Shown here: piece by piece, positions 1 through 64,000 of the stretch
Layout: each line of letters starts with the position of its first letter
How positions within the stretch are numbered: the first letter of the stretch is position 1
NCBI GenBank assembly: GCA_024220505.1
Contig: JAKZZE010000008.1
Span: 1,116,001 to 1,180,000 of the forward strand
DNA from: Rhizopus arrhizus
Lineage: Eukaryota; Mucoromycota; Mucoromycetes; Mucorales; Rhizopodaceae
DNA: 64,000 bases
Reading direction: 5' to 3'
Notes under the pieces: model-generated
The model's database searches: none
The model's input: only the letters and a program-made list of their open reading frames with translations
What the model was told of the DNA's origin: nothing
Made by a program: the position numbers and the translations under genes

Positions 1-324
1 ACATGTCAATAAGATACAGTCTTATCATTCTGGACTAAATCTTTACAAATGAGTTTGAATAAGAATAGAACCTGATAATTATCACTGCCCTAAACAGCCA
101 AGTTTCACTTTCATCTCAACAGTTGATTATTAACATCAGTTTATAAAATTTTTCTTATACATGTCAAATCATATCGGTCGTAACTATTTTTGTCATCTAA
201 TCTCAGGTCTTGCTTAACTAATATAAATAGCCTTGAAATCTTTCTTTAATAAAAGTATTCGACTTTAGAATTATTGTCCGGTCTCGTTAATTCTTCTTTG
301 TCCTATTTTAAATACTTAAAGCAC
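1..324 (+). repeat. Left long terminal inverted repeat
   Basis: This arm pairs with 2653-2977 as an inverted copy with only a few mismatches. Similarity stops at the shared aaagcac at 318-324. It is AT-rich and has no coding potential. Confidence 0.85.
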
Positions 325-392
325 ATCATGGATACTCGTTACCTCGCTCCTCAATATCTCATCCGGAGGATTCGAATCTACAGAATGTAAAA

Positions 393-612
393 CTTATGGC
401 ATATGCTGATGATGTTGTTTGTATCCTTCGTGATCCCTCTGATCTTGCTGTGCTATAGGCTCATCTTACAACTTACTCTCATGCATCTAATGCCAAGGTA
501 AACGACCACAAAACTCAAGCAATGTCTTTGTCGGGTTCTTCTACCTTCTATCTCAACACCTGGCGAGCCCTGCTATTGTCTCATGGAATATCTCATTGGC
601 AGGACAATTGAG
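393..612 (+). pseudogene. LINE reverse-transcriptase fragment (YADD box)
   Basis: In the frame starting at 393 the translation reads LMAYADDVVCILRDPSDLAV, containing the YADD catalytic box of reverse transcriptase. It is followed by a stop and then by the continuing homologous frame to about 612 (KVNDHKTQAMSLSG and similar). This matches the non-LTR type of reverse transcriptase seen elsewhere in the window. It is a short dead piece lying just inside the left inverted repeat. Confidence 0.75.
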
Positions 613-886
613 ATATTTGCAGATAAAAGTGAGAAAAAAGAAAGGAAATAGTACTTGAAAACTAGTGAATGAGTCTCTATGTAACCTCTTTATTAGATTT
701 CAAGACGAGAGAGAGAACCCATTTAATCAAACTACGCCTTTATATAGGAAATGAAATTATTCAGGGACCGAAGTGAGTTCAAGGTCAATTTTAGTATTGA
801 GCTTGAACAATATAAACATTGTATATGAGCTTTTAAGGAATATGTAATAAGTAATATTATGTATTCAGTACTTGTTATTTCTTATA

Positions 887-2516
887 CAGTAGCGGACAAA
901 ACTGGTGCACAAAAATTAAAATCAACATTGTATCTCCGCCATATGTCTGCGACTTTTGTGGCATATACCATCTGAAAGACAGTCCAAAATATACATTATG
1001 TTATGTAAACCGGAACTGTGTCGGACATCCTTCAGGCATAAGGTCATTTTTAGTGATTTTTTGCATATTTCAATTTTCGCCAAAAATGTGGTGCTTGTCT
1101 AGCCGTCTTTCAATTTTCCCCATATCTCTCCCGTTTGCTTTCAGATTTCACAGCATATTAGTAAATTTTAGTAGCTCTTAAAAAATATATAAAACTGTAC
1201 TTATTTTGTATTTCCCATTGAGTCCCCCCTTTTGTTTTTACCCTATTCACTATAACAAAGTACTAGCCTTATATGTTTAAGAAAATAAGCAACTGTAAAA
1301 ACGAAACTCTGAGATCTCGAACACGCCTAGTTCGTACGACAGCAGATATTTCTAGAGTAACAAGGATCTCTAAATGGACAATCAACAGGAGAAAGAGGGA
1401 AGAAAGAAACTTAATGTCTTGTGATCATGAAGGTATTCCGCTATTAGCCTGAAAAGTTATTAGTTCAGTCATCAACCTAGAGCTTGGACAAGGTCCGCTA
1501 CACACAGTTCCTGATGCTCAGCACATTTTGAGGACCTTAAGATACAGTGTTAGCAGACTGTCAGTCTAAAGGCACAGTAGGAAGCTAGATTTTGAGTCCG
1601 GAAGTAAGGAATCGAAGAATTTCATCAGCTGTATAAGTCGGAAAAAGCGATGAATGTGGTATCACAACAAGCCATTGTATACTATAGAGGGCTGGAAGTC
1701 TGCTATCTTTAGCAATGAAACAAATATGAACATTATGGATGCAGACAGTATACACTAATATTGAAAGCAAGTCGAGCAACCTGAGCGATTTTTTCACGGT
1801 GATCAAACAATGAAGCATGCTGGCTGCTCTGTTATGTTTTAAGGCTGTATTAGATATTAAGGACCAGAATATGTGTGTCAGGTATACGATGGTATAATGA
1901 ACTCATAAATATACACATATATTTCGCTTACTTCATACCACAAAAGCCTAGCGTATAGTAGTCTAAAACGTCGTAATCTCTCGTTTCAGTATGACAATGA
2001 CACAAGGCACAAGTCAACGCATGTCACAAACTCAATATTTGATAACAGCGCTTCTGTGCTACAAGTTTAGCCGCCACTAATCCCGGCCTAAGTCCGCTTA
2101 AGCATGCCAGGTGGCAATTGATGGCAAAGGTATGATGATACGACACTAGATCAAAAAGGGTCGATGATCTTTGGAAAAGAATAGTTAAAGAGCCGGGTTC
2201 TTTTACTGAAAATGATATACACGCATATTATTAGCATATGCAAAGAAGAATATCCGATAATATCAAGAGATGAGATGATTATATAAAGTCTAAGATTTTA
2301 GCCACTTTTGCGGTTTTTAGAAAATATAAGATTTTATAAATTCAAAGCACGCTTATCGCTCAGTTTTAACAATGTCATGCTTAGAACATACATAGATTAC
2401 AATGACTAGTATATCCTCCTTCTAGTACAGTTTCATGACTATTGCAATTACCATGAGCAGGTAATGGTAGTTAAAAGCTAAAAAAAAGTTTTGTGCACCA
2501 GTTTTGTCCGCTACTG
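887..2516 (+). mobile_element. Decayed Tc1/mariner-like transposon
   Basis: The ends are inverted copies of a 28-bp terminus beginning CAGTAGCGGACAAAACTGG, and each is flanked by the dinucleotide TA (885-886 and 2517-2518). This is the hallmark TA target duplication of the Tc1/mariner group. Near 1300-1400 a plus-strand translation resembles the paired helix-turn-helix of such transposases (RTTADISRVTRISKWTINR), but no long reading frame survives, so it is inactive. It inserted inside the outer long-TIR element. Confidence 0.8.
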
Positions 2517-2596
2517 TATAAGATCTGAGTAATCTCATACGAATAATAGTATTTAATGAGGTAAATACGACAACAATCGTTCTCTTGAATCACTTG

Positions 2597-2640
2597 TACA
2601 GTGGCCAGCAAAACCGTTCGCACAAAACGTATTTTTTTCT
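2597..2640 (+). repeat. Solo Tc1-like terminus
   Basis: The sequence TA followed by CAGTGGCCAGCAAAACCG has the form of a Tc1-type inverted terminus related to, but different from, the one at 887. No partner copy was found to its left within the outer element, so it looks like an orphan end left by deletion. Confidence 0.45.
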
Positions 2641-2652
2641 TTCTACGCTGAA

Positions 2653-2977
2653 GTGCTTTAAGTATTCAAAAATAAGATAAAGAAGAATTAACGAGACCGA
2701 ACAATAATTCTAAAGTCGAATACTTTTATTAAAGAAAGATTTCAAGGCTATTTATATTAGTTAAGCAAGACCTGAGATTAGATGACAAAAATAGTTACGA
2801 CCGATATGATTTGACATGTATAAGAAAAATTTTATAAACTGATGTTAATAATCAACTGTTGAGATGAAAGTGAAACTTGGCTGTTTAGGGCAGTGATAAT
2901 TATCAGGTTCTATTCTTATTCAAACTCATTTGTAAAGATTTAGTCCAGAATGATAAGACTGTATCTTATTGACATGT
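2653..2977 (-). repeat. Right long terminal inverted repeat
   Basis: This is the inverted partner of 1-324. It runs from gtgc at 2653 to acatgt at 2977. Confidence 0.85.
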
Positions 2978-4675
2978 CAAAACATGACATTGACCTTACA
3001 GTTACTATATAATAGTAATAACGACTTAAGAAAAGATAAAAGCAAAGATCAAGAAACAGTTTGGATTCTTTTTGAGACTGGTCTTTATTTCAGTTTAAGT
3101 TTAAACAATAATTATTCTAATTGAAGTCAGGTATTTATATCTTATTGAGTGAGTGGCTTGATATCTTCTATTGTAAGCTTTCTTCTAATCTTCAGGTACT
3201 TTAGCAAGTGCCGTCTATAGTTATGGTTATAAAAACTTTTCATTTGTTCTTTTGTATGTCTACCATAGGTTATCTTTTATTCTGGGAATTTCTCACTGAT
3301 TTGAATAAGGTTATTTTACGCGTTATTTCAATTATATGAAAGATTAGCAATATTTCTGATATTGGATTGGATCTTGTTATTTTAGTTGATACTTCTTCTT
3401 ATCAAAGAACTCTCATTAATACAAAACATATTCTAAAAGAACATGTTTAATTGGAATTGATTGTATGGTCTTATTTAAATAAACTTATATCTTATTTTAT
3501 TTAATTATGATCTTATATTAAGCTGTTGTATCCACACAACTAGTAAAGTGAACATTCATGGATAAACGTGAGATCTCCGCAATAGACAACTTTACCCTGT
3601 AGTCCCTATCGGCGTTCCCACGACTATATCGGAACCTGATTACAACAACGGCAGTTCTATCCAACCTTATTCGATAATTATCGTTAGATCAATAATTTAT
3701 CTACTTTATTGTCCTTTGATTCGTCAAGAAGACAGCGGCTATTGATTATCTACTATCTTTCCTTTATCTTCCCATCTTTCCCATATCATTCTTTTAACCG
3801 ATCAATTGAAATAGCGGTAATGATCCAGACATTCAAAAAGTATAAATATCCTCAATTGTTTTTATTAATAAAGTCATATACAATATTTAGTTACATAACT
3901 ATTGCCTTTTTATTTTAGTTTCTGTCTCATATTTCATATTTGGCAAAACAAATATAAATATCCTGTCGTATTTACCCTAATAATTTCCTTAATGTCTTGT
4001 GAGATCACTCAAAGAATTCTTAAATTAATAATTTGACAGTATATCGTACTACATCGAACCCTAAATTACATTGTTATGTTCTAAGACGTAGTTTGTATTG
4101 AATGGGCTCGCTCTCTCGTCCTTACTCAATAAAGAGGTTCAAGAGACTCATCGATTATTTGATTTATTTGTTAATTTTATTAATCGAGAGAAACAACACG
4201 CCTATTCCACATATCCCACCTAAATCCTTATTGAAAAAGAATAAATTTAACTTCAATATACTCAAGAATAAAGAGTATCTCAAAGTAATTATCGTTTTTG
4301 GCGCTTTTTTTTATTTCTTTTTATCTTCATTTATTACAAAAAATTGTATTTTTATTTAATATCATTGTATCTAGTATTTATATCTTTTTCGTGAAGATTC
4401 AATTAAATCCTTTTCATGACACTCTAATTAATTATAACCGTAAATCTAGTATGAACAAATTTTAATATGAGGATCTGCTACTGGACTGCTTATAACTACT
4501 TCTTACATAGCTTTATTTTTTATTTATGCGTCATTAGAATCGAATCTTATCTTAGTTACATATTACCTGATTTAATAAAGAGATACCAAGTTCTAATAGT
4601 ATTTCTTTATCTTTGTTGTTACATTATTTTATTTAAAAAATCCTTTCCTAAATAGTTTCAACTCAATGTTCAAAA
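2978..4675. other. AT-rich stretch, no supported gene
   Basis: Open frames here reach only about 60-85 codons, are Ile/Leu/Phe-rich as expected of random AT-rich DNA, and match nothing recognisable. No repeat ends were identified. Confidence 0.5.
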
Positions 4676-5683
4676 CGATGGGTAAAATTGATTGGCAAGC
4701 TTTCGATATTCGTCTGGTCAATGAATTACTACTGACTCAAGTCTATCCTTCCCTGCTCATGCCAAATCAGGATTTCAAAACTTCGTATTAGACTGGCATC
4801 CTTGTTAACCTGTATATGAATCTAATATAGCTTGTGGTAACTTTCGACGTAGATCCCTTATATCTTCGGATCCTTTTCTCCCCAGAAACAAGAATTACTT
4901 CGAACAGCTTCAAATATGTCGAGTACAGAAAACCACTTTTTTCCACTAGTTCAAATGTCCACACAGTTCAACACAATGATCCCACCTGCACTACCGCTTC
5001 CTGCACTTACTGGAATGGACTTTGTCAACATCCCGAATCCACTTTTACCTGATGGAACTTTTATTGCTTTTTTGAATACCAAATGGTTTCGTGAATCTCA
5101 ATTACCTCATTCATCTACGTTATCAGTATGATATTCTCGTACAATTCCTTCTGTCTGGTGACGTTTTTGGAAGACATCTGTTCCACACAGAACTCATGCT
5201 CTACTCTGAAGACTCTATCATCACAAAGTGCCATGTAAGGAATGTCTTCATCGGCTAATCCTAGCTCGATTTCTGTATATTGGTTGTGTCCATTGCGACA
5301 GTGTCGATTCTGAAGAACACTTTCTCTAGCCTTGTCCCTTCAAACATGAAATCTGGCAAACATTGCGTCTCGCTTTTTCATTGATCCTGCCAAATTGACT
5401 TGTACTCTCAATCAGTGCCCTTCTTCCTTTAGAACTAAAACCACTCCTTCACTTTTTGTGATCTACTTGGATACTGTAACTTGTGTTTCGCTCTTTCATG
5501 TCAACTTCACTGGAAATTTATTTGATCTTTTTGGCCTCAGGAAGTAGTAGCAAGAGCCACTAGACAAATCCACAAGATTCACAGAGAAAACAATGGTCCT
5601 TCACCACAAGGTTAATCCATGAGCTTTTTTCTGCTCTGTTATTTGCCCCAGATTTCGTTATAGTCACCAAACCTAGCACAGAT

Positions 5684-5727
<44 letters not shown>
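4676..5727 (+). pseudogene. 5'-truncated LINE, C-terminal part with poly(A) tail
   Basis: Piecewise plus-strand translation gives the C-terminal part of a LINE polyprotein. It shows a WQAFDIRLVNELLLTQVYPS-like segment, then FKYVEYRKPLFSTSSNVHTV with TCTTASCTYWNGL. Next comes a reverse-transcriptase zinc-binding (zf-RVT) pattern around 5150-5400 with FWKTSVPHRTHALLW, CxxC and HFLYLCPFKHEIW. Frameshifts and stops interrupt it. A 41-nt poly(A) run at 5687-5727 closes the element, as expected for target-primed reverse transcription. The 5' part is missing. Confidence 0.8.
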
Positions 5728-5728
<1 letters not shown>

Positions 5729-5917
5729 GATGTAACATCAACAGTTTTGATTATAATTGAAAAAGTTCGTATATGAAGTCAAATGTATTGTATGACGAAA
5801 GTTCTTTATGTAAACACTTGTATTTGCTTCTTCCATTTTCATTTAGTATTTCGAGTTCAATATATGATCACATTTCTAATAACACTCTTTTAACCCGATG
5901 TAGCTTTATTCTTCATA

Positions 5918-8269
5918 TCATGTCAATACAACTAGAGAATACATATACAAAGGTAGTATAATATTATCGTTTTGAGATGAAAAAGCTTCTAGAAGACCTA
6001 AATGTTATATACAAGAATGAATAATCTTTATTTTCTGCTTATTTTTAAATATTATACCTGTAAGGAATACTACAAATGTATACGCCCGCCAGTCTATTTG
6101 TGTTTTAAAAGCATCAGTGTGATTCTCTTGTTGCAAGCCAATAAAGGTCCCTGTTTGAAGTAGTAAAAAGGAGCTAAAGAGGACAATAATGACGAATGCA
6201 ACTGTTCCTTCGACTGTTTTGTTTGAACCTAACCAGCGGTTACGACCCAATTTTTTTCCAATGATAGATGCCTAAAAGAAACGCATAAGCAATTTTAATT
6301 GACTCCTTTTTTTTTTTTATAAATTAAATATATACTGCAGAATCACCAAAGCCTAATGCAAGTATTCCAGATAAAGACGCCAAAAAGTTTGAACTGTAAG
6401 TTTTACTTAGTTATTTTATTTTTATATGTGCTTATATGTCATTTACCTTCCTATCCAAATAGGTGAAGCACAGCCTAATAATAAATACATATGACTTAAT
6501 ATAATTGGACCCAAGTCGCGATTATCTATGAACTCGGTAAGGAATATATGCAAATTTTTTCCCCAAGGCCAAACAGCAAAATAACGAAGATATTCTAAAT
6601 AAATAAATGCTGACATGGCAACGCCAAACGCTAGCTGAAGGAATTGATACTACATAGTCCACAGAATGAGCGACATGGTAAAAGGTACTGATATGCAATT
6701 TTTCTTACTTCAAAAATGACACCAGGTACAAACAAGACAACGGCTAGAGCATGAAACAGCTTTCGTTTTATATTGAGAGAAGCTGTTAAATTTTTCTCTT
6801 CCGTGTTCAAAGATCGATGGTTTTGTGGGGGCGAAGCAAAATCCAATACGAGCACCCAGATAACGATAGTACTAATGACCATAATCAGCCAATATAAGCA
6901 CAGAAACGCGCGTGATGGCGACATGTAAAGGAAATTAAGAGCCCTATTTTTTATTCTAATCAATCACAAGCAGTGCCTTTTTTCACTAAATGATATGTTT
7001 ACCACATAAAAGGATCCATACCAATCGCTTCTTTACAAAAGGGTGATATCATAAATAATATAAGCACTGCAGTGATTAAATAAAAGGCAGTTCCCAGCAG
7101 TAACTTTTGATTCTTAAATATTGGAAGAGACTTATCATGAGACCTCCAATAAGGCTGCTGTGCAATTCTGCGGGATTGTCTGAGTAAAGGATAAGTAATG
7201 ACACCAATGAGTATCATGCCGACAATAAGAGCATGTATCAGTACTGAAATAGATGACATATCTTGGTGATCCATATATTCTGGTTGATATTTTGGGAAAT
7301 ACTACAGACAAAAAAAGGAGACGAGTTAAAAAAAAAACGGGAATCGTTCAAGATTTGCTTACAGTGACGCAAATGTATTCGACTGTACCGTAAACTAATA
7401 CTGCTGCTGATTGCGAAATGATGGTCATTTCGCCCAACGTAAAGCATTTTTGTAAAGTCACTACACAAATATACAAAAACCATTGAAATGAGATGATTGA
7501 TACGATGGTTAATACAATGGGTGTTTTAGATAAAACAATAGTAAGTGATAATAGCCGTGTAACGAGAGTTGTAAATAAAGCAGAAACAAGAATGCTAGAT
7601 ATAAACAATCCTCTTTTACGTATAATTCTCTTTAACGGTCGTATATATTCATTGACAAAGACCAGGGTCAGTAATGTGACGCTCATGATGAACAATAGCT
7701 CAAGTCTTGCTTGAACATAGACTATGGAAAGGATAAGATTACATAGAATATGAGGTGTTCTTTAAAGGATTCATATATACCAACAAATGCTTCATCCGTA
7801 CTATTTTTCATTAAATCCGTCATTTTTGAGGCTGTTACCATTGGTAGTAATAAAACTCCACACAGTAAACCATCGTCCGCATTGTTTCTTTACAAGTTAT
7901 TAAAACCAAATAGACATGTACATTTCCTTTACATATATACCTAAAGGAGTTCTTATTTGCGCCAAATATTCTATTGAGCGGTACAAGTGATACGATAGTA
8001 GTTGGCTTCAGCAATTTGTCTCCATCATATATATTATTGGCATCAGTATGTTGTTCATCAGAAGACGAGTGCTCTTGAACTTGATCTGGTGCTCTTTTGA
8101 AAAAGTAAACAAGACATAAACCAAGCCAAAGAATAGCAATCCATACACAATATGTTTTACTGAAATTTGAGTTTGCTGCTGTGTTGAAGAAATAGACAAA
8201 CACCCAAAAAAAAGACACGACCCATAAAACGAGTTCGAATGCTAGTAATGGAGGTGGCTGTTTTTTCAT
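5918..8269 (-). CDS. SEC59: Dolichol kinase, ER membrane
   Basis: Predicted CTP-dependent dolichol kinase that makes dolichyl phosphate for N-glycosylation, O-mannosylation and GPI anchors in the ER membrane. The C-terminal exons are clear: 7363-7710 (approx), 7003-7301, 6709-6943, 6447-6649, 6336-6393, 6058-6271 and 5918-5997. All are in frame. They spell KRKLFHALAVVLFVPGVIFE, the NRDLGPIILSHMYLLLGCA segment, GFGDSAASIIGKKLGRNRW and KTVEGTVAF. The C-terminus EAFSSQNDNIILPLYMYSL is also typical of the family. The protein is strongly hydrophobic with many membrane segments. N-terminal exons 7941 to about 8269 and 7760-7887 also look coding. The frame between the 7760-7887 block and the next exon is not reconciled (an intron of 3k+2 nt or an indel is needed). 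A Ser-rich open frame continues upstream of ATG 8269 to about 8500 without an ATG, so the start is uncertain. Confidence 0.9.
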
Positions 8270-8568
8270 TATTGTTTCTTTTTGCTCCAATTGCTGTGTA
8301 TTTTTTGGATCACCTTCTGATACAGCATAGCTACTCCGTTTTCGTCGAAGGACTTGAAAAGTTTGATCTTCGTCGATCGATGAAGATGATGCAAACCCTT
8401 CATCTGCATCATGGCCTGCACTATTTGTACTGCTACTCGGTGGACTATGGTAGTCCTTGATGATATTATTGTGGGCTGAACTAGACAGTGTTAATAAAAG
8501 GATACAACAAAGAAAGAAAGAAAGAAATGGAGTGCAACAGTGTGTTTCATACTGTCACATGTTAAAAT

Positions 8569-9998
8569 TTATTCTTCTAAAATGGACTCAGCTAAATAAT
8601 GCTCTTGAAGTGGTTCAATAATATGTGATAAACTTTCACCAGACATGATTTGTTCTAGTTCGTATAATGTTAAGTTAATACGGTGATCTGTAACACGGTT
8701 CTATTAAAAACATATGTATTCAGTTAAAAAAAACTTGGATATTTAATTTTGTAAATTTACCTGTGGATAGTTGTAGGTTCTAATTTTTTCAGATCTATCG
8801 CCTGTACCAATTTGTTTGTTTCTAGAATCCCGTCTACTCTTTTCTGTCTTTAAACGCTCTTGTTCATATATCTTTGCTCGAAGCACCTTTAGAGCTTTTT
8901 GTTTATTTTTATGCTGTGAACGTTCGTCTTGCATAGCAACTACCAAACCAGTTGGTATATGTGTGATTCTAACAGCACTGTCAGTTGTGTTCACATGTTG
9001 ACCACCAGCACCAGAAGCTCTATAAACATCAATTTTTAAATCTGAATCTCGTATTTGTACTTGAACCTATATGATTTTGTTAACTTTCTACTTTTTTTAT
9101 AATGTCAAAATGTGCTTACCTCAGTTGGCTGTGGTAAAATGGCCACAGTCACTGTGGATGTATGGATTCTTCCTTGTGATTCGGTAGCAGGTACACGCTG
9201 AACTCTAGTATAGGTTGCTTTTAGAATGAAAATAATATTGTCAGTTTAATTCTTTCTCTAACCTGTGTACACCTGATTCATATTTTAATGTACCAAATAC
9301 ACTTTTTCCTCCAACATTAACAGTAATATCCTATTTTCTCAAAATAATATAAGCATATATTACATAGGAAGGTATAATGACATACCTTAAACCCCTTACT
9401 ACCTGTCTCTTCAGAACAAGCCAACACCTCCCATTTCCATCTTTGTAATTGAGAAAATCGTTCATACATGCGTGCCATATCAGCTGAGAAGATCGAAGCC
9501 TCATCGCCACCAGCTCCTGCACGAATTTCTAATATTGCACTTGTATCATCGGCAATATCCTTGGGAGCAAGCTCCATAATGATTTCTTTTTCTAGTTGTT
9601 TGATTTGGTTTGACATGTCTTGACATTCTTCTTTGGCAAGATCAAACATTTCTTTATCACTCTCTTCAGGACTAGATAACATATCGTAAAGTTCACGTAA
9701 GTCGCTTTTACTCTTTTGCCATTGATCAAAAAGGGCCTTTGATTGAGTCAAACTAGCTAGTTCCCTGGAATTGTTGGTGATCTCTGAAGGATCTAAATTA
9801 TCGCTATTGTTTAATCGTGTAATGATCGTATCATGTCTTTCCGAAAGTCGAGCCAGCTTATTTTCAAGAGCAGGCGTAATCCTTGATGTTTCCAAAGGTT
9901 GAGCTATACGTTATTCAATAAACAAGCAATATCAAAAGAATCACTTTACTACCTTTTGTTGAATAGCGAGCAATAGGACCAAAAACTCTTTTTAACAT
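8569..9998 (-). CDS. MRF1: Mitochondrial peptide chain release factor 1
   Basis: Class I release factor that recognises stop codons and triggers peptidyl-tRNA hydrolysis in mitochondria. Six exons splice to 384 residues: 9953-9998, 9386-9903, 9263-9330, 9120-9204, 8761-9066 and 8569-8700. The N-terminus [15 protein letters not shown] is short, basic and Arg/Ser-containing, like a mitochondrial presequence. Then come the PCRF helical domain and [14 protein letters not shown]. The catalytic GGQ loop follows in [18 protein letters not shown], then the IPTG segment and a C-terminus ending ESILEE. The order and motifs are complete. The gene is divergent from DCP2, with 162 bp between the start codons. 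The SEC59 5' region lies just downstream, so the two minus-strand genes are tightly packed. Confidence 0.95.
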
Positions 9999-10160
9999 TC
10001 TTTTAGGAAAAAAAACAAGGCACACCCATCAAAAGAAATGCGTGACCGGAATAAGTTTTGCTTTTGAATTATAATGCCGCACTCATTGGGGGTTAAAATA
10101 TAGCAGTTTGCGTGGTTGCAGTGTCTTTCTTTCTCATCAACTGAATTAATTATACACATC

Positions 10161-11703
10161 ATGTATTCAAGTGCAGTATTTGCAAAGGCCACTTTTGAAG
10201 AAATCTTAGATGATCTTTCTAGGTAAAAAAAAAGTAACAATTCAAAAGGGGTTTTCTAATTCCTGTGCATAGTCGATTTATTATTAACGTACCAGAAGCA
10301 GAGCTTGCTTCTGTTGAGCGAATTTGTTTTCAAGTAGAACAAGCACACTGGTTTTATGAAGATTTCATTCGAGAAATTAAGCCAGATTTGCCTTCTTTTC
10401 AGCTTAAAACCTTTTCTGCAAGGAATATCCTTTTTTTTTTTACTTCTAATCCTTTTTATGTAGAAAAAACACATGTATTTATTATTCTTAACCTTTTATA
10501 ATTACTTTTCAAGCATTGTCCACTTTTACATCAATGGGCCCATGAACATGAACGTGCTTATGCAGACTTTATGCAATATCGTTTTCGTATCCCTGTTTGT
10601 GGTGCTATCATTCTTAACTCGAATTTAGATAAATGTGTACTTGTCAAAGGATGGAGTTCAAAATCAGGATGGGGATTTCCTAAAGGAAAAATCAATCAAG
10701 AAGAAGAATACGATTGTTGTGCCATTCGAGAAGTACTGGAAGAGACAGGCTATGATATTGGACCATTACTAAAAAAGACAGATTACATCGAATTGACAAT
10801 GAGAGAACAACGCATTAGATTATATATCATTCAAGGTGTACCTGAAGACACACAATTTATTCCACGTACAAGAAAAGAAATCAGTGTAAGTTTATTGACA
10901 TCATCACCACCATAATTCACATTTAAAAATAGCAAATTTCGTGGATCAAATTGGAGGATTTGCCTACATATAAAACATCTGAGCCTCGTCACGGAAATGC
11001 AGCTTTGAATTATGTAAAATCAGGTTCTTATCGATTTTATATGGTTGTTCCCTTTGTTAGGTACACAGATATATACTAATGGTTGGATCTGTATTCATCC
11101 TACTATAATAGCAAATTAAAGACTTTTGTAAATCAACGAAGAAAGCAACTTCGCAAAGCAAATGAAAAAGCGGCTAAGGTGGTTTCTTCTCCTCGAAAGC
11201 CAATACAACAACAGCAACCGATGACACCCTCCTCTCCTTCACCACCCTCCTCAGATTCTTCTTCGGATGCTTTAAAATCGCTTCTTGGTGTCATGTCCGA
11301 GAAAAGGATGCCTCACGGCTTCCCCACTGCATCTCCCGCTGTTTCACAACCTCATCCTAATCATCAACCACCACCTTTGAGTGGCAACAACTTATTGCAA
11401 GAAATCTTTTCATCTGCTAGCACTACTCCTCAACAACCACAACAAAACATGCCATTTTCATTCACGATTCATGGTGCAGAAAAATCTACAGTTGAAAAGG
11501 GGTCTATGATGGACGAGCTGTTTAAAGGAAATAGTAACCAGCAACCCAATCATTTGAAACCATCCACAAGACAGGAAACCGTGCGTAGAAATTCTCTCTT
11601 GGATGCCTTGCAAGGAAACAACAGCAGAACCGAAAGTAACTTTGACCCAATACAAGCCCTCTTTCAAGGAAATGTTCATACGTATTCCCCTCGAAACCAA
11701 TAA
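10161..11703 (+). CDS. DCP2: mRNA decapping enzyme subunit 2
   Basis: Nudix hydrolase that removes the m7G cap during 5'-3' mRNA decay in the cytoplasm and P-bodies. Five exons give 437 residues: 10161-10222, 10273-10424, 10506-10885, 10933-11060 and 11112-11703. The N-terminal regulatory domain holds RFIINVPEAELASVERICF and EQAHWFYEDFIRE. The Nudix box G-x5-E-x7-REVLEETGY is intact in exon 3. Box B runs to VVPFVSKLKTFVNQRRK. The C-terminal tail (about 190 residues) is Pro/Gln/Ser-rich and low-complexity, as usual for fungal DCP2. The second intron (10425-10505) is an AT-AC U12-type intron; removing it joins LKTFSAR to IFKHCPLLHQW, matching the family. Introns 1, 3 and 4 are ordinary GT-AG. 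Confidence 0.95.
10425..10505 (+). other. U12-type AT-AC intron in DCP2
   Basis: The 81-nt intron starts ATATCCTTTT, a perfect match to the U12 5' splice-site consensus. It ends AC and carries TTCTTAAC at 10485-10492, with the branch A about 13-14 nt before the 3' end. These are the three diagnostic features of a minor-spliceosome intron. With these borders the flanking codons join as AGG A|TT TTC AAG CAT. This gives SARIFKHCP without a gap, whereas a GT-AG alternative inserts a poor Phe-rich stretch. Confidence 0.88.
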
Positions 11704-12351
11704 GAATAAAATATCTTGTTATTATTTTCATCTTCCCATTTAGATTTAGCAGCTTTTTTCAATTGAATCGTCATACTGTCAATATTATCAAGAGCAAGTT
11801 GAACATTCAAATGGAACACAGGGACTCCTGATACTTTTGGTGCTTCACAATAATCAATAACAAATCCTGTTGTTCTGCAGTGATTCGCTAATCATGTCCA
11901 TCAAATGGCTTAGGTGTTTTATTACAAAAGTTTCTTACAAATCATTTCAATACAAAGCTTCAAATTACCCAAATAATGAAATTGGTCTTGCTCTAAGTGT
12001 CGATTCTTGAAGTCTGTCTTGGAAATTTGATAATGCCTTCTTCTGCAACAGTGAGCTTATTACGATGAAACAACCGGAAGATGTACTATTAAGCTTGTTG
12101 AACAAAGCAGCTTTCGGTGAGCCGATTTGACATGTGCAAATCAATATAAGGTAAAGTATAAAAAATCAAGAGATTGCTCAAAACTGCACTTTCAAAGGAG
12201 CTGAGCAGAATTTTTTTTTCGATGGGTTAAATCGCATAAATCATGATTCACTACATCCCCTTTTTATTTATTTATTTAATGCCTTGCTAGCATTCTTTTC
12301 TCAATAAATGATGACATAACAGCTTCTCTTTATTATTATAAAGTATGTGTA
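11704..12351 (-). other. Intergenic with decayed minus-strand coding traces
   Basis: No intact gene. Read on the minus strand, 11720-12060 gives protein-like pieces broken by stops and frame changes: FKNRHLEQDQFHYLGNLKL, CIEMICKKLL and APKVSGVPVFHLNVQLALDN. They suggest the remains of a transposon or dead gene, family not recognised. Confidence 0.35.
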
Positions 12352-13248
12352 TCAATGGACTGGCACGGGAGGAGAATGAAAGGAAATGAAATTTCTTTCT
12401 TTTTTCTGTCTCTTTTGTTTTAGAACCGCCTTAAGATCATCCATACAAGACTCTATCGTATTTGAACATAGTTGTTCTTTATCAGCTATTTCTAAATGAG
12501 TCATTTCTTCTTCTTTCACTGTTGCAGAAAGAGTAGATGGCTTAGATAAACGTATCTGCTGCTGAATAAACCCTAATATATTACACACATCGCGTTACGT
12601 TTGTCGCCTGTAGATCATTCAATCTCACTTACCATAAAACCAATAACAATGAACCGGGAAGAATGCGGATAAAGCATTTACAACAGAGCCCATTGGCTCC
12701 ATTCGCCAGGCACATACCATCGCATAAAAATGAAACACGATCCGTGTTGCTACAAACATCACTGCGAATAAATAATCATGACGTAGACTTTTTCGAATCG
12801 AGCCCAACGCCAAAAGAAAGGTTGGTATCTCCAGCAAACACATCATTACGAACACTGAACAGTAATGTTGATGAATAGCCCACGACAAAACACCCAGATA
12901 GACAGTATGATGAATCCAACCTGTCAAAAGACCAATCTTGCTGGGATAAAATGCGCATCCAATGACAAGATCCAAAAACAGAAAAGTCATAAAGAAGACT
13001 GTGATTTGAACTGTCCAGGTACGATAGACCAAGACTTGTGAAAGATCATTGCTGATAAAAAGTGTATAGACAAGTGGGAGTGAGCAAAGACTGGTGGTGA
13101 AGCTGCTCAACAAGGTACATACATATGCTATCTCTCGTTCTGTTTTCACTAGTTTTGTTTTATACCAAACTGTAAACCAGGCAATAAATAAAATGGTTGA
13201 ATAAAAACTTGTTTTTATAGTAATTAGATCTAATAATGAATCAATCAT
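12352..13248 (-). CDS. TLC-domain membrane protein
   Basis: Two exons (12633-13248 and 12352-12572) encode 278 residues. Most of exon 1 consists of hydrophobic helices. The region GWIHHTVYLGVLSWAI followed by CLLEIPTFLLALGSI and ATRIVFHFY resembles the TLC (TRAM-LAG1-CLN8) domain of TMEM56/TLCD-type proteins, which act in lipid handling in ER or plasma membranes. Exact substrate cannot be inferred. The C-terminal 70 residues are hydrophilic and charged, ending in a Lys/Arg-rich stretch, presumably cytosolic. The gene lies 87 bp downstream of the importin gene on the same strand. Confidence 0.75.
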
Positions 13249-13335
13249 AATAAAAAAAAAAAAAAAACAAAAAGAAAAAGAAAAAAAGAGAAAAGAAGAA
13301 GGGGAAGGAATGCTTATATAGTCACATTACACATT

Positions 13336-16300
13336 TTATTGTAAAAGTTGTTTGATTTGATTCAATACAGTCTGATCCACTTGATTCAAAAGTGTAGCTA
13401 TGGATGGATGATTGATTGCTTTCCTTACAAGTTCAATTAAATCAGTTGTATATACTGGATCTCGATGAAATATCTATTCTACAAATGAGTATTTTTTTTT
13501 AATCATGGCATTTATGGATCGTACCTCATTCTTTCTTGATTTTTCCGGACTGTCTTCAATTTCAAACACATCTCCTTCCATGTCCACCTCACTATACAAA
13601 ACCCTATACTTTTATAAGAAAACGTCCCAATTTTTTTTTTTTTCTTACTCATCTCCTTCAATCTCCTTCATTTCTGTTCCCACGTCACTCCAGACAGCCA
13701 TAAGATTGGGTAAGATGTTGATGACCAATGGATTTCCGGTCATCAATAGATAAGTGTATCCAACGCATGCTAGTTTTCTAGCTCTTGTTTGGCTCACATT
13801 ATCAAACTAGATACCAAATATGAGAATAATGCATATTCTGGGAAAATTAATATTACCTTATCCAGCCATCGATCAAGCACATTCATCAAAAATTTCTCTG
13901 ATTCTTGTTGCTGCTGAGCCGCCGTCAACTCAATCAGTTGAAGAACAAAGTGACCATCATACATCGATAACCTTGCTAATAAATTCATATAATTCATTAA
14001 GGCATAGCCATACATTTGCCCTTGTAACAGTAAAATGATAATATGGTTCAGCAAACAAGATTGGACAAGTGGTTCTGCATAGACTTCAAGTGGTACGGAT
14101 TGAAAAGCTAAATCAAGGGTATGTGTAATATAGGCAGCCGCTTGCTCTCTAGATTGAGTGACCTTGTCTGCTAATTTGGTAAATAAAATGATGGAATGAT
14201 TTGGCAAAAGGGCAGAGGAAGGGTCAAGCATGAGGTAGCTATCAACTATCTTTAGCACCTTTCGTAGGTTTTCAGTGTCGTAGTCTAATAGTTCTAAAGC
14301 TGAAGGTAGTAGTGACATGATATCGGCTGTTGATGTTGGTGTACATTGCAACATTGTCCACCAAAGGTCTAGAGAGTCCTCAAGTAAATAAATGTGTGCT
14401 TCCTATAGAATGATGAGATCAATGCATTATATTCAATTGTTATATGATTTACATTAGTGCGATCGATACAATATCTTATGATGGGTATTAATATATTGTG
14501 TAACTGAACTGATTGTTCGTTTAATACCTATATTTTTATCAGTACACATCACACATTGGTTATAAAACTTACTCCGGTTAGTTTTGTAAACGTAACAACT
14601 AAAGAAGACTGAAGTAAAGGCTCAGTTCTTGGGCTCCATAAAGGTGTTAATAGTTGAATGATTTGTCCTGCATAAGGTACGACCTATCATCATAGTAAGT
14701 CATACTGCTAGAGTATCATCATTAGGGTACCTCATGACCAGTTCTATCCATAACAGCAGAAAGATAAGTAATCAACTTCATGATTGTATCGGGCTCTTCT
14801 ACTTGATTCAACATGTTCAACAACAGATGAATCGCTGTTCCCAAGTACGGCAAAATAATTTGAATATCAAAATCCCAATCTTCAACCGCATTCTTGAGAG
14901 CATGCGCTGCAGTCAATCGAACGACCAAATCCTCACTTTCGACCATCAAGTCCAAGACAAGTTCATAAATCACTTTTCTACAATCAGTGCTCATGCTCTC
15001 CGTGATCCATTTACCCAACAGCCAAGCAATACGACGTCTTAGCATATTCAGTTGAGGGTCTTTATTGTTTGCTTCCAGTCGTAATCGGTTCATCACGAAC
15101 GGTTCAAAATCAAATCGACCATAAAGTGAGTTGACACCTAATCCAATCGCGGCATAAACAGCATCCTTGAATAATAAGCTTTCCTGATCTGTCACATCTA
15201 TCCCCAATCACATCAGTCTCCTTCTTTAATCTATCATCACATACCTGCTACGCGTTCAACAAGGGTCAACATGATAGGCACCAAATGATCTCGATGCTTG
15301 GATAACAAGTTCATAAAAGTCATCTCTGCACAAGGTTTTAATTCAAATTCCCAATTCTCTGAATCTGTCGCATTAGCCCATCCTTCTGGGTCTTCTTGCC
15401 ATTTTTCAAAGTCGTCGGGCGTCATCAGCATGTATCGACTGATCAGCGTCTCTGCACATACATTGACAAAGTCAGGCGTCATGATTTGTTCATTGATCAA
15501 TCTTCCTGCTTCCAAAGCTGATTCTTTTTCTTCTTCGGTCACTGATAATAAGTCCAAGCTCACTATTCATTTGTATCAATATTTTATCGTAAAGCATAAA
15601 ATGCATCTACCTGATGTGTAAGAAGAATTTTTAATCGTGTCCTTGATTAAAAGCATGCCTTGTAATACATGTTGCTCAAATACACCTTCTGTGATATGAT
15701 TACTTTCAACAACAATATTTTGCCAATAATAACGAATGATATCTAACCATGCTGGACACAATACAGCTGAAACAGGATGTGCTTTTTGTAAAGCCAAATA
15801 AAGAGATCCATATTCTTCAATGGTGCTTTCTAATATTTCTATTGTTTTCGTACGGCTGCTCATTTGAAGTAATGCAAACCCTATTTTTTTCCATCAGTTT
15901 CCTGTTCTTTACGTCTATTTCTTTCCTTACGACTATTGACGTATTGTTCCAAATGTTTTCCACTCATTCCGATGAAGTTCTACATGGTTTGTATTATTTT
16001 ACTTTGCATATATCACAATTTAACCAACTTACTCTGGTTTCATCATATTTGTGTACATCTTTGATTCCACTTACCATCAAAATACGTAAACACTTGATAC
16101 AAGTCAAAGTGATGTCCAACTCCACCAGCAGTTGATCATCATGTTGCTGCTGAAGTCCACTGAATGTCTTTTCTACATAGCCCATGTAAACCTGTGAAAC
16201 GGCTTGAAATAGATCAGGTGCAATCGATGCAAATTGTTTACGTCCAGCGGATAATAAACGAGTGCTGAGTTCGGCTAATACTTCATACAATGTTTCTAAG

Positions 16301-16944
16301 GCTCTGTCGTGTACAAGAACGTTGTTGGCATTCACAATGGTTTGGATGAGAATTGAAAGTAAATCTGGCCTAATTGCGATTTCAATAAAAAGAAGAGGGT
16401 GTCTATTTCGTGTTTGTTATCATACCATTCTTGAGGATAATCCAAACGTGCTATTCTGGAAATAATCACTGCATTTTGTGCAGTGAGCTTTTTACAAATG
16501 TCAATAGGAAGCTTGGTATCAATAGACTGCATGTCACATACCTTCTTATTAGGTTCGTCCATGAATTGTAACAGTCTTTGACGAATCAACTTTTTTTCCT
16601 CGGGATCAATAGGACTATAGTTCAATTAAGTTTATGAATTCTACTTTTGTCTACTTACTTTTTGGCTGTTCTTCTCCAGAAGCGATCAATACCGTTCTTG
16701 AGATAAATACCACTCAGAACTCTCATGTTTTCAGGAGTTGTTCTATCATAAAATATATCCTAAAAACACGAATGGTTAAAAATGGCACCGATGAAAATGA
16801 CATTGGGGTTACCTGTAAAGTGGCGAAAAAAGTAGGCGCGTTTTCCCACTGCTTCAGCATATCTTCTGCTTGTTTGATACGATAATAATCCTGTGAAGTA
16901 GCTTCACTCAGTACGCCAAGTAATTGATTTTTCGCTTCACTCAT
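13336..16944 (-). CDS. KAP120: Importin-11 / karyopherin Kap120
   Basis: Nuclear import receptor of the importin-beta superfamily. Fifteen exons in continuous frame give 971 residues: 16813-16944, 16659-16759, 16542-16614, 16426-16487, 16033-16369, 15931-15979, 15611-15880, 15245-15562, 14731-15197, 14573-14683, 14453-14527, 13857-14402, 13649-13806, 13525-13603 and 13336-13473. The N-terminal Ran-binding importin-N domain shows QAEDMLKQWENAPTFFATLQ, YLKNGIDRFWRR and IARLDYPQEWPDLL, characteristic of importin-11. Further diagnostic blocks are KWQEDPEGW, LFKDAVYAAIGLG, RRRIAWLLGKWI, EAHIYLLEDSLDLWW and a C-terminal HRDPVYTTDLIELV. HEAT-repeat helices fill the length. All introns are short GT-AG. 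Confidence 0.95.
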
Positions 16945-17451
16945 AGTGTTCTTAAAAAGGGAAAAAAGAAAAAAAGGTAGGTTTGACGTAAAAAGTAAAG
17001 TAAAAGAGGGAAGGAGGACCTGAAAAATTCCAAGTCACGGATCCAACAAGACTTCATTACACAAAATACAAATGTACTTGGGATCGGGCCTTGTTAAGAT
17101 ATCACTTTTTTGAGAGACTTGTGTCAGCAATATGCTGCTTTTAGAAATTAACTTATAAACATCTGTTCTTATTGTAGTCACATGTTTTTATACAAAGCAA
17201 AATAAAACTTGCCTATTAAAAACGCGATTGGGCTTTTACTGTTCCCAGTGGTTGAACAATAACCATTTATGACCTGTGCTTTCATTCAAGTACATCATGT
17301 AGACACCTATCCCAGCTTTTTGATGGAGTTACACGTAAAATACTGTAACACAACCATGCTCTTACTTTATTTAGACATTTGTTGTTTTTTTTTTCTACAG
17401 AAATTTATAAATCATGCTTTTAATCTGTTCCTTTTTCTTCTTTACAGCAGA

Positions 17452-18871
17452 ATGAGCCAAAGAGATGCAATGTGGATTTACAGAAACCCTCAAGGATTAA
17501 AAGCACTGGAAAGCGTAAAGAAAAAAAAATAAACAAGTAGTTGCATGGATTTCTCACTTGTTTAGTTTAGGAGCTTGAACTATTAAGAACAAGAAGATAC
17601 AATCGATGGAATAAATCTTCAATAGACAACAAGGAAGCAATAAATGCATCCAAATCATATCAGGGTATTTTTCCTTGTACGATTGATAATACAAAAACTA
17701 ACTGTTTTTATTAATAGTTTTGCAGCCTAATAAAAAGAAAGAAGACACGTCGCCGCCTAGCTCCATACAGAAACTGTCGATTTTCAAGGCAAAAGAGAAT
17801 GCTCAATTTGAAACAAAGGCAAACCCAAATTCGGAATATAGCAAAAAGCCTGTGGTTAAGACAGGTGGACTTGTTGTAAGTTTTTGCAACAATAAGGCTT
17901 CTCATACAACTCATCTTTTTAACTCAGTCTTCTTATCTCTCTGCTTTCGAACCTTCTCCGTCTGTCAAGAAAGGTAAGCTCGATCTCCTGCTCGTGGAGG
18001 ATTTTTGCTCTAACAGCAATACAAAAGATGTATCAAGGACCAGGAAGATCCTAAAGACATCAGTCCAAGAAGCACCAAAGTTTCCTATTGAACCAACAAA
18101 ACATATTCAATTACCTGAACCTATAGTAAGAACACACTTGTTCTATTTCCTATATCTCTCATTCTTTTTTTTTTTCGAACAGCCTCCGGTCAAAGACACG
18201 CTACAAAAAACAGACAAAGAGTCCAACAAATCTGATAAAATCTATCTGCCTCAGCTTTCTCCAGAGTTGAAATTCACTGAAGATCACAGTCTATCCGATA
18301 TCTCTTCCACTGATGGAGACGATGCATACCCTCAAGAACAGCAACAGCGGCCAATGGCCAAAAAGCGGGTCTCGTTCAATGAAGAACTCACATTTATTCC
18401 TACCGAAGATAACTCGATACCGATTGAACAAAAAGAGGAAGGAGTGATGATGAAGGAGCTCTTGTTTGCCTTGAATCACGCAGAGCCGATTGAAAAAAAG
18501 TCGTGGCATGCTCACAAAGACCCTGTGGAAATAAAGCCAGTGGTGCCCAAAAGAACCGTTCAAGTGAAAGAGACAAAAAAGGAACCTCAAAAGTTATCCA
18601 ACAGGCTATTGGATATGTTTCAACCAAAGAAATCAAAACCTGCTGTTGATTTGAATGCCATCACACCCACAAAAGAACTCACACACGTAAGTCTATCCTA
18701 CTCTGGATCGAAACATGCTGATAACACTCCTTTTCATAGCCTACAAAGTTTCGGCCTAGAAAGCCACCTAGTCTAAGAAAAAACCAAGCGAGCTTGAGTG
18801 TGCCTGCAGCAACAGCCCAACCGGATTGGAGGGTACGCACGACCACTAAAAAATTTGAATTTGTAGCATAA
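17452..18871 (+). CDS. Unknown protein with PP1-docking RVSF motif
   Basis: Seven exons in continuous frame encode 364 residues: 17452-17514, 17571-17664, 17718-17875, 17928-17973, 18028-18125, 18183-18686 and 18740-18871. The N-terminus (MSQRDAMWIYRNPQGLKALE) is the most ordered part. The rest is Lys/Pro/Ser-rich and probably disordered. KKRVSFNEEL at about residue 213 fits the RVxF consensus by which proteins dock on protein phosphatase 1. I do not recognise the family; function is not inferred beyond possible PP1 binding. It starts 507 bp from the importin gene start (divergent). The fifth exon uses the acceptor acaaaag, chosen because the nearer one gives a stop. Confidence 0.7.
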
Positions 18872-18978
18872 ACCATCTGTTTGATTAAATAAGCCTAATA
18901 TGAAATAAAACACTTTTGATACCAGACTATTCCGGACCGGATAGGACTTGTTTTTATGATTTCGGAGTACACGTCCCC

Positions 18979-19015
<37 letters not shown>

Positions 19016-19051
19016 CTCTTTTTGTTAAACACGCTTTTTTATATATAAACT
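18872..19051. promoter_or_regulatory. Short upstream region of NUP54 with poly(dT) tract
   Basis: A 33-nt T run (18983-19015) lies 36 bp before the NUP54 start codon, followed by a TATA-like tatatataa. Such homopolymer tracts can keep promoters nucleosome-poor; that role is inference. Confidence 0.4.
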
Positions 19052-20554
19052 ATGGCTTTTACGTTTGGTTCATCAACAACGCCTGCAACAAATAATACAT
19101 TTGGAGGTTTTGGAGCATCGTCCAGTGCAACGCCTTCATTTGGAGCCAACACAGGTGGATTTGGAAGTACATCCAATACATCAGGATTTGGAACAGCCAC
19201 TTCAGGTGCTGTAGGATTCGGAGGAGCCACTTCAAGTGCGCCTACGACCGGCTTCTCACTAGGGAATCAACCAGGAACGTCTGGAGGATTTTCAATGGCC
19301 ACTCAGCCAGCTTCCACCGGCTTTGGACTGGGTAATCAGCAGCAGACAAATACCTCCAGTGCACCATCCACCGGTTTCTCACTGGGCAACCAACAACAGA
19401 CAAGCACTTTTGCGCCATCTACTGGCTTTTCATTTGGCACAGGCGGCGCCACCGGTGGTCTGGGCGGCTCGACAGGCGGTTTTGGCAGCACGACCGGTGG
19501 CTTTGGAACCACAGGTGGTTTTGGCGGCTTTGGCAACAAGCCAGGCAGCAGTCTGTTTGGAAATACAAGTGAACAGCAAAAGAAACAAAGAGAGCAGCAA
19601 GTGTATCAACTCTTGTGTGAAATCAACAAGGATGCCGAGGCTTCTACGGTGCGTAAGGGATATGAAGCCAAGAATGTGTGGCAGGCACTGGCCTTGTTGA
19701 AATCCTATTATGATCCCAAATCACCTCACTGCCGTTTTAGACATTATTTCTATAACCTCGTCTCACCTCAAGAAGTCCATCTTTATCAAAAGCCTGAAGA
19801 TCATGATGCAGAAGAATGGAAAGCAGCACAAAAGGCGAATCCGGATCCAACAAAGTAAGACAGAAATCGAGAGGATTCTGTGGGTTACTAATCATATACA
19901 TGTAGGATGGTGCCTGCGTTGGCTATTGGATTTGATGATGTACAAAAGAGAATGGATCAACAATATAGATTAAGTGAAGCTCATGATGCAAAATTAAAAG
20001 AACTCGAAACTATATTAAACAAAATCAAAACATCGCGTCTGGTGGAGACAGCAGCAAAATTAAATGAATGTAAACAGAGACATATGGAAACAGCACAACG
20101 TCTTATCAAAGTAAAGCATGCGTCCCCCAAAAAAAAAGAATTTAAACTGATCCTTTCTGTAGTTTCTGAAATACGCTCAGGTTTTGCGCAACAAGGGATT
20201 ATCTATCACTCCTGAAGAAGAAGCGATGCGTACACGTTTTGAAAATATTCAGCAACAATTACAAAAGTCAGAATTATTCCACGGCAAATTGAATCAGTTG
20301 TGGGCACAATTACAGCTCATTAAAGAGTCAGGGCGAAAGTATGGAAGGATTGATGGTGTAGAAGAATGGCATGCGGTATCTGAACAACATATGAATGAGA
20401 TCACAAAGGTACATGATATATTTTTGTTTTATTTTTATTAACAGATCGATAGAACTTGGGTGAACAAAACAAGGGTATACAACATATCATTGAAGTCATT
20501 AATAAGGATACAACAAGTGTTGAAAACGTGAACAAAAGATACGAATTTAACTGA
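19052..20554 (+). CDS. NUP54: Nucleoporin Nup54 (yeast Nup57)
   Basis: Central-channel FG nucleoporin of the Nup62 complex, lining the nuclear pore. Four exons give 451 residues: 19052-19854, 19906-20110, 20163-20408 and 20453-20554. Residues 1-170 carry many FG/GFG repeats with Thr/Ser/Gln spacers (FGGFG, TGFSLGNQ repeated). A conserved alpha-helical region follows: QVYQLLCEINKDAEAST, KNVWQALALLKSYYDPKSPH and HYFYNLVSPQEVHLYQKP. Then comes coiled coil with KFLKYAQVLRNKGLSITPEE. The last exon uses the acceptor gatag, giving NLGEQNKGIQHIIEVINKD; the nearer acag acceptor would lose this. The 3' end overlaps the convergent gene by 8 bp. Confidence 0.95.
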
Positions 20555-21257
20555 GTGGATATACCTTATATCGCTTTATACTTATCATAATGGCTAGTGT
20601 CATAATAAGCATAAATTTTATCCATTGCCAACTTGTCACAATAAAGTGATTTAAACCAAGCTCACTGTCTTGTCCCTTTGTTTGTCTGTGGCATGACACA
20701 GTTTCCGGCCTGAGTGTTTTATATAATCCTGTTTTAGCCAGTGAGCTAGGTCTGAGGCTGATGACGGAACTGGTGCTGTTTTCCTCTCTGTCCTCACACT
20801 CGGACGGACGACTTTTTGTGTATCGATAACTGTGTTTCTTTTGAAGGCAACCCAGGCTGACGGATTCAGATTCATCCTCTGTGGAAGAAGGTTGTGAAAA
20901 GGAAGGAAGGGTACTTGAGGGTGTATGGATCGGTGGGTGAGTCAACCCGTTCAAATCAGATTGGTGCATTTCTAACCTCTTTTTGAAATGAGCAAATAAC
21001 AATGGAGACAGGTCATCGTCTTTGTTGTTTATCGCCTTGAGTGTGGCTAATGTATCGACTCGTAAGATGGCCAGTTTACTCTGCGCTTCAATGATTTTAG
21101 ATGTCAAGACTTGATATTCATATAAAAGCGTCTTTTGTCTTAATCCATCTATAGCAGTAAGATCTTTTCTTATCTTTTCTTTTTCAAATGATACATGTTC
21201 TATGGACTCTTTGAAGAATTCAGGTATTTGAAAACCAGGCGTAGTAACAATGGACAT
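20547..21257 (-). CDS. Tail-anchored coiled-coil protein, function unknown
   Basis: A single open frame of 236 residues from ATG 21257 (the frame is also open a few codons upstream from a TTG). The N-terminal half is charged and helical with coiled-coil character (EKEKIRKDLTAIDGL, SKIIEAQSKLAILRV). The middle is Ser/Pro/Glu-rich. One hydrophobic helix close to the C-terminus (FIVTSWQWIKFMLIMTLAIM) is followed by a short basic end, the layout of a tail-anchored membrane protein. No family was recognised. Its stop codon lies inside the NUP54 3' coding end (convergent, 8-bp overlap). Confidence 0.7.
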   Translation of the reverse strand: MSIVTTPGFQIPEFFKESIEHVSFEKEKIRKDLTAIDGLRQKTLLYEYQVLTSKIIEAQSKLAILRVDTLATLKAINNKDDDLSPLLFAHFKKRLEMHQSDLNGLTHPPIHTPSSTLPSFSQPSSTEDESESVSLGCLQKKHSYRYTKSRPSECEDREENSTSSVISLRPSSLAKTGLYKTLRPETVSCHRQTKGQDSELGLNHFIVTSWQWIKFMLIMTLAIMISIKRYKVYPLS

Positions 21258-24200
21258 TGTTTTATGGAACAAAAAAGAACGAAATAGTAAAGTGAGAAAG
21301 AGAGAGAGAGAGAATGTGATGTTTCTTTATATGCTACAAAAAAGTTTTCTCCCATACAATTTGAAACATGCGATTTGTCATACGCAGACGCAGCCATCAT
21401 ATGCTTTTTAAGATGAACAGCTCTGGCTTTTTGTTTACTTTTGTGTTGCAAAACAAAAAGGGTTCGAGCTTCCTTTGTGTAAAGAGAGAAAACAATGATG
21501 TAATACAAAGCTTAGCCATTTTGTCTCTCTCTCTCTTTTCATAAAAGAAAAAGTGCTTTCTCTCCGATGACATTGAATTTACTCTTTAAAAGTTACCTCT
21601 TCAAATCTCCCATTTTGCTTTGTAAATATTTATTTTTAAACGTGACTCGGTTTGATTACTTTTTGTCAATAAAACGAAACATTTATTGCAAGGTACGACC
21701 ATTTATGGCTTTTCCCCCAAATAGGTGTTTAGCCTTCATAAGACTATGTTTTACCTGTTTAAATAGTTTCGGAATACCTTTATTGAGAAAACCCAAGCTT
21801 CTTTTCGCTTTCATGCACGTAAATTATGAAATACAAATCTCATATGATATCAAGTGTTTCAGAATGATGGTCTTTATCGCCATTGAGTAAGTCATCATGA
21901 AACAAGAGATGCAATTGAAAGTGATGCGCTGATATGACAAATGGGGAAAAAGGAAAAAACCGTGAACAAACGAGTCAATATTTGTACGGAAAAACAATTT
22001 TTTTGAGATGCTTGCATCAACTTGAGTCACATAAACAACTCGTATAAACAAGAATTAAATCTTATAAGCTTTAAGATAAAGTAAAAAATCGGTTTCTATG
22101 TCGTCTAGACGAATCAATTTTTTTTTAAAAAAAAAAGACTTGTATTTTTCATAGACAAGTCATGTCGATAGCAAATGGTTCAAATGGACTCTTTCACTGA
22201 ACTATCTTTTTATTGTTATCATTCAATCTGTAAAAAGAAGTTGGCTGTCAATTAAAAGTAGCAGCAAAACGAGAAATCGGTCAACACACAGCAAGATTCA
22301 TCAGAAAAGAGCGTTTTGTTTGTTATCCGACTTGATTTTAAAAGACGATTGCGATTCTATCGTGATTAGAGCAATCCCTTTCTTACGTAACCATGCTATT
22401 CTACCCACTGTACTCTGAAAGCCCAAGTCTTGGCATCCTCTGATTCTACAAGACGATTGAATGATGTGGATAAATACTTTTTTGAAATCACTTTTACTGC
22501 ATTTTTACGAGGATCGTCTTTATTCACAGTTGAAATGGGCCAAGCTTAAATGTCTGTCGCTGCCTATTATCCCTCCCCCAAACGATCTACCTTTAGGCAC
22601 GCATACTGTATCCCTTCGCCACAGGCTCACTTGAAACTGATTGACCAGACCGAAGCTTACGTCTAAGGGTTCTCACACTGACATGGCAGCAGTAGCCAAC
22701 AAAGGAAAATCAAAGCAAAAGACGACATCTTGAGAAGATCATTACCCCAAAGAAGCCTAGTGCACACAGATCTAAAGTCACCGAAACTCGCACTATCCAA
22801 AAGGGAAACTATCAAGCCAAGAGTACAGTTACTGAACCCAGCAAAGTTTATTTTGAACACAAGATGGTCTCCTGGTTCTTTTGGTGATTTGATATTCCCT
22901 ATTGTATCCACTGGGGAATCAAGAGGCTTTTTGGGGGGGCAGAATTTCTTTAGAAAAAAAGGGATTCGTATTGACCAGCAAGTTGAAAACGTGAAAGGTG
23001 ATTAGGACGACGACATACACACTGCCTGAAATGATGTATAAAGTAGGTTGCTTTGATATGACCGAATTCAATTCGGTATAGAAGTGAGAAAGGGTTAATG
23101 AAGATGGATCAGGGGCTCAAGAAAGAATCCATCTTTTGTTCAACCTGAAGACATAGATCTCTTGCTCTGTATTTCTTGGGCTCAAGTTTTGGAATCTTAA
23201 GAAAACGTACTTGGTTTAGGCTACCCAAGAGCAAAGAAAGGTCATTCCGCTCTTTCTCTCTCTTACCCTGTTGATTAGCTCTTTCCGAAAAGTTCTGAAA
23301 GAGCTACAACATGACTCAAGTCACTGCTAATTCTGGTATTTCTGATCCTAATCCAAAAAAGACCACATCTGACAGTGAGCGTGCCCAACAGCACATTGTC
23401 CATCCAGTAGAAATCTAACATCCAACATGATCACCTCACGATCTGTAGGTATCACGCACGTCCTAGTGATAAAGATCAACCAGAGGACTGATGATGGTAG
23501 AATACAAATAGTCATCTGTGGAACCAACAAGGAGATGATACTTTTAAGTTTCAAAGCGACTTTTGCCAACCAAATAACATCTTTCAAACATGTCCAAAGG
23601 CCTTTTTTTTGGAAAAAGGTCAAGCACGAATTGGCTACATTCATGTTAAATGACAAAGGGCCCTATTGAAGATTGGCATAATCAAATAAAGCTGATTTGT
23701 GTGAAATGCATGCAAAAAAGGGTCTGATGTGGAAAATGAAGCTCAAGTTGAGCAGATTATTATTTTGATAGGATGGAAGGATCAGAAAGAGCAAGGAAGA
23801 TGGATCGCAAGATAGAAAGGATGAAGAAGAGAATACTTGTTTTGGACCATTAAGAAGACATAGTATATGCAGTGTCTACTGATGACAAAGAGAATATGAA
23901 TTGACATGCTCTTTGAGAATATCTACTTGCTAGTAAACACGAGCCTCTCTATCTTCTTCTCTTGTTCAACCTATTGTCCAAGAAATCACTGACAGTAATT
24001 CAAAAGATACAAGTATTGTAAAGCGAAACATTGGATACTTTAAAAAAATAAATGCTAACAGTATGGATGATGTTTATAATATAAAAGAATGAGAGAGAAA
24101 GAGACCTGGTAGACAGTGACCCTATTCTCTTGTCTTTCAAAATCTCGACCTGTCTTCATGTCTTTTTTTTTTTTTTTTTTTTTTTTCCGAAATATCCCAA

Positions 24201-24545
24201 CTTACAGGCCAAAACCAGTATTTCCCCTAATCATTTGAGTCCTTATCTTTGTTCTCCGATTTTCTTTTGGCTCCAAGCCTATTCTTAACTCATCCTTTCT
24301 CCAGTCCTGAAAGACACTGAAAGGTCTGTTGTTTTATAAAACAAAAGAATTTGTTTCTCCGCCTCCCCACATACACTCGTCCTTGTACAGATTCGTATTC
24401 GATGGTTACTGTCTAAAAAGAAGGAAGGAGGGTGGTTGTATCCAAATGAACTTTTTTTCCCGCCATAAACCTTTGTCAAACCTTGGTATCCTGATGATAC
24501 AAATTTTGTTATACAAAGTGTATTTCTTCTCTTTTTCTTTCTTGT
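21258..24545. other. Long intergenic region with decayed sequence
   Basis: No intact gene. Stretches such as 22270-22900 and 23310-23420 give protein-like translations broken by stops (for example MTQVTANSGISDPNPKKTTS from 23311, stopping after 35 codons). This suggests a dead gene or element of unrecognised family. A CT-repeat (21300-21312) and a poly(T) tract (24163-24186) are present. Confidence 0.4.
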
Positions 24546-25789
24546 ATGGAATCCGATCTATCAAGAAAAGTCAATCATTCTTCCCCAATGATGGAAACGA
24601 GTACTGCAGATGATGACTTGACATGGAACACAACAAGGGAGTATCATAAAGAGCCATCGGCTACTTATTGGTTACCAAAGGATGAAGAAGAACAGATGCG
24701 ATTGACAGGAGTAAATAAGAATGAATCCTTTTCACCCCATCTTATTTTCTTTAAAAGCTACAATTTGCAGTCAAGGAATTATTTAAAGGGTAACAAGTGA
24801 ATACAAGTGGTCCATAAGAGAATAATCTTTCTCTTTTTTTTTTTTTGAAAAGCAATGTTCTACCAAGTGTAACAAAATCACTCAATTTTGAAGATAATCT
24901 TGCCATACTCGATATTGGATGTGGTCCTGGAGCATGGATAATGGTATGACACAGCATGCACACATACACATAATGATAGGTTCATCGTTTTAGGACATGA
25001 GCACAGATTACCCCAACTGTACATACGCAGGTTGTGATATAGCAGACATGATACATGACAAAATCAAGCCCAGCCAATTTACATTTCAACTCGGCAATAT
25101 AACCGAACGGTTGCCTTATGAGAATAACACGTTTGAGCTTGCTCAGATGAGATTCTTTGTTGCCTGTCTGCGTAAAGATCAGTGGCCGGATGCGATAAAG
25201 GAAGCCCTGAGGGTGATTAAGCCAGGTGGTATACTGCAGATGATAGAAATAGATTTGAAGGTAAATGAGTGAAGGTTGGGTGAGAAGGGAGAGGGGGGAA
25301 AACTGATCAAGTCAAAATAGAAAACAGAAGGGTTGGATCCAGTAGTTGAAAAGTACATGGATGCTAGTAGGATGTTGATGTTATTTAGCATAAATAGAAA
25401 CTGATGTCCCAGTTGAATATAGTTTATGATGAATGTAAAGCAAGAGGACAAGATCCACGCATTGTCAGCAAGCTCGAAAGCATGCTTCTGAACAGTTGCT
25501 GTGAATTGATCGAGACAAGTTATCAACACATTGATTTTCGTAAGTTTTGAAAGGGTCTTATTCGCTCCCGTCTCATCTTTTCAAAGGTTCACCATCCAAC
25601 AGTTCAAAAAGATTCCTTTGGACTTGGATACAAGGCGCAAAAAGCACCCTGCCTATCTTGGGACCCAAGATAGGAATACATGACAAAGAAGCACAAAATA
25701 AATTCGTTTCTGACCTAAGACATGCTTGCTTGACAACTCCATCCTCCATGTTTATTAAAGCCATTGTCGTACAAAAGTTGACAGACTAA
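24546..25789 (+). CDS. Class I SAM-dependent methyltransferase
   Basis: Seven exons fit a frame of 306 residues: 24546-24710, 24758-24789, 24853-24943, 24994-25260, 25321-25341, 25398-25539 and 25587-25789. The SAM-binding motif I is clear in AILDIGCGPGAWIMDMS, followed by acidic CTYAGCDIADM and the motif LRVIKPGGILQMIEID. The N-terminal ATYWLPKDEEEQMRLTG then LQFAVKELFKGN is the usual preamble of this fungal family. Substrate is unknown. The 21-nt exon 25321-25341 is inferred; skipping it also keeps the frame. Part of exon 2 rests on the acceptor ttaaaag, chosen because it restores the family sequence. Confidence 0.9.
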
Positions 25790-26116
25790 AACAGAAAGAA
25801 TCATGCAAGTGTATCCTTGTGCTATAGAAACAAGTATTGTTTATTTATGGATGAGTCAAAGTGAACATTCATGTGTTGATCATTTACAAGTAAATGCGAA
25901 ATAAAAAATCATTTTATTTTTTCTTGCTTGTCAAATAAGGTTCAATCAAGATTAAAGTGATCCACGCGAGAGAAACATTTAAAATTTTACGGGAGGGGGA
26001 TGCATACAAATGAAATTCATTGTTACATTTTTTGATCAAACATGGTAGTGTGCTACCAAAGAGAACAAGAAAAAAAAAAAAGGATTGAATGATAGGATGC
26101 AATATGCTTTTATGAA
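25790..26116. other. Intergenic, nothing recognised
   Basis: A-rich 3' flanking sequence of the methyltransferase; no coding or repeat signal. Confidence 0.4.
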
Positions 26117-26395
26117 CTATACAACTTGTTTATATTTAAAACCAATCACGCGAAAAAGAGACGATTTCCAAGAGAACCTACACGGCTTTTTTGCAAATAA
26201 TGCCGTTTTGTCATCATCTTCTTGACACCACATATCTTCATGTATCCTTCCTGCCTTTTCATCCACCAGTGATTTGTAAGAAGATGATCGAAGGAATTTT
26301 CGATTGTATTTTTGACAAAGAGACGATGCCAGCTCGTTTCTTTTATAGGAAGTAAAGTCTTGATGGTCTTGGTTTAATAAATTGATGGTTGACAT
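26117..26395 (-). CDS. Small hypothetical protein (92 aa)
   Basis: Open frame from ATG 26395 to a stop at 26117. Its composition is mixed and protein-like (INLLNQDHQDFTSYKRNEL; SYKSLVDEKAGRIHEDMW), unlike the Ile/Phe/Lys runs of random AT-rich frames nearby. No domain was recognised. Could be a genuine small gene or the last exon of one extending to higher coordinates. Confidence 0.4.
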   Translation of the reverse strand: MSTINLLNQDHQDFTSYKRNELASSLCQKYNRKFLRSSSYKSLVDEKAGRIHEDMWCQEDDDKTALFAKKPCRFSWKSSLFRVIGFKYKQVV

Positions 26396-26842
26396 GGTTT
26401 ATTTACACTAGAGAAAAAGAAAGAAAAAAAAAAAGATTATTTTACAAAAAAAAAAAAAAGAATGCTTTTATAAGAGTACCTTCTAATAATGGTAAAAGGC
26501 TTTAATTAAAAAAAAATCTTGAATTCCTCTGTTTAAAAAGATAATGAAAATATGCGTTTAAATCATTTTATGAAATAGATTGAAATTAATTTTATTTTAT
26601 TACGATTTGTTCAACTTACTTTAGATGCATGTAGTCTAATAAGTTTGTATTGAACATCCTGCTGCTGTTCTAGATTCTTAGTGTCGGAAACTGAAATAGT
26701 CACGACCTAAATAGGATATCACTTTATTAAATGCAATTTTAATAAAGTGGTACAAATACATTCAATAGTGTCATGGTTGATCATCAAAAAAAAAAAAAAA
26801 AAAAAAAAAAAAGAGAGGGAAAAAAGATAAAAGGATGATTAA

Positions 26843-27273
26843 CTAGTGAAGATTGAATAAAAAGAAATGGATGCAATTGAAATGATTGGTGTCAATGCGG
26901 TACACAAACCAATCGAGTGGTTTGCATTCTTCTCCTTTTGTTTCTTTGAAATAATCTGAGAATAATTTATGGGTTTCCCCTCTAATTTCAATCAATACAC
27001 TTTTTATCCTAGTTGATTCAAATTTATGTGATAAAAGCCAACTTGATTCTTTAGGGAGCTTTTTTTTTTCTAAAAGGAGACTGATTAACAAGAAAAAGAT
27101 GCAGAATACATTTTCAAGTGCATCTGTAAACTTGTTGTGCGGACACTTTTTAAAAAACTAGAGTCGTCATCAGACGTCTCCTTTTGAAACACCCAGGAAA
27201 GACTAGATAATTTTTTTTTAAAAAAAAAAAAAGTAAATGGGACATGAAGTGAAAGGGATCTGATGTCTCTCAT
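26843..27273 (-). CDS. Possible small gene, exon structure unresolved
   Basis: Two minus-strand open pieces, 27085-27273 (WVFQKETSDDDSSFLKSVRT) and 26843-27091 (LPKESSWLLSHKFESTRIKS; ETHKLFSDYFKETKGEE), look protein-like and adjoin. They are in different frames and no convincing intron joins them. Nothing was recognised. Confidence 0.3.
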
Positions 27274-27440
27274 TAAAAAAAAATAGTTTGTACAAGTTGA
27301 TTTGATTAAAAAGAATAGAATGCAACACTGTCCAAGAATGAAAAATTATCTTTTTCCTAATAAAATCATGCTTTAAAAAACAAGCTTAGATTATAAAAAT
27401 AAAGGCTGTTGAAAAGAGAGGTAGAGAAAAGAGAAAGGGT

Positions 27441-30400
27441 TTATTGAATGCGTACAGCAAGTTGATCTACATCATAAGTGGGATTATAGAATCCGACACG
27501 TTCCCAGTAGACAAGAAACTTTGTAAACAGGGCACGATCGATGACGGGAGCCTTGTGGAGGTGAGAGCTGACAGAGGCGGTATGAAGGGTTTGAAAGGTA
27601 GGCATGCGAAAGGATTCAGCCAAGGCATTTTTGTAAAACGGGAGGAGACGATAGGCCGGGTTGTCCTGCTGGGATTCGAGGGCACGCACCCAGGCCTGGG
27701 CCGAAACGGTCTCAAAGGACAGACCGGAGGAACGGAGGATGTCGAGCAGGGCAGACCAGGGTAGGGTCCGAGGCTGGACGACATGATAGACCGACTTTAC
27801 GGTGTCGACCGAGGCGACATGCAGCAGGATATCGACCAAGGTACGCGCGGCGTGATCGACCGGGATCCAATCGACCGAGAGATCGAGGGCGGGCATCTGA
27901 TGCATTCGGCCGGCCCCACCGACAAACATCAAGGGATACTGCTCTGACGTGTTCCAGACGCCATGCTCGGTATCGCCACAGACCTGACCGAGTCGTTCAA
28001 TCGTCCAAGGCAGGCCCTTGTGCTCGACCAAGTGGCTCAAGACACACTCGACCACAAACTTGGATTGCGCATAGCCCTTGGGCATCGCCACACGGGCATC
28101 GACCGGTGCCGGCTTTTCCTCAATCACATCGCCCCAGAGCGCGGTAGCACTGACGCTCGAGACAAAATGAACATCCATCGGACGACCGTCGCGGTAGGCA
28201 AATTGGAGCAGACGGTAAAAGGGAGCGATGCAGGTCCGGTCATAGTCTTCGATCGTTCGGTGAAAATCCAGCATCCAGGCGCAGTGCTGAACAATGTCAA
28301 TCTCCTTTCTCAGCTGGCCATAGCGTGCTCTGGACAGGCCCAGGTAGCGGTCGTTCAGCCGCATCGGCAACACCTGCACACGCCCACTCTTCAGCAAGGC
28401 CCTGTTCAGCAGCCGGGCGTCGAACGCGTCCTCTAGTCTCTGGTCAGGATGATGGCCACGGACCATACAGTACACCTTCTTCACCTGCTCGTTCTTCAGC
28501 AGTTCCCAGAGGACAAAGGAGCCCAACGACCCCGTGGCACCAGTGAGCAAGACGACCCAGCCATGTTTCTTTCGATCGGGCTTCTGGACCTTGCCTTGAA
28601 AATCGGATTGGGCCCGAGCGAGATAGGAGTGGACCAGGTGCTGGGTTTGGTCATAGTGCGACTGGTCGGCAAGCGGCCGGTCGAGGGCGTCGGTTGACAG
28701 GGCTTGAACGAGGGCGTCGAGGGTCGAGTGGCTGTAGAGAAAATCGATTGAGACCTGATCGAACCGGTCGGCGATCCTGTTGCGTAGTTGGATCAAGGAA
28801 AGCGAGTTGAGACCGAGATCAAAGAGGGAGAGAGAGGTGTCTTGAAGGTCAGCGGGGGAGAGCTGCAAGACGTCGGCAGCACAGCGCATCAAAAAGGCCT
28901 TCGTCTCTGTACCTGGAACGACCTTGCGGACCTTTCGTGCCGGTCCGTCGAGAAAGTCTCTGTACAGGGCCTCGATCATCTCCTCATATTCGACCTCCAC
29001 CTTCTTTCGTTCCACCTGTCCCTTGACGTTCACCGGCAGGCACTGACCAAAGGGCAAGATCTTTATCATCTGATCCACCAGGACACTGTGACTCGGACAG
29101 GCCGCATTGGCCTCCTGGACCGCCTTGTGAACCATCCGCAATCCGGCCTCGTCCACGGTCGTGTTCAGTTCGATCAGGGCCGAGGTACACTGACGTCCAT
29201 GACCGAGGACGATCGCCTGCTTCACCAGCGGACAGGCCCGGATCGTGAGCTCCATCGGGCTCGGGTTCGTCTTTTCTCCATTCTCCATGATCAGCAGATG
29301 ATCACGCCGTCCAAGGTAGCGGTAGTAACCTGGGAACGCAGGATGCGCTTGAAACAAGTCGTTCGTGTCGTAGCCACCATCCGGACGGTTGGCCACGCCC
29401 GTCGCCAGACATCCCGTCTCGGCACGGACATACATTTGCTTCTCCTCCTCTTGGTCTTCAAATCCACAGCCTTCGTGGCCTTCGTCATCGGTCACGAATG
29501 GCGTCAGCGTGTACCAGTTCTTGCTGCTCGGATCAAGATCGGATGTCATCACTGTGCCTGCCTCGGTCATGCCGTACATCATCCGGATAGGGACCCCTTG
29601 TGTCAAAAGCCACTCGCCTGTGTCAAACACGAGCGGTGCGCCGCCAAAGAAGACATACTTGAGCTGACGCAGCAAGTCGTTATAGGCCCGGTCTTGTCGA
29701 ATGGTCTCTGCCATCTGCTGAAGCACGAGAGGTGGGGCTGCCATCAGGCTACAGGGATTCATCGTCAGAGCCTGCTTGATGTCTTCTTGAGAAGGGGAGG
29801 GTCGTTCGATGAAGACAAGACTGCCGCCAACAACCAGGAGACCAAGAGCAGAGGTGATACCAAACGAGTGGAAGCTGAAAGAGAGATGAGTCAAGGAGTA
29901 AGGGGGAAGGTCAATGGACTTACATGGGAGCACATGACAAAAGGACATCGTCCTGATCGACGGCTTTCATCTTGGGATGCCTTTGCTTCATGGTTTGAAA
30001 GGTACGGATGACCTTGAACATGTACTGATGTGTGCAGTAGACTGGTTTTGGAAAATTAGTCGATCCTGAACTGTGAATGGATGAGTAGGGAAACAAGTCG
30101 CAGTCCATGCTTTACCTGTGCAAAATAATCGTCGTCTTCTCACGATCGAAATCGGAATGGTTCAAATCAGGCAGTGTCAGGCTGACAGATTGTTTTAGCA
30201 GTAGCTCATGATGCAGTGGATCGACCATGTGGGCCACCAAGCCCTTTTTCTTCACAGCCTGAGCCATCCGCTTGTATTTCGAACTGACGAGCAACACGTC
30301 GGATCCTGTTTGGCTCATCAAGGCCAATACGGCCGGCTCAGAATTTCGAGGAGAGATGGCAAAGAAAGTGACGCGAAGTTTGAGGAGAGCGATGAGCATG

Positions 30401-30636
30401 AGGAGGTAATCAAGGCTGTGGTCAGAAAGAAAGGAGACGATTTGGCCTTGCTGAAGACTTTGAGACCACTGAGAGGCGAGTCGATCCGAGATGGCATCGA
30501 CTTCAGCATAAGTCAGTGTTTTGTATATTCCATTCGAGTGATAGCGAGCCAAGGTCCTGTCGGCATACTTTTCGCAAGCATCCTTGATGAGCTCTGTGAG
30601 CGCCTTGCATTCATTTTTGCTTCTATCGATAGTCAT
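27441..30636 (-). CDS. NRPS-like adenylation-carrier-reductase enzyme (A-T-R)
   Basis: Three exons (30116-30636, 29924-30070 and 27441-29874) give 1,033 residues. Residues 1-530 form an AMP-binding adenylation domain: the A3 loop is SSGSTNFPKPV, then MMYGMTEAGTVM (A5) and YDTNDLF (A7). A carrier domain near residue 590 has FDLGLNSLSLIQLRNR, whose Ser would carry phosphopantetheine. The C-terminal part (about 670-1,033) is an extended-SDR thioester reductase with the NADP loop LTGATGSLGSFVLW and catalytic YAQSK. By analogy with Lys2 and carboxylic acid reductases, it should activate an acid, load it and release it reductively as an aldehyde or alcohol. The substrate is unknown. The last exon is much richer in GC than its neighbours. 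Confidence 0.92.
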
Positions 30637-31011
30637 TGGGAAAGTTCTTGAACTTAAAAAAAAAGTAGCAAGAAAAGAAAAGAAAGGAAGGTTTCTTATT
30701 TATAGATGTATTGTACACAAAACCTGCTCTATTCAAGACAATGCGTTTGCAGTATGTAGTTAGCATTTGCTTTATTTATGACTGCAACCTAATCTTGAGT
30801 GCTTTTTTTAAAAAGGAAATCGCGTTTTGGTTTCTCTCTCTTTTCTAAAATTATAATAGTTTAAGCTATACTCACGAATACTGCGTAAAATGCACCCCTA
30901 TCTGCATGTACTACTGTACTTTACTTTTTGCGATACCGGAAAAGGTAAATCACATAATATGTATTATGATTTAAGAAAGCAAAAAGAAAAAGAAAAAAGA
31001 AAGCAAGAAAG

Positions 31012-31066
<55 letters not shown>

Positions 31067-32565
31067 AGAGGAAGAGGAAAAAAAGAAGGAGAAGAAAAAA
31101 GAAGAGGAAAAAGAAAAGCTAAAAATACTTTGCACAGTACTCATATCTTGCCTTACGAAGATGACTACGATTTGGATACACGATCCTAAAATTGATTTAT
31201 AAGTGTTGCTGCTATAAAATGACAAATACAGGTTAAGGCACTTGTGATAAATCGACCGCATTTACTCTTTGGTAAAAATAATAATAGCCAATGCTACCAC
31301 ACCCTCCAATCTTACACAGAAACCTTTTACATTCAATTTAATGTGCTTCTGTTTATATTTTGGCTACTCAATCGATAGATGAAACAACGAGTTTTTAAAA
31401 AGTCACTTTTATTTTCTCTCTTATTTTATCCATTCTATTAAAATCAGGTAAGAATTGAGTTTTAATTTGCCATGGATTCATCAAAAGGGGGTGTAAAATA
31501 AGATGAGTAAATCATCCATCTTTCCTTCTCTTTTCCCCTTTTTTCTTTATTTTAAATAAAATTCTCTTCTCCTTCAAAATAGAAGAGATGAGGATAAGAG
31601 AAACCTTTAAGAAAATTTTAATTGGTAAATACAAAGAGATGAAACAGATATCTTTTGTAACAGTCAACAAAACCATATTTAAAAGATCGATAGTTGTACA
31701 TGACACTGTTCACCTAAAGGTGCCACACGCACCGACATTATTTTCAAAAGTAGAACCACAAAAATAAAAGCTTATCGGATGAGAATCACTTGAAAAAAGA
31801 AAAAAAAAAGAAGATAGATCGTCAAGTGGCAGTATCCTCTTTACATATCAGGTATACTCCGTTCCATTCAAAATTCAGCTTGAAGAGATAACTAAGAAGG
31901 AGTATGCTTCTGAGGATGTGGAGGATCAAGGGCAATTGAGTAAGATACGATGGATGAGAGAACATTGGCTGTGTTGAATTCCGTCAATCACTGTAAACAA
32001 AATGCTGTATACGTGACACTTGTTACAACATTCATCCAGTGGACACAAGAGAACTTCTTTACACAACAGACTCTTTATGTTTTGTAAACCATCGATAACA
32101 ATCCATCGTTGATGACCAATGATTGAAAGAAGAGAAAGGGAGTAGATGAGCAGAGATTGTGTTTCTTTTGAACCATTTTCAATCATCTTTCATCAATTAG
32201 ATGCCATCATGAACTGTACTTGTTCTATTCACAACAATTGATTATTCTTAAATGTCTCAGGAGTGAATATTTTATATAAACATTATTTGTTTTTTTAGAT
32301 ACAACGACCATTGACTGCTTTACATCATGACAGACTATTTCAAACAGAAATTCAATGTATGCTGCTTCATGTCAATCATTTCTATCGCTCATCCTCTTTT
32401 TCATTATTACTTTCAACAGCTTTTTGTGCTCTTCAAAAAGAAAACGAAACAGATTAATCAAGCATGGCTGAATGATGAGGCATTTGTGTGTTACTCCCCT
32501 CCCCCTTGTTCCAGGTCCGAAAGAGAAAAAACGCATGGATCGGGCCTTGTCTACATTGTGGCTGC
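30637..32565. other. Intergenic, AT-rich, poly(A) tract
   Basis: Contains a 50-nt A run (31012-31061) followed by a GA-rich purine tract to about 31120. Open frames here are Lys- or Ser/Phe-rich products of these tracts. No gene or repeat end was recognised. Confidence 0.45.
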
Positions 32566-32573
32566 CTATAAAT
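32566..32573 (+). promoter_or_regulatory. TATA-like box
   Basis: TATAAATA lies 48 bp before the ATG of the following gene. A plausible core promoter, by sequence only. Confidence 0.4.
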
Positions 32574-32620
32574 AATATCTTTTTCATTTTTTTAGTTCTC
32601 TCTTCTCTTTTTCAATAAAC

Positions 32621-33173
32621 ATGATGGTTACTCTTTCCACCCATTGTAGTTTGCTTCATAATGAAACTGACAATGTACGCCATAAATCATTTTCATCCTT
32701 TGTAAAGAACTTATTATCCATCGTATCACCTTCTACCACAGCCATCAAGAGTGATGAATCAGAGAAACAAGTTCGATGTTTATTTGAAGACATGTATTTC
32801 TCATTTCCTGCTTTTGAAGAAGACGAAGAACAAGGAGAAGGTAGGCCTAATTGTCGCCATCCACCTTCTTTAATTGTTGGAACAAATCGTATAATGTGTT
32901 AATTCTACTTTTGTATCATATATTTCATAAATCATCTCCCTTCCCCCCCTCTTCCTCTATACCTTTCATATTTAAAATACATCTCCCTTTCTCTTTCTTT
33001 AATGATCATCAGCATCAATAAACCCAATTTTTCTTTGGCATATGAATTCCAACCAAAACCTTTTTATTCATCTTATCGATGCAGTGATTTGCATTTAAAA
33101 TTCAGGATTTTATCCAGCCAATCAAGATTTACTTGGTGCATTCAATACTTTCTGTTATTCAAGTAGTACAAGT

Positions 33174-33219
<46 letters not shown>

Positions 33220-33713
33220 TTTGGTCTTCAGTGTGAGTTAAGGATAATTATCTACCATGTCATCGCCGTAATCATTCTGTTCTTCAACAGGCGATTAGTT
33301 TTACTCAAGAATCTTGGCATTTTGGCTTTGAAGTAAATCTTTCAAGGTATAAATATAAAGGTTTTGATTCATAAACCACAAAAAGTCTCTTGATTTAAAC
33401 GGTTTGTTTATTTATTTTGTTTTTTTTTTAATTTGCAGCTGAATACATTGTTGTAATTACAATGACCAATGTTTGCCTTCTGATGAACTTGTCAGCGATA
33501 GAATTGATGGTAAAGAGCCCAAATACCAATCAAAACATGATGCAGGGGAAATGGTTATCAAAACATTGTATCATTTAGGGAATATTTCTTATATTTCTAT
33601 ATCGTCTGAGGACAAAAGAGGATGATCTCTCAGTTATAGCAAGGGCCATGAAAGAACTTGGTTTAGATGGAACCCTGCTGCCCAAAATGGTTTATCAGTT
33701 ATGGTCCTTTTAG
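32621..33713 (+). CDS. Hypothetical protein, several exons, model partial
   Basis: Exon 1 (32621-32840) starts MMVTLSTHCSLLHNETDNV and ends in an acidic EEDEEQGE. A 263-nt intron joins in frame to 33106, giving GFYPANQDLLGAFNTF. Later coding-like blocks are AISFTQESWHFGFEV (about 33291-33340), TMTNVCLLMNLSAIELM (about 33460-33515) and the C-terminus KEDDLSVIARAMKELGLDG then LPKMVYQLWSF with stop at 33711-33713. The junctions around the 42-nt T run (33175-33216) and before the third block could not be reconciled in frame. The hydrophobic middle might be a fragment of a cyclin-like fold, but that is weak. It may also be decaying. Confidence 0.45.
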
Positions 33714-34202
33714 TCATTTTTAGTACATCTTAATAAAGGTTCATTGTGTTAAAAGTATATATCGTCGTCTTTGTATGATAAGTGTTCAGTGAGACAAGTA
33801 TTGTATCCAAAAGTTCCTAGTATTCCAGTACTATCCTGCCTCTTGTTACTGAACTGTTTATCAAAGTATAAACAACAACAGCAACAACCCCTCTCTCCCT
33901 TTGCTATCACTTTGTATATCTGACTACACGACTGTGAGCCGCGATAATGAGTCTATCACACTCTTCAGCTGACTTGTCTTTGAAGTCTGGTTCCTCAAGA
34001 ATGGCGCCAACGCAAGGGTCAAAGTTTGTTTTTGGGGATGATGTAGTGCTTTTGTAAAAGAGCCGTAAGTTCGGTTCCATAGTCGTTATAAGAGCCTCCT
34101 AATTAATAAAGACCGAATAGTCATGATACAAAGATAACTGAATGACCTAATTCCTTATGAACATCCTTGACAGAGTAAAGCTCATGATCGTTTCAGCTTG
34201 CT

Positions 34203-34256
<54 letters not shown>

Positions 34257-35334
34257 ACCAAGCTTATTACCATCATAGACATTTTATAAATGAAAACCCC
34301 AGTCAGACCCAACAACCAATTCAATTTTAAAAAACTATTTTCCACAACAAGTCCTACATAAATCCTGATGTCAAGTCTGATTTATCAAATCGATGTACTG
34401 CTTGTCTGTATTATTCTCCAATGAAAAGAAATCAGAGGAGTTAGAAATAATACTAATGCTTAGGTGACAATATTCAGTAGTCAACAAGTTTGTTGGAAAC
34501 TTGGATATTGAAGAATAGTGTGGTTGTCTAAGCTTTTAGGGCAAGCCTCCTTATTCACTTTTCCTAATGTAGTTGAAGAATGTTGGTCAAAGAACCCATC
34601 TTCAGCTAGCTGTGTATTTGTCCTATCCCTGCTTTTTTTTAAATATCATACAGCTTTATCTATGTTAAATGATCAAATGCAAGAAGTAATAAAAAAAAGT
34701 ATAATTTGGTAATACACAGTAGGTATACATATAAAGTTTGATGAATATCCTTGAAATTAATATTTATGATGTTTAATGATACACATTCTCTCTCTTCCTA
34801 CTTATTACTCTATCAAAATCATCATCATTCATGGATAACCGTTTTTTACTTTGATTAATTACCATTCTTCATAAATATTTAAAATTGAAAGTATCCAAAA
34901 TCCATTGTGAATTTTAGTAGATCTTCAATTATAAAAGGGATTGCTACTTTACTTAATTCATAGAAAATATACAATCCATTATTGGATAATATACTGATAT
35001 AAAATATTACCGTTCTGCCTATACAAGAATTTAATACAAGTATACAAGCAGTGATTTTGTTATATAACCCACCAATTACTGGATAACAAAGTGCTCCTTT
35101 CATGCCATTTACATCGATACTAGATTTTGAGAATATGTTGATACACATTAAATTTTTACAGGCTGTATAATGACTATTAGCTTCTGTCTCATACCTCACT
35201 TTGCCAAAATCTAAGCTCAAACCATTTAATAAAGTTGCAGTGATATCTGATTGTTTCTTATTCAAATTCAGATTTCGTTTTCCTGTCACTGTTATCAATC
35301 CAGTACTGACATGTCTTTGACCTCTGTCACTTGT
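33714..35334. other. Decayed transposon-rich intergenic region
   Basis: On the minus strand 33918-34020 reads FDPCVGAILEEPDFKDKS then AEECDRLIIAAHSRVVRY, a protein-like piece possibly from a LINE first ORF. A 47-nt T run (34207-34253) followed by actacc has the look of a minus-strand poly(A) tail. The rest is AT-rich with no recognised feature. Confidence 0.4.
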
Positions 35335-35388
35335 TAAAATTAGAACGATACAGAGAAGATTAGCATAGCTCCTGCACAAGGATGACAC
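35335..35388 (+). ncRNA. U6 snRNA-derived fragment (not a functional gene)
   Basis: 54 nt match the core of spliceosomal U6 RNA, from the TAAAATT before the invariant ACAGAGA box (in AACGATACAGAGAAGATTAG) through CAAGGATGACAC. Compared with the general eukaryotic U6 sequence I see only four differences, all G-to-A or C-to-T. The 5' stem-loop and the 3' end of U6 are absent, so this is a retrotransposed piece. It directly abuts the LINE sequence that follows. Confidence 0.85.
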
Positions 35389-35949
35389 TACCAACCCAAT
35401 ACTAACATGATTCTTTCCAATGCTTATCAGTCTCCTCATGTGGCGGAGTCTATATTCTCTCCACCCAATAGCAGAGCTAGATACAAGTACTATATTCAAG
35501 TAGTGACAGCAGCAAATAGTGTCCTTGTTGCATAATTATATTGAGTATCCTCATATTGGCGATGATTCGACCTTAAGCACCTTACATACAAAAGTATTCA
35601 GAGCGTCTAGAACGAAAAGTACATATTTGATCGATATTTTGAACTGCAGACAACTATACTGACCAACAGAGTGTGATGTTACTCAAGGAACAACATCCCA
35701 ATATTTATGCATGTGTTCCTTTGAATGACGGTCCCCGCCGTTATCTTGAAGTTTACGTATCTAAAGAACATGATAGTAATGATGTTGTCAATAATGGTTT
35801 GGTTTTTCCCTTGTACTGCCCTTGAGGACTCGGCTAAAATTGTTACTTTTAAATAATTTGCCCCTTTTGCCAAAGAGCAAAGTCTTGACTGGATTACAAA
35901 AGTGCCTCACAGTATTTGGCATTATCATGGATGTAAGAATTAATACAGG

Positions 35950-36397
35950 GCTCATTTCGCATATTTGTGTCCTATCAAATCTGCTGTTTGGAACCAAATC
36001 ATCACCGCTTCTTTTCCTGCGAGACTACTTCGACAACGATATCCTGCCATTCTATATCGGCTCCAGCGACTCAAAATACCATCAACGGCACCTCTACCGT
36101 CTTCTCCGAACCCAAGATTGTCACTGTATCAAGTTTTTGCCTGTACTCTTCAAAGCATTTGGCAGGCCCACTGGCGTTTTGTTTTCGATGATGTACAACC
36201 TGTTTCCGCCAACATAACCAAAGCCACTCTGACCGCTATCCAACGGTTAGATTCTATCCTGAACTATGATCTTTCTTAGATTTGCCCCTTTTCTATTTGT
36301 ATTTTCTTTCTTGTTCTTGTATCCTTAATATTCCCAGTCTTTCTACCCACTCATTGCGACGATTAAAGGACTTTAAATAAAACCGGAGATCACTCCC

Positions 36398-36428
<31 letters not shown>
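35950..36428 (+). mobile_element. Younger 5'-truncated LINE inserted in the older LINE
   Basis: A 479-bp insertion flanked by the 15-bp direct repeat AAGAATTAATACAGG (35935-35949 and 36427-36441). It encodes the very C-terminus of a LINE reverse transcriptase (CPIKSAVWNQIITASFP then VFACTLQSIWQAHWRFVFDD, ending LNYDLS stop). It has a 3' untranslated part and ends in a poly(A) run from 36400. Its excision in silico rejoins the ORF1 reading frame of the host LINE. Confidence 0.88.
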
Positions 36429-36430
<2 letters not shown>

Positions 36431-36620
36431 ATTAATACAGGATCTACAACTGGTTCTTTATAGATTCTGGCTATGCCGTGCTAAATATTCAAAAAAGTTG
36501 AAGTCCTTCTTTAATAGAAATAAACACTTAAAAAAATGAGGATCAAAGGTTTCAAGACCTAAGCGACCATATTAGTTGGGTGTGAATCTAGCAAGATTTT
36601 TTCATACAACATGAAATAAT

Positions 36621-37028
36621 ATGCTTACCTTATGTCACTACTGTCATAAAGAAGGACAGACAAAATTTGAATGTCATGAATCCAAAGCGTGCATTATCTG
36701 TTATTTTAGTCACCAGAATGGACATCGATCATTTGAATGTTCACGTAGGAATAATACTGTAAACACAAATAAAAAGAATAAGAAATTCTGCCAAACCAGA
36801 CAACTACTACTCATGAAAGTTATTAATCAGAGTAATATCATTAGTGATCCCAATGATTCTGATCATAAAGATGAAGAAGCGGAACTGATGTCAATCTCGC
36901 CAGATAAGGAAGAAGAAGAGTTTATTGATCCTGAGGAACTTTTGCAACTGCAGCAGGATCTCAAAGTACCGGCCCTTGAGCTGATCAATGACACACAGAA
37001 GCATCAACATAATAAAAAAAAAGTATGA
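36621..37028 (+). pseudogene. LINE ORF1 zinc-knuckle portion
   Basis: An uninterrupted 135-codon frame, the best preserved part of the older LINE. It has two knuckle-like clusters (CHYCHKEGQTKFEC and CIICYFSHQNGHRSFEC) and an acidic tail (HKDEEAELMSISPDKEEEE) typical of nucleic-acid-binding LINE first ORFs. Confidence 0.7.
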
Positions 37029-39054
37029 AAGAACTGCGGCGTTACAGCAGTAACACATGAGTGGAGTGATTAATGATGTTCCACTGGAAGACACACATCG
37101 ACCGAACGAGAAACAGGACGCACATCAACCAGCTACGTACTCAGAAGTGCGAACGCATGCTTCTAGTACTAATATTCATCATTAATTATGCTCTGCCTTA
37201 TTAAATGCTAACAGTTAAAGACTAATTCACGATAAATTCAAATACATTATACATGCTACGTACGTATTCAAAAATATAACATCATATGCTTTCAAGAACT
37301 TCATACCTCAGCACCAGAACTAATCCACTCACTCAATATTCATCTTCAACCAAAGATAGCCCTCTGGACATTACATATCGGTATTTTATCCTTTTCAACT
37401 AACTTTCAGGTTTCTATTATCGCTACATCTAACATATTCATTTCAACCCATTTTCAATTATGTAAAGTGAAACATCCTCAACAATTCTATGATCCTTTTT
37501 TTTTTTTTATTTTGAGTAGATATGCACCAACCCACTCAAATAAGGAAAGGAGACCAATTAACAAAGACACAATGCATGAACAAATCTCATTAGACCGACT
37601 AGTCATATCAGGTGACTTTAACTACCCTAACATTTTAACTGAAAATCTCACATTTGCAACTTTATCGGATTAGCCAGCGCTTTTGGACGAGATTTTCCAT
37701 AACAGCATGGTGATGAACGGTTTATCGGAAATACCAATCTTCCAAAGTAATCAGACTCATCCCACAGTTGGTTCTGTTATTAATTCTATCTATGCCAGCT
37801 TGGATATTCATTAAAATCTCAAGGATACTCAAAATATACGCCTTCACCGCACATGATCTGATCATTCCATTTTGTATGTTAACCTTATGGCAGGACAATC
37901 ACCCACTGGACCAGGTATGTGCAGAGCCAATCCTATTTATGCTTCACACTCAGCACTACAAAAATAAATTAGGGATAAAGCCCATCGTTTGATCGCTACT
38001 CTTTCCGAGAAAACACGCTTGCCACCTGAGGACAGGTGGGATAAGGTTAAATTCGTTACGAAGAAGGTAATACAAAACTATGGATATTCATACGTCCATT
38101 GAAGAACAGCATCCATTCGACAACTAGAAAGGAAACGAAATCGGATACTACGAGATAAGCCACCTTTGGTAATCAGGACAAAACTCACTGAGCCTATTGA
38201 CAAAATATTAAGAAAACTACAGCAAGAATTAGCGACTGTGGAAGGACTAAGAGAGAGGGTTAAGTAGCGAGAATACAGACAAAAAACCTGTTGGCTTTTT
38301 TAAACACTGACATCAGTAATATACAGCACAGCAGCAAATGACAACAGTCAAGTACATGAATCATTAGGCCGAGACAACAGATGATAGCACGTCCGATCCA
38401 ACAGACATAAGAGAGATCGTATGTCAATTTTATCAACTCTTGCACACAACTGACCCCGCTCAAGGCGCAGACATTGATAACTATATCAATTCGATCGACT
38501 TCAATCAGACAGTTAATCAGAATGACAGCGGTGTCTTGATGTTGTCGATTGCTAAGGATGAACCGGTAGAACAAGTAAAGCGTATCCCTAAGCAGAGCAG
38601 TGCGGGTAATGATGGGTCTAGGTTACCAATACCTTAACATACTGTTTTACATTCCCATCGCTTAAATCTCTAATTCTAGAAGTCTACAACAATGTTTTGT
38701 TCAAAAATTCAACCCCATCTTCCTGAAAAGGCATGCGTGTGCAATTGTTATCAAGGAAAGGAGATTTAAAGAATTGGAGACCGATTTCCTTAATCAATAG
38801 TGATACAAATATCTTTACCAGAATTATCAAGATCGCCTAACAAAGTATATCACCAGGATCCAAAAGTCAAGAACCTATTATCTATCAAACGACATATCAA
38901 AATTTGGAACTACTGTGCTGCCTGCTATCTATGTTGCTTGGATCATCAAAAATATCGTTATAACTACATAGAAGCTTCTCAGTTTAGGGAAATTATCCAT
39001 TTCATCCAATGTTTTAGAAATAAAATTCATCTAGTGGCTAGTAACAATTTCCTC

Positions 39055-39069
39055 GGCCCCCCCTTTTTT

Positions 39070-39104
<35 letters not shown>

Positions 39105-40174
39105 ACGGGCTTCTTTCTCTTTCTGCTTCCATCAACCTTTCTTGGGTTTCAAAGGCTCTCTAATCTCAACTGAAATAACATCCTGAGCTGTTATAGCTCC
39201 CACTATGGTATGCGTGACGGCGCGAGTAGTGAGCGCTTCGACAACTGCTGGTGTACCTCTAATTGAACGAGTATTGGGACTTCTCATGTTGATATTGAAA
39301 CCAGCTTCATCCACAAAAACGCAATTGGTAAGATAGTTCATGTCAGTAGTCTCCACCCATTTTTTAACACGTTGATAGCGGTTTTCAAGGTTCTTAACAC
39401 TATTTATCGCCAGAGGTTGCAAGGTTGCTCTCTTAACAGTCAAATTATACTCGTATAGAATAAAGTTTCCGACAGATGTTTCTTTCAAGCTAAAGCCCTC
39501 AAATGCTTCCGTCAAGCTCTCTACTGCATTGCGTCTTGTTGCTTGGAGATATTTATCGAAAGAGTTAGCAAGATGATGCTTATGCTCTTTTTGAAGTTGC
39601 GAAGGCTTTCTATTCGACTGATTTGTCTGTTTTTTGTAGATATTCCAACTGGGATCTTCTTTGGATCGCTTGGCCCGCTTTTGAGCGGTACGTGGTTCAA
39701 TCTAAGCTTTGCAGCCAGAAGGGACAGCCTTCCACAGTTTGATCCTGTTGAAGTAATAGAAAACCGCTTTTTGCTTGTCAGAGTAAACATTGTATTTTCT
39801 ACCAGCTACTGACTCAGTAGCTAGTTCCTCAGCTATTTCCTCCATTTTGACGTCAATTTCTTCGTTAGCTTCAGTAGGAAAGCGATTATGAAAAGCGCGA
39901 TATTTGGACAGTCAACAGAGTATCAATAATGTAAGGATCGACTTCCTCCTCAAAATCCATTGCCTCATTGCCTTGCTCGTCTAAGATGTTGCCCTGTCCA
40001 TCTTTGTAAAAATTAAGAAAAAAACAAAGCGAATTTCAGACGAAGCCCAAAGCAAATTTAGTTCTGAGGAAAACGAAATTTGGGGGTGGAGCCACTGTAA
40101 GAGTCCATTCTCCCAAAAAAGGAGCACATCAGCTGAATCTCTGTTGTCTCTGAATGTGAAAATCATTCGCTTTG

Positions 40175-40206
<32 letters not shown>

Positions 40207-40210
40207 GGAG
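39055..40210 (-). mobile_element. IS630-type DDE transposon with homopolymer ends, inactive
   Basis: Minus-strand pieces from about 40000 down to 39132 rebuild a fungal IS630-family transposase: DEQGNEAMDFEEEVDPYIID, NRFPTEANEEIDVKMEEIAE, YSDKQKAVFYYFNRIKLWKA, a segment with RTAQKRAKRSKEDPSWNIY, AFEGFSLKETSVGNFI and NCVFVDEAGFNINMRSPN (first two Asp positions of the DDE triad region), ending IREPLKPKKG. At least two frameshifts break it and the C-terminus is lost. The unit is bounded by a C-run then T-run at 39057-39101 and an A-run then G-run at 40175-40208, i.e. inverted homopolymer termini. Confidence 0.7.
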
Positions 40211-42194
40211 GGCAATGCAAATCTCTCTCTCTCTTTTATCACCTATCAAAATGACTGTAGACCAACACAGGATTGAATGAGGTCTTGATTTAGATGTGAA
40301 AAGTAGCTGATAAGATAAAAAATATCCCATTCTTTTTATTTTTATTTTTAGAATCACTACATTCTGCAGAGTGAAATAATTATAAAAAATGCAACAGGTT
40401 CTCTATTTTGTCTTTGGCTGCTCTGCTTTGCAGCAGAAAGCTATTCTGACTCAAGGTTCAAAAGATGTTTTGTGGAAAGTAGTCCAAGTTCTCTTTTATC
40501 TTGGTTATAAAGCACAAGCTCTTTTCGATGATTCAAATCCAGAGATGATACATTTTCATCATCTCATAAATCATCTCTTTTTATCTTACAAAAAACCAAA
40601 TCGTTCAAAAACATAGTATTGGTTGATTAAAAATAGCTGTTGACAGTCTATTCAGTCCATCTTGTCCAAAAGCTTCCTCTTTCATGCAAATCAAATGGCT
40701 TCGATATGAGGGTTAATAGGAACATCAGGTCCCTGCTCTCTCTCTTACTCTCTCTCTTTCTTTGATTTTTATCCAGCAAAGCCCTTTATGATTGAATTAA
40801 GAGACACATGTGTATCAGCCTTGACTGAACAGAGTATACTTTCATCCTCTGACAATCTTTATTGTCACCGACCAGGAAGAACTTGACTGCTTATCTGACT
40901 TAATCTTGGTTTACAAAGCAGTGAAAAAGAAAATGAAACATGCAATTAAACCTGATGTGATCCTTCTTTATTGACACAGAGTCATCAGCTGCTTCCTTGT
41001 CAAACCAAATCGTTTGCTCAAGCCAGCATGGATTGCTTTTTTTGGACAAGTATTTGTGTTTATCGATCGATACACAGAGTTAATATCGATCGTACAGTCC
41101 CCAAGAAAGAGTGTACAGAAATCATACGTTAATATTCATCTGAGGAAAGGATGCTTCTCACTAACCAATCCAGTTCAATTTGCTTCTCACCTCTCATTCT
41201 AATGGGATCAAAACTACCTTTTGGTTATTTAAACCCCCTCATCTTTGTTTGTTTCAAAAGAACTTTGAGAATCATGATTGTCTGTGGTTGATCTTTTTCA
41301 TTTTCCGCTTCAAACTCTTCCTTTGAAAAAGGGGATCGAGAGAATCGCAGGCACCGTTCGAACCAAAGACCTCGTCTCGGTCATCATTTGACATCCGGGA
41401 AGCATCATGGATGACAGCTACGGCTGACAGCAAAGAGCACTCAAGACAGAAAACGAGATCCAGAGCGATGACATGAGTTCAAACACACTCTGGACATAGC
41501 TTGTTCACCGCTTCACTAAAGTTCATTTTATCTGAATTGGATTGATCTGCAGAGACAAAAAAAAAAGAGAAGACATATCTGAACTGTTGAGTTTTCCACA
41601 GTGTGCCTCAGACAGACTTGTCTTTTTCTGTAAAATGACGACAGCAAACTGGATTATTTCTAATCCTTCCTCTTCCGTTTTTCGGCTCAACTGATGTCCT
41701 GCTCTGTATCACTGTAGGTCGAGTGGCTTATTTAGTGATGATAAATGCTCCACCAGTCAAGACATGTTACCTCTTTCTGAACCAAGATGGCTCTTTTTGT
41801 CAATTTCCCACATTTGTTACACACACTCCTTTGTCTTTTCACACATTCACATCATTTTTTTTGAAAGCAAAATCGTTTGAATTGAAAAAAAAAAAAAAAA
41901 AAAAAAAAAGTAAAACCAAATTAAACTTTGAACAAAATGTTTATAGATTTTGAACTTTCTCACTGCATTTCATGAATAAACACCGACAAGAAATTTTTTT
42001 TTTTTTTCATTGTCCACTTGTCAAATTGAACCTGTCTGGACTCTGAAAAACAAGAGGGATGGAATTTATTTACTTTTGAAGTAAAAGCAAAGATGAAATT
42101 AAGATCGCCGCCCTATTATCCAATTGAAAAATAAGTTTTTTATATTTTTTGAATTTTTATTCTTTTTTATACTTTTTCACTTGTTCCTAGCCTG
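40211..42194. other. Intergenic, no supported gene
   Basis: Open frames are below 80 codons and match nothing recognised. A CT-repeat (40736-40759) and a 26-nt A run (41885-41909) are present. The last 150 bp before 42195 are T-rich upstream sequence of the ThrE gene. Confidence 0.45.
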
Positions 42195-44019
42195 ATGGAA
42201 ACACACCCGGTGGATGCTCAAGACCAAGCCTCGAATCGATCGGAAGAAACGGTCAAGAGTGAAGAGAACGATGGAGAGATGAACAAGGAAGTCGAAGGGG
42301 CCGAGAGCCACAGGGACCATGCGTTCCATCTGGTTGAGGGAGTGACTGATCAGAGACGAAGACCAAGCAAGGGCGGTGTGCTTTCGAACCTACTCAAACT
42401 CGACGTATTTGACAACAACCAGAGTCGACCGAGCCATCAGCTGAAATCCATCACGTCCAGTCGAGCCTTTCTGCAGATGATGAGCGCACCCAGCTCGGCG
42501 CGAAACAGCCTGATGGCTGACGACAGGGCCGAGCTTGGCCTGGCCGACGTCGCCGCCCATCGGATAGCGATCGCTTCTGAAATTGCCGATATCCTATCAA
42601 GACAAGACGTGGTCATCAAATTGGGAAAGGCCCTCGTCAAGACTGGCGCGCCCTCTCATCGGATCGTAAGTCACTCTTGATCTCGGCCTGATACTGATCG
42701 TTTTTAGGAAGCAGCCATGGAAAAAGTCAGTCGACGACTGGAGATTGTCGGAAATTATGCTGTCTTGCCTGGTCTGATCATCGTCACCTTTGGCGATCTC
42801 GAGACCCACACGTCCGAGACCCACCTCATTCGCTGTGCTCGATCCTTGGATATCGGTAAGCTCGAAAAGGCGAATTATATCGCCAGTCGGATGGCCAAGG
42901 GCGAGCTAGACATCCACCAGGCCACGGCGCTGCTGGATGATATCATCCACGGCCCACCCACCTGGCGTCCGCTCTCGATCCTCTTGGCCTACGTCCTCTC
43001 CTCTGCTTTTACCGCTCCCTTGTTCTTTCATGGCTCTTGGATCGATTGTGGTGTGAGCGCGATCTTTGGCTTGTGTGGTAAGGCCCCCCTTCACCCAACG
43101 CTACTTTTATACTGACTTTGACCCTAGTGGGCGTATTGACCTTGATGTCTGAAAAGATACCGATGTTTAGCAACATTTTCGAAATGGCCATCACGATTCC
43201 TATCGCCATCATCGCCCTTGCCTTGCATCCCTACATCTGTTTTGCGGCGGTTGCCATGGCTTCCGTAAAGTTCGTTTGATATTCACATGCTCCCCGTTTC
43301 TAAACAGACTCTATCATAGATCGTCATCGCCCTCCCAGGCTACTCACTGACGTGCGCCGTCATGGAGCTGTCTGCTAAAAACTTGGTCAGTGGAAGCATT
43401 CATCTGGTCTATGCGTTGATGTATGTCTTGTTCTTGGCCTTTGGTATCGGCTATGGTTGTTCGGTTTGGCGATTGGCTCATCCGGATGTGGAACTGAACG
43501 TGCTCGGCGCATGTCAGAATGGCTTGGATCCCTACTGGACCTTTCTCTTTTTACCTCTGGCTACGATCGGTTTAGGGACCGTCTATGGTGCGGATGCCTA
43601 TCAGTGGCCCTCGATGGTGCTGGATAGTGCCGTAGGCTATACCGTCTATTATTTTGTGGGCAAATACACTGGAAACTCTCCGGTGATCACGCCCAGTGCA
43701 GGTGCATTCGCCCTGGGTCTGTTTGGTAATCTTTATGCTAGGATCACAAAGCGATTGGCGTTTGCGCCTCTGATGGGTGGCACGATCATCTTGGTGCCCG
43801 GAAGCATTGGTAAGTCAGGAGGACGACAAGACAGAGATCTTACATTGTATAGGTGTCAGAGGTGCAGTGAGTTTGTTTGATGGTTCAAATGACAGTAGTG
43901 GAAGTAGCTTTGTTTTTCAAGTGCTCGGAATCGCTTTATCTTTAACCCTGGGTCTCTTTTTGGCTAATCTGGTTGTTTATCCCAATGGAAAGAAGAGATC
44001 TGTCTTCTTGGGCTTCTAG
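42195..44019 (+). CDS. PRM10: ThrE/Prm10-family membrane transporter
   Basis: Five exons give 544 residues: 42195-42665, 42708-43077, 43128-43264, 43320-43809 and 43853-44019. The first 100 residues are hydrophilic and acidic. The conserved ThrE domain 1 follows: LSRQDVVIKLGKALVKTGAP SHRIEAAMEKVS, LEIVGNYAVLPGLIIVTFGD and AHSS-like hydrophobic helices. The second membrane half holds ITPSAGAFALGLFGNLYARI, APLMGGTIILVPGSIGVRGA and a final helix before VVYPNGKK. The family is named after a bacterial threonine/serine exporter and yeast pheromone-regulated Prm10; the fungal substrate is not established. Codons are GC-rich relative to flanking DNA. Confidence 0.9.
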
Positions 44020-44374
44020 TCCACATACAATTATACCCTATCTACATTTTTTATTGATCCTTTTTCATCGTAAATTACATGGTACATTTTATCTATAAAT
44101 CTTATACCATTTTTACTACAACGCATTATGATACATTCCATGCGCTCATCATTGACTTCTATTATTAAGAAACGGCCCCACCCTTTCATTCTCTCTTATT
44201 TACTGATAAACTGTATGCAGACAAGAACTACTTTGTGTATATATCCTTTGTTTTTTTTTTTTTTATTAACCAAAAATTCTAAGAACGCAAAAGAAGACTA
44301 CAATATGAAAGGTGTACTGATTTTTTAGACCCCTTTCTTTGTTCTCTGTTTTCGATGAATGATTTCAATTGATT
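44020..44374. other. Convergent intergenic space
   Basis: AT-rich 3' flanks of two convergent genes. It contains a 14-nt T run and no gene. Confidence 0.4.
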
Positions 44375-44958
44375 TTAAATCTATTAAAAAAAAAGAGGGA
44401 GGCAGTGAGTCAACAGAATCATGTTGAAGATAAGTCCAACTTACCTCATCAATATCGAAATCAAATTCAACTTCGTCATCTTCTTCACCACCAAAGTTGG
44501 CGTCTGCTTCATTGATCTTGGCCGTATCAGGCAATTCACCGTAAGCCTTCAACTGTCTGGCTTCATCAGGATTGTATCGCTGAATGACATCGGCTTTTTC
44601 GTCTTGGAATTCACGCAGTGACAATAACACAATGTCACCTTGGTTGATCCACACCTTCTTTCTTAATTTACCTCGAATAAGTGCAAGACGTTTTACACCA
44701 TCGAAACATTGTGCTTCCACACGACCGTTACCCAACATCTTGACAACTTGAGCATATTCTAAAGAAAACGTTCAGTCTTTTTTTTTTTTTCCAAGCATCC
44801 CTTGTTACCTTGGCCTTCTTCTTTAAACACAAGTTCACGTTTATCGTTTTCGGTATCGTTCTTTCCTCTTCTTCTGGATTTACCACCCTTTTTTCACTGT
44901 CAGTTTACTTGTAAATTGAATTAAAAAAAAGAATTACCTTTCCCTTGTTTTTAACCAT
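44375..44958 (-). CDS. EIF1A: Translation initiation factor eIF1A
   Basis: eIF1A promotes scanning and start-codon selection on the 40S ribosome. Four exons give 139 residues: 44938-44958, 44809-44887, 44445-44758 and 44375-44380. The basic N-terminal tail ([18 protein letters not shown]) precedes an OB fold with [40 protein letters not shown] and [20 protein letters not shown]. The acidic C-terminal tail ends DIDEI. The final coding exon is only six bases (ATT TAA), needed to give the conserved DIDEI end instead of intron readthrough. Start codons of this gene and SNRNP35 are 140 bp apart, divergent. Confidence 0.97.
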
Positions 44959-45098
44959 GATGGAATAAAGAAAGAAAAAAAAAAAAAAAAAAAAAAAAAA
45001 AACTGCGGTGTGTATGCACACTGATTTTAAAAAAGTTTGCTCTAGTGCATCGTGGCTTGGAATTCTTTTTTTTTTTTTCTCTTTCTAAAATTCAGGCT
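44959..45098. promoter_or_regulatory. Bidirectional promoter of EIF1A and SNRNP35
   Basis: Only 140 bp separate the two divergent start codons. It holds a 28-nt A run (44975-45002) next to EIF1A and a T-rich stretch ending in attcag just before the SNRNP35 ATG. Regulation of both genes from here is inferred from the spacing. Confidence 0.5.
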
Positions 45099-45771
45099 AT
45101 GTGGTACTCGAAGGAATATGATCCTATCCAAGTAGGTTCTATGGATGGAAACGATACAAAGCCTCATGACAAGGCGATCAAGCGAGCGATGACTTGTTGC
45201 TGTAAGTTTTAGATAGCCAACCCATACTCTCTCTTTTTTTAACCAGAAAAGAAAAAAGATAGACCACCTCGATGTTTAAAGACCGATCCACACCGTACGC
45301 TCTTTATAGGCAGATTGAACTATGACACAACCGAGGCCAGACTGAGAGACTACTTTGATAAATTTGGAGCGTTGACGGATGTGTCGATCACGAGAAACAA
45401 TGGTAACTTTTGCACGTCTATTTTCAATTGACTTATACCTTGCAGTGACCGGCCTGTCTGAAGGCTATGGCTTTATCACCTTCCGATCCGAATCATCCGC
45501 ACGCCATGCCTACCATGAAGCCCATCGGATGACGATCGATGACCACAAGATCCTGGTAGACTATGAGCGAGGTAGGACAATGAAAGGTTGGAGACCGAGA
45601 AGACTCGGTGGTGGGTACGGTGGTAAAAAGGAAAGTGGTCAATTGAGATTTGGTACAAGAGACAGACCGTTTCGTCAAAGCACCCACAGACCCTCAGATG
45701 ACAAGCGCTCCGATCATTGGAAACCCATTTTAAAAAAATCTTCTCACCATTCCCCCCCTGTCAATAAATAA
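45099..45771 (+). CDS. SNRNP35: U11/U12 snRNP 35-kDa protein (minor spliceosome)
   Basis: Component of the U11/U12 di-snRNP that recognises U12-type introns; not part of the major spliceosome. Three exons give 190 residues: 45099-45201, 45259-45402 and 45446-45771. Diagnostic blocks in order: KEYDPIQVGSMDGNDTKPHD, the single RRM with RTLFIGRLNYDTTEARLRDY (RNP2) and EGYGFITFRSE (RNP1), then DDHKILVDYERGRTMKGW and RPRRLGGGYGGKKESGQLRF, closing GTRDRPFR. The stretch after the RRM is specific to U11/U12-35K and distinguishes it from U1-70K. Exon 2 uses the acceptor aaaaaag at 45258; the nearer ccag gives a stop. The C-terminal Arg-rich tail is shorter than in animals. Confidence 0.93.
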
Positions 45772-45837
45772 AAAAAAAGAAGGCATAAACATGCCGTTAG
45801 CAACCCTTTTTCTTTCCGATGTTTCACCTTGCTAAAT

Positions 45838-47680
45838 ATGAAATCCACAATGGATGTATCTCCTGTGCACAGTCCATATGAAGGGCTATCCTCTTTGTTT
45901 ACTCCACCTGCCTCAGATGTAAGCGAGGAGTATCAAAGTGCTTCAGAAGAAGGAGCTGTGGTGGAGCGAAAGAATAGTATCAGATTAGGTCAAGAAATAA
46001 ATCATTTGATAGAGACAGATCATGCCAAGAATGCGATCGAGCTACTCAAGGAAGCTATTGGTCAGTTAGAGAGCGGTGAAGAAGAGGCAGAGGAGATATC
46101 GATTGTGTATTCTAAAATCATCAAGTCATTGTGTGATCCACAGATTTCAAACTTGATCAATGACAATGAGTGTGACATTTATCATTCAGTCCTCTGGCGT
46201 CTCATGACTCGTGTGATCGAATCAGGTTATACACTACAGGTAAATGAAGACAGACAGGATGAGTAGACTGAATGCTGAGCGAGTTATACAGAGGGAGGCT
46301 CATGTCACTTTGGTAAACACACTGATCGATAAAGGACATGTGCCACTTGCATTACAAGTCATGTACACTTTACCCAGACCAGAATGGGACACGGAATGTT
46401 ACCGAATCGCTCTCTTACTCCATCTGATGCAAAGACCAAGACAGATTCAAGAAGCAGAGAGTTTACTGTTTGACTATGGCAAACCTTCACTGGAAGTCAT
46501 GGTGAACGATGTGCCGACGCGGATCGAGATGCCCTGGATGAGTCAGGTAACAGAGGAAGATAGAGAACAGTTTTGGATGCTCTATCAAGCCACGATCTCA
46601 GCAGACAAGGAGTGGGATCGACGAAAGAGTCTGTATGAGGCACAGCAAAGAGACTATGCTCACCAGCTCAAGACGAGACATGCAGGTCAGATCGTGCAAG
46701 ATTGGGCTCGGGAGCATGTGCTGCATGTAGCCTCTGAGAGAGAACAAGTCGATCAGGCCAGTATACAGAACGATAACAGTATGATTTACAGTGCAGCAAG
46801 GCACCAACAATTTGAATATGCCTGGCAGGTCTATCTGGCCATGCGCGAATCGGTGGATGAGGTGACCCCGGCGTTGGTCATGCATCTCTGCTGGACTGCG
46901 TTTAGCCAGATCGCGCCAAACAAGGTCAGCCAACGCCGTGCGTGGGAAGAGCGAGCTTGGTCGGTCTATTCGAGGTTCATGTGTTCAGAGTATCTGCATC
47001 CAGAGGCACCAGAGACGCCTGGGTTCTTGCAAGACATCTTGCTGATCGCAACACACAGTGTCGAACGAGACGCAAGGTTGACCAAAGCCATGGCTGTCTA
47101 TCACTCACTCACCCGTTTCGAATTCAGCTCGCTGCTGTCGGATGAACGCGTGCTGGAACCCATACTGTGTTCGATAGTTTATGAATGTACAAGGGCATCG
47201 ATTACCAAGATGTCCGCCTTGGCGTTTGACATCTGGCAAAAGAAATGGCGACTGGACCCTGCCACATCCCTTTCGGCCCTATGGGGTCTCTTGATTCTCT
47301 GTGTGAAATCGGGAAACAAGGCACACTTTAAACAAGTCGTTCAGAAAATGGACTGTGAACTTGTGTCGCCTTCAGTCATGGCACCCATTCAAACCTTTCA
47401 CGATATGTATTTGTGTAGAGACTGTTATTTTGAAGACTACATGTTTCAAACGATCAAATATACAGATCGAACACTTATTTCTTTCATGGACCCCTATGGG
47501 TTCAATGATCAGCAGCAGACCGATTTGAATGAGCCACAGGCAATTCATATCACTACGGCCGTACTCGATGGATTATTGACCAAAGAGAGTGAACGGGTGC
47601 AGAGGAAAATGTATTATTCTACAAAAAAGGCAAATGTCATTCTTCGTCACTGCTTATTAACCGCCCAAATGTCTCAATAA
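45838..47680 (+). CDS. Helical-repeat (PPR/TPR-like) protein, function unknown
   Basis: Two exons (45838-46239 and 46292-47680) give 596 residues. The first 45 residues are Ser/Pro-rich. The rest is alpha-helical with pentatricopeptide-like helix pairs, for example VTLVNTLIDKGHVPLALQVM, HQQFEYAWQVYLAMRES and LWGLLILCVKSGNKAHFKQV. No mitochondrial presequence is obvious and no named family was recognised. Exon 2 is richer in GC than the flanking intergenic DNA. The intron is 52 nt and removes an in-frame stop. Confidence 0.75.
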
Positions 47681-47783
47681 AAAAAAAGGACTTGAAGGAA
47701 TGATTGCTGACACATGTGAATGTTTCTATAAAAATGTTTTTTTTCTATTTTTTTTTCTACCCTTTTTTATTGCAACAGAAAAT

Positions 47784-49116
47784 ATGGGAAATGTGGTTTC
47801 CAAAAGAAGAAAGAATGCAAGACCCAGTGTTGTACGAACCGAGATGCTAGAGAATGAAACGGCAACAAGCACAGCAACCTCACTTCATTCTATCCTTGTC
47901 AACCAAAAGTTAAAAAATGACATCAATTCGACTCACAGTACGGCTTACTCTAAAGACCAGACGACGGCCACCACAATCAGATCAATCGGTTGGAATCTTG
48001 ATATCGATGAATGTATCCATCGTCTGCTGGTAGTTGGAAGAGCAAACAGAGTATCAAAATCAATCTGTTTTAGAAATTCAGAAATCGTAGCTATTTGTAG
48101 AGCAGCACGCCAAGTCTTTCTGAATCAACCTGTAAAGTTCATGATACATGGGCTGCAGCTGGACTAACTGGTTTGTAGAGTTTAATAGAATTAAGTGCAC
48201 CTATCAAAATATTAGGTGATATTCACGGCCAATACCATGATTTGATTCGTCTTTTTGATTTGGTATAGTCATAATACTTGCCATCTATTCTCACTGATTA
48301 TCTCTCTCTAGGGCGGATATCCACCTGATTCAAATTATTTATTCTTGGGCGATTATGTCGACAGAGGAAAACAAAGTCTGGAGACAATCTTGCTGCTGTT
48401 TTGTTACAAGATCAAATATCCTGAAAATTTCTTTTTATTACGTGGCAATCATGAATGTGCCAGTGTGACAAGGGTCTATGGCTTCTATGACGAATGCAAA
48501 CGGAGAACGAACATGAAGATATGGAGGACGTTCGTGGATGCCTTCAACACGCTTCCGATCGCTGCCCTCGTGGCCAGCAAGATATTCTGTGTTCACGGTG
48601 GTCTAAGCCCTTCACTCGAATCCATGGATGACGTGAGAAACATCATTCGACCGACTGACATACCCGACCATGGCCTCATCAATGATCTCGTCTGGGCTGA
48701 TCCATCGGATGATGTGGACGAATGGGCAGATAATGATCGAGGGGTCTCTTATTGTTTTGGTAAAACGGCAATTAACGAATTTTTGGCCAAACATAATTTG
48801 GATTTAGTATGCAGAGCACATATGGTGATGCAGGATGGCTATCAATTCTTCAACCAGCAGACCTTGGTCACTGTGTTCAGTGCTCCTAATTATTGCGGAG
48901 AATTTGATAATTTTGCTGCGATTATGAGTGTCAGTGAACAATGCCTGTGTACTTTTAGTTTACTACCACCCCTTGTCTATCAGTGGAACATGCGCTCACA
49001 AGATGCCCAGAATGCTTATAGAAGAAGAAGGCCAAGGTATTTTATAGTTTAATAATTATTTTAATCTGATGATCCTTTGCATAGCCCACCACCCGCGATG
49101 GCTTCCATAGAGGGAT
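47784..49116 (+). CDS. PPZ1: Ppz-type Ser/Thr protein phosphatase, N-myristoylated
   Basis: PP1-family catalytic subunit. Four exons give 396 residues: 47784-48131, 48179-48262, 48312-49036 and 49083-49116. MGNVVSKRR is a good N-myristoylation signal, and about 65 Ser/Thr-rich residues precede the catalytic core; both suggest the fungal Ppz class that controls ion homeostasis, though the extension is short for Ppz. Metal and catalytic motifs are intact: [58 protein letters not shown] and [12 protein letters not shown]. The C-terminus ends in Arg-rich and Pro-rich residues. An unusual run [18 protein letters not shown] replaces the usual tail. Confidence 0.93.
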
Positions 49117-49325
49117 AAAAATGGAGAGAGAGATGTACATAGAACTCTCTTCTTGTATAACCTATAAATATATGCTTTTAAAAAAAAATAAATATCAATA
49201 ATCACGCTTTATATGTTTATTGAATATTAAAAAACATCAAGGGACAAAAAAAGGGGGGAAGGAGGGGTTAAGAAAAGAATACAGGTAGAGTAAATGTACA
49301 ATTCATTGAAAAAGAATACAGAATT

Positions 49326-51821
49326 TTAAAATGTTTCGTCTCGGTTTGGACATTGATCGGTTGAATGAATATCAAACACATCACAATTGACACAATAAAA
49401 CTATATGTAAAAAAGGACATCAATCATCATTGTTTCCAACCGTCATTTCATATTTACCTTGTCTCTTTCACCCTTGAGTTGGCCTATGGACAAATCGTTC
49501 AAAGCAGTACAAAGCATCAAGTCATGCCCATAGACTTCACACATCTCACAATAACTATCTCCCATTGATTTTTGTCCGAGATGACAGAGGACAGGAGACG
49601 TAGGTGTGGGTATCATTGTCTGCCTTTCCATCTCTTTCAGCCTGACTTCCAACTGGCCCACCCTCATCCTTTCATGCTCCAATCTTTCTTCTAGCTCTGT
49701 CTCGTTCAACACCTTGTTCTCCACCAGGGATTCCAGATCGACCAATTCCTTATTGAGTCGTTCAATCTTTTGCTCCAACGTCCATTCCATGTCCTCGTAC
49801 CGTTTTCTTTCCCGTCCGACCTGTGCCTTTAGCTGGTCCACCTTGATCTCCCACGGACTGGCCTCCTGACCCAACCGATCGAAAGCCAAGAGTTCATCCA
49901 TCAATCGCACACATTCCTGTTCGGACCCCTTTAGCGTCTCTCGCAATCTCTCGTTCTCCTCACGCAACTGTTCCATCATGGCCATCGCCGCCTCAGGGTC
50001 ATTTGCATTCTGGTTTTGTTTTTCGACGATCGACAAACGTTTGAGTAACTCTGCCATGTCATGCTGTGCCTTGGTCAGACTTAGTCTCAACCTCTCATTC
50101 TCTTCCTCTAATCGATTCTGAACCTCCAGCGCCGTGTCTAATTCCTCCATGATCCGCCGCTTGTCCTCGATTTCTTGAGCGAGCTGGGACTTGATGGTAT
50201 GGTATTCGAGGCGAGAGGTAGCCGAGAGGTGATGGAGATGCTTGATCTCATCCTTGAGTTGAGTGACTTCGGATACCATCACCTCCATCGATTTTCTCTC
50301 GTGATCCAGTGCCTGCAGGGTGAGTTCGAGTTGGGTCTCCAACTGCTGTCGGTGGTTCAAGTCATGCTCGTTCTCTTCTGGGGTCGGTTGATACTGCTCC
50401 TGTCGGAGCCGCTCGATTGCCTGTCGAAGTCCATCGATCTCTTGATCCCTTTGGCGAATGTCCTCTTGATGCTCGCGTTTGAGCTGCTCTACCACCTGTT
50501 CACAAGACCTGACTGCGTCCACATTTGCCTTTCTCACCTCGGCATAATCCTTTTCGGCCGTGGCCAGCGCACGATCCCGATCGGTCAATTTCTCCAAGAG
50601 ACTGGCGACCTGAGCCGCATGATGCTGTTTTAGCAGCTCGGTTTCCTTCTGAAGCTCGGACCGCTCCGTGGTCAGTGTCTGACAACGATGTTCCAGCCGA
50701 TCGATCTGATGTTCTAAATCGACCGACATGGCCGCTCTCGACACCGCCGCCTCGCGTTCCTTTCGCATCCTTTCGTGCACCATCCGGCTGTCTTCCAGGG
50801 CCCGTCGGAGGTGTCCGATCTCTCCTTCCTTTTCTTGCACCTGGATCGCGTAGCTTTCCTTGGCCGACAGCAGGCGTTCCCATGCGATCGATTCCTTCGA
50901 TTGTTCCTTGAGCGTCTCGGGCTCACTTGTCTTGCTTCGGATCATGCCTCGTGTCTTTTCTGACAACGACGTCGAGCACGAAAGCGAACGACGGGCGGTA
51001 GCAGTCGATTGGCTCTTCTTTGGTGTTTGTGTGTTGGCAGGAGGCGTGTTCACTCCCCTCGGTTTCGTTGTTGGTGGGCTGGTGGACTTTGTAGGCTGTG
51101 GATCGTCCGAGACCCGTTGGGCGCTTTGGGGAACGGCAGTTCGTTTGGCGGATTTGAGAGGTGTGGCTGTAGACTTGGATGATTTGATAGAATAGGCAGA
51201 TCGGATGGATTTTAGAGCATGTGTGGATTTGGTTGGCTTGGGCGCAAGCGTGGATTTGGTCCGCTTGGGAGCAAGAGTGGATTTGGTTGATGTAAAAGAG
51301 TTTAGGTTGGCATGAGTGGATTTACTTGGTCTGATGGCTTGAGATGTCGTCGATTTACTTGGCTTGATCAATCGAGAATTAGCAGCGAATTTAGTTGGCT
51401 TTGGTAGTGGGCCCTCTGAATGATGATAAGGGGTTACTTTATTGACAGTGACAAATAGACCTGTGTTTGGAGAACAAGTAAAATAACGAACGCTGCAACG
51501 AATGTCAGCTTTTGCTCTTGTCAACTTTTTTTCCCTTCTTCCTTACCCCTGAATACAACCATCATTTTTTCCTGCGCCTTTGATATCCAGTTCAATTCCC
51601 ACCCAAGACTCATTGGGTTTAAATCTTGTTTCACCAAAGAACCTCACTGTACCTGTCAGGCCCAAGCTTGACACAAGTACCTTTTGTCCTACTTTGATGA
51701 ATGGTTCAAAAGATCGTTTGGTAGGTAGGTTGTGTCTATTGCAGGCAAAGGGTTCATCTGTACGATGTTTAGTAGGTTTTCTTATGGACTGCATTGAGGT
51801 AGGACGAGCTATTCTAGACAT
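49326..51821 (-). CDS. CLIP1: CLIP-170-type microtubule plus-end protein
   Basis: Three exons (51547-51821, 49458-51492 and 49326-49400) give 794 residues. One CAP-Gly domain (residues about 40-112) contains the tubulin-binding GKNDG loop followed by CIQGVRYFTC. A basic Ser/Thr/Lys linker repeats KST units many times. A long coiled coil (about residues 250-715) follows. Two C-terminal zinc knuckles close the protein: YCEMCEVYGHDLMLC and YCVNCDVFDIHSTDQC, ending DETF. The last exon is supported because it supplies the second knuckle and the acidic-aromatic end seen in CLIP-170. This order matches CLIP-170/Tip1, which tracks growing microtubule ends and recruits dynein regulators. The second knuckle has one extra residue before His. 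Confidence 0.93.
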
Positions 51822-52180
51822 TTTTTATCATTCAAATTAAAAATGTACAATCAATAAAAAAAAAAAGGAAAAGAAAAAAGAAAGAGATTCGATCATAAAA
51901 ATGGCTATAAAGGGCCCGACATGAACAAAAGAATTAAGGAGAAAAAAGAAAGAGATAGAAAAAAAAAACATTGGAGAGGGGAATATAACATAAGGCTCAA
52001 ATGCAAAAGTTGCATAAGTCAGAATATCGTGGTTTGAGTTTTTTTTTCTTTTACTCCTTACTAATGATAACTATAAAAAGCTATAAGCATATTCAACTTT
52101 TCTTTTTTTCCCTTCTCGTGCGTGATCTAAAGAAAGAAAATGTGTTGAGATTAATTACTGCTTTTTTTTTATATTAAATT
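51822..52180. promoter_or_regulatory. Divergent promoter region of CLIP1 and the Nudix gene
   Basis: 359 bp between divergent start codons, AT-rich with several short A and T runs. No specific factor site was recognised. Confidence 0.35.
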
Positions 52181-53055
52181 ATGTCATTACTCAGAAAAAA
52201 GCTTGTGTCCGTAAAGACACTAAAACCAGCCTACAGTTTAGGAAAAGGTGACTGGTTAGAACTTGAGCGCATAGAATTTAAAGACGACCGAAATATTCAA
52301 AGAAGCTGGGAAAGGTGCATTCGAAAGAAATCACAAACTTCAAAGATTGACGGTAGAATCTCACATTACAAAGATTGTGTGCACTAAAACGTCTTGTACA
52401 GCTGTTGATATTCATGCTATCATCTTGACACCTGAACCAGAGTTATTACTTGTAATCCAATACAGGTATAAAAAAAGAAAAGAAAGGGGGTTAGGGACAA
52501 AAAAGGTTATTTTCATTTAAAGTCTCATGCAGCTCTTTGCAGACCAGCTATTGAATGCTATTGTATTGAATTTCCATCAGGTATAACACATTGATCGCCT
52601 TTACATGGTTATATTAAACATTGAAATCATAGGGCTTGTGGATGCCAATGATGATGATCCAATAGCCTCTGCTCAAAGAGAATTAAAAGAAGAAACAGGG
52701 TACACTGTGCCCAAAGAAAAGATAACACTTGTCAATTCACCCTTACCTTACGAACCTGGATTGACTGATTCATGTTGCTATGTGGTAAAGACAGTGATTG
52801 ATGCAAAGGACATTCTGAGTTCTTCAGTGATTCCAGAACCAGAAGCAGACGAATGGAGTCTGCAAACAATCAGTTTGCCTTTGAAGGGGCTTTTAGAATA
52901 TTTATTAGGTATGTATTTAGAAGCACATGCCTTTTTTATTTATTAACATGTACAAAAAAGAATTAGAAAAATCGAATGAAGGCCAGTTAATGATTGATAG
53001 TAGAGTGTACTCATTAGCTTCTGGATTGGCTTATTCTTCAGAGTTTTACAAATAA
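52181..53055 (+). CDS. YSA1: Nudix hydrolase, ADP-ribose pyrophosphatase type
   Basis: Likely cleaves ADP-ribose or related nucleotide sugars, like yeast Ysa1 and human NUDT5. Blocks in order: GDWLELERIEFKD and QRSWER (exon 52181-52314), TAVDIHAIILTPEPELLLVI then QYRPAIECYCIEFPSGLVD, QRELKEETGY, and the C-terminal DSRVYSLASGLAYSSEFYK. Other exons: about 52346-52465, 52543-52580, 52633-52908 and 52961-53055. The Nudix box has one additional residue and Asp in place of the first Glu, although REx2EExGY is intact. The first intron would be only 31 nt for the frame to hold, which is unusually short; this junction is uncertain. Confidence 0.85.
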
Positions 53056-53080
53056 ACCAAAAAAAGCCATTTCGGGTATA

Positions 53081-53126
<46 letters not shown>

Positions 53127-53146
53127 CTTCTCTTTTTTACATAAAA
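53056..53146. promoter_or_regulatory. Very short MED8 upstream region with poly(dT) tract
   Basis: Only 91 bp separate the Nudix stop from the MED8 start on the same strand. Of this, 43 nt are an uninterrupted T run (53084-53126), ending 20 bp before the ATG. Confidence 0.45.
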
Positions 53147-53887
53147 ATGCAAGCAATCCAATTAGATCCCAATACATATCAAGAACTAGAAACACTTCGA
53201 AATAAATTATGGTCACTTCAAGAAACGTTTGCTACACACATCACGTATCTGAAAGAACCTAAATACCCATTCACTTGGCCAGACCTTTTAAACAAATTCA
53301 ACATGCTCACAGCTAAATTCGCGTCACTCTCAGAAGACTTTTATCGTTATACTGAAAAGGCCAGTACGGCCACACTACCCAAACTCATGCTGCATCCTTA
53401 TATACCCACAACAACAGAACAGGAAACAAATATCCTGAGTGTCTTACTTCGAACAAAGCTCATTCCAGACATTGAGAAACTAGAAGCAGAAACACAGGCT
53501 GCTATCGCTCGTGACTTGGTCGAACCTCAACAAGAAGGGATCAGCAATACTACACGCATCGATGATGAACAGCTTATAAAAACTCAATTGGATCAGTGGA
53601 CAGAATTAAGAAGTCGACATGACCGTTTGGCGGTGGATGCTGCCCAATTTGTAGCTGAATTATCAAACGATCACAAATCGAATTTCTTGTTAAGGTATGA
53701 AGACCAAATAGAGGAAGAGGAAGAGGAAGAAGAAGAAGAAGAACAGGACTGGGAAAAGATGGGGTTTCCTAATGAAGAAATATGGAAAAAATGGAAATTG
53801 GAGTGTTTGATGAACTTTTATAGCAGTGGAAAAAGTGAAGTGGTTGGTAGTGATTTGAAAAAACTAGCTACAGCAGTCAAAAAATAA
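53147..53887 (+). CDS. MED8: Mediator complex subunit 8
   Basis: Head-module subunit of the RNA polymerase II Mediator. A single exon of 246 residues from ATG 53147. The N-terminal helices contain LETLRNKLWSLQETFATHI and TWPDLLNKFNMLTAKFASLS, the conserved MED8 signature, followed by LHPYIPTTTEQETNILSVLL and LRTKLIPDIE. The middle is helical and the C-terminal part has an 11-residue Glu run within an acidic segment, then WEKMGFPNEEIWKKWKLECL. Length is in the family range. No intron was needed. Confidence 0.9.
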   Translation: MQAIQLDPNTYQELETLRNKLWSLQETFATHITYLKEPKYPFTWPDLLNKFNMLTAKFASLSEDFYRYTEKASTATLPKLMLHPYIPTTTEQETNILSVLLRTKLIPDIEKLEAETQAAIARDLVEPQQEGISNTTRIDDEQLIKTQLDQWTELRSRHDRLAVDAAQFVAELSNDHKSNFLLRYEDQIEEEEEEEEEEEQDWEKMGFPNEEIWKKWKLECLMNFYSSGKSEVVGSDLKKLATAVKK

Positions 53888-54223
53888 ACTTTGCTGGTTC
53901 CTAGCAACTGGAAAAGGGAAAATGATTATTTTTATATACATATTCTGTTTTGCTCTTTGTAGACGGATGTCCTTTTTTTAATTATGAGCAACTGGAGCTT
54001 TGAGTGATTTTGAATATACAGAGCATCAGAAAAGAATTAGCTTTGTTTGTCTTACCTGCTTACAATAGGGTTTGTCAATAGAGTAGTCATGGGTACATTA
54101 TTAACTCACGCTGTGAGCGATCCAGTAAGTACAAATACAAGGCATCATTCAAAAATTTCTCCTTCCATCAGTCGGCAACATTTTCATGTAAAGTGTACTG
54201 TGACAAATAAAATTCTCTACATG
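53888..54223. other. Intergenic, no supported gene
   Basis: 3' flank of MED8, AT-rich. No coding signal above random was seen. Confidence 0.4.
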
Positions 54224-54275
54224 ATCTTGTTGGGAATTGTGCTTCTTATTTTGTATTTTTTTTTTTTTTTTTTTT

Positions 54276-54489
54276 GTACACTATTTTCAGGAATGGATGT
54301 CGCATTAACTTGTCATTTTCATATGTAAATCGTATTGAAGAATTTGTTAGAATACGACATTTAAACCTGAAAATAGAATACTTATTTTGCATTTTCATAC
54401 CTAACTGATCAAAAGTATTGCACTTTTCAGGAAAAAATGTCGTATGGTCTGAGTAACAAGTTTCACTTGGTCGACGCTCACCCTAGAAA
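54276..54489 (+). repeat. Left terminal inverted repeat of the 54-57 kb element
   Basis: Starts gtacactattttcagg and ends accctagaaa. It pairs with 56950-57163 in inverted orientation with few mismatches. Confidence 0.85.
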
Positions 54490-55050
54490 TAGTGACCCTG
54501 GAAACAGTGCGAGGGATGTAGCTGAAGGCCTTAAGTTGGAGTCAAGAACAGTACAGAGATGGTACAAATCTTACAAAAGAACTCAGACACATTGTTCAAG
54601 ACTATAAGCAGCTCAAGAAGTATTGAACCTGAAGGAGACAGAGACAACTAAAAATTTAGAGTCTGACTTCTATTTTAAGCTTCCCGCTGCTATAATGGAT
54701 CAGCCAATGGATCAGATAATTAATAATTTTGAGGACCTATCTGTGTCAAAAAGAACGCTATATCATTATACGGCTAATTTATGGACTTTTACTTTGGAAA
54801 AGGTTCGATTGGAGCCAATAGAAAGAAACACTCCAAAGAAAATTCAAGTAAGAAAGGAATAGGCAAAGATTATGGATAGTTTAGGCGTCGAATACATGGC
54901 CAACCATGTTTCTATCGATGAATCAAGGTTTTTCGAAAATTTGCAAACATCGCAAGGCCAGGCGCCTAAAGAAGGGTCTGCCAAATTTAAAGTACTTACC
55001 GCCAAGTCTTCCTATTTAATAAATAATTCACATACGATACTCTTTTTCTG
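54437..55050 (+). pseudogene. Dead IS630-type transposase
   Basis: The start ATG (54437) lies inside the left inverted repeat. The translation begins MSYGLSNKFHLVDAHPRNSD and includes a helix-turn-helix (DVAEGLKLESRTVQRWYKSY), then a stop. It continues as FEDLSVSKRTLYHYT, LEKVRLEPIERNTPKKIQ, a stop, and finally MANHVSIDESRFFENLQ, the strand around the second catalytic Asp. The remainder including the last acidic residue is missing. Confidence 0.7.
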
Positions 55051-56104
55051 AAAAGTGCGACAACATCGTTTTGGCAAAATGTGTATTTGTATATGATTGA
55101 AGGTTGCGCCAGTGAAAGCCTTGAATTGTATACTCTTCTGGGAATAAGCGATATTTATATTTTCGTGTTTATTACTGTCAATAGAAAACTATTGCCTGGG
55201 CTTTGCTAATTACTGTAATGGTTCAGCTTAGCTCTTAAAATAAAAAAGTCGGTTGAGTTAAATATAGTAATGCGTTACTGTATGTACACATATAACTAAC
55301 AATTCAGTAACAATAATGTAGAGTCATTATATGATAGCAATTTCAATACAATTATGAAGCTCTACCTGGCTTTCAAGTATGAGCATCCATAGTTAAATAC
55401 AAGGATTAATAGAAATAAACATATGTACATTGATTCATACCAGATCATATCCCTCAGTGAATATCCTTATTTATAAGATTTCTTCTATTTTATACCCAGA
55501 ATGAGACTCTAGTTAGATTGTACAATCACCGAGGTGATTATATGTAGATCATATAAATACTTAATTAGCATATCATAATACAATAGTAACTTTGAATTTT
55601 GTTTAATTTTTTATTGTGTTTTAACTGATAATTCATACATATATATATATACATATTCATGTTGCACTTTTGCGATATTGACGTGTTATTAAATCACGAC
55701 GAGTATGCCTAAAAGTCATCAAAAGCCTGAGTAACTTAGGTTTTTCTAATTCCCAATATATGTTGTATTCTTTGATGTAATATATTCATCTTTTGTTAAT
55801 GATTATTGTAGACATTTTTTACCTGCTGATCTAAAATAAATACGTTAATATAAGGCTCTGTATTGTGAATAAAGTAGTCTATATAGATCTAATGCATTCA
55901 TATAATTGAAATAGTATGTTTATTGATCTGTACTTAATGTACAATATATTGTACAGTTTTCGTTATCATAACTGTAATTAGGTTGTAATGTACCGTAGTG
56001 ATATTCTAACCGGACTATCATTGTATCTTAGATTTTACTCTGGGCCATTACTGTAAACAAGAAAGTTTCTTAAACAATAGATTGCAGCAGTCACGCCTCG
56101 ATAC
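55051..56104. other. AT-rich interior of the transposon
   Basis: Very AT-rich with a short TA repeat at 55640-55652. No coding potential or recognised element. Confidence 0.4.
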
Positions 56105-56690
56105 ATGTTTTTGATTTATCAATTACCTTCTTCGCTTATGGGGAGGTTTTGGATATAGGATTCATCAAGGATAGAGACTGTTTTATAGGCCATGAATATG
56201 CTGTCCTCAATTTGAATCCTGCTAATGCTGAAAGACAGACATTTAAAAAACTTTGTCATATAATTGATTGGATTGATGAAAAGTGAGATCTTCTAACTTG
56301 AGATGAAATGTCTCCTTATTGTCGTTTCTGCCAAAAGGGGTCCATTGCCGAGCTGATTGTGTAGAACTCCTTAAGCCTAAGCACTGTTTTAATTGTAATG
56401 AGAAGGGTCATTCCATTCATGACTGTCTTAGGCATCATCATAATCCACCTCTTGCCTCCAACTAGAGTCCCTTTCCAGCCGTGTTCTAATACTGGACACA
56501 CTGAAGCTGTCCTTTCACATAAAGCTTCTATACCAGTTTCACCCCAGCCAATTCTCGCTGCAGCTAAAACAGATACTGTAGAAGAGACACCTAGGATACT
56601 GATGATAGTCCTCAACACTCTTCTGGAATTAATCACAGAGGTAGCAGACCACTCTCTCCGACATCGTATTAATCAAAAATGACCATAGGC
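56105..56690 (+). pseudogene. LINE ORF1 fragment with zinc knuckles
   Basis: Plus-strand pieces read VYGEVLDIGFIKDRDCFIGH then EYAVLNLNPANAERQTFK (RRM-like part of LINE ORF1). After a frameshift they read HCRADCVELLKPKHCFNCNE then KGHSIHDCLRHH, i.e. CCHC knuckles. It is homologous in layout to the ORF1 at 35.4-37.0 kb. A second TE family has thus lodged in this element. Confidence 0.65.
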
Positions 56691-56949
56691 ACTTGTTGTC
56701 CAACTCCAATGTTAAATATATACTCATAATATTGAATATTTATTCACCTGCCACAAATGCTTAACAATCATTTAAAAAAAAGAATATTCGAGGCCATTTT
56801 CGGTTTACGTAAGCGCAGTGCTAGAGTTCCCAAATCCTCCAATGGTGATCATCCGTTTTTTTTCGGCCAGATCCGTCTCTCAGCAGGGTGATTTCCTCAG
56901 CAATACCAGCGACAACAACAATCGATTTCTCAACATGTTGCTCAGAGTG

Positions 56950-57163
56950 TTTCTAGGGTAAACGTCGACCAAGTGAAACCCGTTACTCGGACCATGCGAC
57001 ATTTTTTCCTGAAAAGTGCGACACTTTTGATCAGTTAGGTATGAAAATGCAAAATAAGTATTCTATTTTCAGGTTTAAATGTCGTATTCTAACAAATTCT
57101 TCAATACGATTTACATATGAAAATGACAAGTTAATGCGACATCCATTCCTGAAAATAGTGTAC
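56950..57163 (-). repeat. Right terminal inverted repeat of the 54-57 kb element
   Basis: Inverted partner of 54276-54489. It is followed by a 21-nt A run. Confidence 0.85.
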
Positions 57164-57272
57164 AAAAAAAAAAAAAAAAAAAAAATACAAAATAAGAAAT
57201 GTGATTTGCTAGGACGATTGGGAAATCTTATTGGACGAATTAACGTTTTTTAAGCACAATTCCCAACAAGAT

Positions 57273-57334
57273 ACTGTGAAGCTAGACATTCTGAGAATTA
57301 TTGGTGTAGATGTATTAACAAGGAAATAGGTCTC

Positions 57335-57378
<44 letters not shown>

Positions 57379-58873
57379 CATGTGTCTCTATTTAACTTTA
57401 TATCCATCTCTTACAAAAAAAAAAGGCTAATAATTTGTTTGAAGCGGTCTACAAAGAATTTCACAACGTCTCATTGGGAATTGTGCAATCGCCTCTAAAA
57501 AAAACATTAATTCATCCAATAACATTTCTCAATCATCCTACTTTTTTTTTGCAACCGTCTCATTTTAGGTTAAAATCCTGTATAATTGATGTTGTGTTTT
57601 TTTTTTCTCATTTGATGTATTCCCATGTTTTCTAACAAAGCGTCATTTCAGTTTTTACAAGGACATTCACTACTTTAGACATCATTTTTTAGGTGCAAAT
57701 AAGGAGTTTTAAAAAGATAGCTGTCGGGTACAGATTATGCTTGGTTCCTGACAGCGATTTTCTTTTTATGCGGAGTACGTAATTTACTAAGTTGCCAAGG
57801 AAATCAAAAAGATTTGACAACCAGGGAATAATGCGCATATCCATAAAATAACAATGTATATTGACGAAGTCATATTCATTTCTTATAGCTTCATCGTGAG
57901 TCATTTGTAGCTTACAGATAATAATAACCAGGTTACAAACAGAATCGTTGACTGTTTGCTCTCTTTTTGCATTCAAAAAATTAAGTCATACTTTATAAAT
58001 TCTGACACAGATCACGGATTCAGACATCATTTCAGTCACCAGATTCAAATAGATTAGCTTGAGATTCTATGACAAAGCCGAAACAAAAAAAAAAAAAAGA
58101 GAGAAAATTGAAGAAAATACGACTTGTTTTGTATGTTTTTTTCAAAACTGTCAAAAATGTCTGTGTCCTATCTACTTTCTCAGCAACAATCATGTGAGGT
58201 TTTGTATATAATCGTGAAACACTATCCCCAACCCTCTGACAGCAACTTGTCATTTACTCTAAACAATCATCGGTGCAACTGACTGGATAACTTTTTTTGT
58301 TTACAGAGTGTAAATTGTGGAACGATTCTTTTTTATCTGCGGCGGAGACAAATATTTTAAACTTCGCAAAATGTTTCTACCGTCCATACATACACAGCTT
58401 CACTTTCAGTAATTTGATAACATAACAAGGAAATACGAGAAAATAAATAGGAAAAAGAAATTAAAGAAAAGGGAAAAAAAGTGAAGAGAGAGAAAGCGAG
58501 AGGGTTATATTTAGAAGAAGTAAGACAAAAAAAGTTTTACAATGAAATTAAATGTGTTTATTTTCCCCTTTTTTTTACTTTTTTACACAATTGCCTAAAA
58601 AGGAGCTTTTTGCGTGCATTTATATTTAGTGTAATTCTTTTTTTTTTATATTCAGTTCCCAACTTTCTTCTTTTCTTTTGACTTTCTTCACTCTCTTATA
58701 TTTCTTCTACGCTTTTTAAACTTTATTTTTTTTTCCTTCTTTTATATCACAAAGCATAAAGAGCAAAAAAAAAAAAAAAAGCTTTCTATTTAACGACTCA
58801 CGAGGAAAAAAAAAGAAATCTTTCTCTATTTTTTTTTAAAAAATCTAATTCTAATATTTAACTCACAATAATA
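57273..58873. other. Intergenic upstream of kinesin gene
   Basis: Contains a 42-nt A run (57336-57377) and, from about 58430, purine- then pyrimidine-rich upstream sequence of the kinesin gene. Frames of 66-95 codons in between look random. No gene is supported. Confidence 0.45.
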
Positions 58874-61800
58874 ATGAGTGGAGGTAATATTAAGGTCGTT
58901 GTACGTTGTAGACCTTTAAACTCTCGAGGTAAATAGGAAACTATGCAAAATTCAATAGATACTTACAAGACATACAACAGAAAAGGCTCGAGGAGCTACA
59001 AGCCTTATTCGAATGGAAGGAAATAAAACTATCATCACGAAACCAGCAACTCAGGGACCAAAACCGATGCCAGAAGAAGTAAAGGCATTCACATTTGATA
59101 AATCTTATTGGTCTGCCGATGTCAATGACCCAGATTATGCAGATCAAGAGTGTGTTTATAATGACCTTGGAAAAGAATTGTTGGATCACGCATTCGAAGG
59201 ATATAATTGTTGTATTTTTGCATGTCAGTTCAAAAACGTAAAATGACGTTTTTTCCGTTTATTTTATTAAAAAAATTTAATTTTATATTAAAAAAAAATA
59301 GATGGTCAAACGGGCTCTGGAAAATCATATTCGATGGCAAGTACAATGATTGTATTGATTTATAGAGATTAACATAATGTATTAGGTGGGTTATGGCGAA
59401 GACAAAGGTATCATACCAAGAACATGCTCAGAATTATTCGACCGCGTAGCACAAAACAGGACAGACACAAAAGATTTTCGAGTGGAAGTATCTTATATCG
59501 AAATTTATAATGAAAAAGTAAAAGACTTGTTAAATCCAAGTAATAAAGCCAACCTTAAAGTAAGAGAACATCCTGTATTGGGTCCTTATGTTCAAGACCT
59601 TTCTCGTTTGGCTGTCAGCTCTTTTAAAGACATTGATCAATTGATGGATGAAGGAAATAAGGCTAGAACGGTCGCTGCTACCCAAATGAACGCAACCTCT
59701 TCCCGTTCCCACGCAGTATTCACCATCTTTGTCACTCAACGTATTCAAGATCCAACCACAAAACAAACGGCTGAGAAAGTGGCCCGTATTAGGTAATAAG
59801 AGAGGATGTACACTATCCATTGTATACTAAGCCCAAAAATTCATAGTTTGGTTGATTTGGCTGGTAGTGAAAGAGCCAACAGTACCGGAGCAACAGGTGT
59901 TCGTCTCAAGGAAGGCGCCAATATCAATAAATCGTTAACAACCTTGGGTAAAGTCATTGCTGGTCTTGCTGACCAAGCCTCGGCTGAACCTAAAAAGGGC
60001 TCCAAAAAAGCAAAAGATGCTTCACATATACCTTTTCGTGACTCTGTAAGATTCCATTTGATTCATTTGCCATGAAAAACTTATTGTAATCAACCGTAGG
60101 TATTAACTTGGTTACTCAAAGACTCCTTGGGTGGTAACTCAAAGACATGTATGATTGCCGCCATTTCACCAGCAGATTATGATGAGACGCTCAGTACACT
60201 ACGTTATGCTGATCAAGCCAAGAAGATCAAGACCAAGGCTGTGGTGAATGAAGACCCGAGTGCAAAGGCAATGCGTGAATTGAAGGACGAAGTAGAAGCA
60301 CTTCGCCAGGCATTGATGGTTTATGCCCCTGCTGAAGTAGAAAAGATCACAGCCACTGCTAAAGGAAAGAAATCTTCAGCCAAACCATCCACAACATCAT
60401 CCACCGCAGCAGCTTCCAGCAGTACTGCAGTAGCCACACCCTCAGCCAATTTGAAATCTTCAGTTGTATTCACGGATGCCTCTGGTAAGACAACACAGTT
60501 GACTAAGGAAGAGATGGTTGAACAGCTGCAGACAACCGAGAAACTGCTGGGCGAATTGAACGAGACGTGGGAAGAAAAATTACAGAATGCAGAAAAGATT
60601 CACCAGGTGAGAGAAGAGTCACTGAAGAGTCTGGGTATCACCATCGAAAAGAATCAGGTCGGTCTGTATACACCCAAAGAAATTCCTTATTTGATCAATT
60701 TGAACGAAGATCCGTTGATGTCCGAATGTTTAATGTACAATATTAAACCTGGTATCACCCATGTCGATCGTTTTATAGAAGATTGCGAGACAGCAAGCAC
60801 TCGAGCGGATGGTGAATATGTCATTAGATTGAGCGGCTCCAACATTGAGGATAATCACTGTTATTTTGAAAATTCGAATGATTCAGTCATTTTGTATCCC
60901 AGAGAAGGTTGTACGACCATGGTCAATGGTTTACGTATCTCAGAACCCAAGAAGCTCAAGAGCGGTTACCGTATCATCTTGGGTGACTATCATGTATTCA
61001 GATTCAATAACCCAGGTGAAGCCAAAAAAGAGCGTGAGAGCATGATCTTGACAGAAAGCATCGTTCGACCGGAAAGTAGAGGACCTCCTTCACCCGTTTC
61101 ACCCTCTGAAGAACGAGAGATGACAATGTCTCCGCCCTTAGCTTCTGAAGTAATGGATTGGAACTTTGCTCGAAGGGAGGCCATGTTGAATACCTACATC
61201 AACGATCCTAATTTCAACAACTTTACCGATCAGGATCTCGATAAACTCTTTGATGAAGTAGCCAAAGTACGCGTGTTACGCAAACGTCAATCTACAGGCT
61301 CCGACACACTTTCCCGCCGAACTTCATCCTCCTCTGTTCGGAAAAGTGTTTATTCAACCACGGCCTCCTCGGTCTTTTTGGATGATGATGGATACTACAC
61401 GACAGATTCGAGTACCATTTCTTCTTTATCAGAAGATGAACTTGCACACTTGGATAGTAAACAGGTGCAGGAATACGAACACCACCGCAGAAAGTATGAA
61501 GCCAAGCTACGTCGTCTGTCCCGCCGCTTTTCCGCAACTCCGGCCTTGATGTTTTCGCCTCGTGAGATCGCACTTGGCAAGAAGGTCATTGCCCACTGGA
61601 AGAGAATGAGAAATGTGACGATGGCACAAGTGATTTTAAGAAACGACATTTATGTCCAACAAGCAAACCAGCTGGCCAAGCAATCCAACAAGGATGTCTT
61701 TTATCAATTCGCTATTGTCTATCACGACGATTTCATCTCATCCTCTCACTGGGAAGCCGCTAGCTCATCCCATCACCGATGCGGCATTGATACTGATTTG

Positions 61801-63915
61801 CTCAAGGAAAAGAAGCCGTGTGTGGGCATACAGGTGATTGATTACAAGCATCAGTCGACCTATATTTGGTCCGTAGAAAAATTTGCTACTCGTCTTCGAC
61901 ACCTTCAAGGCTTAAATTTTGTCACAGACTCAAAAAAGCACCTCAAGGGAGATGATTTGTTTTATAATTCCAACGTGCCTTCTTATGTCTTGGTCGGATT
62001 GGCCAAGGTGCCTCTTAAAAACTTGGCAACGCAAGTGCCTGTAGAAAATCAAGTCTCAGTTCACTGTAGGAGCACAGGACGTTTGATGGGTAAGCTCAAG
62101 GTTCTGATTGCTCCGATCGCAAGGTCTGTCAGGAACCCCAATCGTTCTGAGGGAAGTGAAGATGGCCACTTTTCCTTTGACGAAGAAAACCCTCGTGACC
62201 TGTTACACATCGGACAGCAATTGGTCTTTGAGATCTCTATTGTTGACATGACCGGGTTGGATCCCAAGCTCTTTTCTCGGGTCCATGCCCAATTCCGTCT
62301 GTCTAGTTTTGGAAACAATCTGGAGGGTGTGTTTGCGTCAGATTCTATGGAAAACAGCCAGGAGGATAAAGCGATCGAGTTCAATTATCACCAGACGCTG
62401 TCCATGGCAATCACGGAAGAGATGCTTGATATCATCCATGAAAAAGACATTGTATTTGAGGTTTACGGTAAACCAAAGAAAGCTTATCTCGATTCGCTCA
62501 TGATCTCAACCGAGCCACAGCAACAAGACGACGAGAACAAGGCCATCATTCCCCCCAAGCGGTCGCAAGATGTGCTTGCACGTATTCAGATATGTGAGAT
62601 CACACCCGAAGGAGACTACAAACATGTCCCAATCGAATCCAACGAACGCAACAGTGGTATCTTTTCACTTCAGCAAGGACAGCAACGACGTCTGATTCTC
62701 TCTCTCGAACATGCAACAACACAACCCGAATTGAACCTCGAACGCATCGTGGAGGTCAGGCTGGGCCATGTTCGTTTGGTGGACATGAAGGGCCGAGTGA
62801 TCGAGTCCCCACCCTCTGCTCAATCCGATATAGTCTTGAAACTCATTGATTCCAAGCGCAATTCTCAAGCAAGCGAGACAGATTATCAAAAGCTAAAGGC
62901 CGAGTGCTCCTGGGATAGCTCGTTACACGATACACGCTTGCTGAACGCTGTGACTTTGAATGCTCACAAGGTGCTCTTGACCCTGACCTTTGTCGTGCGC
63001 AACCAAAGCCAACGCGAGATCAAATTTGAAAAGGAAATCGCGGTTCACATCAAGGATCACAACAAGGCTGTGAGCATCAAGAAGAAGACGTCCAACCAGA
63101 ATAATAACAAGCGAGGCTCCTCTATTCTCAATTTCTTTTCCATCAAATCAGGCCATGCCAAGGCACATGTGTCTTGTATCTATGTAGTGGATTATCATGC
63201 AGAACTCTTTGGTATTCAGGATATCTGTAAGCAAGACTTACCCTCGCGTATCTTGAGTGTCTATGACAACCATCGACAAAAGATGTTGCAAAGAGAAGAG
63301 GTCGAAGCAACACGATACAGGTTATATCTTGATGATCAGTTGGATCGATTATGTAATGAAAGCACCGTCGATCCTTCTACGATCGCTCAACCTAATCTGG
63401 AGCATGTGTTGGCCCTTTGGAAGAAGAAGGATAAGGAATTACCACCGGCTACTGCCAATCCTACGATTCGAAGATGGGCTCCTCGTGTTCATCAGATCTT
63501 GATGAATGAGCACACGATTGCTAAAAAGGGATTTTTGCATCGCAAGAATGATTCAGAGGGCAAAGAATGGGAAAAGTTTTGGTGTGTGCTTGTAGGGTAA
63601 AGGATAAGAAATGAAGATGAAAAAAAAAGGGACTAACTGTTGTTGATAGAAATTATATGTTTATGTATGAGGATCAATCAGAAATACATGAAGCTGATGT
63701 GATTCACATAAGAAATGTACATAAAGAAGATGGCAATACGATGGTAAGGAAACATAGAAACACATAGTTCCAATGCTAATTTTCAATAATAGAAATCAAA
63801 GACTTTTTTCACAATTGATACCCTTTATACTTCGCATACACTTCAGGCGCAAGATAATGCTACCATGATTGAATGGGTGAACATGATTGATAAATTGTCG
63901 CGCTTCTATGGTTAA
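58874..63915 (+). CDS. UNC104: Kinesin-3 motor (Unc104/KIF1A type)
   Basis: Plus-end-directed microtubule motor carrying endosomes and vesicles. Eight exons give 1,550 residues: 58874-58928, 58981-59223, 59302-59336, 59386-59792, 59847-60045, 60100-63596, 63650-63743 and 63793-63915. The motor domain comes first (residues 1-375) with [15 protein letters not shown]-loop [23 protein letters not shown] and [15 protein letters not shown], all intact. A neck helix and short coiled coil follow. Then come an FHA domain (about 520-620, with [14 protein letters not shown]), KIF1B-like and DUF3694 regions, and a C-terminal PH domain (from [20 protein letters not shown] to residue 1,548). That is the full kinesin-3 layout. 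Intron 3 is GC-AG (donor ATG|gcaagt). Confidence 0.97.
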
Positions 63916-64000
63916 GGCTCTTTATATAATTTATTAGATATTATGCTTATGTATTTTTAACATGCCCATTTACCTACTCTTATATATTGTATACTTCATA

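Follow-up and report, generated by a model that had tools for sequence, protein, structure and literature searches.

A probable SNRNP35 orthologue in a Mucorales-like genome that appears to keep a minor spliceosome

Does the short gene at 45099-45771 encode U11/U12-35K (SNRNP35) of the minor spliceosome or its close paralogue U1-70K, and does the genome around it still hold the rest of a minor spliceosome? The gene lies in a window of 64,000 bases, by which we mean the whole stretch of DNA analysed (C40:1116001-1180000 of a 50.26-Mb assembly in 41 contigs). U1-70K (SNRNP70) holds the place in the major spliceosome that 35K holds in the minor one. It has an RRM followed by a RRLGGGLGG block, as 35K does; here the two are separate genes. 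In human 35K, the RRM and the GG-rich block bind U11, which helps the U11/U12 di-snRNP to engage U12-type introns.

Exon joining and translation gave a gene of three exons with the following parts:

45099..45201, + strand: SNRNP35 exon 1, with the N-terminal YDPIQ..GSxDG motif, in phase 1 at its 3' end (orthologue alignment)
45202..45258, + strand: SNRNP35 intron 1, U2-type, GTAAGT...AG, with the nearer CAG at 45244-45246 skipped
45259..45402, + strand: SNRNP35 exon 2, first part of the RRM
45403..45445, + strand: SNRNP35 intron 2, U2-type, GTAACT...CAG
45446..45771, + strand: SNRNP35 exon 3, with the end of the RRM, the RRLGGGYGGKKESGQLRFG block, a short tail and the stop

The original prediction described a 190-residue protein with a characteristic motif, one RRM and a near-invariant block, and all of these are present: the 190-aa product carries YDPIQVGSMDGND and RRLGGGYGGKKESGQLRF, and its single RRM matches Pfam RRM_1 with 63.8 bits over residues 49-118. 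Both introns of the gene themselves look U2-type, not U12-type. Use of the CAG at 45246 as the acceptor of intron 1, 12 bases upstream of the AG at 45258, would keep the frame but creates a stop codon at the junction. Most aligned orthologues have Y(R/K/Q/H)PP at the exon 1/2 junction, without four extra codons, and the model ending at 45258 reads YRPP. Because of the in-frame stop and this agreement with the orthologues, we take the AG at 45258 to be the acceptor in use. Since the CAG leads to a junction stop, alternative splicing within 45202-45258 could switch the protein off.

When the protein was compared with all PDB sequences, human U11/U12-35K was the top match (8r7n_C, 183.7 bits, E 3.5e-53, query residues 3-165), with an alignment that spans both the N-terminal and the KKESGQLRFG stretches. 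The human protein (8r7n chain C, also 8y6o and 9gbw) has in common with ours the YDP..GS.DG..PHD motif, the single RRM and the RRLGGG.GGKKESGQLRFG.RDRPFR block. Across an alignment of 17 35K sequences, which left U1-70K out, W2, Y7, P9, G13, G17, H23 and K144-G152 were invariant (G147 nearly so). In a protein database of 5.8 billion sequences, 128 of 162 candidates fell at E<=1e-20; among the 120 matches listed, '35kDa (U11/U12)' names occur in Mucorales (a 35K name in at least eight entries), Mortierella, oomycetes and animals, and the list also covers Neocallimastix, Polychytrium and Syncephalis. The E value of the human match and the 128 homologues together exclude a chance resemblance to 35K.

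An alternative is that the gene encodes a U1-70K that has diverged, or some other RRM protein. Its closest paralogue, U1-70K, shares the RRM and the RRLGGG block and gave five best PDB scores of 108.4, 98.1, 95.7, 95.5 and 94.2 bits, the first of which sums two domains (best single domain 95.1). These matches were confined to residues 38-159, however, while 35K scored far higher over a longer stretch. The genome also has two U1-70K-like genes of its own, separate from SNRNP35, at C20:268194-268445 and C15:728110-728358, which read RRLGGGLGGREQ and RRLGGKLGGRET, respectively, in place of KKESGQLRFG. Neither that stretch nor the 35K N-terminal motif was present in U1-70K, whether in the pairwise alignments or in these two genes. 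The reverse comparison, made with the C20 copy, had U1-70K as its top match, at 57.7 bits, with 35K reaching 37.6. By these pairwise scores, the reciprocal check that had been proposed against U1-70K was passed and a U1-70K identity is ruled out; we regard the reading as a divergent U1-70K or other RRM protein as exceedingly improbable. The predicted SNRNP35 identity is thereby upheld: the gene is almost certainly the Mucorales orthologue of SNRNP35. By homology, its RRM and the GG-rich block that follows are predicted to bind U11 snRNA, and the protein would help the U11/U12 di-snRNP to engage U12-type introns, one of which is the AT-AC intron in DCP2 described below; we infer that the gene is expressed and that splicing is active here. 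A search of the genome with the 35K protein recovered its own three exons, with next matches of at most 38.3 bits that include the C20 and C15 U1-70K-like genes, and one 35K locus was found. U1-70K, by comparison, appears to be duplicated (C20 and C15).

The same window had been predicted to hold a U12 intron in DCP2, and we located it as follows:

10283..10424, + strand: DCP2 upstream coding exon, Pfam DCP2 box A with 98.2 bits (10283 is not a mapped exon 5' end)
10425..10505, + strand: DCP2 AT-AC U12-type intron, phase 1, ATATCCTTTT ... TTATTCTTAAC ... TTAC (ATATCC...TTAC)
10506..10885, + strand: DCP2 downstream coding exon (joined-exon alignment, Pfam)

The joined exons align without a gap over the junction to S. 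pombe Dcp2 (229 bits), in agreement with the prediction. Further introns were sought across the genome with the pattern TATCCTT, a gap of 10-40 and CCTTRAY, which gave 97 matches compared with 55 for the reversed pattern; it misses introns built like that of DCP2, whose gap is longer and in which TTCTT stands in place of CCTT. We read the flanks of 90 of these 97 matches, which amount to 88 distinct sequences; in 13 of them, an intron-like join is bordered on either side by at least 20 open codons. The filter is imperfect: L045 got through it in an incorrect phase, and among the 75 matches below it there may be real introns next to short exons. Two of those 75, L012 and L022, were looked at closely and are described below. 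Three of the 13 were accepted (L043, L044 and L045), two were rejected (L021 and L096), and eight were neither accepted nor rejected (L024, L026, L029, L048, L051, L056, L071 and L077).

Two of the accepted introns lie in genes that could be named. L043 is LSM12, with Pfam LSM12_LSM at 35.8 bits across the AT-AC junction, and L045 is VPS11, with PEP5_VPS11_N at 97.5 bits across its junction; for the VPS11 piece the PDB comparison gave propeller-repeat matches only, and its identity was settled by Pfam. L044 is probably an AT-AC intron in an unnamed gene, where the support comes from exon 2: this exon is conserved in three metagenome proteins, two of which extend past its start and share nothing there with exon 1. 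All four introns (DCP2, LSM12, VPS11 and L044) are AT-AC and in phase 1. Joined in silico, the exons of DCP2, LSM12 and VPS11 restore conserved proteins, whereas an intron left in place carries an in-frame stop in DCP2 and VPS11 and shifts the frame of LSM12 by 65 bases.

Among the rejected loci, the L096 motif lies within the coding sequence of what we take to be a P450 reductase. At L021 the motif codes for Tyr-Pro, residues that a Sporodiniella relative has at the same place, and a GTAAGC 24 bases further on looks like the start of the real intron. L012 is antisense of a long reading frame, and L022 has no coding on either flank.

We then turned to the other parts of the minor spliceosome. 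With Rfam models, U11 was found at C4:1437201-1437350 on the - strand (75.7 bits, cut-off 39), starting AAAAAGGGC, and U6atac at C2:739349-739481 on the + strand (65.3 bits, cut-off 33), where eight other matches had at most 20.5 bits. A U12 candidate (L001, C38:157147-157379, - strand) scored 38.8 bits, under the Rfam gathering score of 53. The candidate aligns well over its first ~55 bases, which hold UGCCU, AAUGAGUAAGGA and the first stem-loop, and the core GAGUAAGGA is kept. Its 3' half is unreliable, because the alignment there needs an insertion of ~80 bases and the fold is no better than shuffles (z -0.15); a CUACUUU loop in the alignment was dropped on the same grounds. The UUGCC of U12 and the GGCAA of U6atac are able to pair. 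In 14 bacterial and archaeal control genomes, none of the U12, U11 and U6atac models gave a match over its cut-off; matches of any kind occurred in 0 genomes for U12, in 1 for U11 and in 8 for U6atac (the latter two at E<=1). We conclude that U12 is very probably present in the assembly. Of the proteins proposed as a check, U11/U12-25K was recovered in two exons at C3:262596-262888 (- strand), both over the cut-off for PF18036 (45.0 and 27.5 bits, cut-off 22.8), with human 25K as the best PDB match (47.8 bits) and an exon join that is partly guessed.

U4atac was the exception: of the four snRNAs proposed as a check, U11 and U6atac were found over cut-off and U12, with its core kept, below it, and U4atac was not detected. 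The refuting case that had been named, an assembly lacking every U12-type snRNA, thus did not arise. The Rfam model gave no match at E<=1 among the best 48 of 1735 genome candidates, and three complement-based patterns run over the genome returned only the antisense of U6atac and one stretch that we judged implausible. As a positive control, major U4 gave three hits over cut-off; the two weaker of four U4 matches were considered as U4atac and proved U4-like on inspection. A diverged U4atac could have been missed, because only the best candidates were scored. The non-detection raises the question of whether U4atac is divergent, unassembled or truly replaced.

It also bears on whether SNRNP35 might be a relic or a moonlighting protein, kept while minor splicing decays. 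Such decay would fit four failed searches for U4atac in a genome where U4 is readily found, the sub-threshold score of U12, and the report that Lichtheimia likewise has no detected U4atac and an atrophied U12 stem III, as far as the available part of that paper goes (PMC4133162). Against it, AT-AC introns in three conserved genes have kept their 5' sites and branch sites intact, and the stops and the frameshift described above would follow if these introns were left unspliced. U11, U6atac and the core of U12 are well conserved, and U12 and the branch sites match each other, as set out below. Moreover, the same portion of the Lichtheimia paper gives one U4atac copy for other basal fungi, which counts against a lineage-wide loss (PMC4133162). 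Decay is very unlikely on this evidence. The prediction of a working minor spliceosome is instead supported by U11, U6atac, the U12 candidate, 25K and the AT-AC introns of DCP2, LSM12 and VPS11, all at the level of sequence.

A U6 snRNA match was also seen within the window at 35308-35416 (+ strand, 72.5 bits, cut-off 44). Its ACAGAGA box is intact and no run of four T occurs in the following 64 bases; it is possibly a pseudogene or a variant copy.

The U12 candidate differs from the consensus in the region that pairs with branch sites, reading GUAAGGAUAA instead of GUAAGGAAAA (the Rfam consensus there is GUaAGGAAAA). The four branch sites, TTATTCTTAAC in DCP2, ATATCCTTAAC in LSM12, TTATCCTTGAC in VPS11 and TTATCCTTAAC in L044, share the form TAT[C/T]CTT[A/G]AC. 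The metazoan consensus is TTTCCTTAAC, and where it has T all four have A, opposite the changed U of U12. Duplexes of the four sites (in the same order) with the native U12 had calculated energies of -9.3, -11.5, -9.5 and -13.7 kcal/mol, compared with -5.0, -9.2, -6.2 and -9.4 kcal/mol with a consensus version, so that the native U12 was better in every case. For a metazoan-like branch site the order was reversed (-10.3 kcal/mol with native U12, -13.2 with the consensus version). A genome search for the consensus U12 core returned one match with 3 mismatches, compared with 54 for the reversed pattern, a poor yield that fits the changed base in U12.

How often an A would be met there by chance was estimated from 99 XTYCTTRAC sites in any context, in which X was A in 29, T in 32, C in 20 and G in 18; this background includes the four introns and loci chosen by a similar motif. 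By these frequencies, four A of four would arise with a probability of ~0.7%, for a sample of four introns in which L044 is half supported and L043-L045 were first chosen partly for their branch sites. The later scan of the 88 pattern sequences made no use of the tested base. Five of the eight remaining candidates have TCCTT, with A at the tested base in L024, L029 and L048, G in L051 and T in L056. Of the loci rejected as U12 introns, L012 and L022 have T there, as does L021, an apparent counter-example until it proved to be no U12 intron.

From this small and partly selected sample, a compensatory change between U12 and the branch-site A is possible. The fuller reading is that U12 and the branch sites of the few minor introns left co-evolved by one base pair, U12 going from GUAAGGAAAA to GUAAGGAUAA and the sites from TTTCCTTRAC to TAT[C/T]CTTRAC, with the minor spliceosome retuned as a set, which may run without a recognisable U4atac; we put this forward tentatively, at slightly less than an even chance. 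If true, an snRNA and its targets would here have undergone a compensatory change in nature, something presumably possible only when few minor introns are left, and the fungus would offer a simple system in which to study how a splicing code changes. Searches of the open-licence literature, not specific to the exact change, found no description of it. A transformed minor spliceosome is reportedly the subject of a paper on Physarum.

Minor splicing is already on record for early-branching fungi, according to the parts of these papers available. Minor snRNAs and U12 introns were reported for Rhizopus oryzae and Phycomyces, with intron counts that depend on the method: 3 or 4 in the former, 17 or 20 in the latter (PMC2846911). 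Rhizophagus irregularis has 205 minor introns, with SNRNP35, 25K, 20K, 65K and all four minor snRNAs (PMC10639083); it shares with the present genome SNRNP35, 25K, U11, U6atac, very probably U12, and U12-type introns, and differs in having U4atac, which was not found here (PMC10639083, available part). Its intron consensus features are described there as closely resembling the animal and plant ones, whereas the branch site here is TATCCTTAAC, matched by U12 (PMC10639083). Four of five AT-AC spliceosome RNAs were reported for Lichtheimia; this genome has U11, U6atac and very probably U12 in common with Lichtheimia and other basal fungi, and an undetected U4atac in common with Lichtheimia, as far as the accessible section states (PMC4133162). 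Minor-spliceosome proteins are listed in PMC11039992, in the portion available. Going by these portions, nothing here is new in kind, minor splicing having been published for Rhizopus, Phycomyces, Lichtheimia and Rhizophagus (PMC2846911, PMC4133162, PMC10639083): SNRNP35 is unremarkable here, a single-copy gene in a lineage whose retention of minor splicing was known before, and with it the tally of Mucorales-like genomes that retain minor splicing rises by one. The points worth following are the pairing of U12 with the branch site and the undetected U4atac.

The C-terminal tail, which the original prediction called shortened, is short only by one standard. It is shorter than that of human SNRNP35 (a 246-aa chain, against 190 aa here), but nothing special among relatives, of which the 18 read span 135-330 aa (P0011 and P0116 look partial). 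Rhizopus 35K proteins have 189-190 aa and that of Phycomyces blakesleeanus 161 aa. The nearest named matches, the SNRNP35 proteins of R. delemar (P0001, 190 aa, 67% identity) and R. microsporus (P0002, 189 aa, 69%), aligned over 92% of the query, have the same short tail and diverge only in sequence. No identical entry occurred among the matches listed, where the closest by identity was the partial P0011 (82% over 68%).

As for the neighbours of SNRNP35, a 478-aa reading frame downstream gave no Pfam match at E<=0.001. Upstream lies a divergent eIF1A gene (window 44325-44958, - strand; Pfam eIF-1a, 83.2 bits), its start codon ~140 bases from that of SNRNP35.
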